Assembly: GCA_945882415.1 (NCBI GenBank)
Contig: CAMCWC010000006.1
Coordinates: forward strand, 1-64,000
From: Chthonomonas calidirosea
GTDB lineage: Bacteria > Armatimonadota > Fimbriimonadia > Fimbriimonadales > Fimbriimonadaceae
Direction: 5' to 3'
Length of the DNA: 64,000 nucleotides
Part shown: one piece after another, positions 1 to 64,000 of the stretch
Position numbering within the stretch: the first letter of the stretch is position 1
Layout: each line of letters begins with the position of its first letter
Translations under genes and position numbers: made by a program
Notes under the pieces: generated by a model
What the model was told of the DNA's origin: nothing
Seen by the model: the letters and a program-made list of their open reading frames with translations, nothing else
The model's database searches: none

Positions 1-938
1 GCGCTGTTGATGGCTCGCGCGACCTGAGCGTCGCTGGGCGGACGGGTCGTGATGAACTTCTGCATGAAGCTGCCGACGGTTCTCCAAAGGAGCAGCGTGG
101 CGAGCACCGCGGCAAGCAGACGGACCTCGGAGCTCGGGACCCACGGGGTCCGGAAGATCGAAAGAAACAGCATCATGCCCGCAGCCAGGTTTGTTCCGCA
201 TCGCGGATGGACGCGGGGCATGCGCTTTACGACATCTACCGAAAGCGTCTCGCCGCGCTCAAGGGTGTGAACCACTTGGTGTTCGGCTCCATGGATTCCC
301 GCGAGCGGCGAGAGCCGCAGTCCGGCTAGGAAAAGCGCCAGGGCCAGAAACTCGGCCGCGGGATTTTGCATCCAGGTTGGGATGACTTTCACCAGCCAAT
401 CTTCGGTGATCCATGCCCCGAGGTAGTTGCCAGTTGCGAGAAGGGCGAACATAGAAAAACCCGTGGCCACGAGGGCCCACTTGTTCGGCCCGCCGCTTGC
501 GGTTCCGGTCGTGAGATAGACGCCGAACGGAGTGGCCATTCCGCCAACTAGCGGCAAAACCGGGCGTGGGAGTGGTCGGGGATAGAGGTCGGCGTACGAC
601 ATGGCTCCAAGGAGCGCATTTGCATCGTCAACAACCCACAGCCGGTCAACACTTTCGGTTTCCATGAGCCGGAGCGCGTCAGCGGCGCTTTGGTAGGCAC
701 GGATGGTGACCGCGGGGGAAGCGACGGTAGGGTCGGTGAGGTCAACGCCGTCGGCGAGGGCATTGCCAAGGGCTTTCGCGGTGACGAGACCAATGAGAAT
801 TTCGCCGTCCGTAACCGGAACCGCTCCGTCCAAGGCGTCTCGCATGAGCGTTGCCGCGCGTTCCCAGGAATCTTCGGGTTGCAGGGTTCTAACCGGCCGT
901 GCAAACAGACTCACCGGGACATCAAGGCGGATACTCAC
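1..938 (-). CDS. CBS-domain plus DUF1385 membrane protein, 3' end outside window
   Basis: Read from the complement. The only plausible start is GTG at 938, because an in-frame TAG lies two codons upstream. The first ~130 residues look like a CBS pair (MRDALDGAVPVTDGEILIGL, then SVDRLWVVDDANALLG). Hydrophobic segments follow, then the C-terminal half of a DUF1385/YqhQ-type protein, shown by HGAEHQVVHTLERGE and the HPRCGTNLAAG motif. At least 312 codons are present and the gene runs off the left edge. CBS pairs usually bind adenosyl nucleotides; the role of DUF1385 is unknown to me. The canonical DUF1385 N-terminal half is not seen, so this is a domain recombination. It is divergent from pfkA, with an 82-base gap. 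Confidence 0.75.
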   Translation of the reverse strand, partial: MSIRLDVPVSLFARPVRTLQPEDSWERAATLMRDALDGAVPVTDGEILIGLVTAKALGNALADGVDLTDPTVASPAVTIRAYQSAADALRLMETESVDRLWVVDDANALLGAMSYADLYPRPLPRPVLPLVGGMATPFGVYLTTGTASGGPNKWALVATGFSMFALLATGNYLGAWITEDWLVKVIPTWMQNPAAEFLALALFLAGLRLSPLAGIHGAEHQVVHTLERGETLSVDVVKRMPRVHPRCGTNLAAGMMLFLSIFRTPWVPSSEVRLLAAVLATLLLWRTVGSFMQKFITTRPPSDAQVARAINS

Positions 939-1020
939 GACCTACAAGGTTACGCCATCGCGCTCAGTTGCCGTCGCGTTGGTTGTTCCGGGGCATAAGG
1001 AGACATACTCTCCCAAGACG

Positions 1021-1983
1021 ATGAAGCGAATTGCCGTGATTACCAGCGGTGGCGACGCGCCAGGCATGAATGCTGCCCTCCGAGCGGTGGTCCGGGCCGC
1101 GATTGGTCGTGGCGCAGAGGTCGTTGGTTTCGGCCACGGCTACGAAGGCATCATCAACAACGAAGCCGTTGAGATGAATTCTCAGGCGGTTGGCGGCATC
1201 ATCGATCGCGGCGGCACGATTCTCCGAACCGCGCGAAGCGCAACATTTAGGACCATCGAAGGTCGTCAGAAAGCACTGGACATGCTGACGGCTAACGGCG
1301 CGGAAGGCTTGGTGGTCATCGGCGGAGACGGTTCGCTTACCGGCGCGCTCAAACTTCACGAAGAGTTTCAGTTCCCGGTGATGGGCGTTCCTGGTTCGAT
1401 TGATAACGACATCGCGGGAACGGACTTCTCGATCGGTTTTGATACGGCGGTGAACACGGCGGTTCAGGCTATTGACCGCGTTCGCGATACGGCCTATTCC
1501 CACGAGCGCGTGTTTGTCATCGAAGTGATGGGTAGGCGAAACGGCTTTATCGCGCTGGAAGCGGGGCTTAGCGGTGGCGCTGAAGCAGTACTGATTCCGG
1601 AGGTGCCTTACTCGCTGCTGGATATTTGCCGGTACCTGCGGTCGGCGGCATCCAAAGGCAAACGAAGCTCGATCCTCGTGGTGGCAGAAGGCGCGGCGAA
1701 AGCGAGCGATGTCAGCGACTTCATCGGGAAGAACACCGGCTTTGAGACCCGGCACGTCGTGCTCGGTCACATGCAGCGCGGCGGCTCGCCGACGGCGTTT
1801 GACCGTGTTTTGGCGCTTCGGCTCGGCGCGATGGCTACGAACCGGTTGCTCTCGGGATTCCGGGGCGAGATGGTGGGCGTGGACGGTCGAAACCTTGTGT
1901 CACATCCGCTTTCTTACGTGTTGAGCACAGATCGGCAGATTGATCCAGAACGTTTGTTGCTGACCGAAGTCATGGCGCAGTAA
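1021..1983 (+). CDS. pfkA: ATP-dependent 6-phosphofructokinase
   Basis: Converts fructose 6-phosphate to fructose 1,6-bisphosphate, the committed step of glycolysis, in the cytoplasm. The 320-residue protein matches the bacterial PfkA length. It opens with KRIAVITSGGDAPGMNA, has the ATP site GGDGS at residues 101-105 and the catalytic PGSIDND loop at 124-130. Gly at 104 and at 125 fit the ATP-using rather than the pyrophosphate-using class. MGRRNGF and GHMQRGGSP complete the substrate site. ATG 1021 was chosen because it matches the family N-terminus; the reading frame stays open upstream to 703 but has no family similarity there. An AAGGAG lies about 17 bases upstream, which is too far to be an ideal ribosome site. 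The stop abuts the stop of the convergent transglutaminase gene. Confidence 0.97.
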   Translation: MKRIAVITSGGDAPGMNAALRAVVRAAIGRGAEVVGFGHGYEGIINNEAVEMNSQAVGGIIDRGGTILRTARSATFRTIEGRQKALDMLTANGAEGLVVIGGDGSLTGALKLHEEFQFPVMGVPGSIDNDIAGTDFSIGFDTAVNTAVQAIDRVRDTAYSHERVFVIEVMGRRNGFIALEAGLSGGAEAVLIPEVPYSLLDICRYLRSAASKGKRSSILVVAEGAAKASDVSDFIGKNTGFETRHVVLGHMQRGGSPTAFDRVLALRLGAMATNRLLSGFRGEMVGVDGRNLVSHPLSYVLSTDRQIDPERLLLTEVMAQ

Positions 1984-3249
1984 TCAGAGCTTCGTGATAT
2001 TCGAACTCGTCACGGCCGATGCCTGTGGTGGCGTGTCGGAGTACGTCATTCGGTAGGAGGCGGTGCTCCCGTACATTCCGGAGATGCCGTCTTTGGACCA
2101 AGGCGCGAGGTATCCGGTGGCAACACGCTCGTTGAGTCGCGGCACGATGTAGAAGAAGTACGGGTGATAGCCTTCTTTATCCACACCATCCGAGAATGTT
2201 GGATCCTGAGGCAGCCAGCCGGTGCCAGGGACGAAAATTTCGACCCAGGCGTGGTTCTGAGGACGGCTGTTTCGAAGGTCAACCCCGAGCACGACGCGGG
2301 ACGGAATTCCGATGGAACTGATCGCGCGGGCATAAAGGCTGCTAAAGCCGAAACAGGTGGCTTTCTTGGCCTTGCAAACCTCAACAAACGTTGGTGGTTC
2401 TGGGATCTGGTACGAGAAGTCCTTCACCAGCCCCCGGAAGAGCGTCTGTGCGGCCTTCATCGGAGTCATCGTTTGCTTAAAGTTCGTCGGCAAGTGGCGG
2501 TCGACGAACTCTTTCGTGACGGCAACGTCCGCTGCTTCTCCCGGGATGACGTTGTATTGCTTTGCTTCGGGAGGCAACGCTGCATAGTTGGTCCAGGCCA
2601 CTGCCTCCAGCTTCTTCGGGTTTAGCCGAATGTTGTACGCGACAACAATCTGATTTCGAATGACGTCGTACTCTCCCGGTCCGGCACTATCCTTTACCAA
2701 TCCATCGGAGTCTTTGGTGCTCGGAGTCTCAGGCTCTTGGTGGGAGAACCGATCTTGGATCGGCATGGCGATCTCAAGTCGCTTGGCCACGCCCTGCCGG
2801 ATCGTGACTTTGAATTTGTTCTCCAGCCGGTATTTAATCGGATCGATGCGCTCAAACTTGTCTGGCAACACCGCCTCGATGACGCCCGTGTTTGGTTTGC
2901 CGCTCTCTACTGGTGCCCCGACTGGGACGGCGCGGACGGCGTACTCCAGGCCGTAGTCAACGTTCGTGCCGGGTGACCACATGACGGTCCAGATTTTTCC
3001 GGGGGTTGCAACGAAGGATGGGCTTTGTTGGAGCTTTGTGGCGCCCGCTACTTGGTAGACAATCTGGAACGGTTCGCCGGAACCACCATTGCACCGCACC
3101 GTGGTTTGCAGGAAGAACGGTCCCTCTCCGAATCCAAATTTCTTCTCTTCGCCGGTGGAGGTTGTTACCTTAACTTGAGTCACGACAAGATCGGCCGCCA
3201 TGTTTGGCGACTTCGTGAGATGGAGCAATCCTAGTAACGACAGGCTCAT
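1984..3249 (-). CDS. Transglutaminase-like cysteine protease-fold protein
   Basis: A 421-residue protein whose C-terminal ~140 residues carry a transglutaminase-core triad: Cys299 in ATCFGFSSLYARAISSIGIP, His333 in NHAWVEIFVPGTGW and Asp349 in LPQDPTF. The N-terminal ~270 residues are beta-rich with no motif I recognise. Bacterial members of this superfamily act as peptidases or amide-bond-forming enzymes on envelope proteins. The N-terminus is short and hydrophobic (MSLSLLGLLHL), so export is possible but a clean signal peptide is not evident; a second Met at residue 17 is an alternative start. The gene is convergent with pfkA and its start lies 42 bases from the end of the TPR gene, so the two may share a transcript. 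Confidence 0.8.
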   Translation of the reverse strand: MSLSLLGLLHLTKSPNMAADLVVTQVKVTTSTGEEKKFGFGEGPFFLQTTVRCNGGSGEPFQIVYQVAGATKLQQSPSFVATPGKIWTVMWSPGTNVDYGLEYAVRAVPVGAPVESGKPNTGVIEAVLPDKFERIDPIKYRLENKFKVTIRQGVAKRLEIAMPIQDRFSHQEPETPSTKDSDGLVKDSAGPGEYDVIRNQIVVAYNIRLNPKKLEAVAWTNYAALPPEAKQYNVIPGEAADVAVTKEFVDRHLPTNFKQTMTPMKAAQTLFRGLVKDFSYQIPEPPTFVEVCKAKKATCFGFSSLYARAISSIGIPSRVVLGVDLRNSRPQNHAWVEIFVPGTGWLPQDPTFSDGVDKEGYHPYFFYIVPRLNERVATGYLAPWSKDGISGMYGSTASYRMTYSDTPPQASAVTSSNITKL

Positions 3250-3291
3250 CTTGTCTGTAAGCTATTTTGACGAACGGATAATGTGATCAAT

Positions 3292-3981
3292 TCAACTTTT
3301 CTTAAGTTTGCGCAACTCATCCTCCGCCCTTTTCGCGTAGTCAGTGTCCGGATTCAACTGTATCAGCTTTTTGAAGGTCTCGACGGCTTTTTTGGTGTCT
3401 CCGAGATTCTTGTATGCAATTCCGAGCTCGCCGTACGCTTCTCCGCGCACGTGAGTTGAGACTTTTGGCATACGAGTGGGGCCGATGAACTTGATGAACG
3501 TGTTGCAATCGTCGCGCAACGTCTCCCAAACTCGGCGCGGCAGCTTATCTGCTGGCCAGTATTGGCCCTGAATGTAGAGCGTGGCCGCCCGCATCATATA
3601 GATGTTCGGATCCTTCGGTTTCAGCTTTACGGCTGAATCAAGGGTCTCCCTCGACGTTTCTAGCAGGGCCTCCGCCTCGGCTTGTTTCCCTTGAACCCTC
3701 AAGAGCCCAGCTTTGACGGTTTGGCCGTTGCCAAGCCACACTAGGGCACGAGCGTCTTTCGGGTTCTTTTCGAGCATCGTGTTGATCCCGGCATAGGCGG
3801 TTTCGAAGGTTTTAAAGTCACCGCGGAAGACGGCAAAGAACTTTCGGCGGTACGTGACGATGAACGGATCTTCCTGGTACGTGCCCGCTACCGACTTGTT
3901 GTATTCCGGCTTCGGATAGACGAACTGAGCGTGCGCGTGGGGGAGAAACAGCAGGACTGAGGCAATAGCGAAGGCGCGCAT
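3292..3981 (-). CDS. Secreted TPR-repeat protein
   Basis: A 229-residue protein starting at MRAFAIASVLLFLPHAHA, a typical signal peptide with predicted cleavage after AHA. The frame extends 11 codons upstream to 4014, but the signal peptide decides for the internal ATG at 3981. The body is helical with tetratricopeptide character: NPKDARALVWLGNGQ, LKPKDPNIYMMRAATLYIQG and the C-terminal GEAYGELGIAYKNLGDTKKAVETFKKLIQLNPDTD, which together give about three to four repeats. TPRs mediate protein contacts; the partner is unknown. It lies upstream of the transglutaminase gene on the same strand and diverges from efp. Confidence 0.8.
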   Translation of the reverse strand: MRAFAIASVLLFLPHAHAQFVYPKPEYNKSVAGTYQEDPFIVTYRRKFFAVFRGDFKTFETAYAGINTMLEKNPKDARALVWLGNGQTVKAGLLRVQGKQAEAEALLETSRETLDSAVKLKPKDPNIYMMRAATLYIQGQYWPADKLPRRVWETLRDDCNTFIKFIGPTRMPKVSTHVRGEAYGELGIAYKNLGDTKKAVETFKKLIQLNPDTDYAKRAEDELRKLKKS

Positions 3982-4113
3982 GTCACTAGGTTTTACGTCA
4001 AAGTGCGCGAACATATCCCTCTATCGGACCGTCAGTTGGTGAGTTATCGTTCAACCCGTGCCAAAATGAGCGTGATTCGTTTGGCTTCGGCCAGCGACAT
4101 CGAGGGGCACTCA

Positions 4114-4680
4114 TTGGCAATTGACACCAGCGATTTTAGAAACGGTCTTTCCTTCGTGATGGACAACGAGTTTTGGACGATCATCGAGTTCCAGCACGTC
4201 AAGCCTGGAAAGGGTGGCGCGTTCGTCCGAACTCGACTCCGAAAGATCAAGTCCGGACAGGTCATCGAAAAGACATTCCGATCCGGAGAAAAAGTAGAGC
4301 CAGCTTTCATCGAAAAGGTGGAAATGCAGTACCTGTACAAGCAGGGTGACGACGCGATCGTGATGGACCTCGACACCTATGAGCAGATTCCAATCCCGAT
4401 GGCTACGCTTGGAGACCAAGCCAAGTACCTGAAGGAAGAATCGAAAATCATCGCGTCCGTCAGCGGAGCGGAAACCCTTGGCTACGAGCTTCCAAACTTT
4501 ATGGAGCTTGAGGTCACGGAGACGGACCCAGGATTTAAGGGCGACACCGTGAGTGGAAGCAACAAACCAGCGACGTTGGAAACCGGTGCGGTAGTTCAAG
4601 TTCCTTTTCACATTAATATTGGTGATGTGATTAAGGTAGATACTCGTACCGATTCGTATCTTGAACGCGTCAAGAAGTAA
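4114..4680 (+). CDS. efp: Translation elongation factor P
   Basis: Relieves ribosome stalling at polyproline stretches. The family signature HVKPGKGGAFVRTRLR is present. The Lys in PGKG (about residue 33) is the position modified in species that have the modifying enzymes. All three beta-barrel domains are present, ending GDVIKVDTRTDSYLERVKK. TTG at 4114 is preferred: GAGGGG sits 7 bases upstream at 4102-4107, it gives 188 residues (the normal length), and it makes the N-terminus AIDTSDFRNGLS like other EF-P proteins. The frame is open upstream with ATGs at 4003 and 4066, but those would add 37 or 16 unusual residues. It is followed after 5 bases by the cysteine-rich membrane protein gene. 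Confidence 0.95.
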   Translation: MAIDTSDFRNGLSFVMDNEFWTIIEFQHVKPGKGGAFVRTRLRKIKSGQVIEKTFRSGEKVEPAFIEKVEMQYLYKQGDDAIVMDLDTYEQIPIPMATLGDQAKYLKEESKIIASVSGAETLGYELPNFMELEVTETDPGFKGDTVSGSNKPATLETGAVVQVPFHINIGDVIKVDTRTDSYLERVKK

Positions 4681-4685
4681 GAGCT

Positions 4686-5741
4686 ATGGCCGCCGGCAGA
4701 GACCTCAACGAGACACTTCAAGATTTTCTGTCGGCGTGTGCCCGATTCTTGCTTTATGCGGGTGCAGTCGCAGCCGTCGGCGCAGCTGGCCTACTCATTT
4801 TCACCATCATTCGGATGGCTGATCCTGGAGCGGCGTCGCAAACGGCGGACGCCCTTCGCAATGTCGGCATTTTCCAAAACGTTCTGCTCGTGAGCGTTTT
4901 GGCCGCCGGGGTTGGTGCCAGCTACATGTTCTGGGGCGAGGATCTGCTGAGCGGTGGCTTGCTGATCCTCGCAGCGGTCCTTTACTTTGCTCCGCTTTAC
5001 ATTCCGATGATGGTCGCGAATTCCGACCAGAACGATGCTGGGCGGAAGAGTTACGAGGCACTTCAATCTGCCGGCACCTGGCTGGGTGTCATTGCGATAA
5101 TCGTAGTTGTCGCGGATCTGTTCAACCGCGTCCGAAACCGATCAAAAGAAGGGGTCAAAGCCGATCTTCTGAAGTACGGCAAGGGTGTTAAACAAGAGCA
5201 GGACCGCGAGAACGTGTTCCTTGGCAAGTGCTGGCAGCTGCCTTTTTGCCGAAAGTTTGTTCGCGAGCGCTGCCCGATTTACCATTCAAAGCGGACTTGC
5301 TGGAAGGAGCAGGTTGGCTGTATGTGCGAAGAGCAAGTCATCAAGGGTGCCATGGAGAACCGTCCGATTCCAAAGGACGCTTTGCTGGCCGCCCAGATGA
5401 TTCCGCGGAACCATAAGCTCACTCCCGCGCAGAAGAAAGAGCGCTGCAACGTTTGCGTGATTTACAACGAGCACCAGCGGCACAAGTATCGAGCCCTGTT
5501 GCCGGGCGTACTCGCTGGATTCATCGCCTTTTACGTCTTGTTCCGAAGTCCGCTGATGAGCGGGATGACCGCGCTCGTAGGACAGATCAATAAGGTTATG
5601 TACGGTTTCACCTACGGCGCGAGTGGCCAGCAGAAGATTCCGGTGCTCTTTACGGAGATGCTCTTGGTTGTCTTCTTCTTGGTCGCCCTGAGTTATGCAT
5701 TGAAGATGATTGAATATGCCGTCTTCAAGCTGAAGATTTAA
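4686..5741 (+). CDS. Membrane protein with eight-cysteine cytoplasmic-type domain
   Basis: 351 residues, family not recognised. About four hydrophobic segments lie in the first 150 residues (roughly 20-43, 61-82, 88-110, 131-147) and two near the C-terminus (271-292, 320-345). Between them is a soluble region of ~120 residues with Cys at 182, 188, 196, 205, 212, 214, 254 and 257. It includes a CxC (GCMCEE) and a CxxC (RCNVCVIYNEHQRHK) plus nearby His. Eight spaced cysteines could hold zinc or iron-sulfur centres; this is inference. It begins 5 bases after efp and its stop overlaps the ATG of the RtcA-like gene by one base, so the three genes probably form one transcript. Confidence 0.8.
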   Translation: MAAGRDLNETLQDFLSACARFLLYAGAVAAVGAAGLLIFTIIRMADPGAASQTADALRNVGIFQNVLLVSVLAAGVGASYMFWGEDLLSGGLLILAAVLYFAPLYIPMMVANSDQNDAGRKSYEALQSAGTWLGVIAIIVVVADLFNRVRNRSKEGVKADLLKYGKGVKQEQDRENVFLGKCWQLPFCRKFVRERCPIYHSKRTCWKEQVGCMCEEQVIKGAMENRPIPKDALLAAQMIPRNHKLTPAQKKERCNVCVIYNEHQRHKYRALLPGVLAGFIAFYVLFRSPLMSGMTALVGQINKVMYGFTYGASGQQKIPVLFTEMLLVVFFLVALSYALKMIEYAVFKLKI

Positions 5742-6796
5742 TGGCCCTGAGTCCGTTTTTGCGGATCGACGGCTCTTTTGGTGAAGGCGGAGGCGGGCTG
5801 GTGCGGACAGCGCTGACCGTCTCCGCGATGATTCAGCAGCCCGTAGAAATCATCAACGTCCGCGCCGGGACACGGTTCCCCGGGCTTGATGTCGAGGACG
5901 TCGTTTTACTTCGCGCTCTGGCCAAAGTGACGGGTACCGAGACGAGTGCGTGCAACGTTGGCGACCATTCGATCACGTTCCATCCGAACCATCGAGCAAA
6001 AGGGCTCTCGGGGAAGGTCGGAGGTGAGCGGAACGTTCACGGCCGAACCGCTAATGGGCCGATCACGCTTACGGCCCTCATTCCGGCTTTGGCGCGAAGC
6101 GGAATGTACTCTTCGCTCCTCGTTGAAGGGGAGACGTTTGGAACAAATGCGCTCGGCTTTGACGCCTTTGCGGAGGGCACGCTTGGTGTACTTCGAGAGA
6201 TGGGGATTTACGCGTTTCCGGAGCATCAGCAGGTTGGGTTCGGCAGAGATTCGGCCGGCGAGATTGCGATTGATATTGAGCCTTCGGTGGTTAATGGACT
6301 CGACTGGCCGGATCGCGGCAAGTTGATCGCGGTTCGAGGGCGGGTTTCCACCGCTAGAGTGCCGGAGTCGATTGCGGCGCGCGCGCTATCTCACCTTGAA
6401 AAGCTGGCGAAAGCGGCGAACGTGCCAGTTGAGGCAGAAGCGGTCGAGCTAGAAGGCGCGGCCTCCGGCGTGCACGTGACGCTTTGGGCGGTTTATGAAC
6501 GTGGGCTCGCGACCGGCACTTCGATGGGAGTCAAAGGGCTGCGCGTGGAGGCGCTGGTGCAAGATGCGTTTGATCAGCTTGCCGAGTGGATGACTTCGAA
6601 CGCTACGCTCGACGCGTATCTGGCGGACCAGATTTTGGTGCCGGCAGCGTTTGCGGATTCCGGCAGCGTGTTCCGCGTTTCGGAACTGACATCTCGGTTT
6701 ATGACGGCGGTTTGGGTGATCAAGCAGTTCGTGCCGGCCCGGATTACGGTTCGTGGTTCTGAGGGTGGACCTGGGCTTGTGACCATCGAGCGGTAG
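5741..6796 (+). CDS. RNA 3'-phosphate cyclase-like protein lacking the catalytic His
   Basis: 351 residues of the RtcA/Rcl1 fold: DGSFGEGGGGLVRTALTVS at 10-28, VRAGTRFPGL at 40-49, RGKLIAVRG at 192-200 and YLADQILVPAAFADSG near 293-308. Active RtcA uses a His (His309 in E. coli, in CHLLTNIAV) that is adenylylated. The aligned segment here is SRFMTAVWVIKQF, with Arg319 at that position (codon CGG, two changes from a His codon). The glycine-rich FYPAGGG segment of RtcA is also replaced. The fold is therefore clear, but cyclase activity by the known mechanism is doubtful. Eukaryotic Rcl1 is a precedent for non-catalytic members. It is coupled to the preceding membrane protein by a TAATG overlap. 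Confidence 0.85.
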   Translation: MALSPFLRIDGSFGEGGGGLVRTALTVSAMIQQPVEIINVRAGTRFPGLDVEDVVLLRALAKVTGTETSACNVGDHSITFHPNHRAKGLSGKVGGERNVHGRTANGPITLTALIPALARSGMYSSLLVEGETFGTNALGFDAFAEGTLGVLREMGIYAFPEHQQVGFGRDSAGEIAIDIEPSVVNGLDWPDRGKLIAVRGRVSTARVPESIAARALSHLEKLAKAANVPVEAEAVELEGAASGVHVTLWAVYERGLATGTSMGVKGLRVEALVQDAFDQLAEWMTSNATLDAYLADQILVPAAFADSGSVFRVSELTSRFMTAVWVIKQFVPARITVRGSEGGPGLVTIER

Positions 6797-6799
6797 GCC

Positions 6800-7435
6800 G
6801 TGGGAGCGTTCGGGTACTTTCCGTCGGTGCGCGCCGCCCTCCTGTTTGCGTTCGCAGCTTTGACTGCCCTTGCTTCGGCAGATCGTGTCATCACGATTCC
6901 GACGGGGCGGAAGATTCCGTTCAAGGCGGTTCGGGCCGAGCTTTGGTATCAGCCGACGAAGGACGGCACAACCGAGTACTACTTTGGAACCGGTTTGACG
7001 GACCTTTTTGAGATTGAAGTCCGTACACAGCGACTGCCGCAACGGGATGTCAACACGGCGGTTGATCTGAGCTACAACATCATCGGTCCGATTCCTGACT
7101 TGACTCCGGGCATTAGTATCGGCGTTCAGGACGTTGCCAATGCGACCTTGGATGGGCGAAGGCCATATGCGGCACTCACTTTACGGCAGACGCTTTCGGC
7201 TCTGGATGGCGACGCAAACGGAGACGTCACGCTCGGCGTTTATGCCGGCGAGCGGGGCGGGGCTTTCATTGGAGTTTCTTTGCCGATTACCACTCGGATT
7301 CGCTTGCTCGGCGAGCACAACCGGTACCGGCCCTCCGGCGGAATTGAGTACACGCCGCAGAAGGGCTTGGCCCTGCGCTACTTTGCTCGCGGCGCGCAGC
7401 CGTTTGTGAGCATTTCACTCACTCGGCGTTTCTGA
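6800..7435 (+). CDS. Putative small outer-membrane barrel protein
   Basis: 211 residues from GTG 6800, starting three bases after the RtcA-like stop. A hydrophobic signal-like segment (ALLFAFAALTALASA) is followed by alternating beta-strand sequence. The protein ends SISLTRRF, with a terminal Phe as in barrel proteins recognised by the Bam machinery. No enzyme motif is seen. It may belong to the efp-led transcript. Its last 21 bases overlap the 3' end of the convergent plsC gene. Function unknown; the barrel call rests on the signal peptide, strand periodicity and C-terminal Phe. Confidence 0.6.
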   Translation: MGAFGYFPSVRAALLFAFAALTALASADRVITIPTGRKIPFKAVRAELWYQPTKDGTTEYYFGTGLTDLFEIEVRTQRLPQRDVNTAVDLSYNIIGPIPDLTPGISIGVQDVANATLDGRRPYAALTLRQTLSALDGDANGDVTLGVYAGERGGAFIGVSLPITTRIRLLGEHNRYRPSGGIEYTPQKGLALRYFARGAQPFVSISLTRRF

Positions 7436-8068
7436 ACCGGATTCTGGCGGCTTGATGGTCCAGCCGTTGGCGGCGGCTAGGGCGATGATTTCGCGCTGGA
7501 GCCGCTCGTTGAACTTGTCGTCGCTGCCTTCTTCTGACCATAGGAACGGCTTTCCGTAGACCAAGGTGGTTTTGGCGCGCTTACCTTTGCCTTCTCTTGG
7601 CATGATCGACTCGGTACCGTGGACGGCGATGGGGATTACCGGAGCGCCGCTGCGGCGGGCGAAGAGGGCGGCGCCGCTGTTGAACTTGCCGAGCGTGACT
7701 CCGTCGCCGCGGGTGCCTTCTGGGAAGAGGAGAAGCGGGTGGCCGTCTTCTAGCCGCTTAAGTCCGGTGCGGATGGCTTCGCGGTCGCTGGCGCCTCGGT
7801 GGACCGGGAAGGCGGCGACGCCGTCCATGATTTTGCCGAAGAACTTGTTCTTCCAAAGTTCTGCCTTCGCCATGGAGGCCATTCGTCGCTTTAGGCCAAT
7901 GCTGATCGCCGGCGGATCGAGATAGGAAACGTGATTTGGGGCAAGGATGATGCCGCCGGTGGTTGGCAGGTTTTCTGTGCCAACAACCTTTAGGCCGCCT
8001 TTGGTCTGCAAGAAGAACTTCGTAAGCTTGCGGATGACGGCATATATGAGCGGGTTGCCAATGATCAC
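7415..8068 (-). CDS. plsC: 1-acyl-sn-glycerol-3-phosphate acyltransferase
   Basis: Acylates lysophosphatidic acid to phosphatidic acid at the inner membrane. The 217-residue protein has the NHxxxxD catalytic box (NHVSYLD, His46 and Asp51), the FPEGTRGDG substrate box at 115-123 and the downstream VIPIAVHGTESIMP block. The N-terminal segment (NPLIYAVIRKLTKFFL) is the usual membrane-associated helix. It is a single gene whose start lies ~50 bases from the divergent sugar isomerase gene and whose 3' end overlaps the barrel protein gene by 21 bases. Confidence 0.93.
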   Translation of the reverse strand: MIIGNPLIYAVIRKLTKFFLQTKGGLKVVGTENLPTTGGIILAPNHVSYLDPPAISIGLKRRMASMAKAELWKNKFFGKIMDGVAAFPVHRGASDREAIRTGLKRLEDGHPLLLFPEGTRGDGVTLGKFNSGAALFARRSGAPVIPIAVHGTESIMPREGKGKRAKTTLVYGKPFLWSEEGSDDKFNERLQREIIALAAANGWTIKPPESGSETPSE

Positions 8069-8118
8069 AGGCCTTGATGATACTTCCTAACGTTCGCTGA
8101 GCCGGGTAAACCTGCGGG

Positions 8119-8904
8119 ATGGCCAACCAACTTGCCGCTCAGATGTACACACTTCGGGACTTTGTGAAGACGGGAGAGGGGTTGGATGCGGCTTTGCAGA
8201 CCTTGCACGGCATTGGATATGCCGGGGTGCAGCTGTCGGCGGTTGGATGCATGGATGGGGAGCACCCGGAGGTTTCGGCGGCGGCGGCCCGGCAGATGTT
8301 GGATAGCCATGGGTTGGTTTGTGCGGCGACGCATCGGCCTTGGGAGCGGTTGCTGCATCACACCGATGAAGAGATCGAGTTCCACCTCACTTTGGGCTGC
8401 ACCTATACGGCGATTGGTGGGCTTTGGGGGACTAACGACGATCCGGGCAAGTACCACGAGTTTGTGGGGGCTTCGAGGGCGGTGGCGGAGAAGCTATCGG
8501 CAGCGGGGATTCGGTTTGGGTTCCACAACCATGCCCACGAGTTCATTCTGGACCGGCATACCGGCAAGACCAACTACGACATCATCATCGACGCGCCGCA
8601 TATGATGCTGGAGATTGATACCTACTGGATTCAGCATGCGGGGATTGATCCGGCGAAGTTTATGCTTCGGTTTCCGGGTCGGTTGCAGGTGATCCATGTT
8701 AAGGATAAAGAAGTGGTTTCCGGCGATGGGCCGGTGATGGCTCCGGTGGGTGAGGGGAACCTAGATTGGGACGCGATTATTGAGGCCGGGAAGGCCGGTG
8801 GGGTTGAGTGGTGGACGGTCGAGCAGGATTATTGTCGCCGCGATCCTTTTGACTGCTTGGCTTCTAGTTTTGATTTCCTGGCCGCGCGCGGTTTAGCGGG
8901 CTGA
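8119..8904 (+). CDS. Sugar phosphate isomerase/epimerase (xylose isomerase-like TIM barrel)
   Basis: 261 residues of the AP-endonuclease-2/xylose-isomerase-like family. It begins AAQMYTLRDFVKTGEGLDAAL, then IGYAGVQLS. Metal-ligand style segments are seen at FHNHAHEF, MLEIDTYWIQHAG, VIHVKDKE and the C-terminal WWTVEQDYC. Family members isomerise or epimerise keto-sugars or inositol derivatives; the substrate cannot be told from sequence. The stop overlaps the cutC start by one base (TGATG), so translation is probably coupled. No signal peptide, so cytoplasmic. Confidence 0.88.
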   Translation: MANQLAAQMYTLRDFVKTGEGLDAALQTLHGIGYAGVQLSAVGCMDGEHPEVSAAAARQMLDSHGLVCAATHRPWERLLHHTDEEIEFHLTLGCTYTAIGGLWGTNDDPGKYHEFVGASRAVAEKLSAAGIRFGFHNHAHEFILDRHTGKTNYDIIIDAPHMMLEIDTYWIQHAGIDPAKFMLRFPGRLQVIHVKDKEVVSGDGPVMAPVGEGNLDWDAIIEAGKAGGVEWWTVEQDYCRRDPFDCLASSFDFLAARGLAG

Positions 8905-9641
8905 TGGTTGTCGAGATTGTCTGTTGCCGCGTGGCCGATGTGGTGGCGGCGCGGCAGGCGGGGGCGCATCGGGTTGAGCTTTGCTCGGCGATTGAGCTCG
9001 GCGGGTTGACGCCTTCTTACGGTTTGACGGTCGATGCGCTTGAGGTCGGGTTGCCAATTTTGGCGATGATCCGTCCCCGAGGGGCGGGATTTCTTTATGA
9101 CAACTCCGACTTTCAGGTGATGAAGGCGGACGTTTTGGCTTTGTCGCGTTTGCCGATCGCCGGGTTTGTCACCGGGATTTTGTTGGCCGATGGTCGGCTG
9201 GACTTGGTCCGGATGGCGGAGCTTCGTTCCTTGGCTCCGCATATGGATTGGGTTTGTCACCGGGCTTTTGATGCAGTTCCCGATCCGTTTGCGGCTTTGG
9301 ACCAGTTGATGGAGCTTGGCTTTACGCGCGTTTTGACCAGTGGCCAGCGGCCTCGGGCTACGGAGGCTGTTTCGCTGGTTCGGGATTTGGTTACCTATGC
9401 CGGCGATCGGCTTGAGGTTTTGCCGGCGGGCGGTTTGCGGCCGCACAATGTCGCCTCGTTTGTTGAGGCCACCGGGGTTTCGCAGGTTCATTTGGCTCCG
9501 TTTGGGTGGATGCCAGATGTTTCCACGGTCCGCGCCCGGGAGGCGGGGATTGGGTACGGGATCCCGGAGGTTCCGCGAGAAGATGCCTTTCGGGAGATCG
9601 ACGGCGACGCGGTGCGGGCGGTTGTGACGGCTTTTTCTTGA
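8904..9641 (+). CDS. cutC: CutC-family TIM-barrel protein
   Basis: 245 residues with the family hallmarks: VEIVCCRVADVVAARQAGAHRVELC at the N-terminus, GGLTPSYG, IRPRGAGFLY, GFVTGIL, CHRAFDAVPDP, LTSGQ and the LPAGGLRPHN loop. CutC was first linked to copper tolerance in E. coli, but its biochemical role is unsettled, so the name should be read as a family label. It is the second gene of a two-gene unit with the sugar isomerase. A hairpin follows about 20 bases after the stop. Confidence 0.9.
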   Translation: MVVEIVCCRVADVVAARQAGAHRVELCSAIELGGLTPSYGLTVDALEVGLPILAMIRPRGAGFLYDNSDFQVMKADVLALSRLPIAGFVTGILLADGRLDLVRMAELRSLAPHMDWVCHRAFDAVPDPFAALDQLMELGFTRVLTSGQRPRATEAVSLVRDLVTYAGDRLEVLPAGGLRPHNVASFVEATGVSQVHLAPFGWMPDVSTVRAREAGIGYGIPEVPREDAFREIDGDAVRAVVTAFS

Positions 9642-9660
9642 CCGCGTTTTTTATTATTTA

Positions 9661-9685
9661 ATGTTCCCGCCTTAGGCGGAAACAT
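9661..9685 (+). terminator. Hairpin downstream of cutC
   Basis: ATGTTCCCGCC and GGCGGAAACAT form an 11-bp stem with one mismatch and a TTA loop, 19 bases after the cutC stop. The T-rich run (TTTTTTATTATTTA) precedes the hairpin rather than following it, so it is not a textbook intrinsic terminator in the plus direction. It may be an mRNA 3'-end hairpin. Confidence 0.45.
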
Positions 9686-9794
9686 AAATTTCTGTTTTCG
9701 GGTCCGTTTTCGGGCATCTGTACCCTTAAGTTTTTGGGGCGGGGAAAAGTAAACCAAGGGTTTTTCGGAGTGCTTTATGAGCAAACAAAAGCTA

Positions 9795-9823
9795 TTGACG
9801 TCAAAAAGTTATTTGCTTACAAT
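9795..9823 (+). promoter_or_regulatory. Strong sigma-70-type promoter for the amidase gene
   Basis: TTGACG (9795-9800) and TACAAT (9818-9823) are separated by exactly 17 bases, giving a 5/6 match in each box. The expected start point near 9830 leaves a leader of only about 8 bases before ATG 9838. No Shine-Dalgarno sequence is visible in that space, so the transcript would be nearly leaderless. Confidence 0.75.
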
Positions 9824-9837
9824 GAGGCTCGTCGCTC

Positions 9838-10392
9838 ATGAAAAAGCTTTGCATTGATCCGGGTCATGGTTTAGGGAACGTGCGTGGGAATGTGTACGAT
9901 CCCGGCGCGATTTCGGCGGGGGTGTCGGAGGCGGATATCGTGCTGCAATACGCCTTGGCGATTCGCTGGTTGGCTAAGGAGCGGGGGCATGATGTCTTTC
10001 TCACTCGCGATGATGCAAACGACATTACGCCGGTCGGGAATCGAAATGAGCTCGCCCAAGGCGCGGGTTGCCAGGTGTTTATCAGCCTTCATTGCAACTC
10101 GGGCGTCGTCGCGGCGAACGGAACGGAGACCTACTTCCGCGATGCGGAGGATAAGGCGCTGGCGCAGAAGATCAACACGGCGGTCGTGAACGCGCTGCAG
10201 TTTCGAGATCGAGGGGTGAAGTCCGAGCGAGAATCGCAACACTCGCGCTTGGCGGTGCTGGACTTCCGAGGTCCGGCTTGCTTGCTGGAGCTTGGGTTTA
10301 TCTCGAACCAAGCGAATCGGGAGAAGCTGCTGCTGAGGTCGTCGCGGCTGGCGGTCGGGAACGCGATTTTGGATGTGGTTGAGAAGCTGTAG
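9838..10392 (+). CDS. N-acetylmuramoyl-L-alanine amidase (Amidase_3) without signal peptide
   Basis: Cleaves the amide bond between MurNAc and the peptide stem. 184 residues covering only the catalytic domain: DPGHG with zinc ligand His10, Glu31 in VSEADIVLQ, His85 in SLHCNS and catalytic Glu151 in LLELGFISN. The protein starts MKKLCIDPGHG with no export signal and no cell-wall binding domain. Most chromosomal AmiC-type enzymes are secreted, so this form resembles phage or bacteriocin-associated endolysins, or it is exported by another route. It lies at the edge of the accessory region and is driven by its own strong promoter. Confidence 0.9.
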   Translation: MKKLCIDPGHGLGNVRGNVYDPGAISAGVSEADIVLQYALAIRWLAKERGHDVFLTRDDANDITPVGNRNELAQGAGCQVFISLHCNSGVVAANGTETYFRDAEDKALAQKINTAVVNALQFRDRGVKSERESQHSRLAVLDFRGPACLLELGFISNQANREKLLLRSSRLAVGNAILDVVEKL

Positions 10393-10420
10393 GTTTTCCG
10401 GAATGAGATGATTCAGAATG

Positions 10421-10445
10421 CTCAATGGCGGTAAGTTCCATTGAG
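10421..10445. repeat. Perfect 8-bp inverted repeat at the hicA relic start
   Basis: CTCAATGG and CCATTGAG are perfect inverse copies separated by 9 bases. The repeat begins 28 bases after the amidase stop, and its right arm contains the TTG start of the decayed hicA. It could be an old toxin-antitoxin operator or an amidase 3'-end hairpin; there is no U-tract. Confidence 0.5.
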
Positions 10446-10624
10446 CAAGTCTGATTTTGTGTGGGACCTACGGAAGAACAATTGTGAGCGTGTCCGTCAG
10501 GGCAAGCATGAGATTTGGATCAACCCGGCGAATCAATTGACCTCGCCGGTAACGCGCCACCAAAAAAACTGGCCGATAGTTGGTCAGGTAAGTCTGTCGG
10601 GAACTGGGAAAAACGGAGGCGTGA
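10441..10624 (+). pseudogene. Decayed hicA-type toxin gene
   Basis: The first frame reads SKSDFVWDLRKNNCERVRQ, then GKHEIWINPANQLTSPVTRH, the conserved first half of HicA mRNA interferase including the active His in HEIW. The second half continues in two other frames: KKLADS at 10563-10580, then LVR-stop-VCRELGK ending at TGA 10622-10624, which matches the HicA tail. Repair would need one base added at the A7 run (10562-10568), one T near 10580-10581, and reversal of the in-frame TAA at 10589-10591. The frame read straight through runs on to 10737 with unrelated sequence. It is probably inactive. No intact hicB lies next to it. Confidence 0.7.
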
Positions 10625-11102
10625 CATTAGGCGTGCAAAGCAACGCCAACGCTTTGAGAATGAGCAAGGCCCGAGAGAGCATCTTGGGCAAATCGTTGGA
10701 AGGCGCAAAATACAGACGAAGCGCAGAAGAGTGGTGACTCAAAGTTTTGAAAGTTAAGCGCGGAGATGCATTGCTAGTCGACAGATTAATACCTAAGTTT
10801 CAAATCAGAAGTAGCAGCGTCTCGCCATCATGGTCCGGTCGAGAGGAACGATGGCGTCGTTCAAAAACTTGGGCTGCTGATAAATCTCATGAAGCAAAAG
10901 TTTTAAGCTAATGAAGAAAAAAGTCTGTGAGGACACAGGTGGGCGGACAGGCTTACATCTGGCGCAGATGGCGGTGAAACGAGGGGAGCCAAAGACGGAT
11001 ACTCTGATTCATTATTTGAACCTTCGGGTGAGTTATGGAGTCAGACCAAAAAATCGACAAAGTTGCAACATGATTACCTTTAAAGTCAAGAGGTGACAAA
11101 TC
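10625..11102. other. Gene-poor stretch after the hicA relic
   Basis: About 480 bases with lower GC than the surroundings. A 61-codon open frame at 10911-11096 has no recognisable features or convincing start context and is not called. I see no RNA gene or repeat here. The likely reading is decayed accessory DNA. Confidence 0.5.
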
Positions 11103-11237
11103 ATGGTGGATGGACATATACTGAAGTTTGCGGTCAACTTTGATGGCGAATGGTTCATTGCGAAAATTTTGTGGCATTTTGGAAAGCGGGCAGTTGGCGC
11201 ATACGGAAACGACCGAACGCGAAACAAAACCTTCTAG
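11103..11237 (+). CDS. 44-codon ORF, possible HicB-like antitoxin remnant
   Basis: ATG 11103 is preceded by AAGAGGTG with 7-8 bases spacing, a good ribosome site. The product contains ILKFAVNFDGEWFIAKI, then GAYGNDRTRNKTF. HicB/DUF1902-like antitoxins start with a similar pattern (beta-strand, DGRWIAEIP, then AYG-x-x-REEA), so this may be the N-terminal part of one, truncated by TAG at 11235. The match is by eye and short. Its position ~480 bases beyond the hicA relic fits a broken toxin-antitoxin locus. Confidence 0.35.
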   Translation: MVDGHILKFAVNFDGEWFIAKILWHFGKRAVGAYGNDRTRNKTF

Positions 11238-11778
11238 TAGGATACCGTAGTCCTAGAGAGATGCCGTACTATGGTGAGTACGTCGAGGCGACACGAAGTG
11301 AGCCAGTTTGGTAGGGAGCATTTAAAAGGGCCGCAGATTCCGGTAGAACACGGAGAATTTCGAAGACATCTCTTTCTGAGACATTACTACGGCACGGTCC
11401 ACACCCGGTCCGGCGGGTGTCTGGATTCTTGCCCACCCGGTAGCGATAGAGTTTGGGCCCCGGGCCCGTTTCGAGGAAGTGGGCGGGTGCCGTTCGACTC
11501 TCAAAACGAGGCTGACCGGGCATTTTAGGTTACATTTCTAAAACGTCATTGAGAAAGCCCTAAAGAACGGTAGCGCCTGCGCAGGCTCCACTACGAAAAA
11601 GTTGGCCTCTGAGTTTGTCAAATAACCTCTCAAGCCCCTTAATGTGCCATGTTTTCGAGACGGTGGACGGCCCGGTCGTTGCCACCAAGATGCTAGGCGC
11701 GCGCCTCGCGGAAACATTACTGAGGTTTGCCTCGGCGAGCTGCGCGGCATTTTCACTCAGCGACGGCCCACCCGTGAC
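11238..11778. other. Intergenic stretch before the SIR2-HerA operon end
   Basis: About 540 bases between the small ORF and the herA stop. It contains GC-rich palindromic pieces (GGGCCCCGGGCCC near 11455, GCCTGCGCAGGC near 11575) and several short open frames without coding character. No tRNA folds from the TTCGACT-like motif near 11493. I see no gene that I can support. Confidence 0.5.
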
Positions 11779-13554
11779 CTACCAGAACTCTTGGTAGCGT
11801 GGTCCGCTAGACTTTGGCGGCGTCGATGGGGGGATGATCTGCAGAGTGACAGGTATTGGAAAGTCGGTTCCAATCAGAATCGCTTGACCCGCTGCAAGGG
11901 TCGGAACAAAGGCAGCAGCACTTCGGTCGAGGTCCCCCGCCGCTCGCTCAACGATTTCTCGGTCCTCAGGATTGGTGAGTCTATGAACCAGATACGCACC
12001 CATTTGACTCAGAATTCCCTGACCAATGTCGCGGGGACGCTGAGTCGCTAGGCACAGAGTGAGTCCGAACTTCCGGCCTTCTTTTGCTATCAACTCAAAG
12101 GAATCAAGCTTCAGTTTGCTCCCTTCTTCTCCAAGAGATTTTCCAATGAATTGATGGGCCTCGTCTAGAAAAACAATCAATGGTTGCGAGACAAGCTTAT
12201 TCTTTCGACCGAAAAGTAAGAGCTGACGTCCTATACTGTTGACGAAAATTTCTCGGATGTTATTCGAGAACGACAATTCTTTAAGTGAGAGCACAAGTAC
12301 CGATAAAGAATCGTTAGCTAAGAATGGGAGCAGTACGTCCATAAGAATGTCTTTCTTGTCCCCTGGTCGAAACAGACAAGCGAACTCGGAAGATGATACG
12401 ATCTGTTCTACCCTTGATACTAAGTTAATACAGTAGCCAAGATCGCCTTGGTGGACGCCCCCGTACCTGTTCTGGCTTGCGCCTTGACCGCTCGGCCAAC
12501 AACATTCAAGCTGAATTTGCTCAGCCAAGGCTGCAATTTCAAATTCCGATGCAGGTTTATCTATCAATTCCGCAAATGCTCGCGAAGCGTTCTCATACGG
12601 AGCTCTTGTGGACTCTGGTTTCGGAATATTCCGACCTTCACCGACTTGGGTTAGTAAGGCTCGAGCAGCTTGTTCGTGTGATGCGTATTTCGCTGGATTC
12701 CCTGACACAAGCCTTGCGTAATGTAGAGTCTTGAGTGACTTGATCGCGGCCCGGAGCTTCGGCGCCTGCGATTGAGGGGCGGGTTGGAATAGTGCGAACA
12801 AATCGCCCTCTAGGAGGCGCTTATATGGCAGCACGACCTCGAATGAACCTCGTTGCTCCGCAGCAGAATCCGAGTTCACGTGAATATGCTGGATATGCGG
12901 CCCATTCAGTGTGTGAAACTCGCCGGTTGGATCTATCAGGAGAATCTTCGACTTGTGCCGACCAGCTTCCTCAATAAGCCGCGCAAGCGTCCAGCTTTTA
13001 CCTCCGCCGGTGGTCCCCAGAACTGCGCAGTGCCTACCGAAAAGGCTTTCCGGTGCGACACGGATGAGGGTCTCAGACGAAAAGGGCAGTGTGGCCAACG
13101 TCAGGAGTTTCGCACCACCTTCCGTGTCTGCAAAGCGAGTGGACTCCGCGAGCCACTTTATCAACAAGGGATGAGCAGAGAAGCACCTCGCCCCTAGTCT
13201 AGGGTGGTGAGGCACACCAGGCTCGATCTTCCCAGATGCAAGGTCTACTGAAGCGACGAGCGAAACAATTCCTATAGGATGCACGTCTGGTCTGCCGCCA
13301 AGATCTTCCTCAACCGATAAGCGCTCTCTTTCTGGCAATCTGACAGCGGTAATGCGTCCAAAAACCGCCGCATGCCCTGATTCTACGACGACAAACTCGC
13401 CAACCCTTCCTGCTTCTAACTGGTGTCCATGATGCCACCGTGATCCAGGGGCAGCAGCTTGAGGCAGGTTGACCTTAACGGTGTTTCCTGCGATCTCGAT
13501 GACTGTCCCGATTGCCCTGTCGGCATCAAACGGATAGATTGGCAAGGTACTCAT
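11779..13554 (-). CDS. herA: HerA-type FtsK/HerA ATPase of a SIR2-HerA defence system
   Basis: 591 residues. An N-terminal HAS-like beta-barrel (about 15-110, with GTVIEIAGNTVKV and GEFVVVESG) precedes a RecA-type motor. Walker A is GTTGGGKS at 180-187 and Walker B is VFLDEAHQF with Asp464 and Glu465. A sensor segment CLATQRPRDI and an arginine region LTNPEDREIVERA follow. HerA proteins form hexameric DNA translocases. Next to a SIR2 gene they form an antiviral complex in which HerA assembles with the NADase. The ATG overlaps the SIR2 stop (ATGA), indicating coupled translation. No HerA-linked NurA nuclease is present, which supports the defence rather than DNA-end-resection assignment. Confidence 0.9.
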   Translation of the reverse strand: MSTLPIYPFDADRAIGTVIEIAGNTVKVNLPQAAAPGSRWHHGHQLEAGRVGEFVVVESGHAAVFGRITAVRLPERERLSVEEDLGGRPDVHPIGIVSLVASVDLASGKIEPGVPHHPRLGARCFSAHPLLIKWLAESTRFADTEGGAKLLTLATLPFSSETLIRVAPESLFGRHCAVLGTTGGGKSWTLARLIEEAGRHKSKILLIDPTGEFHTLNGPHIQHIHVNSDSAAEQRGSFEVVLPYKRLLEGDLFALFQPAPQSQAPKLRAAIKSLKTLHYARLVSGNPAKYASHEQAARALLTQVGEGRNIPKPESTRAPYENASRAFAELIDKPASEFEIAALAEQIQLECCWPSGQGASQNRYGGVHQGDLGYCINLVSRVEQIVSSSEFACLFRPGDKKDILMDVLLPFLANDSLSVLVLSLKELSFSNNIREIFVNSIGRQLLLFGRKNKLVSQPLIVFLDEAHQFIGKSLGEEGSKLKLDSFELIAKEGRKFGLTLCLATQRPRDIGQGILSQMGAYLVHRLTNPEDREIVERAAGDLDRSAAAFVPTLAAGQAILIGTDFPIPVTLQIIPPSTPPKSSGPRYQEFW

Positions 13555-14705
13555 AAGTTAAAGAGTTGATTTGTCCGGGCCTGATGAAGTTCTTCCTCCG
13601 TTAGAGCTACCAGGTCGGGCATATGTTCAACAAAGTCCTCAAATCGTGCGGATACTGCATTGATCCTTACATCGCCACCATCGATGAGGCTGATCAGCGC
13701 ACGATGAACGTCGTTGGTTGAGCCCTCAATTGACAAGCGGGGATCCACAACGCTACACTTTAATCCAACATTGGATCGAACGGCGGCGAGAATTGGCTCG
13801 TTAAGGTGTTTGTCGCTGAATCCGTATCCAATGACGAGGAGGCCAGTATTAGGCATTCGCAGCGCAGATTGAAAACGAGACATCACCTCGAAAAATGGTT
13901 GTTGAAACGAAGATTCGTACTTTCCAACTCTCGGATAAACCATCACAGGATTTTCAGTTTGTCGTCGAATAACTTGCCCATTGCTTTGTCGCTCCCAATC
14001 GACAGAACCGTGAAGCTTAAGCAGCTGAAAGACATTCGGAATAAAGGCGAGATTATCAGCCTCAGTATCGCGTCTCACTAGGTCATAGCTAAAATACGAA
14101 CCATCAAAGATTTGCGGAGAAGAATGACTGAATCCATCGATGACCACGAAGCCCATATTTGCTGCTGCGGTCTCAAAACAAAGATCGTAATTGGTCGTAA
14201 AGAGACGTAGTCGAGGCTGACGACTTGAGCGTCGTGCGACTTTACGGAGAAACATCTCGTGAACAGGCAAGTTATGGCCTTCACCGGCGAACAGACAAGC
14301 ACTTTGTATTGTTCGTTCCGCTTCTGTCACAAACTCGGAGACGATATCGTCCGTATGGAGAGCGGTATACATCTGACAGCGACTCATCAGTGCCTCAATA
14401 TTCGACTCTTCTTTTGGATAGCCAACTCTATCAAGGACTGTTTCAAACATTTTGAGGTGTCTGGAAAGCTCCCATAAATCATTCATTGTTGGTGCAATAT
14501 TAGCGCCGTCACCGTTGAGGCATAAACTTGTTCCTAATCCGGACAGAACAATCAGATTTTCAGAAAGTAAGACTTCGGCAATCTTCGAAAGCCAGTCGCT
14601 CGAATCTATCGGTGGATTTACCCATGCTTTCTGGGACCGTACTTTCACTGCTGTTATCAATTGCGTCTCTGAAGCGGCCTGGGTAAGCGCGATTTTATCA
14701 GCCAT
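13551..14705 (-). CDS. SIR2-domain NADase of a SIR2-HerA defence system
   Basis: 384 residues with a SIR2 fold: LIVLSGLGTSLCLNGDG at 51-67 (nucleotide-binding GxGxS-like loop), LFTTNYDLCFE with Asn172, KLHGSVDW with the catalytic-type His232, and VIGYGFSDKHLNEPIL near the C-terminus. Defence SIR2 proteins hydrolyse NAD+ after phage detection and stop growth. The first ~35 residues are outside the core. The start ATG 14705 lies three bases after the stop of a small P-loop ORF, and the stop overlaps herA by four bases, so all three are probably one transcript. Confidence 0.88.
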   Translation of the reverse strand: MADKIALTQAASETQLITAVKVRSQKAWVNPPIDSSDWLSKIAEVLLSENLIVLSGLGTSLCLNGDGANIAPTMNDLWELSRHLKMFETVLDRVGYPKEESNIEALMSRCQMYTALHTDDIVSEFVTEAERTIQSACLFAGEGHNLPVHEMFLRKVARRSSRQPRLRLFTTNYDLCFETAAANMGFVVIDGFSHSSPQIFDGSYFSYDLVRRDTEADNLAFIPNVFQLLKLHGSVDWERQSNGQVIRRQTENPVMVYPRVGKYESSFQQPFFEVMSRFQSALRMPNTGLLVIGYGFSDKHLNEPILAAVRSNVGLKCSVVDPRLSIEGSTNDVHRALISLIDGGDVRINAVSARFEDFVEHMPDLVALTEEELHQARTNQLFNL

Positions 14706-14708
14706 TTT

Positions 14709-15110
14709 TTACCGTACCATCCTGAAATTGCCACTGCCTACCCTACGCGCGCCGAAATATCCCTGTATGGAGTTGGCATGGAAGTAGCCGTCACTAAATT
14801 TCTGACTCGGCATACTTTTCGGGGCGATGAACATCTTTTCCTCTTGACAACATAGCGTTTTGGAATGGCGGCGGAATTGCGTTGTTTCGCCGATCATGTT
14901 CTTTAGCCGCGTTCGGCTTTCGCTTCCCGAGGCTCCTCCAATCAAAGTTCCCGCGCTCGAAGCCTGAAGCAACTCCATAAAGCGGGTCTTGCCCAACCAG
15001 TTCGGGCCGCAGACTTCCGGTCCAGTAGTTGCGCCTTTAACGAGGAAAGGCTTTCGGTGTTGAAGGTAGCTCTTACCACTACGGATATGAATATTCTTCA
15101 TAATTGGCAA
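14709..15110 (-). CDS. Short P-loop ORF upstream of SIR2, probable AAA ATPase fragment
   Basis: 133 residues. The segment VCGPNWLGKTRFMELLQ contains an intact Walker A pattern (GxxxxGKT), and the text before it resembles the N-terminus of AAA15/OLD-like ATPases. Nothing after residue ~60 looks like the rest of such an ATPase: no Walker B and no signature motif. Either an ATPase gene was truncated by deletion and now ends directly before SIR2, or the small protein is a real leader component. Its stop is 3 bases from the SIR2 ATG, and its final codons supply the AGGATGG sequence that may serve SIR2 as ribosome site. Confidence 0.45.
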   Translation of the reverse strand: MPIMKNIHIRSGKSYLQHRKPFLVKGATTGPEVCGPNWLGKTRFMELLQASSAGTLIGGASGSESRTRLKNMIGETTQFRRHSKTLCCQEEKMFIAPKSMPSQKFSDGYFHANSIQGYFGARRVGSGNFRMVR

Positions 15111-15319
15111 AATCTATTGTAATCATGTTCAAAGAAAAATATTCAATCAATGCAAGTGCCCTCGGGTACTGAACAGGTCAGATTTGGCATGCTTTCTTTC
15201 AATATTGTTTTGATTCGATCCAATGTGACGAGCCGTGGAAATGACGGCTACTTAAGGAACTGGTGAGCCGAGGCGGGATGCCACGACTCGCGTAGCTTGT
15301 TGAAGCTGGTCAGGCGCGA

Positions 15320-15502
15320 TCAATCGCGGCGGTTGTCTGCTTCCTTAGCGACTCCTTTGAAAGGAGTGCCATCTTGCTTCTGGTCCATGAATTGGCCCGT
15401 TTCCGTGTCGCGCTTGGTCCATTTCCCATTTTGCGGGTTTTGAACTTGAGATCGATCCTTCACTGAGCCGAGTCTGAACCCATTACCAGTATTCTTTGCC
15501 AT
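15320..15502 (-). CDS. Conserved small basic protein
   Basis: 60 residues from ATG 15502. Sequence blocks GNGFRLGSVKDRSQVQNP, WTKRDTETGQFMDQKQDG and TPFKGVAKE match a small protein family I recall as widespread among bacteria and of unknown function. It is hydrophilic, rich in Lys, Gln and Gly, and without membrane or metal motifs. It sits alone in the accessory island, upstream of the SIR2-HerA transcript on the same strand with ~200 bases between. Good codon-level conservation supports a real gene. Confidence 0.7.
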   Translation of the reverse strand: MAKNTGNGFRLGSVKDRSQVQNPQNGKWTKRDTETGQFMDQKQDGTPFKGVAKEADNRRD

Positions 15503-15772
15503 CACTTAAATGTAGACGGTTGACAACTCTAATTCGCTGCTGCGGTGCTGCCCAAAAGACCTTCTAATGTTCATATTTTGCAGACCTGCCTTCTAGGTCT
15601 GGTCGAAAAGTAAGACAACGTCTTGCTGTAGCACGGCAAGCGGAAACCGAGCCCTGATGAACTGAAGACATATGTCTACTGTACACCGTCGACCGAGGTC
15701 GGCTCGGTTCGATTACTTGCTCTGCTTCATTCTCTGTGCCTTCCAGGCGGGATATTGTGGTACTTCCGATGC

Positions 15773-17350
15773 CTAGAACGTCCCGCCGACGCTGAATTCC
15801 CATCCCTGCTGCCGTCGTTCGAATCCACGGCTTGCGTTAAAGCCCGAAATGTACGAGATCGAAAGGGCTTCATTACGTGTCGGGAAGATCACGCTGAGCC
15901 GGTAGTCGTCCCAAATGTTGCGCTCATTTCGAGCAGAGCCGGAATAGTTGGTGTACGGGGTGAAGTACACGTTCGCGGTAGCTCTCAGCTTTAGATAGGG
16001 CAGGAACTGTTGTGCTCTGGAATCAAGGCGTAGAAGGGCTCTAGCAATGGTGTTCGAGCTTCCGAATACCTTCGCTGATCTTGAGTGGTAGCCACCCATC
16101 TGAATCGAGAAGTCCAGCGTTGGCAGGGTGTCGTGCAGGTTCTTTGATTGCAAGCCACCTAATTTGACCTTGCCGCCTGCATTGTAGGGAATCAGTTGCT
16201 TTATCGTCGCGACGCCCAAGAATGAAGGGCTATTGAACTGCTGGTCGCCATCGATCGTGATGCTCGTTCTGAACTGAGTCGGGTGGTTTCGATCCGCTTC
16301 GTAGATTGAGCTGAAGTCAAACTTCAACTTAGAGTTGGGATCTTGTGTATTGGTGCTGATGACCGCATCCGAAACATCAAAATGCGTCCAGACATGCTGC
16401 CCGAAAAGGTACGCCGAAAGATCGGGAGCAAGATTTTTTGCAGAGAAGTTAAAGCCCAGACGTTGCACATCGACAACTTTTCGGACGGCTTTCTTCTCAA
16501 TTAATCCGGTGTCCTCATTCAGGACGAACTTATCGACGGTCTGATTCAGCCGTACACCGTTCTGTTGTCCGACCGACGTCGTGGAAAAGGACGCAGCGCG
16601 AACATGCTCGAGCACGTTTACACGTTGCTTTTGTAGAACAGGTGGTGTTCCATCAAGTGAAACGGTCGCGTCTTTGCGCGTACCAAAGACGTACCGCTCG
16701 GTGGACAGCGAGGAGAGTCCCTTTTTTGTAAAGTCGGGTCCGGGGATCAGCGCTTTAATTGTTTCCGAATCGAGATCGAGAAGGACCATGTACGCATCGG
16801 CACCGTTTTTCACAGTGCGTTGCAGCGTGTCCGCCGAGCTGTCGTCTAGGATCTGCCTTCCATCCACCTTAGCTAGCTCACGTAACTTGTATTCAACATT
16901 CTTTGCACCAGCGGTAGTAACTTCAAAAGTCTTTGTGAGGAAGATGCTGGCGGAACTCGGACGAAGAACCTCAGAAATTTCGGGATTTTTGACGAGAACT
17001 TCAGAAGGATACGAGTAGGTGTGATCCTTGTTTTCAAGCTTAAGAACGAGAATCCGCGGAAGTACCTTCTTCCATAAGTTGCGAATTCTTTCAGCGAACT
17101 TGACTTCGCCGTCCTCGGCTTTGTCCTTCAGAATTGCTTTCAGTTCAACAATTTCTTCGGCGGTGAGCACCGATGCAATGGGCGCGGTAATTGTCGCAAT
17201 GGGAGCGGAAGCCGCGCCATTGTAGGCAGTTGCAAAGGTTGCACCGAGTTTGGCGGTGACAATGGATGTCTGGGCCGGAGCACTCAAGGTCGTCGCCGGT
17301 AGCGAGAGAAGGTCGATGGCTGGCAACGAGTAAAAAATTGGCACGCACAA
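15773..17350 (-). CDS. Putative outer-membrane or secreted beta-rich protein, start uncertain
   Basis: Up to 525 residues, family not recognised. Residues ~60-340 look soluble, and the last ~200 residues alternate like barrel strands (LRATANVYFTPYTNYSGSA, LSVIFPTRNEALSISYISG), ending EFSVGGTF with terminal Phe. The N-terminus is odd: a TAG stop precedes TTG 17350, and both TTG 17350 and GTG 17344 lie inside a perfect hairpin that is followed by a T-tract. The real start may be a later TTG (17326), or the 5' end of the gene has been lost. VPIFYSLPAIDLLSLPATTLSAPA looks like a signal peptide missing its basic head. Confidence 0.55.
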   Translation of the reverse strand: MCVPIFYSLPAIDLLSLPATTLSAPAQTSIVTAKLGATFATAYNGAASAPIATITAPIASVLTAEEIVELKAILKDKAEDGEVKFAERIRNLWKKVLPRILVLKLENKDHTYSYPSEVLVKNPEISEVLRPSSASIFLTKTFEVTTAGAKNVEYKLRELAKVDGRQILDDSSADTLQRTVKNGADAYMVLLDLDSETIKALIPGPDFTKKGLSSLSTERYVFGTRKDATVSLDGTPPVLQKQRVNVLEHVRAASFSTTSVGQQNGVRLNQTVDKFVLNEDTGLIEKKAVRKVVDVQRLGFNFSAKNLAPDLSAYLFGQHVWTHFDVSDAVISTNTQDPNSKLKFDFSSIYEADRNHPTQFRTSITIDGDQQFNSPSFLGVATIKQLIPYNAGGKVKLGGLQSKNLHDTLPTLDFSIQMGGYHSRSAKVFGSSNTIARALLRLDSRAQQFLPYLKLRATANVYFTPYTNYSGSARNERNIWDDYRLSVIFPTRNEALSISYISGFNASRGFERRQQGWEFSVGGTF

Positions 17351-17368
17351 CTATATCAGTTGTGCGTG
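17342..17368 (-). terminator. Perfect 11-bp hairpin with U-tract
   Basis: CACGCACAACT and AGTTGTGCGTG are perfect inverse copies with a 5-base loop. Read on the minus strand the hairpin is followed by CCAATTTTTTA, as in an intrinsic terminator. It could end the transcript of the genes at 17696-18825. It also covers the possible TTG/GTG starts of the next gene, so it may act as an attenuator. Confidence 0.65.
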
Positions 17369-17695
17369 TCGCTGTAAGCCTGCATTGCAGAATTGTCCCA
17401 AAAAGAGCAATATGTTATTGTTTAGGTTAAGAGATGGATATTGACCGTCCGCTTCTACGCACGTGCTGCATGATCAGCGTCCCGCGTCTAGTCGCGAGAT
17501 GTTCACGCAGGCTAGAGTGGGCAGATCTAACCACCACGGTTGTTTCGTCGGAAACCAAGCCGATTCGTGTGCCGCTTCCGGAACATTGGGGGATCGAGGC
17601 AGGTGTGATATCTTGGAAGCCGACAATCTCAGAGTGGGAAAGGAACTTGTGCTGCTTCTAGAGCTGCAAATCTCATAGCATCCTTCAGCATGAAA
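17369..17695. other. Intergenic stretch without a supported gene
   Basis: About 330 bases. A 75-codon plus-strand frame at 17434-17661 is open but has no ribosome site, no family resemblance and no codon pattern like the neighbours. The stretch probably holds the 3' untranslated region of the minus-strand gene ending at 17696. Confidence 0.4.
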
Positions 17696-18205
17696 TCACG
17701 GCAAGAACGTACCAGTGCCGATCGTCATCGTCGGTGTGCTTACGGACACGCCGACGAAAAACGTTGTCTGCAACTTCAACTCTTCCTGGCTCGTGGGCGA
17801 GAAGAGGGCGACTAGGTTGGAGAAGTTTTCTGGGGTTTTGACATTTTTGGCGAACAGCACTTCTATCGAGCGTTGAGTTTCTGGACTTAATTCTCGCCAC
17901 TTATGGCTGGCCGATTGTTTTAGGATTTCGAAGAGCTCGGGGGTGAGGTGGCCAGTGCGGGCCAGGGGGGAGAGGTTGGCGTGGCGGCAGCGCTTTTGCA
18001 TTGCGAGTTTGTCGGTGTCGCTTGGATCGGTCTGGCTCAGGACCCAGGTCGAACCGTTGGGCCTCCAATCCAGGCGGTAGGTTGCCAGCATGGCGGTCAC
18101 GTATTCGGTCATCCGCAGACTTCCCTTGCCGTGAATGTAGACCGGCAGCGAGGCGAGTGAGGGATCAACCTCGACGGGCAGATTCAGGTCGAAAAGTTCC
18201 TTCAC
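17696..18205 (-). CDS. STN-like domain protein, downstream half of a frameshifted gene
   Basis: 169 residues from GTG 18205. The N-terminal part FVKELFDLNLPVEVDPSLA, VYIHGKGSL and MTEYVTAMLATYRLDW resembles the STN (secretin/TonB short N-terminal) fold. The similarity continues upstream of the GTG in the same frame (LWTSSTTVGQF), although no start codon lies there. The preceding gene stops within four bases (GTGA). The simplest reading is that this is the C-terminal part of one ~376-residue secreted protein broken by a one-base loss. Coupled separate translation is the alternative. Confidence 0.55.
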   Translation of the reverse strand: MKELFDLNLPVEVDPSLASLPVYIHGKGSLRMTEYVTAMLATYRLDWRPNGSTWVLSQTDPSDTDKLAMQKRCRHANLSPLARTGHLTPELFEILKQSASHKWRELSPETQRSIEVLFAKNVKTPENFSNLVALFSPTSQEELKLQTTFFVGVSVSTPTMTIGTGTFLP

Positions 18206-18825
18206 GAACTGCCCGACGGTGGTGCTTGAAGTCCAAAGTCGGCGCGCGAGGGGGCGCAGGGGGTGGCGATGGCCTCTGGGAGGGGGCTCGCGGGAGGTGT
18301 TGCTCGAAATGGCTTGGGTTCGAACGGGACGGCGGAGTTGGGGGCCAGCTCAATCATAAGGGTGCGGCCATCTTTCGCGGTGATGGTTAGGCGAGCCAGC
18401 AGTTCGGCGGAAACCTTTGCATCGTCAGGAAGGGTCCTTCGGCGCTGCGAGTTTCGGTCGAAGAAGAAGTGGTTCAGGTTCGCGAGCAATTCGGGAGGCG
18501 TCTTGTGCCAGGGGATTTCTGCCTTGGGCGCGGCGGATGCTTTTCCGGCGGCAAAGAGCTCCGCGGCGATGAAGCCGGTTTGAAAGCTGTCTTTTCGGGC
18601 GCCTTTAAAGGCGCGGTTAAAGTGGTGACTCAGATCTGACACCACGCGCACGGGACCAGAATCTTGGATAGCGTAGGTGACGTGCGGCTCGATCACTTGC
18701 TCCAGTGACCGGCTTTCGGGTCGAACCACGTTCGGAAGTTTGCAACTGATGACCAGCGAAGGAACCGCTGCCGTGGACTCGGGCGATTGGGCTATGGCAA
18801 CGGCAAGGAGGAGGGAGCTGATCAT
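18202..18825 (-). CDS. Secreted protein, upstream half of a frameshifted gene
   Basis: 207 residues starting at MISSLLLAVAIAQSPESTAA, a signal peptide. ATG 18825 is chosen because the longer frame to 18855 would start inside a terminator hairpin. The middle part contains ELFAAGKASAAPKAEIPWH and LANLNHFFFDRNSQRRR; no family is recognised. The end (ATPPASPLPEAIATPCAPSR) is low-complexity and crosses several G5 runs (complement C5) between about 18246 and 18296. Adding one base there would fuse it to the STN-like half at 17696-18205. Confidence 0.6.
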   Translation of the reverse strand: MISSLLLAVAIAQSPESTAAVPSLVISCKLPNVVRPESRSLEQVIEPHVTYAIQDSGPVRVVSDLSHHFNRAFKGARKDSFQTGFIAAELFAAGKASAAPKAEIPWHKTPPELLANLNHFFFDRNSQRRRTLPDDAKVSAELLARLTITAKDGRTLMIELAPNSAVPFEPKPFRATPPASPLPEAIATPCAPSRADFGLQAPPSGSS

Positions 18826-18838
18826 TGGATTTCCAAAA

Positions 18839-18873
18839 AGAAACGCTTGCCACACATAGTAGCAAGCGTTTCT
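18839..18873 (-). terminator. Intrinsic terminator after the zeta-kinase operon
   Basis: AGAAACGCTTGC and GCAAGCGTTTCT form a perfect 12-bp stem with an 11-base loop. On the minus strand the stem is followed by TTTTT. It lies ~20 bases after the stop of the small antitoxin-like gene and only 13 bases before the next minus-strand start at 18825. Confidence 0.88.
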
Positions 18874-18893
18874 CTAAATGCCAAGCCAAGAGA

Positions 18894-19076
18894 TCAGTCC
18901 TTGCGCTCGCGAAGCTGATCGGCAGGAATTCGAACGACCTTGCCATCTTTGAAGAGCACAATCGCGGTGTTTGTTTGAATGGCGATTTGTCTTGCCATTT
19001 CAGCCGCTCGCCGCATGGCGATGAGCGAATTGCGGAGGTCCGGGTTTCTTGCCTTCCAAAGTTCTTCTTGAGTCAT
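18894..19076 (-). CDS. Small partner of zeta-like kinase, putative antitoxin
   Basis: 60 residues from ATG 19076, which overlaps the stop of the kinase gene (ATGA). The sequence MTQEELWKARNPDLRNSLIA, AAEMARQIAIQTNTAIVLFK and DGKVVRIPADQL is helical and then beta, of a type repeatedly found next to zeta-toxin-like kinases. The antitoxin role is inferred from position and size; the order is toxin first, opposite to many type II modules. A strong terminator follows. Confidence 0.65.
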   Translation of the reverse strand: MTQEELWKARNPDLRNSLIAMRRAAEMARQIAIQTNTAIVLFKDGKVVRIPADQLRERKD

Positions 19077-19585
19077 TGGTTTTCGCCCCATTCCAGCATA
19101 ACAGGTTCGCCGTCTGCATTATCGTATAGGGCCCAATCGCTTACCGCTGGTCGGTAGAATTTTTGAAAGTTGGACCATCCGGACGCGAATCGGCGGCGGA
19201 TCACTTCCTCGGGAACGTCGTGTCCGCCGTGTCGAACGCGTTCGGCCACTCGCGCAATTGCGGTTTCAACATTCGGAAGGCGAAGGAAGATCAAGCTCAC
19301 CCAATAGCCTTGGGCTTTCCACTGGTTGATGTGCCGTAGATAGCCGAGACCCGACAGCGTGGTTTCAAACGCAAAACTCTCGCCCCGCTGTACGCATTGA
19401 TCGATTTCGCTCAGCATTAACCGCGCCGCTTTGACTGCGGCGGTTTCTGGGGCGAACGGCGCTAGGCCCGCCGCGATCAGATCGGCATTGATGAAGCGCG
19501 GCAAGCCGGCCTCGGCGGGCAGGAACGATCTCGCGAAAGTCGTCTTGCCCGCTCCGTTTGGCCCGGCGATGATAATGATTCTCAT
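19073..19585 (-). CDS. Zeta-toxin-like P-loop kinase
   Basis: 170 residues. It starts RIIIIAGPNGAGKTTFARSF with Walker A at 8-15, then FINADLIAAGLAPF, GESFAFETTLSGLGYL (the ETTL segment typical of zeta/AAA33 kinases) and VAERVRHGGHDVPEEVIRRR. Zeta toxins phosphorylate UDP-N-acetylglucosamine and block cell-wall synthesis; small free-standing homologues may have other substrates. The ATG overlaps the GH20 stop by one base (TAATG). A kinase that may use UDP-GlcNAc coupled to a GlcNAc-releasing hexosaminidase is a suggestive pairing. Confidence 0.85.
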   Translation of the reverse strand: MRIIIIAGPNGAGKTTFARSFLPAEAGLPRFINADLIAAGLAPFAPETAAVKAARLMLSEIDQCVQRGESFAFETTLSGLGYLRHINQWKAQGYWVSLIFLRLPNVETAIARVAERVRHGGHDVPEEVIRRRFASGWSNFQKFYRPAVSDWALYDNADGEPVMLEWGENQ

Positions 19586-21129
19586 TAACGGCCAGCGTCA
19601 AGCTTCCGGAAGTTCACGCCAGCACTCTGCAACCGGTCCAAATGCTTCGGCAATCGAACCTGGAAGCCGGCCCAGTTCCTCTCCGACTTCGGCGACCACA
19701 GAACCTCGGCCATCGCGGACGCTCGCGGGAACATCATGTATTGCGCCTTTCGGGCAGACGGGATGTATTCGGTCCAGAGGTTGGCTTGGCCGCCTAGGAT
19801 GTGTTTGGCTTCTTCGGGGGTGAGCGAAGCGGGTACTGGCTCAAACGAATACACCTTCTCTAGAGGCAAGTAGCCGCCGATGGCCAACGGTTCGCTGGCG
19901 GCGGGGGCTTGGTAGTAGTCGAAGTAGGCGAAGTCGGTGGGGGACATGACGACGTCGTGGCCTTCTTTGGCGGCTTCGATTCCGCCGGCCATTCCGCGCC
20001 AGCTCATGACGGCGGCGCCGGGGGCGAGGCCGCCTTCTAGGATTTCATCCCAGCCGATCAGGCGTCGGCCCTTCTTTTCTAGCCACTTATCCATTCGGCG
20101 GATGAACCAGCTTTGGAGTTCATCTTCGTTCTTCAGGCCGCGTTCTTTGATGAGGGCCTGGGCGCGGGGGCTGGCTTTCCACTGGGTTTTCGGGCACTCG
20201 TCGCCGCCGATGTGGATGAACTTGCTGGGGAAGAGGTCGAGGACTTCGGTGAGGACGTCTTGCAGGAAGCTGACGGTCTTTTCTTCGGGGTTAAAGACGT
20301 TCTCGAAAACGCCCCACTTGGTGCCGACTTCGATTTGAGTTCCGAGGTTGCCAAGTTCGGGATAGGCGGCGATGGCGGCTTGGGCATGGCCGGGCATTTC
20401 GATTTCGGGCACGACATTGATGTGTCGGTCGGCGGCATATTTCACCACGTCGCGAATGTCTTGTTGGGAGTAGAAGCCGCCGTGCGGGGTGCCGTCGTAT
20501 TTGCCATCGCTATATCGGCCGAGCATGGTTTCTTTCCGCTTGCTGCCGATTTCGGTGAGCTTCGGATACTTCTTGATCTCGATTCGCCAGCCTTGGTCGT
20601 CGGTGAGGTGCCAGTGGAACGAGTTCAGCTTGTGCATCGCCATGAGGTCGATGAAGCGGTAGATTTCGCCCTTTTGCATGAAGTGGCGGGCGGTGTCGAG
20701 CATGAGGCCGCGCCACTTGAAGCGGGGGGCGTCTTCGATTTCGACGGTCGCGAGTTGAACGTCGGTTGCCTTTGCGCCGGTTGAGAACTGGGCGGCGGGG
20801 AGAAGCTGCTTTAGGGTTTGCGCGCCGTAGTAGTAGCCGGCCGGGGCACTGGCACGGATGGTGATTCCGTCTAGGCCAACGGAGAGGCGATAGCCCTCGG
20901 GATCCTTGATGCCGGCGTCTTTCACCAGGCGGATGGTTCCGGTTGCCGGGCCAGTCTGTTTAAGGTTCAGGAGTTCGGTGATCTTTGCCGCTTCGGCTTT
21001 CTGCGATTTGTCGGTGGTGACGACTTTGGAGTTCGCAGAAAACTGGACAGCGCCATCGCCCCACTTCACGGAGGTTGGGAGGGGGAGAAGGGGCGGCATC
21101 GACGGCGCGGCAAGAATCGTGAACAACAT
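19585..21129 (-). CDS. Beta-N-acetylhexosaminidase (GH20)
   Basis: Removes terminal GlcNAc or GalNAc residues. 514 residues from ATG 21129, chosen because it gives an export-like N-terminus (MLFTILAAPSMPPLLPLP) and the family start. The frame stays open upstream only as an antisense shadow of the permease. An N-terminal GH20b domain precedes the barrel, which starts RFKWRGLMLDTARHF, with WHLTDDQGWRIEIKKYP, EIEMPGHAQAAIAAYPEL and the catalytic pair Asp310-Glu311 in HIGGDECPK. W-rich substrate residues appear at MSWRG and NLWTEY. Probably periplasmic. It heads a three-gene unit with the zeta-like kinase and its partner. Confidence 0.93.
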   Translation of the reverse strand: MLFTILAAPSMPPLLPLPTSVKWGDGAVQFSANSKVVTTDKSQKAEAAKITELLNLKQTGPATGTIRLVKDAGIKDPEGYRLSVGLDGITIRASAPAGYYYGAQTLKQLLPAAQFSTGAKATDVQLATVEIEDAPRFKWRGLMLDTARHFMQKGEIYRFIDLMAMHKLNSFHWHLTDDQGWRIEIKKYPKLTEIGSKRKETMLGRYSDGKYDGTPHGGFYSQQDIRDVVKYAADRHINVVPEIEMPGHAQAAIAAYPELGNLGTQIEVGTKWGVFENVFNPEEKTVSFLQDVLTEVLDLFPSKFIHIGGDECPKTQWKASPRAQALIKERGLKNEDELQSWFIRRMDKWLEKKGRRLIGWDEILEGGLAPGAAVMSWRGMAGGIEAAKEGHDVVMSPTDFAYFDYYQAPAASEPLAIGGYLPLEKVYSFEPVPASLTPEEAKHILGGQANLWTEYIPSARKAQYMMFPRASAMAEVLWSPKSERNWAGFQVRLPKHLDRLQSAGVNFRKLDAGR

Positions 21130-21144
21130 TGCGGTTATTCTAGC

Positions 21145-22161
21145 TTGGTGCGAAAAGGCGCGTCGTTCCCGATGATGCAGCAGGTGGGTCTGCTGGCGGT
21201 TATTCTGCTTCTCAGCCTGGTTTTGGTGCGGTTTTCGGGCACCCACGTAGACCGGGAAACCGGGCAGACGGTCAGCAATTTCTTTAACCCCGGAAGTCTC
21301 GTGCAGATTTTGACGGAGACGAGCTTCTTCGCGATCATGGCGGTGGGGATGACGCTGGTGATTGTCAGCGGCGGAATCGACCTTTCGATCGGTTCGGTTT
21401 ACGCGCTTGCGGGGGTCGGCATGGCGCTGACGATGCGGGCGGCGGGGTGGGATTCGCCTTGGCTTGCGCTGGCGCTTTGCATCGGCTTTGGGCTTTTGGC
21501 GGGGGTGTTGAACGGAACGATGGTGGCGACCCTTGGGGTGCACCCGTTTATCGTTACGCTCGGCACGATGTGGGTTTTTCGGGGCGTGGCGTTTGTGGTC
21601 TCGAAGGCGGAGAGCGTGTTGGTTCCTGGTCCGGTGACGGATTTCGCGAAGAATCCGCTGTTCCTCGGCAAGGGGCTCACGCCGGTTCCGGCGATTGTGA
21701 TGGGGCTGTTTATTCTAGGGGGCGCGTTGTATTTGAACCGGACCACGATGGGGCGGCGGGTTTTGGCGGTGGGCGGAAACGCAGATGCGGCGCGATATGC
21801 GGGCTTGCCGATTCCTTACATTCTTGCGGGGGTCTACGTGATTGCGGGCCTTGGCGCGGGGATTGCGGCGTTCCTTGGGGCGGCTTACTTTGGGTCCGCG
21901 AGTTCGGCGGATGCGAACGGCTATGAGCTGTACGTGATCGCTTCGGCGGTGGTGGGCGGCGTGAGTTTGAACGGCGGTCGCGGCACGGTAACGGGGGCCT
22001 TTCTTGGGGCGCTGTTGATCGTTCTGATTCGGACGGGGATTCGGTTGCTGCGGCTCGACCAGAACTACGAGTGGATCATCATCGGCGCGGCGATCATTAT
22101 TGCGGTTGTGCTCGACCGGCTGGGGGCGAGGTTGCTGGAAAAGCGGATGGTCAACGGTTGA
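21145..22161 (+). CDS. Sugar ABC transporter permease (RbsC family)
   Basis: 338 residues with about 8-10 hydrophobic helices and the family hallmarks GGIDLSIGSVYALAGV, GTMVATLGVHPFIVTLGTM, NADAARYAGLP and GGVSLNGGRGTVTGAFLGAL. Transports a sugar together with the ATPase that follows. Start candidates are TTG 21145, GTG 21148 and ATG 21172; none has a clear ribosome site, so the start is uncertain. Only 15 bases separate the first from the divergent GH20 ATG. No periplasmic binding protein gene is in the window, so the substrate is unknown. Confidence 0.92.
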   Translation: MVRKGASFPMMQQVGLLAVILLLSLVLVRFSGTHVDRETGQTVSNFFNPGSLVQILTETSFFAIMAVGMTLVIVSGGIDLSIGSVYALAGVGMALTMRAAGWDSPWLALALCIGFGLLAGVLNGTMVATLGVHPFIVTLGTMWVFRGVAFVVSKAESVLVPGPVTDFAKNPLFLGKGLTPVPAIVMGLFILGGALYLNRTTMGRRVLAVGGNADAARYAGLPIPYILAGVYVIAGLGAGIAAFLGAAYFGSASSADANGYELYVIASAVVGGVSLNGGRGTVTGAFLGALLIVLIRTGIRLLRLDQNYEWIIIGAAIIIAVVLDRLGARLLEKRMVNG

Positions 22162-23627
22162 AGGTTTCGGCGGTCGGGCTGAGCAAGCGGTTCCCGGGAG
22201 TGCAGGCGCTGTCGGACATTTCGGTCGACTTTTTGCCGGGCGAGGTTCACGCAATTTGCGGAGAGAACGGGGCGGGCAAGTCGACGCTCGGGAAGGTCTT
22301 GGCGGGGCTGTATGCGCCCGAGCAAGGGCACGTTGCGCTGGATGACAAGCCGGTTCGGTTCTCAAGTCCGCGTGAGGCGCAGGCGGCGGGGATCAGCATT
22401 GTTCACCAGGAGTTGCTGTTTGCCGAGAATTTGACGGTGGCGGACAACTTGCTGCTGGGCGAGATTCCGAACCAGTTTGGGTGGGTTTCGGACCGGCAGA
22501 TGCTCGATACCGCGCGGCGGTGGCTGGAGAAAGTTGGTTCCGATATCGACCCGAGCATGGAAGTTGCGAAGCTGTCCGTAAGCAAGCAGCAACTGGTGCA
22601 GATTGCGGGCGGGATCGGGCGCGGGGCGAAGGTGCTGATTTTCGATGAGCCGACAAGTTCGTTGACGGCGACGGAAGCGACGGCTTTGTTGGGATTGATT
22701 CGGGAGCTTTCGGCGGCGGGGACTACTTGCCTTTATGTTTCGCACCGTTTGGATGAGATCTTTGCGATTGCCGACCGAGTGACGGTGCTGCGAGACGGGG
22801 CTTGGGTGGGGACAAAGCCAATTGCGGAGGTCACGCCGGGCTCGCTGGTGCAGATGATGGTCGGGCGAGAGCTGTTGGCTTCTTCGGAGGGGGATGGTGC
22901 TTTTGGCGAGCCGGTGCTGGAGGTTCGCGGGCTGAGTTCGGTGGGGCGGTTCCGGGATATCTCGCTCACGGTTCGGGCAGGGGAGATTGTGGGGCTGGCG
23001 GGTCTAGTCGGCGCGGGGCGGACGGAGGTTTGCGAGGCGATTTTTGGGGTGGACCGGCGGGCGACGGGCAGCGTTTCGGTGGCCGGGAAGTCGCTGGTGC
23101 TCGGGTCGCCTCAGCGGTCCATTGCGGCAGGTGTGGCGCTGGTTCCGGAAGATCGGAAGCGCCACGGGTTGGTGCTGGGCATGACGATTCGGCACAACGG
23201 TTCGATGGCGGTGTTGCCCCGGCTTTCGACGCTGGGGTGGCTCAATCGCGCGGCGGAGAGCCGAACGGTGCGGGAGTTTACGGACCGTCTTCGGGTGAAG
23301 GCGCCGAGCATTGAGTCGGTGGTGGGCGGATTGTCGGGCGGGAATCAGCAGAAGGTAGTTTTGGCCAAGTGGCTGGCGACGGATGCGGCGGTTTTGCTGA
23401 TCGATGAGCCGACGCGGGGAGTGGATGTGGGGGCGAAGGTGGAGATCCACGGGCTCATTCGGGAGGCGGCGGCTTCGGGGAAGGCGGTGCTGCTGGTGAG
23501 CAGCGACATGCCGGAGCTACGCGCGCTTTGCGACCGGATGATTGTTCTGCGCGAAGGGGTCCAGGTGGCCGAGTTGGGCCGGGCGGCTTCGGAGACGGAG
23601 ATTTTGTCGGCGATGGCGGGGGTTTGA
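22158..23627 (+). CDS. Sugar ABC transporter ATP-binding protein (RbsA/MglA family)
   Basis: 489 residues with two ABC modules. The first has GENGAGKSTLGKVLAG, LSVSKQQLVQIAGG and LIFDEPTSSLT. The second has the shortened nucleotide site GLAGLVGAGRTEVCEAIFG, LSGGNQQKVVLAKWL and LLIDEPTRGVDVGAK, as usual for this family. TTG 22158 overlaps the permease stop (TTGA) and gives the family N-terminus LKVSAVGLSKRFPGVQAL. The longer upstream frame lies inside the permease gene. It energises sugar import at the inner membrane. Confidence 0.93.
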   Translation: MKVSAVGLSKRFPGVQALSDISVDFLPGEVHAICGENGAGKSTLGKVLAGLYAPEQGHVALDDKPVRFSSPREAQAAGISIVHQELLFAENLTVADNLLLGEIPNQFGWVSDRQMLDTARRWLEKVGSDIDPSMEVAKLSVSKQQLVQIAGGIGRGAKVLIFDEPTSSLTATEATALLGLIRELSAAGTTCLYVSHRLDEIFAIADRVTVLRDGAWVGTKPIAEVTPGSLVQMMVGRELLASSEGDGAFGEPVLEVRGLSSVGRFRDISLTVRAGEIVGLAGLVGAGRTEVCEAIFGVDRRATGSVSVAGKSLVLGSPQRSIAAGVALVPEDRKRHGLVLGMTIRHNGSMAVLPRLSTLGWLNRAAESRTVREFTDRLRVKAPSIESVVGGLSGGNQQKVVLAKWLATDAAVLLIDEPTRGVDVGAKVEIHGLIREAAASGKAVLLVSSDMPELRALCDRMIVLREGVQVAELGRAASETEILSAMAGV

Positions 23628-23685
23628 GCGGGCGGCGAACTTTCATGTAACGCTTTCCGGCTTCTTGCGTTATTATGTATATCCG

Positions 23686-24135
23686 ATGAGATGGATTCTG
23701 TCTTTCTTGGTACTTTCCTTAGGAGTATGTGGATTTGCGCAACCTGGCGGCGGAGGTGGGAGCGGCGGATCATCCGATGTGACCATTGGGTACGTCCAAC
23801 TCCGTACGGTGCTGGGTCGTCTGAACGATGGCCAAAAGGTGTCAGGCTCGTTGGCGGAGTTTAACGGTGAGGCACAGACGCTTGGGTTGCCAGGGCATGA
23901 AGAGGCAGGGCCCGAAGAATACGTCAATGCACGTCTGGATGAGTTTAAGATCGAAATTTCTGGAGAGGTTGTTCATCAGTGGTCGGGAACTGGAATCGGC
24001 GGCTATGCATCTGTCTCATTTGCTAGTACGCACTTTTCTCACGGAGCGGCGATACCGCTTAAAGTTTCTGCAAAATGGAGCTTGCAGAAAAAAAATATCA
24101 TGGCACGCAAACTTATGAGCCGGGGCCGAGTCTAA
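23686..24135 (+). CDS. N-terminal part of a secreted CHAT/caspase-like protein, out of frame with the rest
   Basis: ATG 23686 begins MRWILSFLVLSLGVCGFAQP, a signal peptide, then a Gly/Ser-rich linker and a beta-rich region (VTIGYVQLRTVLGRL, DEFKIEISGEVVHQW). The native similarity stops at the A8 run at 24088-24095. After it this frame yields ~15 unrelated residues and stops at 24133-24135. Adding one A (A9) would continue straight into the frame of 24075-24893, giving one 402-residue protein. The gene starts 58 bases after the transporter ATPase and is not obviously related to it. Confidence 0.6.
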   Translation: MRWILSFLVLSLGVCGFAQPGGGGGSGGSSDVTIGYVQLRTVLGRLNDGQKVSGSLAEFNGEAQTLGLPGHEEAGPEEYVNARLDEFKIEISGEVVHQWSGTGIGGYASVSFASTHFSHGAAIPLKVSAKWSLQKKNIMARKLMSRGRV

Positions 24136-24893
24136 GTCGCCAGATCACGGTTTACGCATACAACGTTGGGCTGGCATTGCATACAGACGAGATCTTTTCT
24201 GGCAGCGCCTACAGCGTTCCTAATCCCCCTAATCAGGATCAGGACAATTGGGACACGATTTCCAAGTTGGCTTCAATCAAGGCACAGACGGCCTTCTCAG
24301 ATATGAATCACCTACTTGGTGGTGGCGCATCAATGCTAAAGCCAGAATTGCTTCAGAGGTTGGGTCCCTTGACGGTGTTCTTTGCCTTTACACATGGCGA
24401 GTCAATAAACTTTAGAGCAACCCGGGACGCTTCCTTGTCCTTTGCGGCCAGCAACAATGAAGTCCTCTCTGCAGTTTCTTCTCGTAACTTGTCAATTCCA
24501 AATCCTAACATCGTTGTGATGCACGCTTGCGAAACTCTTCAGACAGATGGCTTGGCATCGACTGCATTTAAGCTGACGGACGGAACTACCGCTATTCGGA
24601 ATAAAGCGTACGCCGGCTTCAAAACGAAAATTCATAGTTGGACTATGGAGTGGAATGGCAATCCTTCGGTTACCTTGGATAATCACGCAACTATGGTTTA
24701 TAATCTATTGGCATCTGGTAAAGTGATTAGTGAGGCGGTTGCCGTAGCAAACAGTACTTTTAAACCTCGGAGCCAATTCGTAAACTCGGCGCAAGATATG
24801 AAAACTTATGGAGATGGCAATGCCCGGCTCATCAACGTCTATAACGGTCAATCCATTTCGACTACGTGGTACAAGGTGGCGGCGCCAATATGA
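24075..24893 (+). CDS. C-terminal CHAT/caspase-like domain of the same interrupted gene
   Basis: The frame carries YHGTQTYEPGPSLSRQITVY onward. LTVFFAFTHGESINFRA has a His-Gly at 107-108, and PNIVVMHACETLQTDG has Cys152, 45 residues later. This is the strand-His-Gly ... strand-x-Ala-Cys-Glu-Thr arrangement of CHAT and other clan CD peptidases. The upstream frame supplies the signal peptide, so the whole would act in the periplasm or outside. The nominal ATG 24075 lies inside the upstream coding part and has no ribosome site. The stop overlaps the next start (ATGA). Peptidase activity is inferred from two motifs only. Confidence 0.6.
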   Translation: MELAEKKYHGTQTYEPGPSLSRQITVYAYNVGLALHTDEIFSGSAYSVPNPPNQDQDNWDTISKLASIKAQTAFSDMNHLLGGGASMLKPELLQRLGPLTVFFAFTHGESINFRATRDASLSFAASNNEVLSAVSSRNLSIPNPNIVVMHACETLQTDGLASTAFKLTDGTTAIRNKAYAGFKTKIHSWTMEWNGNPSVTLDNHATMVYNLLASGKVISEAVAVANSTFKPRSQFVNSAQDMKTYGDGNARLINVYNGQSISTTWYKVAAPI

Positions 24894-26128
24894 ATAGCGT
24901 AGTGCTAGCCGGATTATGCCTTTCTAGCAGTCTGTTAACACCAGGTCCCCAGGACCCGAAGGCAGACTTTGAATCGTTCCTGTCACTTGCATTCCAGGGC
25001 AGTTTGCCAAAATCTGATTACGATCCCAAATGGCTTGAGAACCCAGTCTCCGAGAAACTAACCTATACATTTGGCGACCTGCAGAATTGTACGGTAACGC
25101 ATTACAATGACTTCTTTGTTTACACGCAAAATGACTCGAAGGCTATCGTGGCATTCCATTCGAATCGAAGTGCCCGGCTAGGCAGGCGAAATCCCGTAGT
25201 CGACGGGAAGACGGTTGATTCCGTTGTGCCCTATAAGCTGTCAGACAGTGATGCGGATCGGATTGCGCAACGCATTTACAATCTTGCGGGTTATCCGGGC
25301 GAAATCTTTATCCGTTGGCGCAAACCGAACGAAGGTAATGAGTCGAGTTCGCTTGAGATTCAGTACCTACCAATGGTAAACGGCGTTCCTTATGAAACAG
25401 GACAAACTGAGCTGCTCTTGCTGGATCAAGAGAATGGCCAGCTGAACATGTTTCGGGGACCGAGCCAATTCCTTCCAAAACCTCCAAAAACATTTGTTCC
25501 CAAGGTATCAAAGGAGGATGCAGAATGGGCTGGGGTGATGGCAACGGCTGCTAGTTTTGAAGCGGCCCTACTTCCAGGGGGCGGTATTCAGACTGCCTTG
25601 TGTCTGTGGAAACCTTCCGGGCTAGAAAGTACTCGCTACAGTAAGCGATGGCCATCGGCAAGTAACCTGAGGGCAAGCCACAATAACGAAGCTATCTTGG
25701 CCTATGAGATGCAATTTAAGGATCCAAGATTTGGCGAAACTGGCGGTGAACCCAACATGTTCTACTATGTTTATGTCGACGCAATTGATGGGAGCGTAGT
25801 TCAGATCAATCGATTCCCCGGCGTGGCATTCCGAGGCGGCGGAGGAACGCAGTCACCTACGACAATGCCGGTACCGAGCGGGCAGCGGACTTGGAAGGTG
25901 GGCAGCAAAGGGGGGAACTGGTCAGGCTACAGGACCGGGAAATTTGAGGAAGTACCGAGCCAGGAGTTCAAACCGGAAGCAAGCGTCCTGCTCGCAACGC
26001 ATAACTTCGCGGCGACGGTTGAGTGGGATGGGGCTCGGGAGTTAGTTCGGTTCGGCAAGACCGTTTACCGTCCAACTGGAGAGTTTACGAACGCGTTCAT
26101 CCAGAAAGCGAAGCCGCCGAAGGAGTAG
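24890..26128 (+). CDS. Secreted protein of unknown function coupled to the CHAT-like gene
   Basis: 412 residues from ATG 24890, which overlaps the preceding stop (ATGA). It begins MNSVVLAGLCLSSSLLTPGP, a signal-like segment. The region FGDLQNCTVTHYNDFFVYT, LSDSDADRIAQRIYNLAGYP and the late NMFYYVYVDAIDGSVVQINR resemble PepSY-type folds, which often act as inhibitors or propeptides of secreted peptidases. That reading is tentative but fits its coupling to a protease-like gene. A strong hairpin follows directly after the stop. Confidence 0.65.
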   Translation: MNSVVLAGLCLSSSLLTPGPQDPKADFESFLSLAFQGSLPKSDYDPKWLENPVSEKLTYTFGDLQNCTVTHYNDFFVYTQNDSKAIVAFHSNRSARLGRRNPVVDGKTVDSVVPYKLSDSDADRIAQRIYNLAGYPGEIFIRWRKPNEGNESSSLEIQYLPMVNGVPYETGQTELLLLDQENGQLNMFRGPSQFLPKPPKTFVPKVSKEDAEWAGVMATAASFEAALLPGGGIQTALCLWKPSGLESTRYSKRWPSASNLRASHNNEAILAYEMQFKDPRFGETGGEPNMFYYVYVDAIDGSVVQINRFPGVAFRGGGGTQSPTTMPVPSGQRTWKVGSKGGNWSGYRTGKFEEVPSQEFKPEASVLLATHNFAATVEWDGARELVRFGKTVYRPTGEFTNAFIQKAKPPKE

Positions 26129-26160
26129 TTCGGGAGCGAAGCGTTGGCTTGCTCCCGAAC
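26128..26160. terminator. Long hairpin between convergent genes
   Basis: GTTCGGGAGC and GCTCCCGAAC pair perfectly, and AAGC with GCTT extend the stem past a single bulged G to a GTTG loop. It starts on the last base of the stop codon of the secreted protein and lies 15 bases before the end of the convergent ThuA gene, so it may serve both. No U-tract follows. Confidence 0.7.
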
Positions 26161-26174
26161 AGTTGAAGCAAGAA

Positions 26175-26915
26175 TCAGCTCTGCTTGCCGGCCCAGAGGG
26201 TGCCGTTGAAGATGATCTGCTTGACGGAATCGTGGAAGTACGTTCCGTAGGTTTCGTGTCCTGGGCGGAAGTAGAAGACGCGGCCGATGCCTTCGCCTTG
26301 TCCAACGCCGCCGCCGGGGCCGGAGGTGAATTCTGGGTCAACACCCTTGCCGACGGTCCAAACGAGGCCGCAGGGGAAGTACTCGCCGCCGAGCGGGAAG
26401 TAGCTCTGGAAGATCATGGCTTCAGCTGGCGGAACGTCGAACGGCGCGCCGTACATTTCTTCGGCCTCAAGGGTGAAGTTGCTCACGCCGAGAGCGATTG
26501 GGTGCTGAGCAGCGCACACGGTGATTTCTTCCGTGTCGGTGCTTTCTCGCCAGCCGCCCTTTAGGTGGCCGGTTGCGCCGAGGACGGCGCGGAATGGTTT
26601 GCTATAGTGACCGCTGTGGAGGCAGACGAAGCCGAGGCCGTGCTCTTGCACCCGGACCTTAATCTTTTCGGCAAGTTCGTCGCTCACTTCGCCGTGTCGA
26701 GCGTGGCCCCACCAGAGGAGGACGTCGGCGGAATTCAGAAGCTCGTCAGGCAGGCCCTGATCGGCTTCGTCGAGTCCAACGGCATGGACTTCGAGCAGGC
26801 CGTCGGTGTCGAGCTCCTTGAGTCCGTCGGCGATTGCGCCGCGGAGGCTGGTTGGGTAAAGCTCCTTGGGAGCGTGCGCGGGATATTCGTCCCAAACGAG
26901 AACTTTGAGTGCCAT
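26175..26915 (-). CDS. ThuA-like family protein
   Basis: 246 residues of the ThuA-like glutamine-amidotransferase fold: KVLVWDEYPAHAPKELYP, ADVLLWWGHARHGEVSDE, GFVCLHSGHYSKPFRAVLGA, GGWRES and the late VFYFRPGHETYGTYFHDSVK. ThuA was linked to disaccharide utilisation in rhizobia; the reaction of most homologues is unknown. There is no signal peptide. It is a single gene between the secreted-protein operon and rnpB, with rnpB on the same strand upstream. Confidence 0.88.
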   Translation of the reverse strand: MALKVLVWDEYPAHAPKELYPTSLRGAIADGLKELDTDGLLEVHAVGLDEADQGLPDELLNSADVLLWWGHARHGEVSDELAEKIKVRVQEHGLGFVCLHSGHYSKPFRAVLGATGHLKGGWRESTDTEEITVCAAQHPIALGVSNFTLEAEEMYGAPFDVPPAEAMIFQSYFPLGGEYFPCGLVWTVGKGVDPEFTSGPGGGVGQGEGIGRVFYFRPGHETYGTYFHDSVKQIIFNGTLWAGKQS

Positions 26916-26959
26916 CGCGTCTATTTTGTCTTATTTGGGACGTGTAAACGGCTGGAAAA

Positions 26960-27298
26960 TCCGAGTCGGTCTATAAGCCGGATTCTGTGTTTGTGCAGCG
27001 ATTTATCTACGCGACCAACCCGGAGGATCGGCGGGCCGCGTCATCTCCTCCCTATTTGGTCTTGCTTCAGATGGGGTTTGCACGGCCGCGGAGTTACCTC
27101 CAACGCCGGTGAGCTCTTACCTCACCATTTCAACCTTACCTCCCGATAAATCGGGGTGGGCGGTATGTTTCTGTTGCACTTTCCGTCGGGTCACCCCGCC
27201 CCGGCATGAGCAAGCTCTCGCCGGGCACCTTGCCCTGTGAAGTCCGGACTTTCCTCCCCAATCATGAAGATGGGGCCGCTACCCGACCAACTCGGACT
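26960..27298 (-). ncRNA. rnpB: RNase P RNA, bacterial type A
   Basis: Catalytic RNA that trims tRNA 5' leaders. On the minus strand TCCGAGTTGGTC near 27296 pairs with GACCGACTCGGA near 26960 to form P1. Conserved blocks follow: GAGGAAAGTCCGGACTTC, CAGGGCAAGGTGCC, GGGTGACCCGACGGAAAGTG, CAACAGAAACATACCGCC, GGTAAGGTTGAAATGGTGAG, GAGGAGATGACG and the terminal AGAATCCGGCTTATAG. Length ~339 nt. Ends are set by P1 pairing and could differ by a few bases. Confidence 0.95.
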
Positions 27299-27366
27299 AT
27301 AAGTGTGACGCAACGTAACGAATCTGCGATGAGTTAACGTATCATCGAAGCGGGAGGAGATGAAGA

Positions 27367-29145
27367 TTGGCCGTAGAATCACCACGAGAAAGCCAACTTA
27401 AGGGCGCGACGGCCCTGCTCGATCACCTCCGAACAAATCCGGGCGAGGCGCGTCGTCCAGCGGATGAGTTGGCCGTCCGGTTCGGCCTGTCGGCAGGGTT
27501 CGTGGAGAGTGTCGTGGAGAACGCGTCCGTCAATTCGGCGGCAGTTGATCCAATTCTCCGCAAGAAGGTTTCGTTCGACTTTGCTCGGCACGGCTTCGAC
27601 TGGGTCGGGCGCCTCATCTTGCGGGCCTTTTCAAAACCGATCCTGTTTGTCGCAATCACGAACATTCTTTGCGTGCTCGGAGTCATCGGAACGGATAGTC
27701 TGATTCCAGACTCGGCAAAGCTTGCGCAATACGTTCCGGCCGATGCGCTGGCCATCCTGTTCCAGTTTTTATTCTTAGTGCTCGCTCACCTCGCTTGCTA
27801 CTTCCACCTTCGGACGGCGAAGGCGGCCTTGCAGGGTGCAGTTGTGGTGTGGGCGATGGGGTCGCTGGGGGTTGCCGCGTCCATCATGCTTTCCCAGGGG
27901 ATCAAGAGTTTGGGCGAGCGCGCGCTGTATGCCGCGTTGAGCTCGATGGGAATCTTGTTCGTCACGTTGGGTTACTTGTGCGCCGGTGTGATTGCCTCCG
28001 TGCTTGGCGGCTGGGCGCATGCCCGGAAGCAGGAACGTCGTGAGGCGAGCATGAGCCGCCAAGAGCTTTTGGAGCGATACTTCGAACTCCAGGAGCGACT
28101 GAGTAGGGGCAGCACTCAGAAGCAGGTGGGCAACTGGCTAGAACAATCTCCAACGGCTAAGTTTTTCCGTAAGTCACCGATGGCGTTCAGCGTGATCGGA
28201 ACGGTCTTGTTGTCGCTTACCGGCGCCTTGATCATGCGATCACTTCCGATCACAGATGCGCAAGAGGCCCGCACTTCGGTTCCAGCCCTTATCGGGATGG
28301 TCGTCGGCTTTGTTCTGCTGTGTCTTCGAGGCGTGCTCCACGTCGGCGCCGGAATCTTTTCCCGAAGCATCGGGCACGCGCTCTTGGTGAGCGCGGCAAT
28401 GTGCGCTGGTTCATTTGCGATGGGCTTTTTACCGATCCGACAGGCCGTCGATAATCCGTTTAGCTTTTCACAGATTTCTGCGACGCTTATCCAGCTCCTT
28501 GTTGGCGGTCTCGTTTCTGGATTTGCGGCGCTGGGAGCGGAGCTTCAGCGCAAGGCGGCCCGAGAAGAGTCGCTGGATAACAACGACGGCGCGACGCTTT
28601 TGGCCGAGATGCTGCGGATTCAGTGGCGACTTGCCGACCGGACGAATAGCACTTGCATTCTCGTGGTCGACGCGGCGAAGAGCAGCCAAATGAAGGCAAA
28701 TGCGGACCCGCTGATTGTTGAGTACAGCTTCCGCGAGTATCAGGATTGGCTTGGAAAGGTTTGTGCGCAGTTTGAAGGCAAGGTGCACTCGACGGCGGGT
28801 GATGGCGCGGTGGTGGCGTTCCCGAGTTGCGACAAGGCCTTCTTGGCAGCGCGGCGAATTCAGACTGATGTCGCGCGGTTTAACGCGAATGTGAACCGGT
28901 TGGCGGTGCCGTTTCGGCTTCGAATCGGGTTGCACGTGGGGCAGGTGGCCGGCGCGGTGGATGACGTTCAGTTCACCGAGGTCATTGACATTGCGGCGCA
29001 TATTGAGTCGGTCGCAACGGTGGGCGGGATTGCGGTGAGCGAGCCGGTGACGCTGGGTCTGCCGCAATACGAGTTCCTTCCCTTGGCCCGAGAAGTGGAC
29101 GGTCAGCGGGTGTACCTTGCGCTCTCGCCGACGGAGGAAGAGTGA
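27367..29145 (+). CDS. Membrane-bound class III nucleotide cyclase
   Basis: 592 residues. A short N-terminal region with helix-turn-helix-like spacing (ADELAVRFGLSAGFVESVVE) is followed by about eight to ten hydrophobic segments to residue ~390. A C-terminal adenylate/guanylate cyclase domain follows. Its metal-binding Asp residues are D435 (CILVVDAAKSS) and D479 (STAGDGAVVAF), and RLRIGLHVGQVAGA is the usual core strand. It probably makes cAMP or cGMP at the inner membrane. Start TTG 27367 is fixed by GGGAGGAG 7 bases upstream. The stop overlaps the lipB GTG (GTGA). Confidence 0.85.
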   Translation: MAVESPRESQLKGATALLDHLRTNPGEARRPADELAVRFGLSAGFVESVVENASVNSAAVDPILRKKVSFDFARHGFDWVGRLILRAFSKPILFVAITNILCVLGVIGTDSLIPDSAKLAQYVPADALAILFQFLFLVLAHLACYFHLRTAKAALQGAVVVWAMGSLGVAASIMLSQGIKSLGERALYAALSSMGILFVTLGYLCAGVIASVLGGWAHARKQERREASMSRQELLERYFELQERLSRGSTQKQVGNWLEQSPTAKFFRKSPMAFSVIGTVLLSLTGALIMRSLPITDAQEARTSVPALIGMVVGFVLLCLRGVLHVGAGIFSRSIGHALLVSAAMCAGSFAMGFLPIRQAVDNPFSFSQISATLIQLLVGGLVSGFAALGAELQRKAAREESLDNNDGATLLAEMLRIQWRLADRTNSTCILVVDAAKSSQMKANADPLIVEYSFREYQDWLGKVCAQFEGKVHSTAGDGAVVAFPSCDKAFLAARRIQTDVARFNANVNRLAVPFRLRIGLHVGQVAGAVDDVQFTEVIDIAAHIESVATVGGIAVSEPVTLGLPQYEFLPLAREVDGQRVYLALSPTEEE

Positions 29146-29777
29146 CGTTTCAGGTTCAAGACCTCGGCACGGTGCCCTACGATCAAGCCCTTTCGATTCA
29201 AGAACAGCTCCATTCTGAGGTTTTGTCGGGCGAAACCGAGCCGACTTTGCTGCTGCTAGAACACCCGCCGGTGCTAACGCTCGGGGCGAATTTTCATGCC
29301 GAGAATTTGCACCACCCGGTTGAGGAGTACGAGAAGCGCGGGATTCAGGTTTTCAAGTCCGACCGAGGGGGAGATGTGACTTACCACGGGCCGGGGCAGT
29401 TGGTGGCGTATCCCATTTTTCCGCTGGATTTCATCGGGCGGGACCTTCACGCTTGGTTGCGCTTGCTGGAAGAAGCGGTGATTTCGACGGTGTTTGAGCT
29501 TGGCGTCGGGGCGCGAAGGTTTCCGCCGAACACCGGGGTTTGGGTCGAGGATCGGAAGATCTGCGCGATGGGGATTAAGGTGAAGCGGTGGGTCTCGATG
29601 CACGGCTTGGCGCTGAACTGCGACGCGGACCTTTCGCCGTTTCTCTGGATTACGCCTTGCGGCATTGCGGATTACGGGGTGACGTCGCTCACGGCGGAAG
29701 TTGGACAGCGGGTGCCGGTAAATGAGGTGAAGCCGATTCTTACCGAGGCGTTAAGGGGGCTGGTATCGCCCTCCTGA
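29142..29777 (+). CDS. lipB: Octanoyl-[acyl-carrier protein]:protein octanoyltransferase
   Basis: Transfers octanoyl groups to lipoyl domains, the first step of lipoic acid synthesis. 211 residues with RGGDVTYHGPGQLVAYPI at 75-92, the catalytic Lys139 in DRKICAMGIK, SMHGLALN and the acyl-accepting Cys173 in TPCGIADYGVTS. GTG 29142 overlaps the cyclase stop. Cytoplasmic. It leads into rnhB and yraN with tight spacing. Confidence 0.96.
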   Translation: MTFQVQDLGTVPYDQALSIQEQLHSEVLSGETEPTLLLLEHPPVLTLGANFHAENLHHPVEEYEKRGIQVFKSDRGGDVTYHGPGQLVAYPIFPLDFIGRDLHAWLRLLEEAVISTVFELGVGARRFPPNTGVWVEDRKICAMGIKVKRWVSMHGLALNCDADLSPFLWITPCGIADYGVTSLTAEVGQRVPVNEVKPILTEALRGLVSPS

Positions 29778-29791
29778 TCGCGACGCCGGGG

Positions 29792-30364
29792 GTGGCGGGG
29801 GCAGATGAAGCGGGCCGTGGGCCGCTGGCGGGGCCGGTCGTCGCGGCGGCGGTGTTGTTGCCCGAAGGTTTTGACTTGACCGGGATTCGGGATAGCAAAC
29901 AGCTTGACTTAGCTGCGCGAGAGCGGGCGTTTGGCCGGATCGTTGTCGAGGCACGGTTCGAGATTGAGCTTGCCGAGATCGAGGAGATCGATCGGCTGAA
30001 CATCTTGCATGCCAGCCTGGCGGCGATGGCGAGGGCGATTCGGAGGCTGGGGGTCGGGAAGGTTCTGATTGATGGCAACCAGACTCCGCGTGACCTTGGC
30101 TGTGAATCGGAGACGGTGGTGAAAGGGGACGGGAAATATGCCGCCATCGCCGCGGCGAGCATCTTGGCCAAGGTCACGCGGGACCGGTTGATGACCGAGT
30201 TCGACGCGGTCTATCCGGGGTACGGCTTCGCGCGGAACTTTGGGTATCCGACGCCGGATCATCTTGAAGCGTTGGCGCGGCTTGGGGCCTGCGAGATACA
30301 CCGGCGCAGCTTTGCCCCGGTCCAGCGCGCGCTGGGCACGGAGCCGCAGCCGGCGCTGTTTTAG
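29792..30364 (+). CDS. rnhB: Ribonuclease HII
   Basis: Removes ribonucleotides from RNA-DNA hybrids. 190 residues; AGADEAGRGPLAGPVVAAAV holds catalytic Asp5 and Glu6, VLIDGN gives the third Asp, and YAAIAAASILAKVTRDRLM supplies the Lys and final Asp. GTG 29792 is the usual family start; a CTG codon at 29774 would lengthen it by six residues. It lies 14 bases after lipB. Confidence 0.95.
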   Translation: MAGADEAGRGPLAGPVVAAAVLLPEGFDLTGIRDSKQLDLAARERAFGRIVVEARFEIELAEIEEIDRLNILHASLAAMARAIRRLGVGKVLIDGNQTPRDLGCESETVVKGDGKYAAIAAASILAKVTRDRLMTEFDAVYPGYGFARNFGYPTPDHLEALARLGACEIHRRSFAPVQRALGTEPQPALF

Positions 30365-30373
30365 GAGCAAGCC

Positions 30374-30793
30374 ATGATCAGCACCGAGCGGCCAGCGGGG
30401 GACCAGAAGGCGATCAATCGCGAGATGCTCGTGCATCTGCTGATCGCGGGGGTGGTTCTGTTTGGGCTCGGCGCGGCGAGCGTCGCGTGGCTGTCGCGGG
30501 AAAATGAGCGGAAGTCCCGGGCGGGGATGGAGCGGCTGCGGCCGTTGTTAGAGGCCGAACAGTACGCAGCGGCCGTAGAGCAGAACCTGATTTCGCCACG
30601 CGGAGCGTATGACCTCGGTCGGTTGGAGAAGCTGTTGGGGCCGATAGATTCCGTGACTTCGAAGCTGTCGAACTGCCACTCGGCGAGCACAGTGTGCGTT
30701 TTCGAGCTGCAGGTGACACGTCCGCGAGGTAAGCACGGGATGCGGCTGTACTTCCGCGGGCAGCGGTGCACCCATGTCGAGGTGCAGAAATGA
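30374..30793 (+). CDS. Small single-pass membrane protein
   Basis: 139 residues, family not recognised. One transmembrane segment (MLVHLLIAGVVLFGLGAASVAWL, residues 18-40) follows a hydrophilic start. The ~95-residue outer part contains Cys in LSNCHSASTVCVFELQVTR and RGQRCTHVEV, which could form a disulfide. It starts 9 bases after rnhB, and its stop overlaps the yraN ATG (ATGA), so it is part of the same unit. Confidence 0.7.
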   Translation: MISTERPAGDQKAINREMLVHLLIAGVVLFGLGAASVAWLSRENERKSRAGMERLRPLLEAEQYAAAVEQNLISPRGAYDLGRLEKLLGPIDSVTSKLSNCHSASTVCVFELQVTRPRGKHGMRLYFRGQRCTHVEVQK

Positions 30794-31134
30794 GTACGCG
30801 GATGGAACTTGGCCGGGCGGCCGAGGACGCGGCGGCGAACTACCTGCTCTCACTCGGCTACACCTTGGTCACCCGCCGCTGGAAACGCCCCGGCGGCGAG
30901 TTGGACTTGGTGGCAATGGACGGGGAGACGCTGGTTTTTGTCGAGGTGAAAGCGACCTCTGCGCCGGGTTTTCCGCCGGAAGATGCGGTCTCGGATTCGA
31001 AGTTCCGGCACTTGGAGACCGTGGCGTCGCGTTTCGTCTCGGAGCATGGGCTGGAGGAGACTCCGCAGCGGTTTGATCTGATTGCGCTCGACGGTGAAGG
31101 GCTTCGGCACTACGAGGATTTTCTGCGGTTTTAG
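30790..31134 (+). CDS. yraN: UPF0102 family nuclease-fold protein
   Basis: 114 residues from ATG 30790, which overlaps the preceding stop. It has the family blocks GRAAEDAAANYLLSLGYTLV, WKRPGGELDLVAMDG and LVFVEVKATS, the GExDLV...VEVK signature of restriction-endonuclease-like folds. YraN often sits next to rnhB and is suspected to act in DNA processing or uptake, but no activity is firmly known. The longer frame from 30766 is less likely. Confidence 0.92.
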   Translation: MSTRMELGRAAEDAAANYLLSLGYTLVTRRWKRPGGELDLVAMDGETLVFVEVKATSAPGFPPEDAVSDSKFRHLETVASRFVSEHGLEETPQRFDLIALDGEGLRHYEDFLRF

Positions 31135-31199
31135 CTACGGCGTGGCGATGGCGTCCCGTAGATTGCCTTCGTTTTCTGCCGTCTTCGGCCAGCCGTGAA

Positions 31200-32927
<1,728 letters not shown>

Positions 32928-33074
32928 CTAGGGAAGGTTATGAAACTCGAAGCTCTGGAGAATTTTGGAACCTAGGATTCTGGCGTTTTGTTAAGGTTCG
33001 CTCATTGCAAGAGGAAAATTGCGAACCGGGAATCTGTGAGTTCGTCAAGTAAGTAGGGAATAGGGGAGGAGCCA

Positions 33075-33980
33075 ATGAGCCTCGTTATCGAAAGAGCCAC
33101 CGCAGGTTGGATTAACCGGACGGAGTATCCGTTCAAGAGTCATTTTATTGGGGTCGACGGAGGGAACATGCACTTTGTCGACGAGGGATCGGGTGACCCG
33201 ATTGTCTTTGTCCACGGCACGCCGACGTGGTCCTATGAGTGGCGGCACGCGATTCGCGACTTGCGATCGGACTACCGCTGCGTGGCGATGGACGCCATCG
33301 GTTTTGGCCTCTCGGACAAGCCAGAAAACTGGAGCTACAGCCCGGTTTGCCATGCGCGGAACCTGAAGGTCCTGATCGACGAGCGCGGATTGGAGAACGT
33401 GACCCTGGTGCTGCACGGCATGGGCGGGCCAATTGGGCTCGAATACGCCCTTAACAACATGCCGAACGTACGACGGATTGTGATGATCAATTCTTGGGCT
33501 TGGAACCTGAAGGGCGACCCAGCGGCCGAGCGCATTTGGAAGATCGCCGCCGGTCCGCTGGGCATGATGATCTTCTTCAACATCAATGCAGCGAAGAAGC
33601 TGATGAAGACGATGTTTGGCGATAAGTCGAAGTTCACCGAGGCGGTGTCGGCGGCTTACGCTACGCCATTCGACGAGAAGGAAGCGCGGCACGGGTTGCA
33701 CAAGCAGTTCCGTCAGATTTTAGAAAGCGGTCCGGTTTTCGATGAGATCTGGTCTCGGCGAGAAGAGCTGAAAGGCTTGCCGATGCAGTTCATCTGGGGC
33801 ATGGCCGACCCCGCTTTTGGCGAGAAGGCGCTCAACCGGTTTTGGCGGGAGTTCCCGCTCGCTGAAGTCGCGCGGCTGGCGGGCTGCGGGCATTTCGTGA
33901 CGGAAGAGCGCCCGGTGGAGACGATCAAGACGTTGCGCACCTTCCTGTCGGAATCCAGCCGCAACTCGTATTTGGCCTGA
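33075..33980 (+). CDS. Alpha/beta hydrolase, haloalkane dehalogenase-like but lacking the nucleophile
   Basis: 301 residues, start ATG 33075 behind GGGGAGGAG. The fold matches dehalogenase-like hydrolases: FVHGTPTWSYEWR at 46-57 (oxyanion HGxP), MDAIGFGLSDKP at 72-83, WGMADPAF with Asp245 and GCGHFVTEERP with His273. The nucleophile elbow, HDWGG in dehalogenases, reads HGMGG (114-118), so Gly115 replaces the nucleophilic Asp. Known hydrolase chemistry therefore looks impossible. It may bind a ligand, catalyse a cofactor-free lyase-type reaction, or be inactive. Cytoplasmic. It is followed after 27 bases by asnS. Confidence 0.85.
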   Translation: MSLVIERATAGWINRTEYPFKSHFIGVDGGNMHFVDEGSGDPIVFVHGTPTWSYEWRHAIRDLRSDYRCVAMDAIGFGLSDKPENWSYSPVCHARNLKVLIDERGLENVTLVLHGMGGPIGLEYALNNMPNVRRIVMINSWAWNLKGDPAAERIWKIAAGPLGMMIFFNINAAKKLMKTMFGDKSKFTEAVSAAYATPFDEKEARHGLHKQFRQILESGPVFDEIWSRREELKGLPMQFIWGMADPAFGEKALNRFWREFPLAEVARLAGCGHFVTEERPVETIKTLRTFLSESSRNSYLA

Positions 33981-34007
33981 GCGAACGGTCGTCGGTAGAA
34001 TCTACGC

Positions 34008-35423
<1,416 letters not shown>

Positions 35424-35429
35424 GCTTTT

Positions 35430-35453
35430 GTAGCGCATGCGTCCCGCCTGCGT
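35430..35453 (+). repeat. Short dispersed repeat, left copy beside the MazEF module
   Basis: GTAGCG, then a variable stretch, then TCCCGCCTGCGT; 24 bases matching the copy at 36166-36189 at 21 positions. It lies six bases after asnS. Direct orientation of both copies around the toxin-antitoxin genes suggests that the module was inserted at, or moves with, this element. A looser relative occurs near 11570. Confidence 0.55.
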
Positions 35454-35535
35454 CGGGAAGTTGAATCTACGACGTCTCTGCTTCGGTCCAGAATTTGGCT
35501 ACCCGAGAACGAAGAGCTATGGGAACGGGCAGAGA

Positions 35536-35883
35536 TTAGAGTGCAAGCTCCGCTCGGAGGGCAGCGTCCACTTTTGATAATAACCTCGGCTCCAGAATTC
35601 CAAACTTTCGGATTAGCCTCGACTTCGAGACCGTGAAAACCTGCTCACAGCGAACGATTCCGGCCTTGCTTAGACCATTTAGACGGCTAGGTTCGACGGA
35701 GATGTGGAGCAAATCATCAACGGCGGGAGTCGTCGACATGGCGAGAACGATCGTGTTGTCGAAATACTCCAACTCGTTCGCTTCGTTGGCTTGGATGATG
35801 AGAGACGGACGGGTGCCAGCCTGCTCTGATCCGCGATGCGGCTCCCAACTGACTAGCCAAATTTCTCCGCGATGAACTTTCAA
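35536..35883 (-). CDS. MazF/PemK-type endoribonuclease toxin
   Basis: 115 residues of the MazF fold: VHRGEIWLVSWEPHRGSEQAGTRP at the start with the RG(E)IW and G...RP residues of the active site, SLIIQANEANE, TIVLAMSTT and the SRLIRKFGIL segment. Such toxins cut mRNA at short motifs and are neutralised by the partner. The ATG overlaps the antitoxin stop (35880-35883). Cytoplasmic. The C-terminus looks complete. Confidence 0.92.
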   Translation of the reverse strand: MKVHRGEIWLVSWEPHRGSEQAGTRPSLIIQANEANELEYFDNTIVLAMSTTPAVDDLLHISVEPSRLNGLSKAGIVRCEQVFTVSKSRLIRKFGILEPRLLSKVDAALRAELAL

Positions 35884-36137
35884 TCGCTCGATCCCGAGAG
35901 CGCAATTTCGGCTTGTGCAGAGTGGGCGTACTCGACAGAGTTGTACTCTTTCCCTTGCTCGGCAATCTTTTTGAAAGCCTCTGAGAGCCTCTTTGACTTT
36001 TCTCTGAGGATTGTGGCTTGGAGCTCTTCTTCAACGACACGATTCATGCTCAATCCTCGAGCCGTCGCCAGATCTTTGAGGCCCTGGAAGGTCGCTTCGG
36101 TTAACCGTAAACTAACGGCTCGCTGAACGGCTGCCAT
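35880..36137 (-). CDS. Ribbon-helix-helix antitoxin partner of the MazF-like toxin
   Basis: 85 residues. QRAVSLRLTEATFQGLKDLA and RGLSMNRVVEEELQ form a beta-helix-helix DNA-binding unit (residues 4-40). A charged helical tail (KSKRLSEAFKKIAEQGKE) probably wraps the toxin. It is the first gene of the pair, as usual, and should repress its own promoter. The intergenic region upstream holds the right copy of the short repeat. Confidence 0.85.
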   Translation of the reverse strand: MAAVQRAVSLRLTEATFQGLKDLATARGLSMNRVVEEELQATILREKSKRLSEAFKKIAEQGKEYNSVEYAHSAQAEIALSGSSD

Positions 36138-36165
36138 AAGAAAATGATATCAGATGTTGCTACAA

Positions 36166-36189
36166 GTAGCGTAGGCTTCCCGCCTGCGT
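36166..36189 (+). repeat. Short dispersed repeat, right copy beside the MazEF module
   Basis: GTAGCG, variable stretch, then TCCCGCCTGCGT, in the same orientation as the copy at 35430. It lies 28 bases upstream of the antitoxin start codon, so it also overlaps the expected promoter region of the module. Confidence 0.55.
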
Positions 36190-36311
36190 TTGATCTGTTG
36201 TAGGCAAAACCAAGTCTTGGCTGTGCGAACTAACCCGAGACGGGTGAGCTACGGAACGAGTAACGGACTGGGGCAGCTTTGCCCGGGCACGGTACCCTCG
36301 CATCGAGACCG

Positions 36312-38318
36312 TTGAAACGATTTCCGCTATTTCAAGGCTTTGATCCGCGGATCAAGGCGGATCTTCAGCCGCATCGGCGGACCATTGCTATTGGGTTGGC
36401 TTGTGTTCTCGTGACTTCGTTGCTCGACGGACTCACAATTCCGCTGATCGAGCGGTCGTTTTCGAGCATTCAGGAAGCGGCGCCAAGGGCTTTGAGTGAA
36501 GAGGCGCTTCTCACCAAACGGCGAGGGGAGCTGCGGGCGAGGGCTCGAGATCTGGCGGGATTGTTGGGGAAGAAGGAAGAGGAAACGCTCGTCGTCCTGA
36601 TGGAGGATGACGTCTTTCAGCGCGACACGAGCAAGCGCACATTGCCGGCTCGGCTCGCGGCCCGACTCCAGGTTCCAGAAGAAAAAGCAACCGAGGCCGT
36701 GAATGCGACGGCGAACAAGATTCAGGGCAACGCCGATGCGGTCCAGCGGCTCGGGCTGTACTCGTTCCTCGTGATTTTGGTCTTCGCGCTGAAGTACTGG
36801 TTCACGCGCGGGCAGGCGTTCTACATGAGCAAGGCCGGGGCGGCTTTGGCGGCGGATGTTCGAAAGAAGCTTTTTGCGAAGATTCAGCGGCTGCCGGTCA
36901 GCTTCTTTACCGACAAGCGGGCGGGTGCGATTCAGAGCGTGCTAACGAACGATGTTTCGGTCTACCAAAACTCGGTGAACATCATTCGCGACAGCATCGA
37001 TGCGCCGATTCGGGCGACGATTGCTTTCTGCTTTATCCTCTACTACCAGTGGCAACTGGCAGCAGTGGCAGCGCTCTTCATCCCGATCATGGCGTTCGTG
37101 ATCCAGAAGAATGGGCGAAAGGTCAAGGCAGCGCAAGGTCAGGCGCAGGATGATCTGGCGGAGGTTGCGGCGATGTCGACGGAAGCGCTAGCTGGGCATC
37201 GAGTTGTGAAGGCGTTTGCGGCGGAGTCGAGCGTGCTTGCGAGTTTTAGTGCGCTGACAGATCGGAGTTTGGGCAGCCAGCTTCACGCAGCGAGAACGAC
37301 GGCGGCGCTTCGGCCGCTGGTGGAGTTGCTCGGAGCGGGCGCGCTTGCGGCGGTTTTGTATCTGTGCGGTTGGCTCAGCTATCTTGGGCTGCTTCAACTG
37401 GGCCAGATTGCGGCGCTCATCTTCGCGCTTGACCGGATCAATCAGGGCTTCCGGAGTCTTGGGAATGTGGCCAACACATACAGCCAAGTAACGGCCGCGA
37501 GCGACCGGATGCATCGGGAAGTGCTCGATGTACCGGAACCATTGGATGCGGAGGGTTCTAAGTTAGTCCTGCCTTCGATTCAGGGGGCAATCGCTTTTGA
37601 GAACGTCACGTTCCGCTATCCGGACGGCACGCTCGCGCTGAACAACGTTACTTTTGAGATTCCGACTGGGACCTCGCTTGCCCTTGTAGGGCCCAGCGGA
37701 GCGGGTAAGAGCACCATTACGGACCTGCTTCTTCGGTTCTATGAACCAAGTGAAGGGCGGATCACACTGGACGGCACGGATATCTCCGAGCTCGACCCGA
37801 AGTGGTTGCGAGAGCAATTTGGCGTGGTGCCACAGCACACGTTCTTGTTTGCCGGAACGATTTCTGAAAACGTTCGGCTTGGCGCGCAAGCGGCTTCAGA
37901 TGAGGATGTGACTTGGGCGTTGGAGCAAGCGCACGCGGCGGAGTTTTCGCGCGAGTTGGCCGCACGGCCAACCAGTGAGCTTGGCGAATCTGGGGTCCGC
38001 CTGAGCGGCGGCCAACGGCAGCGAGTCGCGATTGCGCGGGCCATTGTGCGGAAGCCGCGAGTTCTCATTCTGGATGAAGCCACCAGCGCCCTTGATGCTG
38101 AGAGCGAAAAGGCGGTGACGGAAGCGTTGTACGAAGTGATGCAGGATCGAACAACACTGCTGGTCGCGCATCGATTGACTACCGCTGCCCGGGCAGATCG
38201 GATACTAGTTTTGCGTGCGGGAGAGGTGGTGGAGACCGGTTCGCACACGGAACTCATGGCGCGCGGTGGGTTCTATAACGCGCTGTTCCAAGCCTTTAGC
38301 GGAGGCACCCTCGCTTGA
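36312..38318 (+). CDS. ABC exporter, MsbA-like half transporter
   Basis: About 668 residues from TTG 36312 (a TTG at 36279 would add 11 residues but lies in a GGGCA/TGCCC hairpin). The membrane domain spans roughly residues 20-350, with an unusual ~85-residue hydrophilic insertion after the first helix (residues ~50-135, EEALLTKRRGELRARARDL...). The ATPase domain has GPSGAGKSTITDLLLRFYEP, LSGGQRQRVAIARAIV and LILDEATSALDAESE, with the H-loop VAHRL. It probably flips lipid or exports a drug or peptide at the inner membrane. The stop overlaps the next ATPase gene (TTGA). Confidence 0.9.
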   Translation: MKRFPLFQGFDPRIKADLQPHRRTIAIGLACVLVTSLLDGLTIPLIERSFSSIQEAAPRALSEEALLTKRRGELRARARDLAGLLGKKEEETLVVLMEDDVFQRDTSKRTLPARLAARLQVPEEKATEAVNATANKIQGNADAVQRLGLYSFLVILVFALKYWFTRGQAFYMSKAGAALAADVRKKLFAKIQRLPVSFFTDKRAGAIQSVLTNDVSVYQNSVNIIRDSIDAPIRATIAFCFILYYQWQLAAVAALFIPIMAFVIQKNGRKVKAAQGQAQDDLAEVAAMSTEALAGHRVVKAFAAESSVLASFSALTDRSLGSQLHAARTTAALRPLVELLGAGALAAVLYLCGWLSYLGLLQLGQIAALIFALDRINQGFRSLGNVANTYSQVTAASDRMHREVLDVPEPLDAEGSKLVLPSIQGAIAFENVTFRYPDGTLALNNVTFEIPTGTSLALVGPSGAGKSTITDLLLRFYEPSEGRITLDGTDISELDPKWLREQFGVVPQHTFLFAGTISENVRLGAQAASDEDVTWALEQAHAAEFSRELAARPTSELGESGVRLSGGQRQRVAIARAIVRKPRVLILDEATSALDAESEKAVTEALYEVMQDRTTLLVAHRLTTAARADRILVLRAGEVVETGSHTELMARGGFYNALFQAFSGGTLA

Positions 38319-39079
38319 CGCCATTGTTGAAGGTCGAGGGCCTAAGCGCGGGGTACCGCGACAAAGTCGTTCTGAGGGACATCTCTTTCGAGGTCTTTCC
38401 GGGTGAGAGCCTAGCGCTGATCGGGCCGAACGGGAGCGGGAAATCGACCCTGCTGAACTCAATTTGCGGTGGAGTCAAGCCAACGGCGGGCGAGATAACG
38501 CTCCAAGGGAAGTCGTTGCAAAGCCAAAAGTCGGATGAAATCGCGCGGCAAATCGCATTCGTGCCGCAGGATGAGACTCCGCCGTTCGCGTTCACCGTTC
38601 AAGAAGTCGTGAGCATGGGGCGGATGGTTCGGGGGAATGGGCTGTTCGAATCAGATGCGGACCGGGAAACGGTCGTGCGGGCGATGGAGATTGCGGACTG
38701 TATCCACGTTGCCGGGCGGCGAATGTCGGAGGTCAGCGGCGGAGAACGGCAGAGGGCGTTGGTCGCGAGGGCGATTGCTCAGGAGTCTGATCTACTGCTT
38801 CTTGATGAGCCTACAAGTCACCTGGACATTGCGCACCAGCTTGGAGTCGCAGATTTGGTGGCCCGGCATGTGGCCGACGGTGGCGCCGCGATTTCGGCGA
38901 TTCATGACTTGAATCTGGTTTCCAGAATGGCGAGTCGCTGTATTTTGATCTCGCAGGGTCAGATTGCGAAAGCGGGCTCGGTCGAGGAAGTTCTTGCCAG
39001 CCCGGAGCTTGACCAAGTGTTCTCGGTCAAGTTCCGGCGTGTTGAGCTAGATGGTGCCATGCACCTCATCGCCCACTGA
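38315..39079 (+). CDS. ABC transporter ATP-binding protein, FecE/BtuD type
   Basis: 254 residues. GPNGSGKSTLLNSICGGVKP, FVPQDETPPFAFTVQEVVSMGR (the Q-loop text of iron-siderophore, heme or B12 importers), VSGGERQRALVARAIAQ and LLLDEPTSHLDIAHQ. Permease and binding-protein genes are absent here, so the substrate is open. TTG 38315 overlaps the exporter stop, so the two are translationally linked although their classes differ. Confidence 0.88.
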   Translation: MTPLLKVEGLSAGYRDKVVLRDISFEVFPGESLALIGPNGSGKSTLLNSICGGVKPTAGEITLQGKSLQSQKSDEIARQIAFVPQDETPPFAFTVQEVVSMGRMVRGNGLFESDADRETVVRAMEIADCIHVAGRRMSEVSGGERQRALVARAIAQESDLLLLDEPTSHLDIAHQLGVADLVARHVADGGAAISAIHDLNLVSRMASRCILISQGQIAKAGSVEEVLASPELDQVFSVKFRRVELDGAMHLIAH

Positions 39080-39085
39080 GCGAGC

Positions 39086-39490
39086 TTAGTTTGGCTTTCG
39101 GGTCTTGTCGGTGTACCACTGCGTGGAAATCGAAGAATCGCTAGGCACGGGCTTCGCCATGGTTTGCTTTGGCGTAGCCATGAGCGGAAGACCGGCGGTT
39201 GCTGGGTTCATTTTTCGCTCGATGTTCTTCTTCTTTTCTTCAGCTTCGGCTAGGAAGGTTTCCTTATCCTTTTCCTTAGGTTTTTCGTCGGCGATAGCCG
39301 CGCTGACGAGGTTATTGGTGGTTTTGCCAATAGATTCGGCAGTCGTGGTGCTTTCCGTTGGGGCAGCGGCGGTTGGCTTTGGCGCGAGGCTATCGAGCAG
39401 ACCGCTTTGGTACGCGTTAAAGCCAAAGGCCATGGCGAGGATGAGCACCAAGCTGATGATCAGGCCGGTTGGTTTAGATTGTTTCTTCAT
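39086..39490 (-). CDS. Single-pass membrane protein with disordered tail
   Basis: 134 residues, family not recognised. A basic start (KKQSKPTG) and one hydrophobic segment (LIISLVLILAMAFGFNAY) are followed by a Pro/Thr/Ala/Lys-rich tail (KPTAAAPTESTTTAES, KPKEKDKETFLAEAEEKKKN). The signature is that of an envelope anchor or linker protein. It is convergent with the ABC ATPase (6-base gap) and divergent from the glycosyltransferase. Confidence 0.7.
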   Translation of the reverse strand: MKKQSKPTGLIISLVLILAMAFGFNAYQSGLLDSLAPKPTAAAPTESTTTAESIGKTTNNLVSAAIADEKPKEKDKETFLAEAEEKKKNIERKMNPATAGLPLMATPKQTMAKPVPSDSSISTQWYTDKTRKPN

Positions 39491-39544
39491 GAGTTCAGGT
39501 CCAGAGAGCGCACAATAAAGCTACGTACTATTGTGAACCACTCA

Positions 39545-40651
39545 ATGGCCAAAGAGATTCCCAGAACCCGAATTGCCTTGGATGCTTCTTTGGCGTACGG
39601 AACCTCAACGGGAGACAGCACCTACTGGAGCGGGTTGATTGAGGGGCTTTCTCAGCTGTCGTTGGACCTTGAGATTTGCTTCGTGAGCCCGATTGCCGAG
39701 CCGCCAGAGTTTCCTGCATCCAGTCATTTGCGGTGGGTTCACGCTCCAGCAGGCTCGTCCCGATGGTGGAACCTGGTGACGTTTCCGCAGACGGTGCGAA
39801 AACTTGAGGCGAGCATTGCGCACACGCAGTACAGCATCAGCCCACTGATGCGAACTCCTGCCATCACGACGGTGCACGATGTCAGCTTCTTCATCGGCCC
39901 GCAGTGGTTTTCCGCGAAGAACCGAAACTTGCTTCAGTTGGGCGTCCGGTCGGCTTGTCGAAGGGCAAAACGAGTGATGACGGTTTCGGAGACGAGTCGG
40001 TCAGAAATCGAGCAGTACATTCCCGCGGCGAAGGGGAAGGTGCGCGCGGTGTACAACGCGACGCCAAGCTGGATCCAGCCGATGGATCGGGAGACGGCTC
40101 GGATGCAGGTGCAGTCCGAGTTTGGCGTCATGGAGCCCTATGTGCTGACGGTGGGCACACGCTGGGAGCGGAAGAACATGGATCTAGCTATTCGGGCCAT
40201 GTCTGGACTTCGGTCGGAGTTGCCGCATCGTCTCTTGGTCACCGGTAAAAAGGGAGCCAGCCGAGATGGGTACGGCGAGCGGGGAATCGCGACCGGGTAC
40301 GTGTCGAATCGGTCTCTGTCCGCGCTGTATTCCGCGGCGGAGTTATATTTGGCACCAAGCTTTCATGAAGGGTTTGGCATTCCCGTTCTAGAAGCATTTC
40401 GATGCGGCTGCCCGGTGCTTAGTAGCATGGGCGGGGCGTTGCCGGAAGTTGTGGCCAACGAGGAGGCGGTCATCCGTTCCTGGGAAACGCGGGACTGGAC
40501 GGCAAAAATTGAGCAGGTGCTATCCGACCCGAGTAAGCTCAAGCGAATGTCGGAGCAGGGTCGCGCGCGAGAACGCGATTTTAGCTGGACCTCTACCGCA
40601 GAGAAGACGTTGGCAGTTTATGCCGAGGTGCTTCAGGAGACCAAGAAATGA
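39545..40651 (+). CDS. GT4-family glycosyltransferase
   Basis: 368 residues from ATG 39545; the open frame upstream is antisense to the neighbouring gene. Typical GT-B features are TTVHDVSFF, VMTVSETSRSEIEQYIP, LTVGTRWERKNMDLAIRAM, GYVSNRSLSALYSAAELYLAPS and the donor motif FHEGFGIPVLEAFRCGCPVLSS. It transfers a sugar from a nucleotide donor; the acceptor is unknown. The stop overlaps the Trm112-like start (ATGA). Confidence 0.92.
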   Translation: MAKEIPRTRIALDASLAYGTSTGDSTYWSGLIEGLSQLSLDLEICFVSPIAEPPEFPASSHLRWVHAPAGSSRWWNLVTFPQTVRKLEASIAHTQYSISPLMRTPAITTVHDVSFFIGPQWFSAKNRNLLQLGVRSACRRAKRVMTVSETSRSEIEQYIPAAKGKVRAVYNATPSWIQPMDRETARMQVQSEFGVMEPYVLTVGTRWERKNMDLAIRAMSGLRSELPHRLLVTGKKGASRDGYGERGIATGYVSNRSLSALYSAAELYLAPSFHEGFGIPVLEAFRCGCPVLSSMGGALPEVVANEEAVIRSWETRDWTAKIEQVLSDPSKLKRMSEQGRARERDFSWTSTAEKTLAVYAEVLQETKK

Positions 40652-40848
40652 TTTCGGATCGAGTCCTTGCCCTACTTGCAAACCCCCTAGAGCCGGACCG
40701 TCCGCCGTTGCGACTTGAAGGCAACTACCTGATTTGCACCAAGACGGGGGTTGGATTCCCGATAATCGACGACATTCCCCGCTTGTTGCCCGAAAATGTG
40801 ATCCCCGCCGAAGAAATGAAAACACGACTGTTGGAGCAAAAATCATGA
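40648..40848 (+). CDS. Trm112/UPF0434-like small protein without the zinc cysteines
   Basis: 66 residues. [20 protein letters not shown] and [18 protein letters not shown] follow the Trm112 pattern. The usual Cys-Pro pair at the start (L-x-CP) is LANP here, and the text between lacks the second cysteine pair, so a zinc site is unlikely. It overlaps genes on both sides by four bases, between the glycosyltransferase and aroQ. Confidence 0.75.
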
Positions 40849-41297
40849 GTAGTCCGATGAAAGTCCTGGTTCTGCACGGACCAAACCTGAACATGACGGG
40901 CTTTCGCGAGCCGGATATTTACGGCAAGAAGCCGCTGGAAGAGATCGATAACGAGATTCGCGCCGCGGCGAAAGGGCTGAACATAGAGGTCCGAATCCTT
41001 CAATCGAACTCCGAAGGCATTCTGATCGACACGATTCAAGAGCACCGAAAGTGGGCGGAGGCGATTGTCATCAATCCCGGCGGTCTCACGCACTACAGCA
41101 TTTCGCTGCGAGACGCGCTTGCTAGTGTGCGACTTCCGGTTGTCGAAGTGCACCTCAGCAACGTTCACTCGAGGGAAGAATTCCGACGGATCTCGGTCAT
41201 CTCGCCGGTAGCGGTTGGGCAGATTGTCGGCTTCGGCGCGTTTAGTTACGAACTCGCACTTCATGCGCTTTTGAACTTGCGTAAGGAAATCGTTTGA
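40845..41297 (+). CDS. aroQ: 3-dehydroquinate dehydratase, type II
   Basis: Third step of the shikimate pathway. 150 residues from ATG 40845: [21 protein letters not shown] with the catalytic Tyr, [47 protein letters not shown] and [15 protein letters not shown]. The longer frame from 40734 overlaps the previous gene and is not used. The start overlaps the Trm112-like stop, and the stop overlaps the peptidase ATG by one base (TGATG). Confidence 0.96.
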
Positions 41298-42370
41298 TGA
41301 GCAACCTAGAAAAAATTCGTGCTCGAATCCCGGAAGGGGTCGATGCTCTCTTGGTCACCGAGATCGTCAACGTCGGTTGGCTCACCGGGTTCTCCGGTTC
41401 GGCGGGCAAGGCGATTGTGACGCGGAACGACGCTCGGTTCATCACCGATAGTCGGTACACGTTGCAGGCCAACGAGCAGGTCAGCTCGATGCCGGTTTTC
41501 AGCTTCCAGTCTCCGGTCCTAGATTCTGATTTCGTGCTTGAGAACCTCAAGGAACTTGGCGTGAAGTCGCTGGCCCTGGATCCCACGGTGATCACCTTCG
41601 ACGCGTGGCAAGAGTACGAGCAGAAATGGAGCGGAATCCAAATCTGGCCATCGAAGGGCGCCTTCGCCGGACTGCGCATGATAAAGTCCGCGGATGAAAT
41701 TGAGAAGCTTGAATCCGCGTGCAACCTTGCCGACGCTTGCTTCGATCATGTTCTTCGCCTGATTCAGCCTGGAGTCGCGGAACTTGATATCGCAATCGAG
41801 ATTGAATTCTTCTTCAAGCGACAAGGCGCAGGAATCGCTTTCGATCCGATCGTGGTCAGCGGCGAGCGCAGCGCTCGCCCTCATGGAGTTCCGAGCGAGA
41901 AGAAGTTGGAGATTGGCGACTTTGTCACCATGGACTTTGGAGCGAGTCTGAACGGCTATAACTCGGACATCACCCGAACCGTCGTTGTGGGCGAGGCTTC
42001 AGATCGGCACCGCGAGCACTATGCGGCGGTTCTGGAATCGCAAGTTGCGGTTCTTGAGCAGATGAAGGCTGGCATGACGGGTGCTCAGGTTGATGCCATT
42101 GCCCGGGACATTCTCACCAAGCACGAACTAGGCAAATTCTTTGGCCACGGCTTGGGCCATGGGCTTGGTCGCTTGGTCCATGACACGGGGCGCTTGTCTC
42201 CGACTAGCACGGATGTCATCGAGGTCGGGCAAGTTTGGACGATCGAGCCGGGAGCATATGTGCCGGGATTCGGTGGCGTGCGAATCGAAGATGACGTGGT
42301 AGTTGAGGAGAACGGCGTGCGGCGATTGACCCACTCCACGAAGGAACTGCTCGTTTTGCCTAACGTATGA
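41297..42370 (+). CDS. M24 metallopeptidase, Xaa-Pro aminopeptidase type
   Basis: 357 residues. An N-terminal creatinase-like domain (TEIVNVGWLTGFSGSAGKAI, RFITDSRYT) is followed by the pita-bread domain: FDPIVVSGERSARPHGVP, VTMDFGASLNGYNSDITRT, FFGHGLGHGLGRLVHD, WTIEPGAYVPGFGGVRIEDD. These supply the two Asp, one His and two Glu metal ligands. It removes N-terminal residues before proline. aroQ followed by this peptidase is a common bacterial order, often upstream of efp; here efp lies elsewhere. Confidence 0.95.
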   Translation: MSNLEKIRARIPEGVDALLVTEIVNVGWLTGFSGSAGKAIVTRNDARFITDSRYTLQANEQVSSMPVFSFQSPVLDSDFVLENLKELGVKSLALDPTVITFDAWQEYEQKWSGIQIWPSKGAFAGLRMIKSADEIEKLESACNLADACFDHVLRLIQPGVAELDIAIEIEFFFKRQGAGIAFDPIVVSGERSARPHGVPSEKKLEIGDFVTMDFGASLNGYNSDITRTVVVGEASDRHREHYAAVLESQVAVLEQMKAGMTGAQVDAIARDILTKHELGKFFGHGLGHGLGRLVHDTGRLSPTSTDVIEVGQVWTIEPGAYVPGFGGVRIEDDVVVEENGVRRLTHSTKELLVLPNV

Positions 42371-43212
42371 ATGCCGTCCAATCGAGAGTTGATCGGGTTG
42401 CGCTGAGCCAGGTTCGCCTTTGCGGACGGGGCTTGGCCATGACCCTGTCGCTCGCGGCCGGACAGCGGCTGGCCGTCGTGGGGCCAGGAGCATCGGGCAA
42501 ATCTCGGTTGCTGCGGGCAATCGCGGGACAGGATCGACTGGAAGAAGGGAGCGTTCACTCCGAAGGTGAGGTGTTCTTTCTTGAACCGGGAACGCTCTCG
42601 CCGAGGAGCAAGCCGCAAACGATTGCGAAGCGGACTCAAGAGAATTCAGCGTCGCAGTCCACGGAACTCCTCGTCGCAACACGGCTCTGGGATGTTCGGG
42701 CACATTCGGTTTCTGACCTTTCGCCAAGCCAAGAAGCCGCGGCGGAGACGCTTGCCCTTCTCAGCTCATCGGCAGATGTTCGGCTCTGGGATGGCCAGCT
42801 TGATGATCTGGACCCTTGGACCTTTGATTCGGTTTGGGGGCATTTAGAAAAGGGGAGCAGCGCGGGCGTTTGCGATGTCATCGCGACCCACCGGCCGGAA
42901 ATCGTGGAGCTTTGCGATGCGGTGATCGTGCTCAGCGCGCTTGAGGTGCGGTTTGCGGGGCGCGTGGAGGAGTTGCTGACTCGGGTGTCGGAGACCGAGA
43001 TGATCGTGCGGACGGAGCATCAAGGTGCGGTGCGGGCTTTGGTCTCGCCGTTCCAGGTTTCGGTCCAGCGGCACCCGGAAGGCTTGCTGATCCGTGCAGC
43101 AGAGGGCCAAGCGCTTGCCGCACGCCTGCTGGCGGAAGGGTACGGCGATGTGGAGTGCATCGTTATGAAGCCGGCCTCGGTTGGTGCTGCGCTTCGAACT
43201 CTGATCGCCTAA
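42367..43212 (+). CDS. Degenerate ABC-type ATPase
   Basis: 281 residues. Walker A is intact (VVGPGASGKSRLLRAIAG, 38-54), but the signature is SDLSPSQ (116-122) rather than LSGGQ. The Walker B position reads RLWDGQLDDLD, with Gly143 where the catalytic Glu should be. An H-loop-like VIATHRPE is retained. A C-terminal ~70-residue domain follows (MIVRTEHQGAVRALVSPFQ). It may bind ATP without efficient hydrolysis and serve a regulatory role. ATG overlaps the peptidase stop. No permease is adjacent. Confidence 0.8.
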   Translation: MNAVQSRVDRVALSQVRLCGRGLAMTLSLAAGQRLAVVGPGASGKSRLLRAIAGQDRLEEGSVHSEGEVFFLEPGTLSPRSKPQTIAKRTQENSASQSTELLVATRLWDVRAHSVSDLSPSQEAAAETLALLSSSADVRLWDGQLDDLDPWTFDSVWGHLEKGSSAGVCDVIATHRPEIVELCDAVIVLSALEVRFAGRVEELLTRVSETEMIVRTEHQGAVRALVSPFQVSVQRHPEGLLIRAAEGQALAARLLAEGYGDVECIVMKPASVGAALRTLIA

Positions 43213-43994
43213 GCAATTGTCCTTAGGTCTTCACTTCGTTTTGTAAATCCGCTGGCATCGAGGTACTCGAGAATCGGAATGATGTACTTTCGACTCGTGC
43301 CTAGGGCCTGACGCGCTTCGCTCGCGGTGAATTCCCGCTTTCCAAACGCCTCAAGCATCGTTTGTTGAATCGCCTCGATTTGCTCTGGCGAGTAGTACAT
43401 CTGCTCCGTGACCTCAATCGTTTGGTCCGCGAATGTGCCCAAGCGAAGGATTTCGGAGATGGCCGGAATCGGAACCACAAGCGCGCGGGCGATTTCTGCC
43501 GGGCTTAGAACGTTGACGGGATTCTGCTTCACGAAAGGCATGGCCCGCGCGAGAAGATCGACTTGCCGTGGAGTGAGTTCTAGGGTCAAGTCGGTGAGTC
43601 GGATGTGAAGTAGATCGATTCGGAGCGCGCCTCGGCTTTCTAGCAGGCTGACGATACGCTGCAGCGGCTTTCCGTGCCACGGCAAATCGACGGCTTTTGC
43701 AATGGCCTCGGCGTCAAAATACACGACGCGTAGGTCGGCGGATTGCTGGCGACGCAGTTCGTCCAAGAACCTTTCAGCGGCTTTGTCGAAGGTCTCCGGG
43801 ACCATCCAGAATCCGGCAAAGCTATGAAGCCGACCCTCGGCGAGGAGGGCTTCAAAACTGCTGCCCAGGTCTTGGCTTGTTTTTTTGAGGGCATCGCAAA
43901 CGTCGGCGGTAAACATGCCGAGGCGATGCTGTGCGATGGTGCGGTAGATCGATTCTTTTAGGTTTTGCGGTGCTGTCACCAATATCACGCTCAC
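43209..43994 (-). CDS. Free-standing SelB C-terminal winged-helix protein
   Basis: 261 residues made of winged-helix repeats. The last ~45 residues, EAFGKREFTASEARQALGTS then RKYIIPILEYLDASGFTKR, match the final RNA-binding winged helix of the selenocysteine elongation factor SelB closely. The EF-Tu-like GTPase part that SelB has at its N-terminus is absent, and no frame upstream supplies it. It may bind an RNA hairpin or DNA on its own. It overlaps the convergent ABC-like gene by four bases. Confidence 0.75.
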   Translation of the reverse strand: MSVILVTAPQNLKESIYRTIAQHRLGMFTADVCDALKKTSQDLGSSFEALLAEGRLHSFAGFWMVPETFDKAAERFLDELRRQQSADLRVVYFDAEAIAKAVDLPWHGKPLQRIVSLLESRGALRIDLLHIRLTDLTLELTPRQVDLLARAMPFVKQNPVNVLSPAEIARALVVPIPAISEILRLGTFADQTIEVTEQMYYSPEQIEAIQQTMLEAFGKREFTASEARQALGTSRKYIIPILEYLDASGFTKRSEDLRTIA

Positions 43995-44070
43995 GGCCCC
44001 GTTGCCGTACCTAGGTGTTACCCGATTGTGATATGTTTGGCCCAGACAACAGTCGCCGAACGTGGTTCGT

Positions 44071-44907
44071 TTAGGCTGCTTTTGGCCAGTCGATTCGAAT
44101 ATCGGTTGCGCGGAAGCGGACAGGCTCGAGCGTTTCGTAGTCGGAATCCACGAATCGTTCCTGCGTTCCCAGCTTCATTCTTCCCGTGGCGGAGAGCCGC
44201 TTCGGAATTACTTGAAATGCCTTCACGTGCGATCCGTACTCCTGGACCAGTCGGACCAGAATGTCTCCGGGCACATCAGTCACGTCCAGTACGGTGAGTC
44301 GGCGAGAGACGCCTTTGGATTCAAACTCGACCAATGTGTCAAAGATTGCGGTGACAATCCGGTCTGGGTTGTCTCGGTCCACAGCGATGCGATCTTGAAT
44401 GGCGAGCGAGCTGAGTTCGTTGAGTCGAACGCTAACCGCTGCGTTCCTGTTTCCGGCAACGAAATTTGGACGCAAGCTTTCGGTATCGATGACCCGCACA
44501 CACCTTAAGAGCTTGCTTGTACTGTTCAGTGCGGCAAGTGTTTCCGTCTCATATCGGGACAGCACGATCAGACCAAAGATTTGGTCATCAAGCCGCCGAG
44601 CTTTGATTGACTTTATAGCGCGGTTCGTACAGATGATGGTCACCAAGCACCAGATCGCGCCAAATATGGCTCCGCGAGAAGACCTGATCCAGCCCGCTTC
44701 TTCGAACGCAAAAAAAGGCGACATGCTGGTCAGACAGTTCGTCATGACCGCAAAGCCAAACGCAAACGACAAGGTGCTGATGAAGAACTTGCCGCTGTTA
44801 ATTCCTTCGTAGATTTCTTCTTGAGTCAGACCATTTCGGTCTCGACGAAGGCGCAAAACAATCTTGAGTTTCAGTTCTGTTAGGAAGCGCTTCTGTCGTT
44901 CAAACAT
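44071..44907 (-). CDS. Membrane protein of unknown function
   Basis: 278 residues, family not recognised. A basic cytoplasmic start (ERQKRFLTELKLKIVLRLRR) precedes two or three hydrophobic segments (about 42-62 and 80-95). A ~170-residue soluble part then alternates strands and helices (RRLTVLDVTDVPGDILVRLV). A ribosome-like GGAGATC lies just before ATG 44907. The gene stands between the SelB-like gene and the asparaginase-type gene on the same strand. Confidence 0.65.
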   Translation of the reverse strand: MFERQKRFLTELKLKIVLRLRRDRNGLTQEEIYEGINSGKFFISTLSFAFGFAVMTNCLTSMSPFFAFEEAGWIRSSRGAIFGAIWCLVTIICTNRAIKSIKARRLDDQIFGLIVLSRYETETLAALNSTSKLLRCVRVIDTESLRPNFVAGNRNAAVSVRLNELSSLAIQDRIAVDRDNPDRIVTAIFDTLVEFESKGVSRRLTVLDVTDVPGDILVRLVQEYGSHVKAFQVIPKRLSATGRMKLGTQERFVDSDYETLEPVRFRATDIRIDWPKAA

Positions 44908-44928
44908 TCGAGATCTCCTTTGAAGATT

Positions 44929-45798
44929 CTAGCGTTCAAAGTTTTGTGTCGATACTGCGCCATCTTGGCAAACCCAAAGGTCGAACTTGCCCATCGTGAT
45001 CGCGGCGCCGAAGTCGCCGTCTTTTCGGAGGGCAAGGACGACGCAGCTCATAACGCAGGCGTTAGGGAGGCGGCGGATCATGTGCTGGATCACTTCGTCG
45101 CACGCTTCTTGGGCGGACATGCCGGCTTCCATGTTGCGGGTGGCGCGGTAGGAAGCCATGGCTTTCCAAAGTTCTTCGCCAAGGCCGGTGGCGCCGGCGC
45201 AGCCGATTTCGTCATCGGCGTAGAGTCCAGCGCCAAAGATCGGCGAGTCGCCGACTCGGCCAGGGAGCTTCCAGGCGAGGCCGCTGGTGCTGCTAGCAGC
45301 GACGCAGTGACCGTCATTCAGTCCCAGCATCGTGACAGTGTCGCCATGAAGATCTGAGGTGGAGTGCATGTACTCGTCAGGAAACACACCCGCCCGCCAC
45401 TTTTCGTATTGTCGGGCAATCTCTTCGGTCACCAAGTTCCGGGGGGTGAATCCTTTTGAGATCGCGAATCGACGCGCCTGCTCACCGGCAAGAAGGTTGT
45501 GCGGAGTTTCTTCCAGCACTTTCTTGGCTACGGAGATGACCGGGACGATTCCTCGGACGGAGCAAACGCCGCCGCACTCGAGGTTCTCGCCGTCCATCAT
45601 GGCGGCATCAAGCTCGATCTCGCCATCGGAGTTTGGCAGCGAGCCGAGGCCGATCGCGAGGAAGGTCGGATCCATCTCGCAGACGGCGAGACCTTGCTCG
45701 ATGCACTCCCGAAGATTTGCCCCGCCCTGGAAAGCTCGCCATGCCGTCTCTACCGCCGGTTTGCCCGGGGTTTCCCATGTGCCAAGAAATGTTGTCAT
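44929..45798 (-). CDS. Isoaspartyl peptidase/L-asparaginase-type Ntn hydrolase
   Basis: 289 residues. The autocleavage site HGDTVTMLGL puts the nucleophilic Thr at residue 154 at the new N-terminus of the beta chain. CGGVCSVRGI, GRVGDSPIFGAGLYADDEIGCAGATG and the oxyanion and substrate residues fit the N4-(beta-N-acetylglucosaminyl)-asparaginase branch. It cleaves asparagine-linked or isoaspartyl amides. ATG 45798 is used; the longer frame to 45990 is antisense overlap with the AI-2E gene. There is no obvious signal peptide. It starts 11 bases after the AI-2E stop. Confidence 0.92.
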   Translation of the reverse strand: MTTFLGTWETPGKPAVETAWRAFQGGANLRECIEQGLAVCEMDPTFLAIGLGSLPNSDGEIELDAAMMDGENLECGGVCSVRGIVPVISVAKKVLEETPHNLLAGEQARRFAISKGFTPRNLVTEEIARQYEKWRAGVFPDEYMHSTSDLHGDTVTMLGLNDGHCVAASSTSGLAWKLPGRVGDSPIFGAGLYADDEIGCAGATGLGEELWKAMASYRATRNMEAGMSAQEACDEVIQHMIRRLPNACVMSCVVLALRKDGDFGAAITMGKFDLWVCQDGAVSTQNFER

Positions 45799-45808
45799 GC
45801 CGCGAATC

Positions 45809-46885
45809 CTACTCGGATGCGGCGGTTTCTGGTGCGTCGGGCAGCTTGGTCTTCTCTCGGAGCGCCTCGATGACCACCAAGGTGATGGTGAGCAACATCG
45901 GGCCAGAGATGACGCCGATCGGTCCGAAGAAGAAAACGCCGCCGAGGATCGAGAAGAAGATCGGCAATGGGTGCAGGTTCGACCGTCCACCGATAAGGAA
46001 CGGCTTGATCACATTGTCGATGTTGCTGACGAACATCGTTCCAAACCCGAGGATGATGAGTGCCTCTTGAGTCTTGCCTTGGAATAACAGAAGGAACGCG
46101 ACCGGGAAATACACCACGGGTGCGCCGAGGAGCGGAATGATGGCCATCACCGCCGAGAGCACGGTCAGAAGAAGCCAATTCGGCAATCCGACGTAGGCGT
46201 ACGCGGCACCGATGAGGCCACCCTGCAGCATCGCTACAAGCACCGTCCCATAGAACACCGCCCAAACCGTATCGGTTAAACGCTGCAGTAGACGCTCGGT
46301 CTGAGCGTGCTCGAGCGGAATCAAGTCGAGGGCACCCTCTTTGAGTTTCCAGCCGTCACGGAGCAAAAAGAACTGGGCCAAGATGGCGATGCCGAGGCTA
46401 AACAGCGTCACGCCAAGGCTCTTTAGCACCCCGACAAGCGGTGCTTGCAAGCCGCTCACGATCTCCTTCTGATTCTCCTGCCACGTTCGTTCGAGCGAGA
46501 AGGAGCTGGCCCCGACGCTGGCTTTAACCGAGGCAAGCTGTTGGTCAAGGTTTTGTAGGGTGCGCTCGATACTTCTGGAAGATCCGTCGGTTGCACCCAC
46601 ACCCTCTGCTTGCGGACTGATCCCAAGCAGAACAATGACAAACGGAAGGACAAAAACAAGGATCGTGACGAGGCAGGCCACAAGACCGGCGATGGTCTCT
46701 GCGCTCTTTTTGAATCTTCCTCGCTCGCAACCGTTACGGACCTTTTCGTAAAGCGGGGCGGTGAGGATGGTGAGGGCAGATGCCCATAGCAGTGCAGAGA
46801 CAAACGGCTGCATCACCGAGGCGGCAAGGTAGGCGACCACGCCCACCATCGCGATGAACATCCAGTTTCGGAATTGGTTTGTCAT
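45809..46885 (-). CDS. AI-2E family (PerM-like) transporter
   Basis: 358 residues from ATG 46885 (a GTG two codons earlier is possible). Eight hydrophobic segments with the family pattern: YLAASVMQPFVSALLWASAL, VLPFVIVLLGI, a periplasmic ~70-residue loop, FSLGIAILAQFFLLRDG, LLTVLSAVMAIIPLLGAPVVY and VSNIDNVIKPFLIGG. Members export diverse small molecules or act as proton antiporters; the autoinducer name reflects TqsA only. It is co-directional with the asparaginase-type gene. Confidence 0.92.
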   Translation of the reverse strand: MTNQFRNWMFIAMVGVVAYLAASVMQPFVSALLWASALTILTAPLYEKVRNGCERGRFKKSAETIAGLVACLVTILVFVLPFVIVLLGISPQAEGVGATDGSSRSIERTLQNLDQQLASVKASVGASSFSLERTWQENQKEIVSGLQAPLVGVLKSLGVTLFSLGIAILAQFFLLRDGWKLKEGALDLIPLEHAQTERLLQRLTDTVWAVFYGTVLVAMLQGGLIGAAYAYVGLPNWLLLTVLSAVMAIIPLLGAPVVYFPVAFLLLFQGKTQEALIILGFGTMFVSNIDNVIKPFLIGGRSNLHPLPIFFSILGGVFFFGPIGVISGPMLLTITLVVIEALREKTKLPDAPETAASE

Positions 46886-46957
46886 TTCCACGCGTCCAAC
46901 GAATGTACGCGATTTGGGGTTGAGCTAGTCGGAAGAAACTAGGACCACAGACGATGT

Positions 46958-46992
46958 TTGGCCCTCAAGCTCGATTGAAACTTGAGGGCCAA
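46958..46992. terminator. Perfect 12-bp hairpin after the small barrel gene
   Basis: TTGGCCCTCAAG and CTTGAGGGCCAA with an 11-base loop, 9 bases after the stop of the minus-strand gene ending at 47002 and ~70 bases upstream of the AI-2E start. No U-run follows on either strand, but the length and position indicate a transcript end. Confidence 0.75.
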
Positions 46993-47001
46993 GTCGGCGA
47001 C

Positions 47002-47457
47002 TTACATTTTGAAACGGTAGCTGAAGCCTACGGTTGGGTTGACTTTGGCTTTGAACCCCTTCGCCAGCAAGATGCCCGTTCCCAGTCGGAACTCGAAGTT
47101 CTTACCAATATCGTAGACAAAGCCTTGCTCGATGAACAGGCCGTCCTTCTTTCGGTACTCGCGGTTTTGGCCGCGGACGTAGGAGACGCCGCCGAACGAT
47201 TCGAAGCGTGGACCTAAGAAGCCTTTCCAGTATCCGGTCGCGCCAACTTTTACGAACTCGGTCGACTTTTCGCCCTTTCCGAGAATGGTCGTGTAAAGAC
47301 CTGCGTGGACGCCAACCGAACCGGATCGATACTCCAAACCGATCGAGGGAGATCGAAAGCCATGGAGATAGAGGGTCTTGTCCGACACTTCTTGGGCAAG
47401 CGCAATGTGAGTAGTAAGGGCAACGAGTGCGACGGCGAGAATGTGCAGTTTCTTCAT
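47002..47457 (-). CDS. Small secreted beta-barrel-like protein
   Basis: 151 residues. A signal peptide (KKLHILAVALVALTTHIALAQ, cleavage near ALA-Q) is followed by amphipathic strands: SIGLEYRSGSVGVHAGLYTT, GATGYWKGFLGPRFESFGG, LGTGILLAKGFKAKVNPTVG and FSYRFKM. It looks like a small outer-membrane barrel or autotransporter-like fold without enzymatic motifs. It starts 26 bases after the DUF4386 gene on the same strand. Confidence 0.7.
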   Translation of the reverse strand: MKKLHILAVALVALTTHIALAQEVSDKTLYLHGFRSPSIGLEYRSGSVGVHAGLYTTILGKGEKSTEFVKVGATGYWKGFLGPRFESFGGVSYVRGQNREYRKKDGLFIEQGFVYDIGKNFEFRLGTGILLAKGFKAKVNPTVGFSYRFKM

Positions 47458-47482
47458 GATCGGTTTTTGGGGGTTTGAACGG

Positions 47483-48127
47483 TTAGCGGCGGAAAGCGAG
47501 GGCGATCAGCCAGAGTGACCAGACGAGGTAGGCAACTGCGTTCACAGCGCCTGCCGAAGGGAAGTTAAAGACTTCGAGAAGGCCAACGAGAATGCCAAGG
47601 CCAGAGACCAGGCCGATGATGGCGAGGATGCGAGCCTTGTCCCAGAGGGCATGGACAATCATCAACGTCCACAGACCGGTGAAAAGGTATCCGAACCACT
47701 CCCCGATGCCCACGCCGAGCCATTGATGAAATATTTCAAATAGCTGGACCGTCTGCGCCCGGGTGGCCGGAGAGTCCTGGTACTGGTGAGCCAAAGCAGG
47801 GACGATGAACAGCCAGCGGGACAGTCCGAGCGCTTGAACGATTCCGGCAAGGGCGCCAAAGATCCCGGCCAACTCGCTTGCTCCGCTCTGCTTGCTGATG
47901 CCAAAGCTGACGGGAATGAACAGCAGAGCCGAAGCGAGCATTGACCACCAGAGTGGAAGGAGCGTGGATTCGCTGCCAGCGAACCGAACGAGGATCTCGG
48001 CGCTTGGGGCGCGGAGAATGTTTGGATAGTCGAATCGTGAGCCCAAAAGACTGAAGGCCACGGTGAAAATGACGGGCACGGCGGCAATGCCGACGCGGTG
48101 CAAGGGATGAGGGGCAGTAGCGGTCAT
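47483..48127 (-). CDS. DUF4386-like integral membrane protein
   Basis: 214 residues with about six hydrophobic helices: VGIAAVPVIFTVAFSLLG, LWWSMLASALLFIPVSF, ELAGIFGALAGIVQALGLSR, GIGEWFGYLFTGLWTLMIVH, ARILAIIGLVSGLGILVGLL and NAVAYLVWSLWLIAL. The pattern GLSRWLF...EIFHQWLGVGIGE fits DUF4386. Function unknown. ATG overlaps the stop of the tetR gene (ATGA), so its synthesis is under the same autoregulated promoter. Confidence 0.8.
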   Translation of the reverse strand: MTATAPHPLHRVGIAAVPVIFTVAFSLLGSRFDYPNILRAPSAEILVRFAGSESTLLPLWWSMLASALLFIPVSFGISKQSGASELAGIFGALAGIVQALGLSRWLFIVPALAHQYQDSPATRAQTVQLFEIFHQWLGVGIGEWFGYLFTGLWTLMIVHALWDKARILAIIGLVSGLGILVGLLEVFNFPSAGAVNAVAYLVWSLWLIALAFRR

Positions 48128-48744
48128 GGACTTTCGGGATCGGGCGGTAGGTAAGGCTCAATCACGTGTCGAAGGAGCGCGAGCCCCTTTTCTTGCCAGC
48201 CTTCACCCTCAACGGTTTGAAGAAGGCCCAGACCAGATTCGACGTACGAGATGTAGAACTCGCTGATGAGCCAGCAAAGGTGAGTGAGCCTCGAGAGTTC
48301 TTCTGGGTCCTCAATCGGCCGAAGCACGCCCGATGCGGCGAAGAACTGCAGAAGTCGTTCGAAGTTGCTGAACCCGCGGTGTCGAAGGTCTCGAAAGCTG
48401 GTTGCAAGTTCGGGATCTTCGATCAGGAGGGCGACAAGTTCGCGATAGAGGAAGCGGTATTTCCAGAGGATTTGGAAGTTCGCCTTCATCATCAACTCAA
48501 GATCGTCGATGTTGAGGGGGCGGTCGGATGGCGGCGCAAGGGCGGAGAGGACTTCAGCCTCGTTCTGGTCGAACAGCGCTCGGATGATTTGCTGCTTGCT
48601 TTTGTAGTGGTAGTACAGATTCCCGACGGAGAGTCCGGCTTCTGCGGCAACGTGGTTGGTTGAAACAGACGCCGTGCCGCTCGCATTGAACAACTGCAGG
48701 GCAGAGTCCAAGATTCGCTGTCGGGTCGATTCAGTTCGCTTCAT
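48124..48744 (-). CDS. TetR-family transcriptional regulator
   Basis: 206 residues. The N-terminal helix-turn-helix reads TRQRILDSALQLFNASGTAS then VSTNHVAAEAGLSVGNLYYH, with the YYHYKSKQQIIRALF tail typical of TetR. The C-terminal ligand domain resembles the TetR_C_33-like type (FQILWKYRFLYRELVALLIE). Twin perfect 18-bp palindromes lie just upstream across the promoter, so it very probably represses itself and the coupled DUF4386 gene. The inducer is unknown. Confidence 0.92.
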   Translation of the reverse strand: MKRTESTRQRILDSALQLFNASGTASVSTNHVAAEAGLSVGNLYYHYKSKQQIIRALFDQNEAEVLSALAPPSDRPLNIDDLELMMKANFQILWKYRFLYRELVALLIEDPELATSFRDLRHRGFSNFERLLQFFAASGVLRPIEDPEELSRLTHLCWLISEFYISYVESGLGLLQTVEGEGWQEKGLALLRHVIEPYLPPDPESP

Positions 48745-48754
48745 GTCGATCAGT

Positions 48755-48772
48755 TTAGAGCATTTGCTCTAA
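48755..48772. promoter_or_regulatory. TetR operator, promoter-distal copy
   Basis: TTAGAGCATTTGCTCTAA is a perfect palindrome with 8-base arms and a TT centre, 10 bases upstream of the tetR start codon, in the leader or start-point region. It shares the TTAGAG...CTCTAA arms with the second operator 28 bases away (centre to centre). Confidence 0.85.
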
Positions 48773-48779
48773 CGAATTG

Positions 48780-48809
48780 ATATTAGAGTATTTACTCTAA
48801 GTTTGTCAA
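48780..48809 (-). promoter_or_regulatory. tetR promoter
   Basis: On the minus strand TTGACA (48809-48804) and TAATAT (48785-48780) are 18 bases apart. The -35 box is perfect. The second operator fills most of the spacer, so repressor binding would exclude RNA polymerase. Confidence 0.7.
48783..48800. promoter_or_regulatory. TetR operator inside the promoter spacer
   Basis: TTAGAGTATTTACTCTAA is a perfect palindrome with 8-base arms and a TT centre, overlapping the promoter spacer and part of the -10 box. Confidence 0.85.
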
Positions 48810-48822
48810 CCCACGCAAAAAA

Positions 48823-48852
48823 AGTCCCGTCCAAATAATTTCGGACGGGACT
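48823..48852 (-). terminator. Intrinsic terminator of the GT4-GH130 operon
   Basis: AGTCCCGTCC and GGACGGGACT form a perfect 10-bp stem with a 10-base loop, 19 bases after the GH130 stop. On the minus strand the stem is followed by a run of seven T, a textbook rho-independent terminator. Confidence 0.93.
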
Positions 48853-48871
48853 AGTTGAACCTAAACTGGAC

Positions 48872-49861
48872 CTAGGATCGCTCGGCGACTTGTCCCGCGA
48901 TACCGAGAAGGTCGGTCGAGCCGTTCACCTCAAGGTATTCGAGCATCTGCTTAATGCTTGCCGTCGCGAGACAAATGACGGTGTCTGCGGCGCCGTAATA
49001 GAAGTTCACCGTATCGTTATCGGGCTCTACGGTGTATCCGCAGGGGAAGATGGCGTTCGGAACGTCACCGTCTTTTTCGTACGGTGCCTCCGGCCCGAAG
49101 ATCCACTCTGAGCCGCGGCTGAGGCAGATTTCGGGATGGTCAAGCTCGAACAAGGCCAGACCGAGTCGATAAATAGAGCCTGAGGCATGGCGCCGAACGC
49201 CATGGTAAACCACCAGCCAGCCCTTGTCTGTACGGATTGGCGGTGGTGAAAGGCCAATCTTGTTGGCATCCCACCAGGCACCGCGACGTGCCGGAAGCAG
49301 GACCACGTGCCCGCCCCAGTTACGCAAATCCGGGGAGAACGAAATCCACATGTTCGATCCCATTTCGGTGGTCGGGCGGTGGATTAGGGCGTACTCGCCG
49401 TTGAATTTGCACGGGAAGATGGCTGCGTCTTTGTCATCGGCCTGCATCACCAGACCGAATCGCTCGAAAGTCTTGAAGTCCTTGGTTGAGGCGATGGCAA
49501 CGCCGGGGCCGGATTTTCCGAACGCGGTGTAGGCAATGAGGTACTCGCCGGAATCCGGCATGAACGTGATGCGCGGGTCTTCGATACCCCACATTTCTTC
49601 CGGATGGTTTTCCGGGTCGGGGGAGAAGGTTGGCTCAGGGTCAATGACCCAGCCGTCAACGCCGTTGGCCGAACGAGCGGCGCAGAAGTGGGAGATCCCG
49701 CGTCGGTCCTCCACTCGACAAAGCAAAAGGGTGGTTCCATCAGCCAATCGCGTTGCACCGGCGTTGAAGACGGTGTGAACGGGATAAGGCCAATCAGCGG
49801 CGGTAAGAATGGGATTCTTGACGTTGCGGGTCAAGAGTTCCAAGTATTTAGTTGATTTCAA
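48872..49861 (-). CDS. GH130-family beta-mannoside phosphorylase-like protein
   Basis: 329 residues of the five-bladed propeller family that phosphorolyses or hydrolyses beta-mannosides. Key blocks are NAGATRLADGTTLLLCRVED, WGIEDPRITF with the catalytic-type Asp95, KDAAIFPCKFNGEYALIHRP, WWDANKIGLSPPPIRTDKGWL and YHGV. The start is TTG 49861, overlapping the end of the glycosyltransferase gene by 14 bases. With that transferase it could make and turn over a mannose-containing oligosaccharide. No signal peptide, so cytoplasmic. Confidence 0.9.
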   Translation of the reverse strand: MKSTKYLELLTRNVKNPILTAADWPYPVHTVFNAGATRLADGTTLLLCRVEDRRGISHFCAARSANGVDGWVIDPEPTFSPDPENHPEEMWGIEDPRITFMPDSGEYLIAYTAFGKSGPGVAIASTKDFKTFERFGLVMQADDKDAAIFPCKFNGEYALIHRPTTEMGSNMWISFSPDLRNWGGHVVLLPARRGAWWDANKIGLSPPPIRTDKGWLVVYHGVRRHASGSIYRLGLALFELDHPEICLSRGSEWIFGPEAPYEKDGDVPNAIFPCGYTVEPDNDTVNFYYGAADTVICLATASIKQMLEYLEVNGSTDLLGIAGQVAERS

Positions 49862-52157
49862 ACGTTTCCTTTCGGACCGGGGAAGAGATTGGATTTTGCC
49901 GAGCTAGTTGAATCTCGGTGAGGGCGCAGAGCCAAGCAAGCGTCGATTCGGCGCCTTGATTGCGGTTGATGCGCGTGACGTGCAAGCCATCGTGGCATCC
50001 TCCGGAACTTGGCTCTGCAACCGAAATCTGAAGCAGGTTTCGGCCAAGGAACCATGAAAATGCCCGGCCAGACTCTTCGAGCCAGATTGGATTGCCAGAA
50101 ACTCGGTAGCCCGCTAGGCATGCGGAAACGGTCGACCAGGCTTCGATCGGTTGCTGATCGAAGAAACTGCGCTCATCGCCAAAGGAGAATCCTTTACTGG
50201 AAATCGGGGCGAAAACGCCGCCGGCGGCCGTTTGCAACGCTATGAGCCAAGCGAGCGATTTGAGGCCAGTCTCGAGCAAGTTTGAGTTTCCGAGGCGATC
50301 GCCCGCGATGATGAGGGCTTGCGGAATGCGCGCGTTTGCGTAGGTCAGTTTCGGTTCAAACCATGGCCAGGGTTCGGTCGCGTAGTTTTCATACTGAAGA
50401 ACTAGCCGGTCGGCCAGCTTGCCAAGGTAGGTGATCATCGACGCGTTCTTCGGAAAGCGCTGAAGATATTCGTCGGCCGCGATCACCCCGTATGCCCACG
50501 TCCGCAGGCTGGTGGTCTCGAGAAGTGCGGGCGCAGCGCGTTCGTATAGCTCCTTTGCGACCTCTCGGCGGCTGATGTCTTGTGTGCGGTTGGCGCAGGC
50601 GGCAAGTGACCAGAGCGCGCGACCCTGAGAGTCTTCGGAACCCGTCGCCTCAAGCCAGTCGCGACTGTAACTCATGAAGTTTCGAAATCGCCCCGTTCCT
50701 TGGTTGAACGCGTCGAGGACGAAGCTGAGGTAGCGACTTTGGAGCAGGCTCTGCTCTGGCGTGAGGCTCGCTACTCCTTCGAGTTGGGAGGTCAGAAGGA
50801 GAGCTCGCGCGTTATCGTCAACGCAGTAACCCTCGGAGCGATTTGGGGTCGTGAAAGTAGCGTGTTGAATGATTCCGGTGTCGTCGGAAATCTCTTGCAG
50901 ATGCGTCAGGTTGATCGGCGGCAGGGTATCGGTGATACGGAAGATCGGTACGGGAGTGGCGGATATTGACCGTAGCCGAGCCGCGCTTTCCCGCTTCGCT
51001 TGACTAAAGCTAGCCAGGTATCTCATGCCGACGTTGGGCCAGCCCATCTGCGCGCCGTGCTCTGCGGCGCGCCCCGCCATACCGGAGCGTTCCTCTGGAT
51101 TCGCCTCAAGGTGCAGTATTGCGCTCGCAAGGGCTTCCGAGTTTCGGAAGGGCACGAGGACGCCCCTACCGTCGGCAAGTAGCTCTTCGGCGTAGCAATA
51201 AGGAGTTGAGATAACCGCTTTGCCCGCCGCAAAAGAGTAAGCCAGGGTTCCTGAGGTTATCTGTTTCGGATTGAGGTACGGCGTGACGTAGTAGTCCATC
51301 GCCCCTAGGTATTGCGCTAGTTCTTCGGACGAGACGAAGCGATCGACAAACCGAACGCCATGCTCAATGCCCAAATCCTTCGTCATCTGCACCAAGCTTT
51401 CTCGATACCCTTCGCCGGTTGACGCGGCGATATTGGGGTGGGTTGCGCCGACAACGACGTAAACAGCATCTGGGTGCTTGGCAAGGATTGGCACCATCGC
51501 CTGGATCATGAACTGAATTCCCTTGTCGGGCGACAGTAGACCAAAGGTCAGAATCATTGGGCCCTTGATGCCTAGAGTATCTCGGAAGTTGGCGCCTATT
51601 GTTAGGTCAACGACCGGGATACCATGCGGAATCAGGTCGATTTTGGAAGGAGGGACTTGGTGTACGTGGTGGAGGAAGCCAACCGCCCGCTGGCTCATCA
51701 CGACAACCCGCTCTGAGAGTCCGAGGAGCTCGTCCATCACCCGCTTTTGAGCCGGAGATGGATTCTGAAGCACGGTGTGAAGGGTGGTGACGACGGGCAT
51801 TTTGACCTCGCGCACGAGGTTCATGAGATAGGAGCCAGCTTCGCCGCCGAAGATGCCGTACTCGTGTTGAACGGAGAGGATGTCGTAGCCGGCATGGTTC
51901 ACAAGATCGGCCGTTTGTCGGTACGCCGGGAGGTCAGATTCAGAAATTTGGAATCGAACGCCTTTTGGGTACGGAATGCCGGTTCGGTCGATCATTGCGA
52001 TAGACTCGACGGTTAGGCCCAGGTCTAAATCACATAGCGCCTTAGATAGGTCTGCGGTGAACGTGGCGATGCCACATTTTCGGGGAAGGCAAGTACCCAA
52101 AAGCGCAATCTTTTGGATCGTCTTTGGGGAAGAAGAGAATCGAGGCAGACTAACCAT
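49848..52157 (-). CDS. Two-domain GT4 glycosyltransferase with C-terminal alpha-toroid-like region
   Basis: 769 residues. The first ~390 are a GT-B transferase: GTCLPRKCGIATFTADLSKAL, ILSVQHEYGIFGGEAGSYL, IPHGIPVVDL, LTFGLLSPDKGIQFMIQAM, AMDYYVTPYLNPKQITSGTL and YSFAAGKAVISTPY. The last ~350 residues are helical with repeated WSL/AWG motifs (RALWSLAACANRT, RTWAYGVIAADEYL, PWPWFEPKLTYANARIPQAL, EAWSTVSACLAGY), resembling an (alpha/alpha)6 barrel. The transferase and the helical domain may act on the same glycan. It is transcribed with the GH130 gene and ends at a strong terminator. Confidence 0.9.
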   Translation of the reverse strand: MVSLPRFSSSPKTIQKIALLGTCLPRKCGIATFTADLSKALCDLDLGLTVESIAMIDRTGIPYPKGVRFQISESDLPAYRQTADLVNHAGYDILSVQHEYGIFGGEAGSYLMNLVREVKMPVVTTLHTVLQNPSPAQKRVMDELLGLSERVVVMSQRAVGFLHHVHQVPPSKIDLIPHGIPVVDLTIGANFRDTLGIKGPMILTFGLLSPDKGIQFMIQAMVPILAKHPDAVYVVVGATHPNIAASTGEGYRESLVQMTKDLGIEHGVRFVDRFVSSEELAQYLGAMDYYVTPYLNPKQITSGTLAYSFAAGKAVISTPYCYAEELLADGRGVLVPFRNSEALASAILHLEANPEERSGMAGRAAEHGAQMGWPNVGMRYLASFSQAKRESAARLRSISATPVPIFRITDTLPPINLTHLQEISDDTGIIQHATFTTPNRSEGYCVDDNARALLLTSQLEGVASLTPEQSLLQSRYLSFVLDAFNQGTGRFRNFMSYSRDWLEATGSEDSQGRALWSLAACANRTQDISRREVAKELYERAAPALLETTSLRTWAYGVIAADEYLQRFPKNASMITYLGKLADRLVLQYENYATEPWPWFEPKLTYANARIPQALIIAGDRLGNSNLLETGLKSLAWLIALQTAAGGVFAPISSKGFSFGDERSFFDQQPIEAWSTVSACLAGYRVSGNPIWLEESGRAFSWFLGRNLLQISVAEPSSGGCHDGLHVTRINRNQGAESTLAWLCALTEIQLARQNPISSPVRKETFEIN

Positions 52158-52228
52158 ATATCAAAGTACCCAGCAATCCGTTTGACTACTAGGGACTAAT
52201 GGTTTAGTCTGCCATCGATCAATTCGAA

Positions 52229-53260
52229 TTACAGTTTCATACGCCGAACTCGGTTAAATGGATCGCCTTCTCCGCCATTTCCGTCGGCAAGGTACAAGAA
52301 GCCGTTATTTGAGTCGAGGCCGATGCCTTCGATGTAGAAGAAGCGAGCTGCCGTTCCGACCCCTTCGGCATAGCCAGCGGTTCCGTCGCCCGCAATCGTT
52401 TCAACCGTTGAACCATTGATTCGCCGGATGGTGTGGTTCATGGAGTCGGAAACGTAAATCAAGTCGGTTAGCGGATCCCGCTTCACATCCTGCAAGTTAT
52501 TGAAGGTGGCAGCGGTTCGGTTTCCATTTGCCGAACCCACGGCGCCCGTACCTGCGAAGGTCGTTACTACGCCTGACAAGGTCACTCGTCGGATTCGATT
52601 GTTCGACTGATCTGCCACCAGCAGATCTCCGTTTGACATTTGCGTGAGGCCGTACGGTCGATTGAACAGCGCTCCGGTGCCGTTTCCATCGCTAAAGCCT
52701 GCGGTTCCAGGCAGCCCGGCAATCTGGGTGATGGCTCCGGTGGATGGGTTGAGAATGGCGATCGTTTGAATCGTCAAGTTGGCGAGTGCGAGTCGGCCAT
52801 CGGTGAGGGCGGTGATTCCGCGCGGGCGGCCGATGTTCCGCACGACGACGGTAGCGGCACCAGTGGCCTTATTGACGCGCCAAATTGTGCCGGTGTTAGC
52901 GTTCCGTTCACCGGTGTCGTTTGCGTCGGTTTGAACGTAAAGCGTTCCGTCGGGCGCGATCGTCATTCCGAATGGGCGCGAGAAGTTCGCGGCGGAAACG
53001 AGCGTCGTGACTTGTCCATTCCGAATTTTGCGTACGCGGTCGTTGTCGTAATCACTCACGTACACCGAGCCATCGGTGTCTACGGCGACGTTTACGGGGT
53101 TGTTGAAGGTTGCGGTAGCGATGGGGCCATCAACCGCGCCAGACGTGCCGGAACCGGCGACCAATAACGTTTGGAGGGCGACCACCGCATCGGAGTTCCC
53201 CATGCAACCAACGAGAGCGAGGCCTAAACCGCCAACGAATGCCAAGTGCAATCTACGCAT
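52229..53260 (-). CDS. NHL-repeat lipoprotein
   Basis: 343 residues. The signal peptide ends in a lipobox (ALVGCMGN, Cys19), so it is lipid-anchored. Six NHL-type propeller blades follow: FNNPVNVAVDTDGSVYVSDY, NFSRPFGMTIAPDGTLYVQT, FNRPYGLTQMSNGDLLVADQ, FNNLQDVKRDPLTDLIYVSD and FFYIEGIGLDSNNGFLYLAD. Propellers of this kind bind partners or sugars; no catalytic site is evident. The likely promoter is TTGACC with TAAACT just upstream (about 53270-53300). Confidence 0.88.
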   Translation of the reverse strand: MRRLHLAFVGGLGLALVGCMGNSDAVVALQTLLVAGSGTSGAVDGPIATATFNNPVNVAVDTDGSVYVSDYDNDRVRKIRNGQVTTLVSAANFSRPFGMTIAPDGTLYVQTDANDTGERNANTGTIWRVNKATGAATVVVRNIGRPRGITALTDGRLALANLTIQTIAILNPSTGAITQIAGLPGTAGFSDGNGTGALFNRPYGLTQMSNGDLLVADQSNNRIRRVTLSGVVTTFAGTGAVGSANGNRTAATFNNLQDVKRDPLTDLIYVSDSMNHTIRRINGSTVETIAGDGTAGYAEGVGTAARFFYIEGIGLDSNNGFLYLADGNGGEGDPFNRVRRMKL

Positions 53261-53321
53261 TCGCTCAGTTTATAAGCTTATGGCGTCGAGGTCAATCCAG
53301 AAGAATCGAAGCTAAATATTT

Positions 53322-53351
53322 CTGGCCGAACGCGGTGTCGCGTTCGGCCAG
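53322..53351 (-). terminator. Terminator hairpin after the CapD-like gene
   Basis: CTGGCCGAACGC and GCGTTCGGCCAG form a perfect 12-bp stem with a GGTGTC loop, five bases after the stop of the minus-strand gene ending at 53357. An A/T-rich stretch (AAATATTTAG) follows in that direction. Confidence 0.85.
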
Positions 53352-53356
53352 ACGGA

Positions 53357-55234
53357 TCAGGCATTCATTGTGCGCATTGGCGCTGGTGGCAGATTTTTCG
53401 CCCAGGCGAGTTCAAGCAAGAATGCTCGGGCTTGTTCCGGATTTCCGGCGATGCAGATTTCGTCGAGCTTGCCGAGCTGATCTTCCAACCAGGTCCATGG
53501 AATCTCGACGCCTTGGTCGGCAACCCAGATTTTCGGATGGCGACTGGCGGTGACCTTTTCGTTGGCGAAGTAGAGCTCTTCGTGCATCTTTTCGCCGGGG
53601 CGCATTCCGACCGTCTTGATCTCGATGTCCTGCTCGGGGACCAAGCCGTGCATTCGAATGATGTCCTTGATCAGGTCCGCGATCTTGACCGGTTCGCCCA
53701 TGTCGAGAACGAAGATTTCTCCGTTTCGGCCCATCGATCCGGCTTGCAGAATCAACTGCGCGGCTTCGGGGATGGTCATGAAGTACCGAGTCATTTCGGC
53801 GTGGGTGATGGTGACGGGGCCGCCGCCAGCGATCTGCTTACAGATCAGTGGGACCAAGCTTCCTCGGCTTCCGAGAACGTTTCCGAATCGGACAACCGCG
53901 AATTCAACATCGGAGACTCGGCTGCGAGCGCAAACGATCATTTCGGCAACACGCTTAGTTGCACCCATGACGTTTGCAGGCTTAACTGCCTTGTCCGTTG
54001 ATACGAGGATGAACTTCTTAACGTGGGCTTCAACCGCTTTGTTAAGAACGTTGAGGGTTCCGAAGACGTTGTTGCGAATCGCTTCGATCGGCGAGTCCTC
54101 CATCAGCGGCACGTGCTTGTGCGCGGCGGCGTGGAAGATGACGCCCGGGTTGTACTTCTTGATGGCGTTGCCGATGGAGATCGGATCGCGAACGTCGGCG
54201 ATGACCGCGGCTGGTCGAACCGGGGTTCGGTGCTTAAGCTCCTGCTCGATCTCGAAGATGGAGCCTTCGCCTTTTCCGAGGAGGATCAGGCTGGCCGGGC
54301 TGAAGCTGGCGACTTGTCGCGCAACTTCGGAGCCAATGCTGCCGCCGCCGCCAGTGATCATCACGCGCTCTCCGGCGAGGAAGCTGAGGCCGTCCTCTTG
54401 GATCACCCCGATCTGGTCGCGGCGGAGTAGATCGTTCGGGTCGATGTTTCGAATTGTGCTGAGATCCGGCTTGCCGGAGACCAAAGACGAGAACGAAGGA
54501 ACGAGCTTGACGCGGGCTCGGGTCTTCGAGCAGATGTCGAAGATGCGGCGAAGCTCAGCCGGACCGAGGTCGGGCAAGGCGATCAAAATTTCAGTGACTT
54601 CGGCTTCCGCAACAATTGCAGGAATTTCGTTGACGGTGCCGTAAACCTTTAGGCCGTGAACGGTGGAGCCGGTTAGCGTTGGGTCTTCGTCGACGTATCC
54701 AACAACGCTAACGGCTCGTACTTGGCGTACGAGCTCACGGAAAACGGATTCGCCGGCGTCGTTTGCGCCGACGATCAAAATTCGGCGGGCCGGAACACCC
54801 TGCATATCTTTGGCGCTGACCCGGTTTTGGTCAATTCGGCGCAGCAACCGCCAGCCACCGAGGAAGGTGAGCGTCATGAACATGAACAGCAACGGCATGG
54901 ACCAGCCTTCGAACCATTCAAGGTTCCGGAGCCGCTGTTCGTTCAAGCGAGCAAAGAAGCCAAGAGCGAGGGCTACCGAACCGATGGATCGGATGTCGAA
55001 GACGCCCATGTACTTGGGCTGAATCACCCAAAGGCGCTTCCACCCTAGAATCACCGCGCTCAACACGCCGATGACTAGGATACGATCGCGGAGAAGATCT
55101 CCGGCAATTTTGTCCTCCGAAACGAACCGGACCAAGAAGCTGAAGACGAAGGCACCGAGAATCAGCGTCCAGTCAATTAGAAAGACGAGCCTGGCCCTGG
55201 CTCTTAGTTGTCGCGCAATAAGTCCTGCAGACAT
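53357..55234 (-). CDS. CapD/FlaA1-type nucleotide-sugar 4,6-dehydratase with membrane domain
   Basis: 625 residues from ATG 55234. Four N-terminal hydrophobic helices and a CoA-binding-like Rossmann domain (RRILIVGANDAGESVFRELV) precede the SDR domain: ERVMITGGGGSIGSEVARQV, VIFHAAAHKHVPLMEDSP, STDKAVKPANVMGATKRVAE, FGNVLGSRGSLVPL and TRYFMTIPEAAQLILQAG. It makes UDP-4-keto-6-deoxy-HexNAc sugars for polysaccharide or glycoprotein. The MGxxK active site (Met in place of Tyr) is normal for this type. Companion genes for the same pathway lie at 61.9-64 kb. Confidence 0.93.
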   Translation of the reverse strand: MSAGLIARQLRARARLVFLIDWTLILGAFVFSFLVRFVSEDKIAGDLLRDRILVIGVLSAVILGWKRLWVIQPKYMGVFDIRSIGSVALALGFFARLNEQRLRNLEWFEGWSMPLLFMFMTLTFLGGWRLLRRIDQNRVSAKDMQGVPARRILIVGANDAGESVFRELVRQVRAVSVVGYVDEDPTLTGSTVHGLKVYGTVNEIPAIVAEAEVTEILIALPDLGPAELRRIFDICSKTRARVKLVPSFSSLVSGKPDLSTIRNIDPNDLLRRDQIGVIQEDGLSFLAGERVMITGGGGSIGSEVARQVASFSPASLILLGKGEGSIFEIEQELKHRTPVRPAAVIADVRDPISIGNAIKKYNPGVIFHAAAHKHVPLMEDSPIEAIRNNVFGTLNVLNKAVEAHVKKFILVSTDKAVKPANVMGATKRVAEMIVCARSRVSDVEFAVVRFGNVLGSRGSLVPLICKQIAGGGPVTITHAEMTRYFMTIPEAAQLILQAGSMGRNGEIFVLDMGEPVKIADLIKDIIRMHGLVPEQDIEIKTVGMRPGEKMHEELYFANEKVTASRHPKIWVADQGVEIPWTWLEDQLGKLDEICIAGNPEQARAFLLELAWAKNLPPAPMRTMNA

Positions 55235-55466
55235 TTTTATCCCCAAAGGAAGCCCTAGTCTATCTAGGAATTGTTAAGAAAACGCAAAATTTCTTGAAGA
55301 ATTGCTCAGCAAAACGGCAGAAACCTACTCAATCCGGCAAATTCTGCAGATCGGCTGGTATGGAAAAGCAACTAAGGATGAAATTGAGATGGACCCAATC
55401 ATAAGGATTGCCAGAAGACTCCGGGCCGGATCACGCCATCATTAGGTTGACGACGCAACGAACGAA

Positions 55467-56003
55467 ATGGGCAAAGGGCGCTTTATCAAATCGGCAGAAA
55501 GAGCCTGCAGTTCTAAGGCAAAGTACGATTCAGCCGAGGAAGCGGAGACCGCCTCCGAAAGGCGGTACGGGTCTTACCGCTGCCCAGTTTGTCATCACTT
55601 TCATCTTACAAGCCGAGCCATTCCCGCCAGGCCAGCTCCATCGAATTCATCTGAACCAGCCAGGCCGAAACTTGCCGAGCTCGATTGGTCAGCTTTGCAG
55701 AACCCTAGGGCGAAGCGACCGCCAAGCCAGCGAACCGGACCAGAGCCCGTTGTGGTTGTCGAGACTGCACCAAAGATCCCAGTTGAACCGAAATCGGACT
55801 GGCGGGCAGCAGTGGTTTTGCGTGCTCCAGGCAAAGATCATCGAGCCTTGCTCAATCTAGATGGCCGGATGGTTAAGTCGACTCGTTGCGATCGAGAATT
55901 GCGATTGGTGATGGGTCAGGCGGTTTGGGTTACGGGTTCGCCGCATCCGACGATTGTCTCGGTGCGGACGCAGGCATCCGAATCTCCCGAACCGGATAGC
56001 TGA
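55467..56003 (+). CDS. Zinc-ribbon-like small protein
   Basis: 178 residues. The N-terminal ~50 residues, KYDSAEEAETASERRYGSYR then CPVCHHFHLTSR, resemble short phage- and plasmid-borne proteins with a CPxCxxxH ribbon. A Pro-rich middle and a basic OB-like C-terminus follow (WRAAVVLRAPGKDHRALLNL). It could bind nucleic acid. The last 74 bases overlap the 3' end of the convergent mscS gene. A 55-codon alternative frame at the start is rejected. Confidence 0.65.
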   Translation: MGKGRFIKSAERACSSKAKYDSAEEAETASERRYGSYRCPVCHHFHLTSRAIPARPAPSNSSEPARPKLAELDWSALQNPRAKRPPSQRTGPEPVVVVETAPKIPVEPKSDWRAAVVLRAPGKDHRALLNLDGRMVKSTRCDRELRLVMGQAVWVTGSPHPTIVSVRTQASESPEPDS

Positions 56004-57003
56004 TCTCGATCCCTTCCTCCCGAAATCGCTGGTGTAGCGCCTTGATGTACTCATGCTTGAGGAGGAAGCTCGCGTCGAAGTCGTTGGCGCGAAGGATGAT
56101 GGTGAAAAGAATGTTGGAATCGCCGAAGGTTTTGTAACGCACCAGGGGCTCAAACTCCGGGTCGCCACCCTCAATCGTGCTTGAAACTTCCTTTGCGACG
56201 GCAGTGCAGACGGCCTCCACATGGGCAAGGTCGCTGGAGTACGACACCCCGCAATCCACATAAACCCGCGCGCCGTTGTCGGGATAGTAATTGTTGGTGA
56301 GAATCGATGTCGCGAGCTTGCTGTTCGGAATGATGATCACGCTTTCCGAAAATGGCTTGATTCGCGTACTGCGCCAGCCGACCGATTCCACGAAACCCTC
56401 GACTCCACCATCCATGCGCACATAGTCGCCAGGTCGGAGCGGCTTGTCGATGGTGAGCGTGATCCCGGCGAAATAGTTGCCCAGGGTGTCCTGGAGCGCA
56501 AGGGCAACGGCAATTCCGATGACGCCGAGGCTTGCGAGCAGCGGACCGACGTCAACTTTGAAGAGACTCAGTACGGTGACCCCGGCGATGCCAAAGATAA
56601 GGGCCGCCGAAATCTTCGTCAGCAGGCTGCGGGCGCTGGCGTCGAGGGACGGCGGTGCAAGTTCGATCGCGCGATGCACTGCACGGTGAACCGCCATGAA
56701 CCCAACGATGGTCGCGAACGACTTGATCCAAATGTCGACGGTAGCCCAGTCCAGTTGCCTCGCAAAGGGTTCGTCCAGCGCGCGAAGCTGTAGGGTCAGC
56801 ACGTAAGCCGACAGCACTGCACCCATCACAAACGCATATTTGCGAAGCGTCCACGGGAGGGTGTCCTCCTTACGACGGTCGTATCGTCGAGCAAGCCCTT
56901 TTGCCAAAAGGGGCAAAACAACTCGACCGGCCAGGAACCCGAGTGCAACCGGCAGCAAGCTCCATCCGATCATCGCTAGAACCGCGTTGACTTCAAAGGG
57001 CAT
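55930..57003 (-). CDS. MscS-family small-conductance mechanosensitive channel
   Basis: 357 residues. Several N-terminal helices precede the conserved pore helix and beta domain: LLASLGVIGIAVALALQDTL, GNYFAGITLTIDKPLRPGDYV, GFVESVGWRSTRIKPF and VIIIPNSKLATSILTNNY, then the C-terminal alpha/beta part. Opens under membrane tension to release solutes on osmotic downshock. It overlaps the zinc-ribbon-like gene by 74 bases at their 3' ends, in antisense. Confidence 0.93.
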   Translation of the reverse strand: MPFEVNAVLAMIGWSLLPVALGFLAGRVVLPLLAKGLARRYDRRKEDTLPWTLRKYAFVMGAVLSAYVLTLQLRALDEPFARQLDWATVDIWIKSFATIVGFMAVHRAVHRAIELAPPSLDASARSLLTKISAALIFGIAGVTVLSLFKVDVGPLLASLGVIGIAVALALQDTLGNYFAGITLTIDKPLRPGDYVRMDGGVEGFVESVGWRSTRIKPFSESVIIIPNSKLATSILTNNYYPDNGARVYVDCGVSYSSDLAHVEAVCTAVAKEVSSTIEGGDPEFEPLVRYKTFGDSNILFTIILRANDFDASFLLKHEYIKALHQRFREEGIEISYPVREIRMPASAPRQSSDAANP

Positions 57004-57075
57004 GCTTTATTATGCGAGCCGGGTTATGCTTGCCTCGGCTTCGGCGCGTTCGCTGGATTCAGGTATCCCTAGCCA

Positions 57076-57674
<599 letters not shown>

Positions 57675-57678
<4 letters not shown>

Positions 57679-58964
57679 ACGTCGTTCGATTTATTGAAAC
57701 CAAGCGCGATGGTCGCGCTCACACAAAAGCGGAATTGGCCGAGTTCTGTCGGCTCGTCGGCAAGAGCGCGATTCCGGACTATCAAGTTTCGGCGTGGCTG
57801 ATGGCGGCGTTTTTGAATCCACTTTCCGACGAAGAGGCGGCTTGGCTGACCGAAGGAATGGCGGACAGCGGAGAGCGGCTGGACTTGACCGGTTTGCCCG
57901 AGCCATGGGTCGACAAGCACAGCACCGGCGGCGTCGGTGACAAAACGACTTTGGTCGTTGTGCCGATGCTGGCGGCTTGCGGATTGACCATCGTTAAAAT
58001 GAGCGGTCGTGGGCTCGGAATCACTGGCGGCACCATTGATAAGCTCGAAAGTGTTCCAGGCTTCCGGACCGACCTTAGCCCGGCGGAGTTGAAGGCGCAG
58101 GCCATGGCGGTCGGAATCGGGCTCGGTGGACAGACGGCGAACCTTGCTCCCGCCGACAAGCACCTGTATGCATTGAGGGACGTAACGGGAACCACGGCGA
58201 GCATGCCGCTGATGGCAAGCAGCATTCTCAGCAAGAAGGTCGCCGGCGGAGCGAAGTACGTGGTGCTGGATGTGAAGGCCGGTCGAGGTGCCTTTATGAC
58301 CACCGAAGACGGTGCCCGGGAGCTGGCAAAGCTTCTGGTCCGAATCGGTGAAGGGGCGGGTCTCCACACGACCGCGCTCATCAGCGACATGGATGTTCCG
58401 CTCGGCTCGGCGGTCGGAAACGCCGTCGAAGTGCGAGAAGCCTGGGATGTGCTGACCGGAAAGGATCTGATTGGCCCCGTAAAGCGCTTCAGAGAGCTGT
58501 GCGTCACCCTCACCGCGCATGTGCTGACCGTTGTGGGGGAAGACCCGGAAACCGCGCAGAAACGAGCCGAGGCCTGCCTCACGAGTGGTGCCGCCTGGGA
58601 AAAGGCGGAGCGATGGCTGATCGCCCAAGGGGCAGAGCGGCATTTGCTACTGCCAGTTGCACCGGACATTTTCAGCGTTAACGCCGCAGATGCGGGATGG
58701 GTGGCAGACATTCACCCCGTTCAGATTTCTCAACTCGTGCTCGATCTTGGCGGCGGACGGAAGACGAAATCCGATCAGATTGATCACCGAGTAGGCATTG
58801 AGCTGTTGGCTTCGGTCGGCGATCAGGTGGCGAAGGGTCAGCCACTCCTACGCGTTCATGCCGCCACTCCCGACGCGGCAGAAAACGCTGCGGCTGGCGC
58901 GTTGGCCGCCATCTCATTTAGCTCGGAACCGGTCGCGCCCCGTGCGGTAATCCGGCCGAGTTAG
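57675..58964 (+). CDS. Pyrimidine-nucleoside (thymidine) phosphorylase
   Basis: 429 residues. It starts RFIETKRDGRAHTKAELAEF and carries the phosphate and substrate site WVDKHSTGGVGDKTTLVVVP with KMSGRGLGITGGTIDKLESV. SIMSKK-like SSILSKKVAGGAKYVVLDVK and the C-terminal DHRVGIELLASVGDQVAKGQ lobe follow. Splits thymidine or uridine with phosphate during salvage. It belongs to the same fold family as TrpD, but the sequence is clearly the Pdp/DeoA branch. ATG overlaps the glutaminase stop, so the two are coupled. Confidence 0.94.
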
Positions 58965-59458
58965 TTTTTGCCTAGCTTAGGGAATCGCTTTTTCTCAACC
59001 CAAGCGCCCTTCGGTCCGGTCGGGGTTTCGATCACGACTTCACCCTCAACTCGGGGTACGGCAAAGAAGGCGAACGGACGAGCTAGAACGGAGGTGCTCC
59101 CGGTGACGAATCGGATCCGGATGAGCGCGTTTTTGCCTTTCGCCCGGCCGCTTTCGTAAATATAATCGCCGGTCGGGTAGGTCTCGCCGCCGGTCAAGGC
59201 AACGATCATCACGTTCTCGAAATCGAATACGGGAGGCGTCGGGATGGCGGTATTTGGCAGTCCTCCACCCATGTGACTTGCCCAAAGGGAAGCCCAGCCT
59301 TGGCGGTCGCGGATGACCATGATGTCCGGCCCGGTGGCAAAGGAATTCTGTCCGCGCATCACGTCAAGCGCGGGCAACGGAGTGATCTTCTTGTCCTCAA
59401 TCGGAACACCGACGGCGATTGTCATTGCCATCCAGATCGGGATCCAGTAAGTAGTCAT
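58961..59458 (-). CDS. Secreted PrcB-C-like protein
   Basis: 165 residues. A short hydrophobic start (YWIPIWMAMTIAVGVP) may be a signal. The body has MVIRDRQGWASLWASH, VFDFENVMIVALTGGETYPT and FVTGSTSVLARPFAFFAVP, the pattern of PrcB C-terminal-like domains that accompany proteases in some spirochaetes. The assignment is by motif shape only. It overlaps the phosphorylase stop by four bases in convergent orientation and lies 57 bases from the AAA ATPase gene. Confidence 0.6.
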   Translation of the reverse strand: MTTYWIPIWMAMTIAVGVPIEDKKITPLPALDVMRGQNSFATGPDIMVIRDRQGWASLWASHMGGGLPNTAIPTPPVFDFENVMIVALTGGETYPTGDYIYESGRAKGKNALIRIRFVTGSTSVLARPFAFFAVPRVEGEVVIETPTGPKGAWVEKKRFPKLGKN

Positions 59459-59515
59459 GTCTCTATAGACGATGATTTTCCTTACCGGGTCCCAATCTTC
59501 CGAGCGAAGGTGGGC

Positions 59516-61180
59516 CTAAACGATCGCCTTTCGGCTGATTTCTTCGCCGCGATTTCGACCAACCGGCTTCACGCTCACGACATTTTCTGGATTCAGGTCG
59601 AGCAATTGAAGCCAATCGTCCACCGCATCGCTCTTCGGGAAGATCTCGTTTTCCTTGAACTCGGTCTTGATCGCGCCAAACAAATCTTCCTGAGAGATGC
59701 CATGAGGATCTTTAGGCGATTGAATCGCCCGCCGAATGGCGGACTCCTTGGCTCGGTCCACGATGCTCTTGATCAGCGCACCGGAGATCATGTCCCGGAA
59801 GTACAGCGTCTGCGATGAGCCCGTTCGGAGGAAGACTTTCAGGAACTCGTTTTCCGCATCGCTTCGCCAAAGCTGTTCGATGCTGTTCTCGATGAGTTCT
59901 TTTCGCGCGCAATCGACCTCACCGTTCCACTTCGCGAGAAGCTCGGCGTCGTAAGGCAGGTTTGGCGTGAGATAGATTCCGAGGATGCTTTCGGCTGCCG
60001 CTCGATCTGGGCGAGTGACCTTCACCTTACGGTCGATTCGGCCCGGTCGGAGTACGGCCGGGTCGATGTAGTCGGGTCGGTTGCTGGTCAGCATCAGAAC
60101 CACGTTGTCGAGGGACTGCATTCCGTCCAGCTCGGCGCAGAACTGCGGGACGACGGTGTTGCTGATGTTTAGATACCGTCCGCTGGAGCGCGTTCGAAGG
60201 ACGGCCTCAGCTTCATCCATGAAAATGAAGACCAGTCGTCCTTCTTTCGCCTTCTCGCGGGCGGTTTTGAAGATTTCGCGCACCATGCGCTCGGTTTCTC
60301 CAAGCCACATGTTGAGGATCTTCGGACCAGAGATGGTCATGAAGTACTCCTTGACCGGATGCCCAACCTGCTTTTCGTACTCTCGGGTCAGGTTGTAGGC
60401 GGTTGCCTTTCCGATGAGGGTTTTGCCGCAGCCAGGAGGGCCGTAGAGCAGGATTCCCTTGATCGGTTTCTGGTCATAGGCCGCAAAGATTTCTGGGTGA
60501 AGAAGCGGCTCTTCGATGGTTTCTCGAATGACTTGGATGGCTTCCTTTTGACCGCCGACCTTGTTCCAGGGCAGAACTGGCACTTCTTCGAGGAAGTAGT
60601 CTCGAGATTCCTGCTTCTCAAAATGCTCGACCGCAAAGCGCCCTGAGCTGTCGAGCCGGACTTCGTCGCCGGCGGTGATTTTTGCCTCCGTCAGCGTCGC
60701 CGCTCGGAATACGAGTCGTCCATCGCTGCCGGGCGTATCGTTGCCGATCCGAATCCTGAGGTCGTCCAGGATCGCGGCGACCTTAACGAGCCCGCCAGAT
60801 TGTCCGGGCGGCAAAATGCCGACGATGGCAAAGGCGTCGTTCACGCGGACTCGGGTGCCGGGAAGCAGAGCCTCGCGCTTGATTTTGTCGTCCACCATGC
60901 TCACGTACTCGGTGTCTCCGAGCGAGATGAGGGCGTATTGCTCGGTGTCTTCGTGCCAGCCGACAAACACGCCGATGCGATTGGCCGGAGCGGTGAGCTT
61001 TTGGTACGCAGCTTCGTATTCGGCCAGTAGCGCCTCGCGCTCTTCTTGTCCACGGGCTTCGGATTCAATTTCCGTGCGGAGGGCGGCAAGGTAGTTCTGC
61101 AATCGCGCGTTATCTTTCGGCGCAGATTCAACAACTTTATCGAGAATTTGGAGGGAGCGGGACCGCTCTTCCGGAGTCAT
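59516..61180 (-). CDS. Mpa/ARC-like proteasomal AAA ATPase
   Basis: 554 residues. An N-terminal coiled coil (1-60) and OB domains (about 66-190, IGVFVGWHEDTEQYALISLG) precede the AAA module. Walker A is GPPGCGKT at 247-254, the pore-loop region is GPKILNMWLGETER, Walker B is IFMDEAEAVL with Asp322/Glu323, and the sensor and Arg fingers follow (TSNRPDYIDPAVLRPGR). This is the order of Mpa/ARC unfoldases that feed the bacterial proteasome. The C-terminus is RGEEISRKAIV rather than the GQYL-type docking tail. No proteasome, Pup or ligase gene is in the window. Confidence 0.9.
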   Translation of the reverse strand: MTPEERSRSLQILDKVVESAPKDNARLQNYLAALRTEIESEARGQEEREALLAEYEAAYQKLTAPANRIGVFVGWHEDTEQYALISLGDTEYVSMVDDKIKREALLPGTRVRVNDAFAIVGILPPGQSGGLVKVAAILDDLRIRIGNDTPGSDGRLVFRAATLTEAKITAGDEVRLDSSGRFAVEHFEKQESRDYFLEEVPVLPWNKVGGQKEAIQVIRETIEEPLLHPEIFAAYDQKPIKGILLYGPPGCGKTLIGKATAYNLTREYEKQVGHPVKEYFMTISGPKILNMWLGETERMVREIFKTAREKAKEGRLVFIFMDEAEAVLRTRSSGRYLNISNTVVPQFCAELDGMQSLDNVVLMLTSNRPDYIDPAVLRPGRIDRKVKVTRPDRAAAESILGIYLTPNLPYDAELLAKWNGEVDCARKELIENSIEQLWRSDAENEFLKVFLRTGSSQTLYFRDMISGALIKSIVDRAKESAIRRAIQSPKDPHGISQEDLFGAIKTEFKENEIFPKSDAVDDWLQLLDLNPENVVSVKPVGRNRGEEISRKAIV

Positions 61181-61244
61181 GCCTCATCCTACGTTGGAAT
61201 TCGCTCTGAATGCCACATGCATGAGTCCGATTCGGTGATGGAAA

Positions 61245-61835
61245 ATGCAAACCATGTACGAGAATCGCGAAGACCTTCTGATCCATGCTTGGCACGAGTG
61301 TGGCGAAGCCCTCAAAGATCGCGGGCACCTGTTTCGAACCTTTTCTCTAGCAACGATTCGGGATGGTCAGCCAGAGCTTCGGACCGTTGTTCTTCGTCGG
61401 GTAAACGCGGAACGCTGGACCCTCGGCTTCAACGCGGATGTTCGTTCGCCAAAGGTCGGTGAAATCCAGGCAGAACCCCGCGTGTCGGGTTTGTTCTATT
61501 CGCAGCCGCACGGGTTCCAGATTCGATTTCGAGGCACTGCAGTCGCTCACCATCAGGACGACGTTGCCCAAGATGCCTGGGACAAGACCCCTCTCTTGGG
61601 ACGCCGGGTGTACCTCTCGCCGGCTGGCCCGAGCGAACGTTCCGAAATCTACCAATCCAACATTCCGCCCGAGCTGATTGACCGTGAACCAAATGAGGAA
61701 GAATCCGTCGCGGGATATGCCAATTTTGTGGCGGTCGAGATTCAAGTTGAATCGCTCGACATCCTTTCGTTGGCGTTCGATGGCAATCGCCGAGCCGAAT
61801 TCACGCGTGACTCCTCTGTTTGGCTATTGCCTTAA
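61245..61835 (+). CDS. Pyridoxamine 5'-phosphate oxidase-family flavoprotein
   Basis: 196 residues of the split-barrel flavin fold: FRTFSLATIRDGQPELRTVVLRRV, LGFNADVRSPKVGEI, RVSGLFYSQPHGFQIRFRGT and GYANFVAVEIQVESLDILSL. Closest in style to the Alr4036-like branch, which binds FMN but is not proven to oxidise pyridoxamine phosphate. Cytoplasmic. It is divergent from the Mpa-like gene, with a 64-base gap that must hold both promoters. Confidence 0.85.
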   Translation: MQTMYENREDLLIHAWHECGEALKDRGHLFRTFSLATIRDGQPELRTVVLRRVNAERWTLGFNADVRSPKVGEIQAEPRVSGLFYSQPHGFQIRFRGTAVAHHQDDVAQDAWDKTPLLGRRVYLSPAGPSERSEIYQSNIPPELIDREPNEEESVAGYANFVAVEIQVESLDILSLAFDGNRRAEFTRDSSVWLLP

Positions 61836-61876
61836 CGATCACTGAACTAGTTCAGGTGGTATCACTGACACCGCAA

Positions 61877-62440
61877 ATGGAAGTCGCGAAAGAGCTTCAC
61901 GTTGTCGGTTCGGGCGGGCACGGGCGGGTTGTCGCCTCGGCAGCGCTGGCCCTGGGCTGGAAGGTCGTGGCCTTTTGGGACGATCGGGAATCTGCCATTG
62001 GCACCGAAGTGCTCGGAATTCCGGTTCGCGGACCAATTGCCGGATTAGCCGAAGTCCGCGGCTATGCGAACTTTGCAGTCGGAAACAATCTCGCCCGAAT
62101 GCGTTGGAGCGAAGAGTTTTCTCACCTTGAGTTCCCCGTAATTCAACATCCGTTCTCCTTTGTTGACCCGAACGCGACGATTCTGGAAGGGACATTCGTA
62201 AGCGCGGGCGCGGTCGTCATGGTCGCGGCGCAAGTCGGGCGGCACTGCATCGTCAATACGAACTCGGCAGTTGACCACGACGTGGTGGTCGGAGATTTCG
62301 TCCACGTCGGGCCTGGGGTCGCCCTTGCCGGGGGCGTGAAGGTCGGCGACCGAATACACTTAGACACCGGCGCCTCGGTGCCGTACGGAAAAATCGTTCC
62401 CAGCGATACCGTGGTTCCTGCGGGATCAACTTTCTTATGA
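61877..62440 (+). CDS. NeuD/PglD-like sugar O- or N-acyltransferase
   Basis: 187 residues from ATG 61877, which fits the family N-terminus EVAKELHVVGSGGHGRVVASAALALGW. A Rossmann-like start is followed by a left-handed beta helix: GTFVSAGAVVMVAAQVGRHCIVN, TNSAVDHDVVVGDFVHVGPG and VALAGGVKVGDRIHLDTGASV. The His in VDHDV is the usual catalytic base. It acetylates an amino sugar in cell-surface glycan synthesis. The stop overlaps the following start (ATGA). Confidence 0.9.
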   Translation: MEVAKELHVVGSGGHGRVVASAALALGWKVVAFWDDRESAIGTEVLGIPVRGPIAGLAEVRGYANFAVGNNLARMRWSEEFSHLEFPVIQHPFSFVDPNATILEGTFVSAGAVVMVAAQVGRHCIVNTNSAVDHDVVVGDFVHVGPGVALAGGVKVGDRIHLDTGASVPYGKIVPSDTVVPAGSTFL

Positions 62441-63423
62441 TTCAAGTTCCTCCTGCCCTTCCCGGAAAGCGCCTTCTCATCACCGGTGGTACTGGCCTGT
62501 ACGGACTGACCGCGCTTAAGTGGTTGCCCCAGCTTCAGGTGGCCTCGCTCCGGCTGATGTCACGAAGTGTTGAGCGTCAAGCCGCTTTGCAGGCGCTTTT
62601 TCCGAACGCGGCCGCTGAGTTCGTCGCGGGAGACATTCAGAACCCTGACGACTGCCGCGTGGCCTTAGAAGGCATCGACTGGGTGATTCATGCCGCGGCA
62701 GAAAAGAGTGTCCCGGCTTGCGAAGCTAATCCGGCCGAAGCAGTTCGGGTCAATGCCCTCGCCGCCGATGTGCTCATGGGGCAAGCGCAACTCGCTGGAG
62801 TCGAGCGAATGATTTCGGTGAGCTCGGACAAAGCGGTCCAGCCATCTGGTTGCATGGGAATCACAAAAGCGCTGATGGAGAAACTCATGCGAGCGCGTGC
62901 GGCAAACAGCACCGGCACAAAGTTTTCCGCGATCCGGTTCGGCAACATGCTCGATTCGCCGGGGTCGGTGGTTCCGCTATTCGTGAGACTGATTTCGGAA
63001 GGAAAGGGATTGAACGTTACCGATCCCGAAATGACGCGCTTCCTTTCAACCCCGGACGAGGTTCTCGCTCTTACGCTTGAGGCTCTTGCACGCACGGAAA
63101 CCGGTGGTGAGATCTTTGCGGCCAACACGGGTGGAGCGACCATTCTCGACCTCGCGAATGGCATCGCTGACTTGATGAATGCGAAACCGGAGATCACCAT
63201 CGTTGGCGCACGACCGGGCGAACGCAAGCACGAAACGATGCTGGCGGCCGAGGAACGGTCGATCGCGGAAGACCTCGGATCGATTTTCCGGTTAATGCCA
63301 AGCTCCCCTCCAGCATCGGACTTGCCTGATCCGCTCACTTCGGCCAACTGTCATCGTCTCGAAGGAGAGGAGTTGCGGTCTAAACTCGCAAGTCTCGATT
63401 CGCTCATGAGGGTAACTGCTTGA
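62437..63423 (+). CDS. Soluble nucleotide-sugar 4,6-dehydratase, PseB/FlaA1 type
   Basis: 328 residues of the extended SDR fold: GKRLLITGGTGLYGLTAL, WVIHAAAEKSVPACEANPAE, SVSSDKAVQPSGCMGITKAL (the Met-for-Tyr MGxxK active site), IRFGNMLDSPGSVVPL and MTRFLSTPDEVLALTLEAL. It lacks the membrane domain of the relative at 53.4-55.2 kb. It is likely to produce a 4-keto-6-deoxy sugar that the following epimerase/reductase and the preceding acyltransferase process. It overlaps neighbours by four bases on both sides. Confidence 0.9.
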   Translation: MIQVPPALPGKRLLITGGTGLYGLTALKWLPQLQVASLRLMSRSVERQAALQALFPNAAAEFVAGDIQNPDDCRVALEGIDWVIHAAAEKSVPACEANPAEAVRVNALAADVLMGQAQLAGVERMISVSSDKAVQPSGCMGITKALMEKLMRARAANSTGTKFSAIRFGNMLDSPGSVVPLFVRLISEGKGLNVTDPEMTRFLSTPDEVLALTLEALARTETGGEIFAANTGGATILDLANGIADLMNAKPEITIVGARPGERKHETMLAAEERSIAEDLGSIFRLMPSSPPASDLPDPLTSANCHRLEGEELRSKLASLDSLMRVTA

Positions 63424-64000
63424 AGATTCTGATCACCGGAGCAACTGGCTTCATTGGCCGACACGTTTGCGAGCGCCTTTCGGGCCATTCGATCCGGGTC
63501 GCGGTTCGAGACGCGTTTGCAGTTGACCGATTGCCGAAGGGCGTCGATCACTTTGAGGTTGGCTCCATCGGTCCGGAGACGAACTGGTCCCGAGCCCTAC
63601 ACGGCGTCGATGCGGTGGTGCACCTCGCGGCCCGAGCACACGTTCTCAACGAGACTTCCGCTGACCCATTGGCCGAGTTCCGAAAAGTCAACCGTCAGGG
63701 AACGGTGACGTTGGCGAAGGCCGCTAAAGCCGCTGGCGTCAAGCGATTCGTTTTCATGAGCTCGATTGGCGTGAATGGTAACGGCCAGGGTCCCGACTAT
63801 TCCGGCGCGGGCTATCGCGGCACGGACGATCCCCAGCCGCACGACCTATATGCCATTAGTAAGCGAGAAGCGGAGGACGAACTTGCTCGGATCGAAGGGT
63901 TGGAAATCGTCAATATCCGTCCGCCGTTGGTGTACGGTCCGGACGTTCCAGGCAACATGCGCAGTCTGTTAGGGATTGTTTGGAAGGGGGTGCCGCTGCC
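63420..64000 (+). CDS. NAD-dependent sugar epimerase/reductase, 3' end outside window
   Basis: TTG 63420 overlaps the dehydratase stop (TTGA). At least 193 codons are present: KILITGATGFIGRHVCERL, then AVVHLAARAHVLNETSADPL, RFVFMSSIGVNGNG and the active site YAISKREAEDEL with Tyr and Lys, followed by NIRPPLVYGPDVPGNMRSLL. The text resembles the WbpV-type 4-keto sugar reductases next to dehydratases. The gene runs off the right edge. Confidence 0.88.
   Translation, partial: MKILITGATGFIGRHVCERLSGHSIRVAVRDAFAVDRLPKGVDHFEVGSIGPETNWSRALHGVDAVVHLAARAHVLNETSADPLAEFRKVNRQGTVTLAKAAKAAGVKRFVFMSSIGVNGNGQGPDYSGAGYRGTDDPQPHDLYAISKREAEDELARIEGLEIVNIRPPLVYGPDVPGNMRSLLGIVWKGVPL

Follow-up and report, generated by a model that had tools for sequence, protein, structure and literature searches.

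The Sir2-HerA antiphage system is presented in a review as a two-component system (PMC12198126). The NADase pocket of DSR2 is composed of N133, Y134, D135, and H171, and these residues are conserved in Sir2-HerA (PMC11263360). Here, we analyzed a SIR2-HerA locus on the minus strand of a 64,000-nt stretch of DNA, hereafter the window, from the Armatimonadota bacterium Chthonomonas calidirosea. Judged from its sequence, the locus is an intact, ordinary two-gene SIR2-HerA antiphage cassette. A 133-codon frame that directly precedes the cassette, termed the orphan frame, is very probably not part of the system.

The orphan frame, SIR2, and HerA are arranged sequentially on the minus strand. The orphan frame extends from a TTG start at 15110, through a first ATG at 15101, to a TAA stop ending at 14709, and is composed of 133 codons counted from the TTG or 130 from the ATG. 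Three bases, AAA, separate its stop from the ATG of the SIR2 NADase gene (14705–13551, 384 aa). The TGA of SIR2 ends at 13551 and the ATG of the HerA ATPase/translocase gene (13554–11779, 591 aa) is at 13554, forming an ATGA overlap. This geometry had been described exactly in the first-pass annotation, which also pointed to the segment GPNWLGKT in the orphan frame; the segment is present and conforms to the Walker A regex [AG]x4GK[ST]. The SIR2-HerA cassette sits in a stretch of lower GC content than the surrounding DNA. No repeats or att-like ends were found around the island, and no tandem repeats were found.

The SIR2 protein matches the Pfam family SIR2_2 (E = 3.7e-11) and the PADLOC SIR2 model (E = 4.2e-95), and its sequence also matches the solved SIR2 proteins 8yhx and 8j4u. 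It contains the motifs GLGTS at residue 56, TTNYD at residue 170, and KLHGS at residue 230. The latter two provide the asparagine, tyrosine, aspartate, and histidine of the NADase pocket. These residues, N172, Y173, D174, and H232, are invariant across eight homologues and, by motif, are likely the equivalents, in the same order, of the four DSR2 residues. The HerA protein matches Pfam DUF87 (E = 1e-18), the PADLOC HerA model (E = 1.8e-170), and solved antiphage HerA proteins. Its Walker A motif (GTTGGGKS at residue 180) and Walker B motif (FLDEAHQF at residue 462) are both intact. The SIR2-domain gene is directly followed by the HerA gene on the same strand. The Pfam and PADLOC matches, together with those to solved proteins, bear out the earlier identification of the two genes as a SIR2-HerA defence pair. 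By analogy with the solved systems, a HerA hexamer would dock on a SIR2 oligomer, and upon infection the assembly would deplete NAD+ and attack DNA.

The closest relative is Chthonomonas sp. UBA2017 (G021; loci L003, L030, and L031), with protein identities of 74% for SIR2 and 76% for HerA. Third-position differences between the two genomes amount to 65–68% and second-position differences to 13% in SIR2 and HerA. As most of the DNA change falls at third positions, both genes are maintained under purifying selection. The nucleotide similarity covers only positions 11779–14599 of the window: one end coincides exactly with the HerA stop, and the other falls within SIR2, 106 bases from the start of that gene. 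For the DNA upstream of SIR2, no similarity to UBA2017 was found (best E = 0.71). Because the similarity ends inside SIR2, the orphan frame lies outside the conserved unit. The position before SIR2 is occupied in UBA2017 by an unrelated truncated AAA_35 ATPase, which matches profile positions 4–246 of 331. UBA2017 likewise has a TAA just before the SIR2 ATG. Thus, a frame that ends there need not be co-translated with SIR2, and the closeness of the orphan frame to SIR2 may mean no more than that the short spacer ahead of that gene includes a TAA.

The genes preceding SIR2-HerA were compared in 86 loci, comprising 80 from a genome scan and six plasmid loci. The SIR2 frame is intact in 84 of the 86, which form the analysable set, and a HerA match comes next in each of the 84. 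The nearest upstream frames in these 84 loci vary in size, distance, and family; the families include T5orf172, HsdS, type ISP, HsdR, YgjP, DEAD helicase, PIN, GNAT, and HTH-IrrE. A restriction-modification gene is often found upstream of SIR2-HerA. Nothing like the orphan frame recurs upstream across the 86 loci, and the best tblastn match of the orphan frame to them, with an E-value of 0.35, does not exceed chance. The first-pass annotation had raised the possibility of an accessory third component not described for the system, and had proposed a search for homologues recurring directly upstream of SIR2-HerA. None occurs in the 86 loci or in UBA2017, and the proposal is not upheld for a frame that has no homologue and lies outside the stretch shared with UBA2017.

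Two features of the compared loci were observed in addition. A T5orf172/MUG113 gene is a recurrent upstream neighbour in the set, on the same strand as SIR2 (L036, 4663–5871; L052, 4676–5872; L067, 3357–4550, provisionally assigned because it begins like the L052 gene; and L077, 614–1627). In L052, L067, and L077, this gene and SIR2 share a few bases. The long N-terminal extensions of four SIR2 homologues contain no fused P-loop domain. One of them, in a Planctomycetota MAG (L070, 402–2333), carries an N-terminal HTH_31 domain (4.6e-10) in frame with SIR2, possibly a fused regulator.

The orphan frame occurs only once in the genome. It has no match in Pfam, NCBIfam, PHROG, or PADLOC even at an E-value of 1, and no significant family match beyond the Walker A regex was found. 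Its best resemblance in the PDB is to ABC ATPases at an E-value of 1.1, which is not above chance. The best non-self match across 291 genomes of the phylum lies antisense to a HicA gene and has an E-value of 2.8e-4 per genome, which is within the chance range over 291 genomes. Whole-genome searches of 40 SIR2-HerA genomes gave a best E-value of 0.033, no better than chance, and no homologue above chance was found in plasmids and phages. Several candidates were rejected. An apparent resemblance in genome G048 is to the antisense strand of a HicA gene and does not account for the frame. Among the viral matches L018–L023, that in L018 lies opposite a phage ORF, and the same 44% match recurs in the others. 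Derivation of the motif region from a tRNA or a piece of one was also discarded, as Rfam gave no match and the alignment to tRNAs of the same genome did not rise above background, with a score of 13 where the 95th percentile is 14.

The surroundings of the cassette in the window were inspected as well. When the flanks were translated in six frames and compared with Pfam for traces of pseudogenes, only a weak HicA remnant emerged, an apparently damaged HicA-like frame at 10441–10737 on the plus strand (Pfam HicA, E = 0.011). On the minus strand, a 60-codon gene at 15320–15502 (MAKNTGNGFRLGSVKDRSQ...) matches phrog_12550, a family of unknown function (E = 6.3e-22); it is single-copy in the genome and was not found in other SIR2-HerA loci. 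A 525-codon ORF at 15773–17350, also on the minus strand, has no Pfam or NCBIfam match at an E-value of 1 and a best PHROG E-value of 0.23, and a search of 19 further genomes of the genus gave no relative. A zeta-toxin-like kinase of 170 codons lies at 19073–19585 on the minus strand (Pfam Zeta_toxin, 1e-8) and has the Walker A sequence GPNGAGKT.

The coding potential of the orphan frame was assessed by several measures. The 615 bp preceding SIR2 were subjected to 3000 dinucleotide shuffles. On the strand of the orphan frame, 3.1% of the shuffled sequences contained 135 or more consecutive codons without a stop, and 2.8% matched the Walker A regex in one frame or another. None of the 3000 had a Walker A match inside an open run of 130 codons or more, which makes the orphan frame unusual, with the caveat that it was selected from 64 kb of sequence. 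Of the 702 stop-to-stop frames in the window that reach 50 residues or more, 15 contain the regex, and several of these 15 are not real genes; taken by itself, a Walker A match is only weakly indicative of an ATPase. The GC content by codon position is flat in the orphan frame (0.47/0.48/0.58), in contrast to that in SIR2 (0.57/0.39/0.43), and the second-position GC is low in SIR2, HerA, and the neighbouring genes. Under a codon model trained on the other genes of the window, the annotated frame outscores the other five over residues 1–55, whereas residues 56–130 are not coding-like. Inspection of the sequence before the orphan-frame ATG revealed no Shine-Dalgarno-like sequence, and SIR2 is preceded by AGGATGG. 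A promoter scan of the minus strand upstream of the orphan frame found no sigma-70-like site. AlphaFold2 run on the single sequence yielded no fold, with a pLDDT of 36.6, although for an orphan such a value is not very informative on its own. A genuine orphan gene, too, would lack homologues and be modelled poorly from a single sequence.

There is a roughly even chance that the orphan frame is a chance open frame, and a sizeable though lesser probability that it is a remnant of another gene beside the cassette. One specific origin is the N terminus of a truncated RecF/OLD/ABC-like ATPase, whose surviving start and promoter would now drive SIR2-HerA; a truncated ATPase with a promoter driving the pair was the other possibility raised in the first-pass annotation. 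Read by eye, MKNIHI...GPNWLGKTRFMELL looks like the strand, P-loop, and helix found at the N terminus of these ATPases, and residues 1–55 are the most coding-like part of the frame. The ABC ATPases at the head of the PDB matches and the truncated ATPase in UBA2017 point in the same direction, but the latter belongs to another family. This origin is unlikely given the lack of any match in the four family collections, of a longer ATPase relative in the 291 phylum genomes and the 40 SIR2-HerA genomes, of a consensus upstream promoter, and of a folded model.

A decayed N terminus of a type III Mod methyltransferase is an improbable source. Two genomes of the same family encode a Mod N terminus to which the frame aligns without gaps over 73 residues, at 30% identity. 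Against a profile built from 69 Mods the frame scores 6.7 bits, and one of 5000 shuffles of it scored higher. GPNWLGKT would then be an altered form of the Mod motif G.NW.GK and not a P-loop; this weak match suggests that a P-loop reading of the segment is not compelled. The frequent presence of restriction-modification genes before SIR2-HerA is consistent with such an origin. However, the profile match does not reach significance after correction for the number of families, the frame lacks EGDNLEVL and DPPYNTG, the most conserved Mod motifs, with APKS at the DPPY position, and such a methyltransferase lies nearby in only one of 87 SIR2-HerA loci. It is more improbable still that the frame encodes a functional, lineage-specific small third protein, co-translated with SIR2-HerA and tuning or restraining it, for example as a regulator. 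The three-base spacing, the long open frame, and the Walker A-like motif would suit such a protein, but the frame is conserved neither in the 86 loci nor in UBA2017, and the lack of a Shine-Dalgarno-like sequence before its ATG and its flat codon-position GC also argue against it. The reading we favour remains an ordinary two-gene cassette with an extraneous frame upstream.

The locus adds one more SIR2-HerA pair, from the little-studied phylum Armatimonadota, and lends no support to a three-gene version of the system. It also illustrates that a Walker A regex match within an orphan frame can suggest a component that genome comparison does not support. Compared with type III restriction-modification systems, the orphan frame is weakly similar to the Mod N terminus, gap-free around G.NW.GK, but is missing DNLEVL and DPPY, and the likeness loses significance after multiple testing. 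Compared with described SIR2-HerA (Nezha) systems, the present pair differs in having an Armatimonadota host and an unrelated orphan frame upstream. It is also distant in sequence, matching the NCBIfam antiphage models far below their equivalog cut-offs. Nevertheless, it shares with these systems both genes, their order and overlap, the motifs, and the PADLOC models, and its two proteins are relatives of those in the complexes 8yhx and 8j4u.

Follow-up and report, generated by a model that had tools for sequence, protein, structure and literature searches.

Homopolymer-tract phase variation is best studied in host-associated bacteria. In the type seen in Neisseria and in Bordetella fimX, tracts of 7 to 12 bases are located in the promoters or reading frames of exported proteins, and the Bordetella homopolymer-tract study (PMC1891110) provides the comparison for the locus described here. 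A gene interrupted beside a poly-A run has also been described, namely, tssM of Citrobacter rodentium (PMC4256274). On the protein side, the closest families are the CHAT domain (PF12770, peptidase clan CD), the PepSY and DUF4901 (YcdB/YcdC) domains, and the propeptides of M4 metalloproteases.

The locus is a two-gene cassette (geneA and geneB) found in the window, i.e., the whole 64,000-nucleotide stretch of Chthonomonas calidirosea DNA that was analyzed. In contrast to the Neisseria/Bordetella type, the host belongs to the Armatimonadota, the genes form CHAT-PepSY cassettes, the window copy has only an A8 run inside the reading frame, and the system is known here from sequence, with one genome per species. 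The run differs from that of tssM in its length (A8, as opposed to A11), and slippage is unsupported for the window. The literature searched contained no paper linking Armatimonadetes/Armatimonadota with phase variation or the CHAT domain with PepSY. We lean slightly toward the view that the cassette is a member of a phase-variable family and that the window carries a frame-OFF allele. The broader proposal, a mobile Armatimonadota family of exported CHAT-protease/PepSY-partner cassettes that are randomly switched by homopolymers within the promoter spacer or the reading frame, with the window copy as an OFF member, is about evenly poised.

Organization of the cassette

The features of the locus, in window coordinates, are as follows.

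23629 to 26174, no strand assigned: cassette island of 2546 bp with 50.5% GC (5-kb flanks, 60.6 and 60.5%), delimited by blastn and junction comparison
23686 to 24135, plus strand: 5' frame of geneA, with the signal peptide MRWILSFLVLSLGVCGFA and an N-terminal domain that includes the motif FASTHF; stops after 149 aa
24063 to 24893, plus strand: 3' frame of geneA, an open -1 frame with a divergent CHAT (caspase-like) domain (profile match to CHAT, 94.9%) and the stop codon TGA at 24891 to 24893
24088 to 24095, plus strand: A8 run marking the -1 switch of reading frame, one of eight runs of at least A8 in the genome
24393 to 24395, plus strand: predicted catalytic His codon (THG; H107 of P0001), >90% conserved
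24528 to 24530, plus strand: predicted catalytic Cys codon (HACET; C152 of P0001), >90% conserved
24890 to 26128, plus strand: geneB, a secreted 412-aa PepSY/propeptide-like partner whose ATG overlaps the geneA stop (ATGA)
26129 to 26159, plus strand: hairpin TTCGGGAGC...GCTCCCGAA directly 3' of geneB, a probable terminator seen in the sequence and missing from the list of the T-tail scan

According to the ORF reading of the window, frame 1 of geneA opens with the ATG at 23686 and ends with a stop at 24133 to 24135, yielding 149 aa including the signal peptide, and the -1 frame, open from 24063 to 24890, carries the THG and HACET motifs. The switch between them is confined to 70 bp (24063 to 24132) that contain the A8 run, the only homopolymer of at least 8 in the whole window; runs of A8 or longer number just eight in the genome (G000; 3.36 Mb, 99% complete). 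A product read through this run has 402 aa, and the 266 codons 3' of the run are open, with all motifs kept and no second lesion. At the other end, the geneA TGA (24891 to 24893) and the geneB ATG (24890 to 24892) overlap as ATGA. The first-pass annotation had described the signal peptide and N-terminal domain in one frame, the His-Gly...Cys pair in the -1 frame with a switch at A8, a 402-residue protein upon restoration of the frame, and the ATGA overlap, all of which were confirmed. FASTHF is a family motif that is kept among the geneA relatives. Because homology to intact single-frame relatives crosses the junction, the two window frames were once one gene, and since the Armatimonadota homologs are mostly single open frames, the ancestor can be taken to have been one gene as well.

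GeneA encodes a divergent CHAT domain

Judged by profile comparison, geneA contains a divergent CHAT domain whose predicted catalytic His and Cys residues are aligned with those of the family. In hhalign, a profile of 42 geneA members matched CHAT domains from related genomes at 94.9% (E value of 5e-8), with His on His and Cys on Cys, compared with 2.5% for the caspase-family C14 and 0.2 to 0.3% for the negative controls. Residues H107, G108, and C152 are conserved in >90% of these 42 members, and the relatives with a single frame keep THG and (A/G)CxT. In common with CHAT, geneA has the His-Gly plus (A/G)Cx(T) pair, which comes after a GFxxxV strand and an (F/Y)xxLxxGxxxxxA helix. It differs from CHAT in falling below the curated Pfam cutoff (13.3 bits versus 24), in being exported, and in having an N-terminal domain of its own. 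None of the 42 members matched CHAT at an E value of 0.01, searches of PADLOC and NCBIfam returned nothing, and the standard CHAT genes of geneA-bearing genomes are found at separate loci. As for a caspase fold that brings His and Cys into contact, for which the first-pass annotation had looked to structure prediction, AF2 gave a pLDDT of 33 for the CHAT half on a shallow three-sequence alignment, and this model was not used. The predicted catalytic pair suggests that the intact geneA product would be a protease.

GeneB and its pairing with geneA

PepSY (PF03413) was matched by 8 of 44 geneB proteins (E value of ≤0.01; best, 1.1e-4) and DUF4901 by 4 of 44; the window geneB matched PepSY with an E value of 0.12, under the threshold. 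The geneB profile showed a weak match to M4 protease propeptides in the PDB, and an AF2 model of geneB from a shallow three-sequence alignment (pLDDT of 37) was not used. Unlike an M4 propeptide, which is in cis of its metalloprotease, geneB is a free-standing gene for a secreted protein, its partner being a cysteine-protease-like protein for which it may serve as an inhibitor or chaperone.

A same-strand ORF directly follows geneA in all 71 scored copies and, in the loci inspected, belongs to the B family (as identified by HMM in most of them and by eye in the rest). Where geneA at first seemed unpaired, every copy that was retrieved turned out to be followed by a PepSY-like secreted ORF, in some cases recognized by eye only. 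Overlapping junctions were found in 32 of the 48 A-B pairs scored, with a 4-bp overlap in 12; translational coupling of geneB to geneA is thus supported at the level of gene layout. Tandem A-B arrays occur at three loci (L067, L073, and L089). The A and B distances co-vary (Mantel r of 0.74, falling to 0.45 when each genome contributes a single pair; P of 0.0002), to which shared species history may contribute. What had been proposed from the window as an exported protease-like module with a PepSY-like partner is therefore a conserved cassette family.

Distribution and frame state of the cassettes

In a whole-genome search, geneA was detected in 26 to 32 (depending on the profile used) of the 85 genomes of the taxonomic family f1 and in 34 of the 251 genomes of a phylum-wide sample, frequently as multiple copies. 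Two members of family f1, UBA2387 and the Fimbriimonadaceae isolate TGS_ARM4, were matched by a four-member profile in a contig scan; a scan of viral contigs revealed no relative. Among 71 copies scored for frame state, 57 are intact (L065 being counted here, though its signal peptide sits in another frame), 7, including that of the window, are frame-split, 1 is interrupted by an in-frame stop, and 6 are shortened at the 5' end. Each of the eight split or stopped copies keeps an open geneB, a count that, for want of a proper control set, is not taken as a sign of preferential retention. Two split copies (L083 and L207) have no long run, and in a third (L075) the run is located elsewhere; because these three do not break at a long run, plain decay evidently occurs too. 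Several damaged copies are found in the genome G016, where L063 and L064 each represent a 5'-truncated geneA beside open B genes.

Homopolymer tracts around geneA

Across loci that are related and hence not independent, runs of at least 7 number 17.8 per 10 kb in the 200 bp before geneA versus 1.0 per 10 kb elsewhere in the same loci (∼18-fold). With one genome per species, a run of at least 8 near the start (-150 to +30 of predicted starts, those of geneA being predicted partly by hand, with two overrides) is present in 20 of 52 geneA copies versus 5 of 90 other ORFs (P of 1.4e-6), some of which seem to cross the same tract in antisense orientation (in which case the test would be conservative), and in 0 of 58 geneB copies, a control that lies inside the geneA frame and is therefore not neutral. 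Runs of at least 7 overlap the -35/-10 spacer in nine geneA copies and in no control, e.g., TTGACA-ttttc(G11)ct-TATGAT in L058; in L057, a CTTT repeat directly precedes the -10 element, and the L073 paralogs have T9, T11, and T9 at one site. Four of the 10 distinct T/A tracts of 9 or more in the complete genome G080 adjoin geneA starts on the upstream side (expected, 0.006), and tracts directly upstream of geneA copies account for 2 of 15 such G/C tracts in G026 and 3 of 9 such T/A tracts in G119.

Some tracts interrupt the gene itself: in L065/L096, a G9 run divides the signal peptide from the mature part and the frame is broken, and in L209 the frame is broken at C8. Overall, runs inside geneA frames (1.5 versus 1.0 per 10 kb) show no notable enrichment. 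Upstream of the window copy, there is neither a tract nor a clear -35/-10 pair. Taken together, the tract comparisons, a feature that the first-pass annotation had not noted, support phase variability of the cassette family. The phase switching suggested by the first-pass annotation accordingly holds up for the family but is not established for the A8 run of the window, which might be reversible.

Comparison with the sister genome

The island is flanked by convergent rbsA-like and ThuA-like genes. In the sister species (G014), the neighbors are collinear (nucleotide identity of 91.6% to the left of the locus and 86% to the right) and the cassette is absent, a 33-bp spacer with a hairpin replacing positions 23629 to 26174; the recommended comparison with sister genomes therefore provided no second allele. 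Given the empty site and the lower GC content of the island, the data fit a gain by horizontal transfer; loss in the sister species is possible. In the 51 kb aligned to G014, single-base differences fall in intergenic DNA, close to gene ends, or in compensating pairs, and no isolated frame-breaking indel was found well inside a gene. Another A8 run of the same genome, inside a UvrD helicase gene, is in frame, and this, together with the clean 51 kb, disfavors a systematic homopolymer fault. Elsewhere in the window, positions 10461 to 18877 do not align to the syntenic part of G014 and are probably another lineage-specific block, and a full-length bacterial class A RNase P RNA is located at 26958 to 27294 (minus strand).

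Interpretation of the split frame

The main rival to a phase-variable allele is a one-off frameshift pseudogene, in which an irreversible slip at A8 destroyed the protease of a recently acquired cassette, leaving geneB behind. It would agree with the damage seen in the family (seven split copies, one in-frame stop, six short 5' ends, several of them without runs, and an open geneB in all eight split or stopped cases) and with the rule from the literature that most unclustered frameshifts represent indels or errors (PMC3711429). We nevertheless regard it as rather unlikely, as the break falls on the sole run of 8 in the window and the long open stretch beyond it has all its motifs and no second lesion. 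A local fault of assembly or sequencing at the A run, in a gene that is truly in frame, is improbable: relatives are in frame and homopolymers are the usual site of errors, but the alignment to G014 is free of isolated frame-breaking indels well inside genes and the UvrD run is in frame.

The first-pass annotation had also put forward slippage as a route of expression. Transcriptional slippage or programmed -1 ribosomal frameshifting at A8 would give a fixed mix of short and full products, as in C. rodentium, where a poly-A slip at A11 rescued the interrupted tssM (PMC4256274), and the run does read A_AAA_AAT in frame, with GGAG 9 nt upstream. However, the A8 site is missing from all relatives, 57 of the 71 scored copies being in one frame, and bacterial RNA polymerase needs at least 7 T and even more A, A8 being near the lower limit for slippage in E. 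coli (PMC6260861). Frameshifting would further have to manage with no downstream structure (z score of +1.54, with equal or better folding in 195 of 200 shuffles). The slippage proposal is accordingly unsupported, and a fixed product mix of either kind appears highly improbable. That the locus comprises two genes, one for a small secreted N-domain protein and one for a CHAT protein independently started from the ATG at 24075 in the -1 frame, is barely credible: the homology of intact relatives crosses the junction, and the CHAT frame lacks a signal peptide and any evident ribosome-binding site.

Under the preferred reading, that of a phase-variable family with an OFF allele in the window, a horizontally mobile two-gene cassette would encode protein A, combining an exported N-terminal domain with a divergent CHAT cysteine-protease domain, and protein B, an exported PepSY/propeptide-like protein whose translation would be coupled to that of A. 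The length of a homopolymer tract, which in most cases lies in the promoter region of A and occasionally within its frame, would change by slipped-strand mispairing and thereby determine whether the A-B pair is produced. The tract-like element of the window would be the A8 run inside the frame, and the assembled allele would be OFF for the protease, so that the predicted products are an exported N-terminal fragment alone and an intact B. If so, an environmental, little-studied phylum would have randomly switched exported caspase-like proteins with a paired, propeptide-like partner acting in trans. This would raise the question of which pressure favors the switching (predators, phages, or kin competition) and would make the A-B pair a testable protease/partner system.

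Other possible switchable sites

Long tracts were also observed away from geneA. The genome of the window has a G12 run near a 260-aa ORF (L212; G000:C2:68013-68024), a G9 run (C13:105585), and a terminal G run on contig C22, all of which are possible switchable sites. The complete genome G026 has G9 runs near the starts of two similar short ORFs (NWQLDY...) at L210 (C1:303567) and L226 (1190423). Upstream tracts before exported proteins may be a wider pattern in genomes related to that of the window: in one related genome (L219:1501), a C11 run precedes by 21 bp a 385-aa protein whose N terminus resembles a signal peptide. In both G089 and G090 (L242/L243), A10 is located 24 bp before a lipoprotein-like 387-aa ORF.
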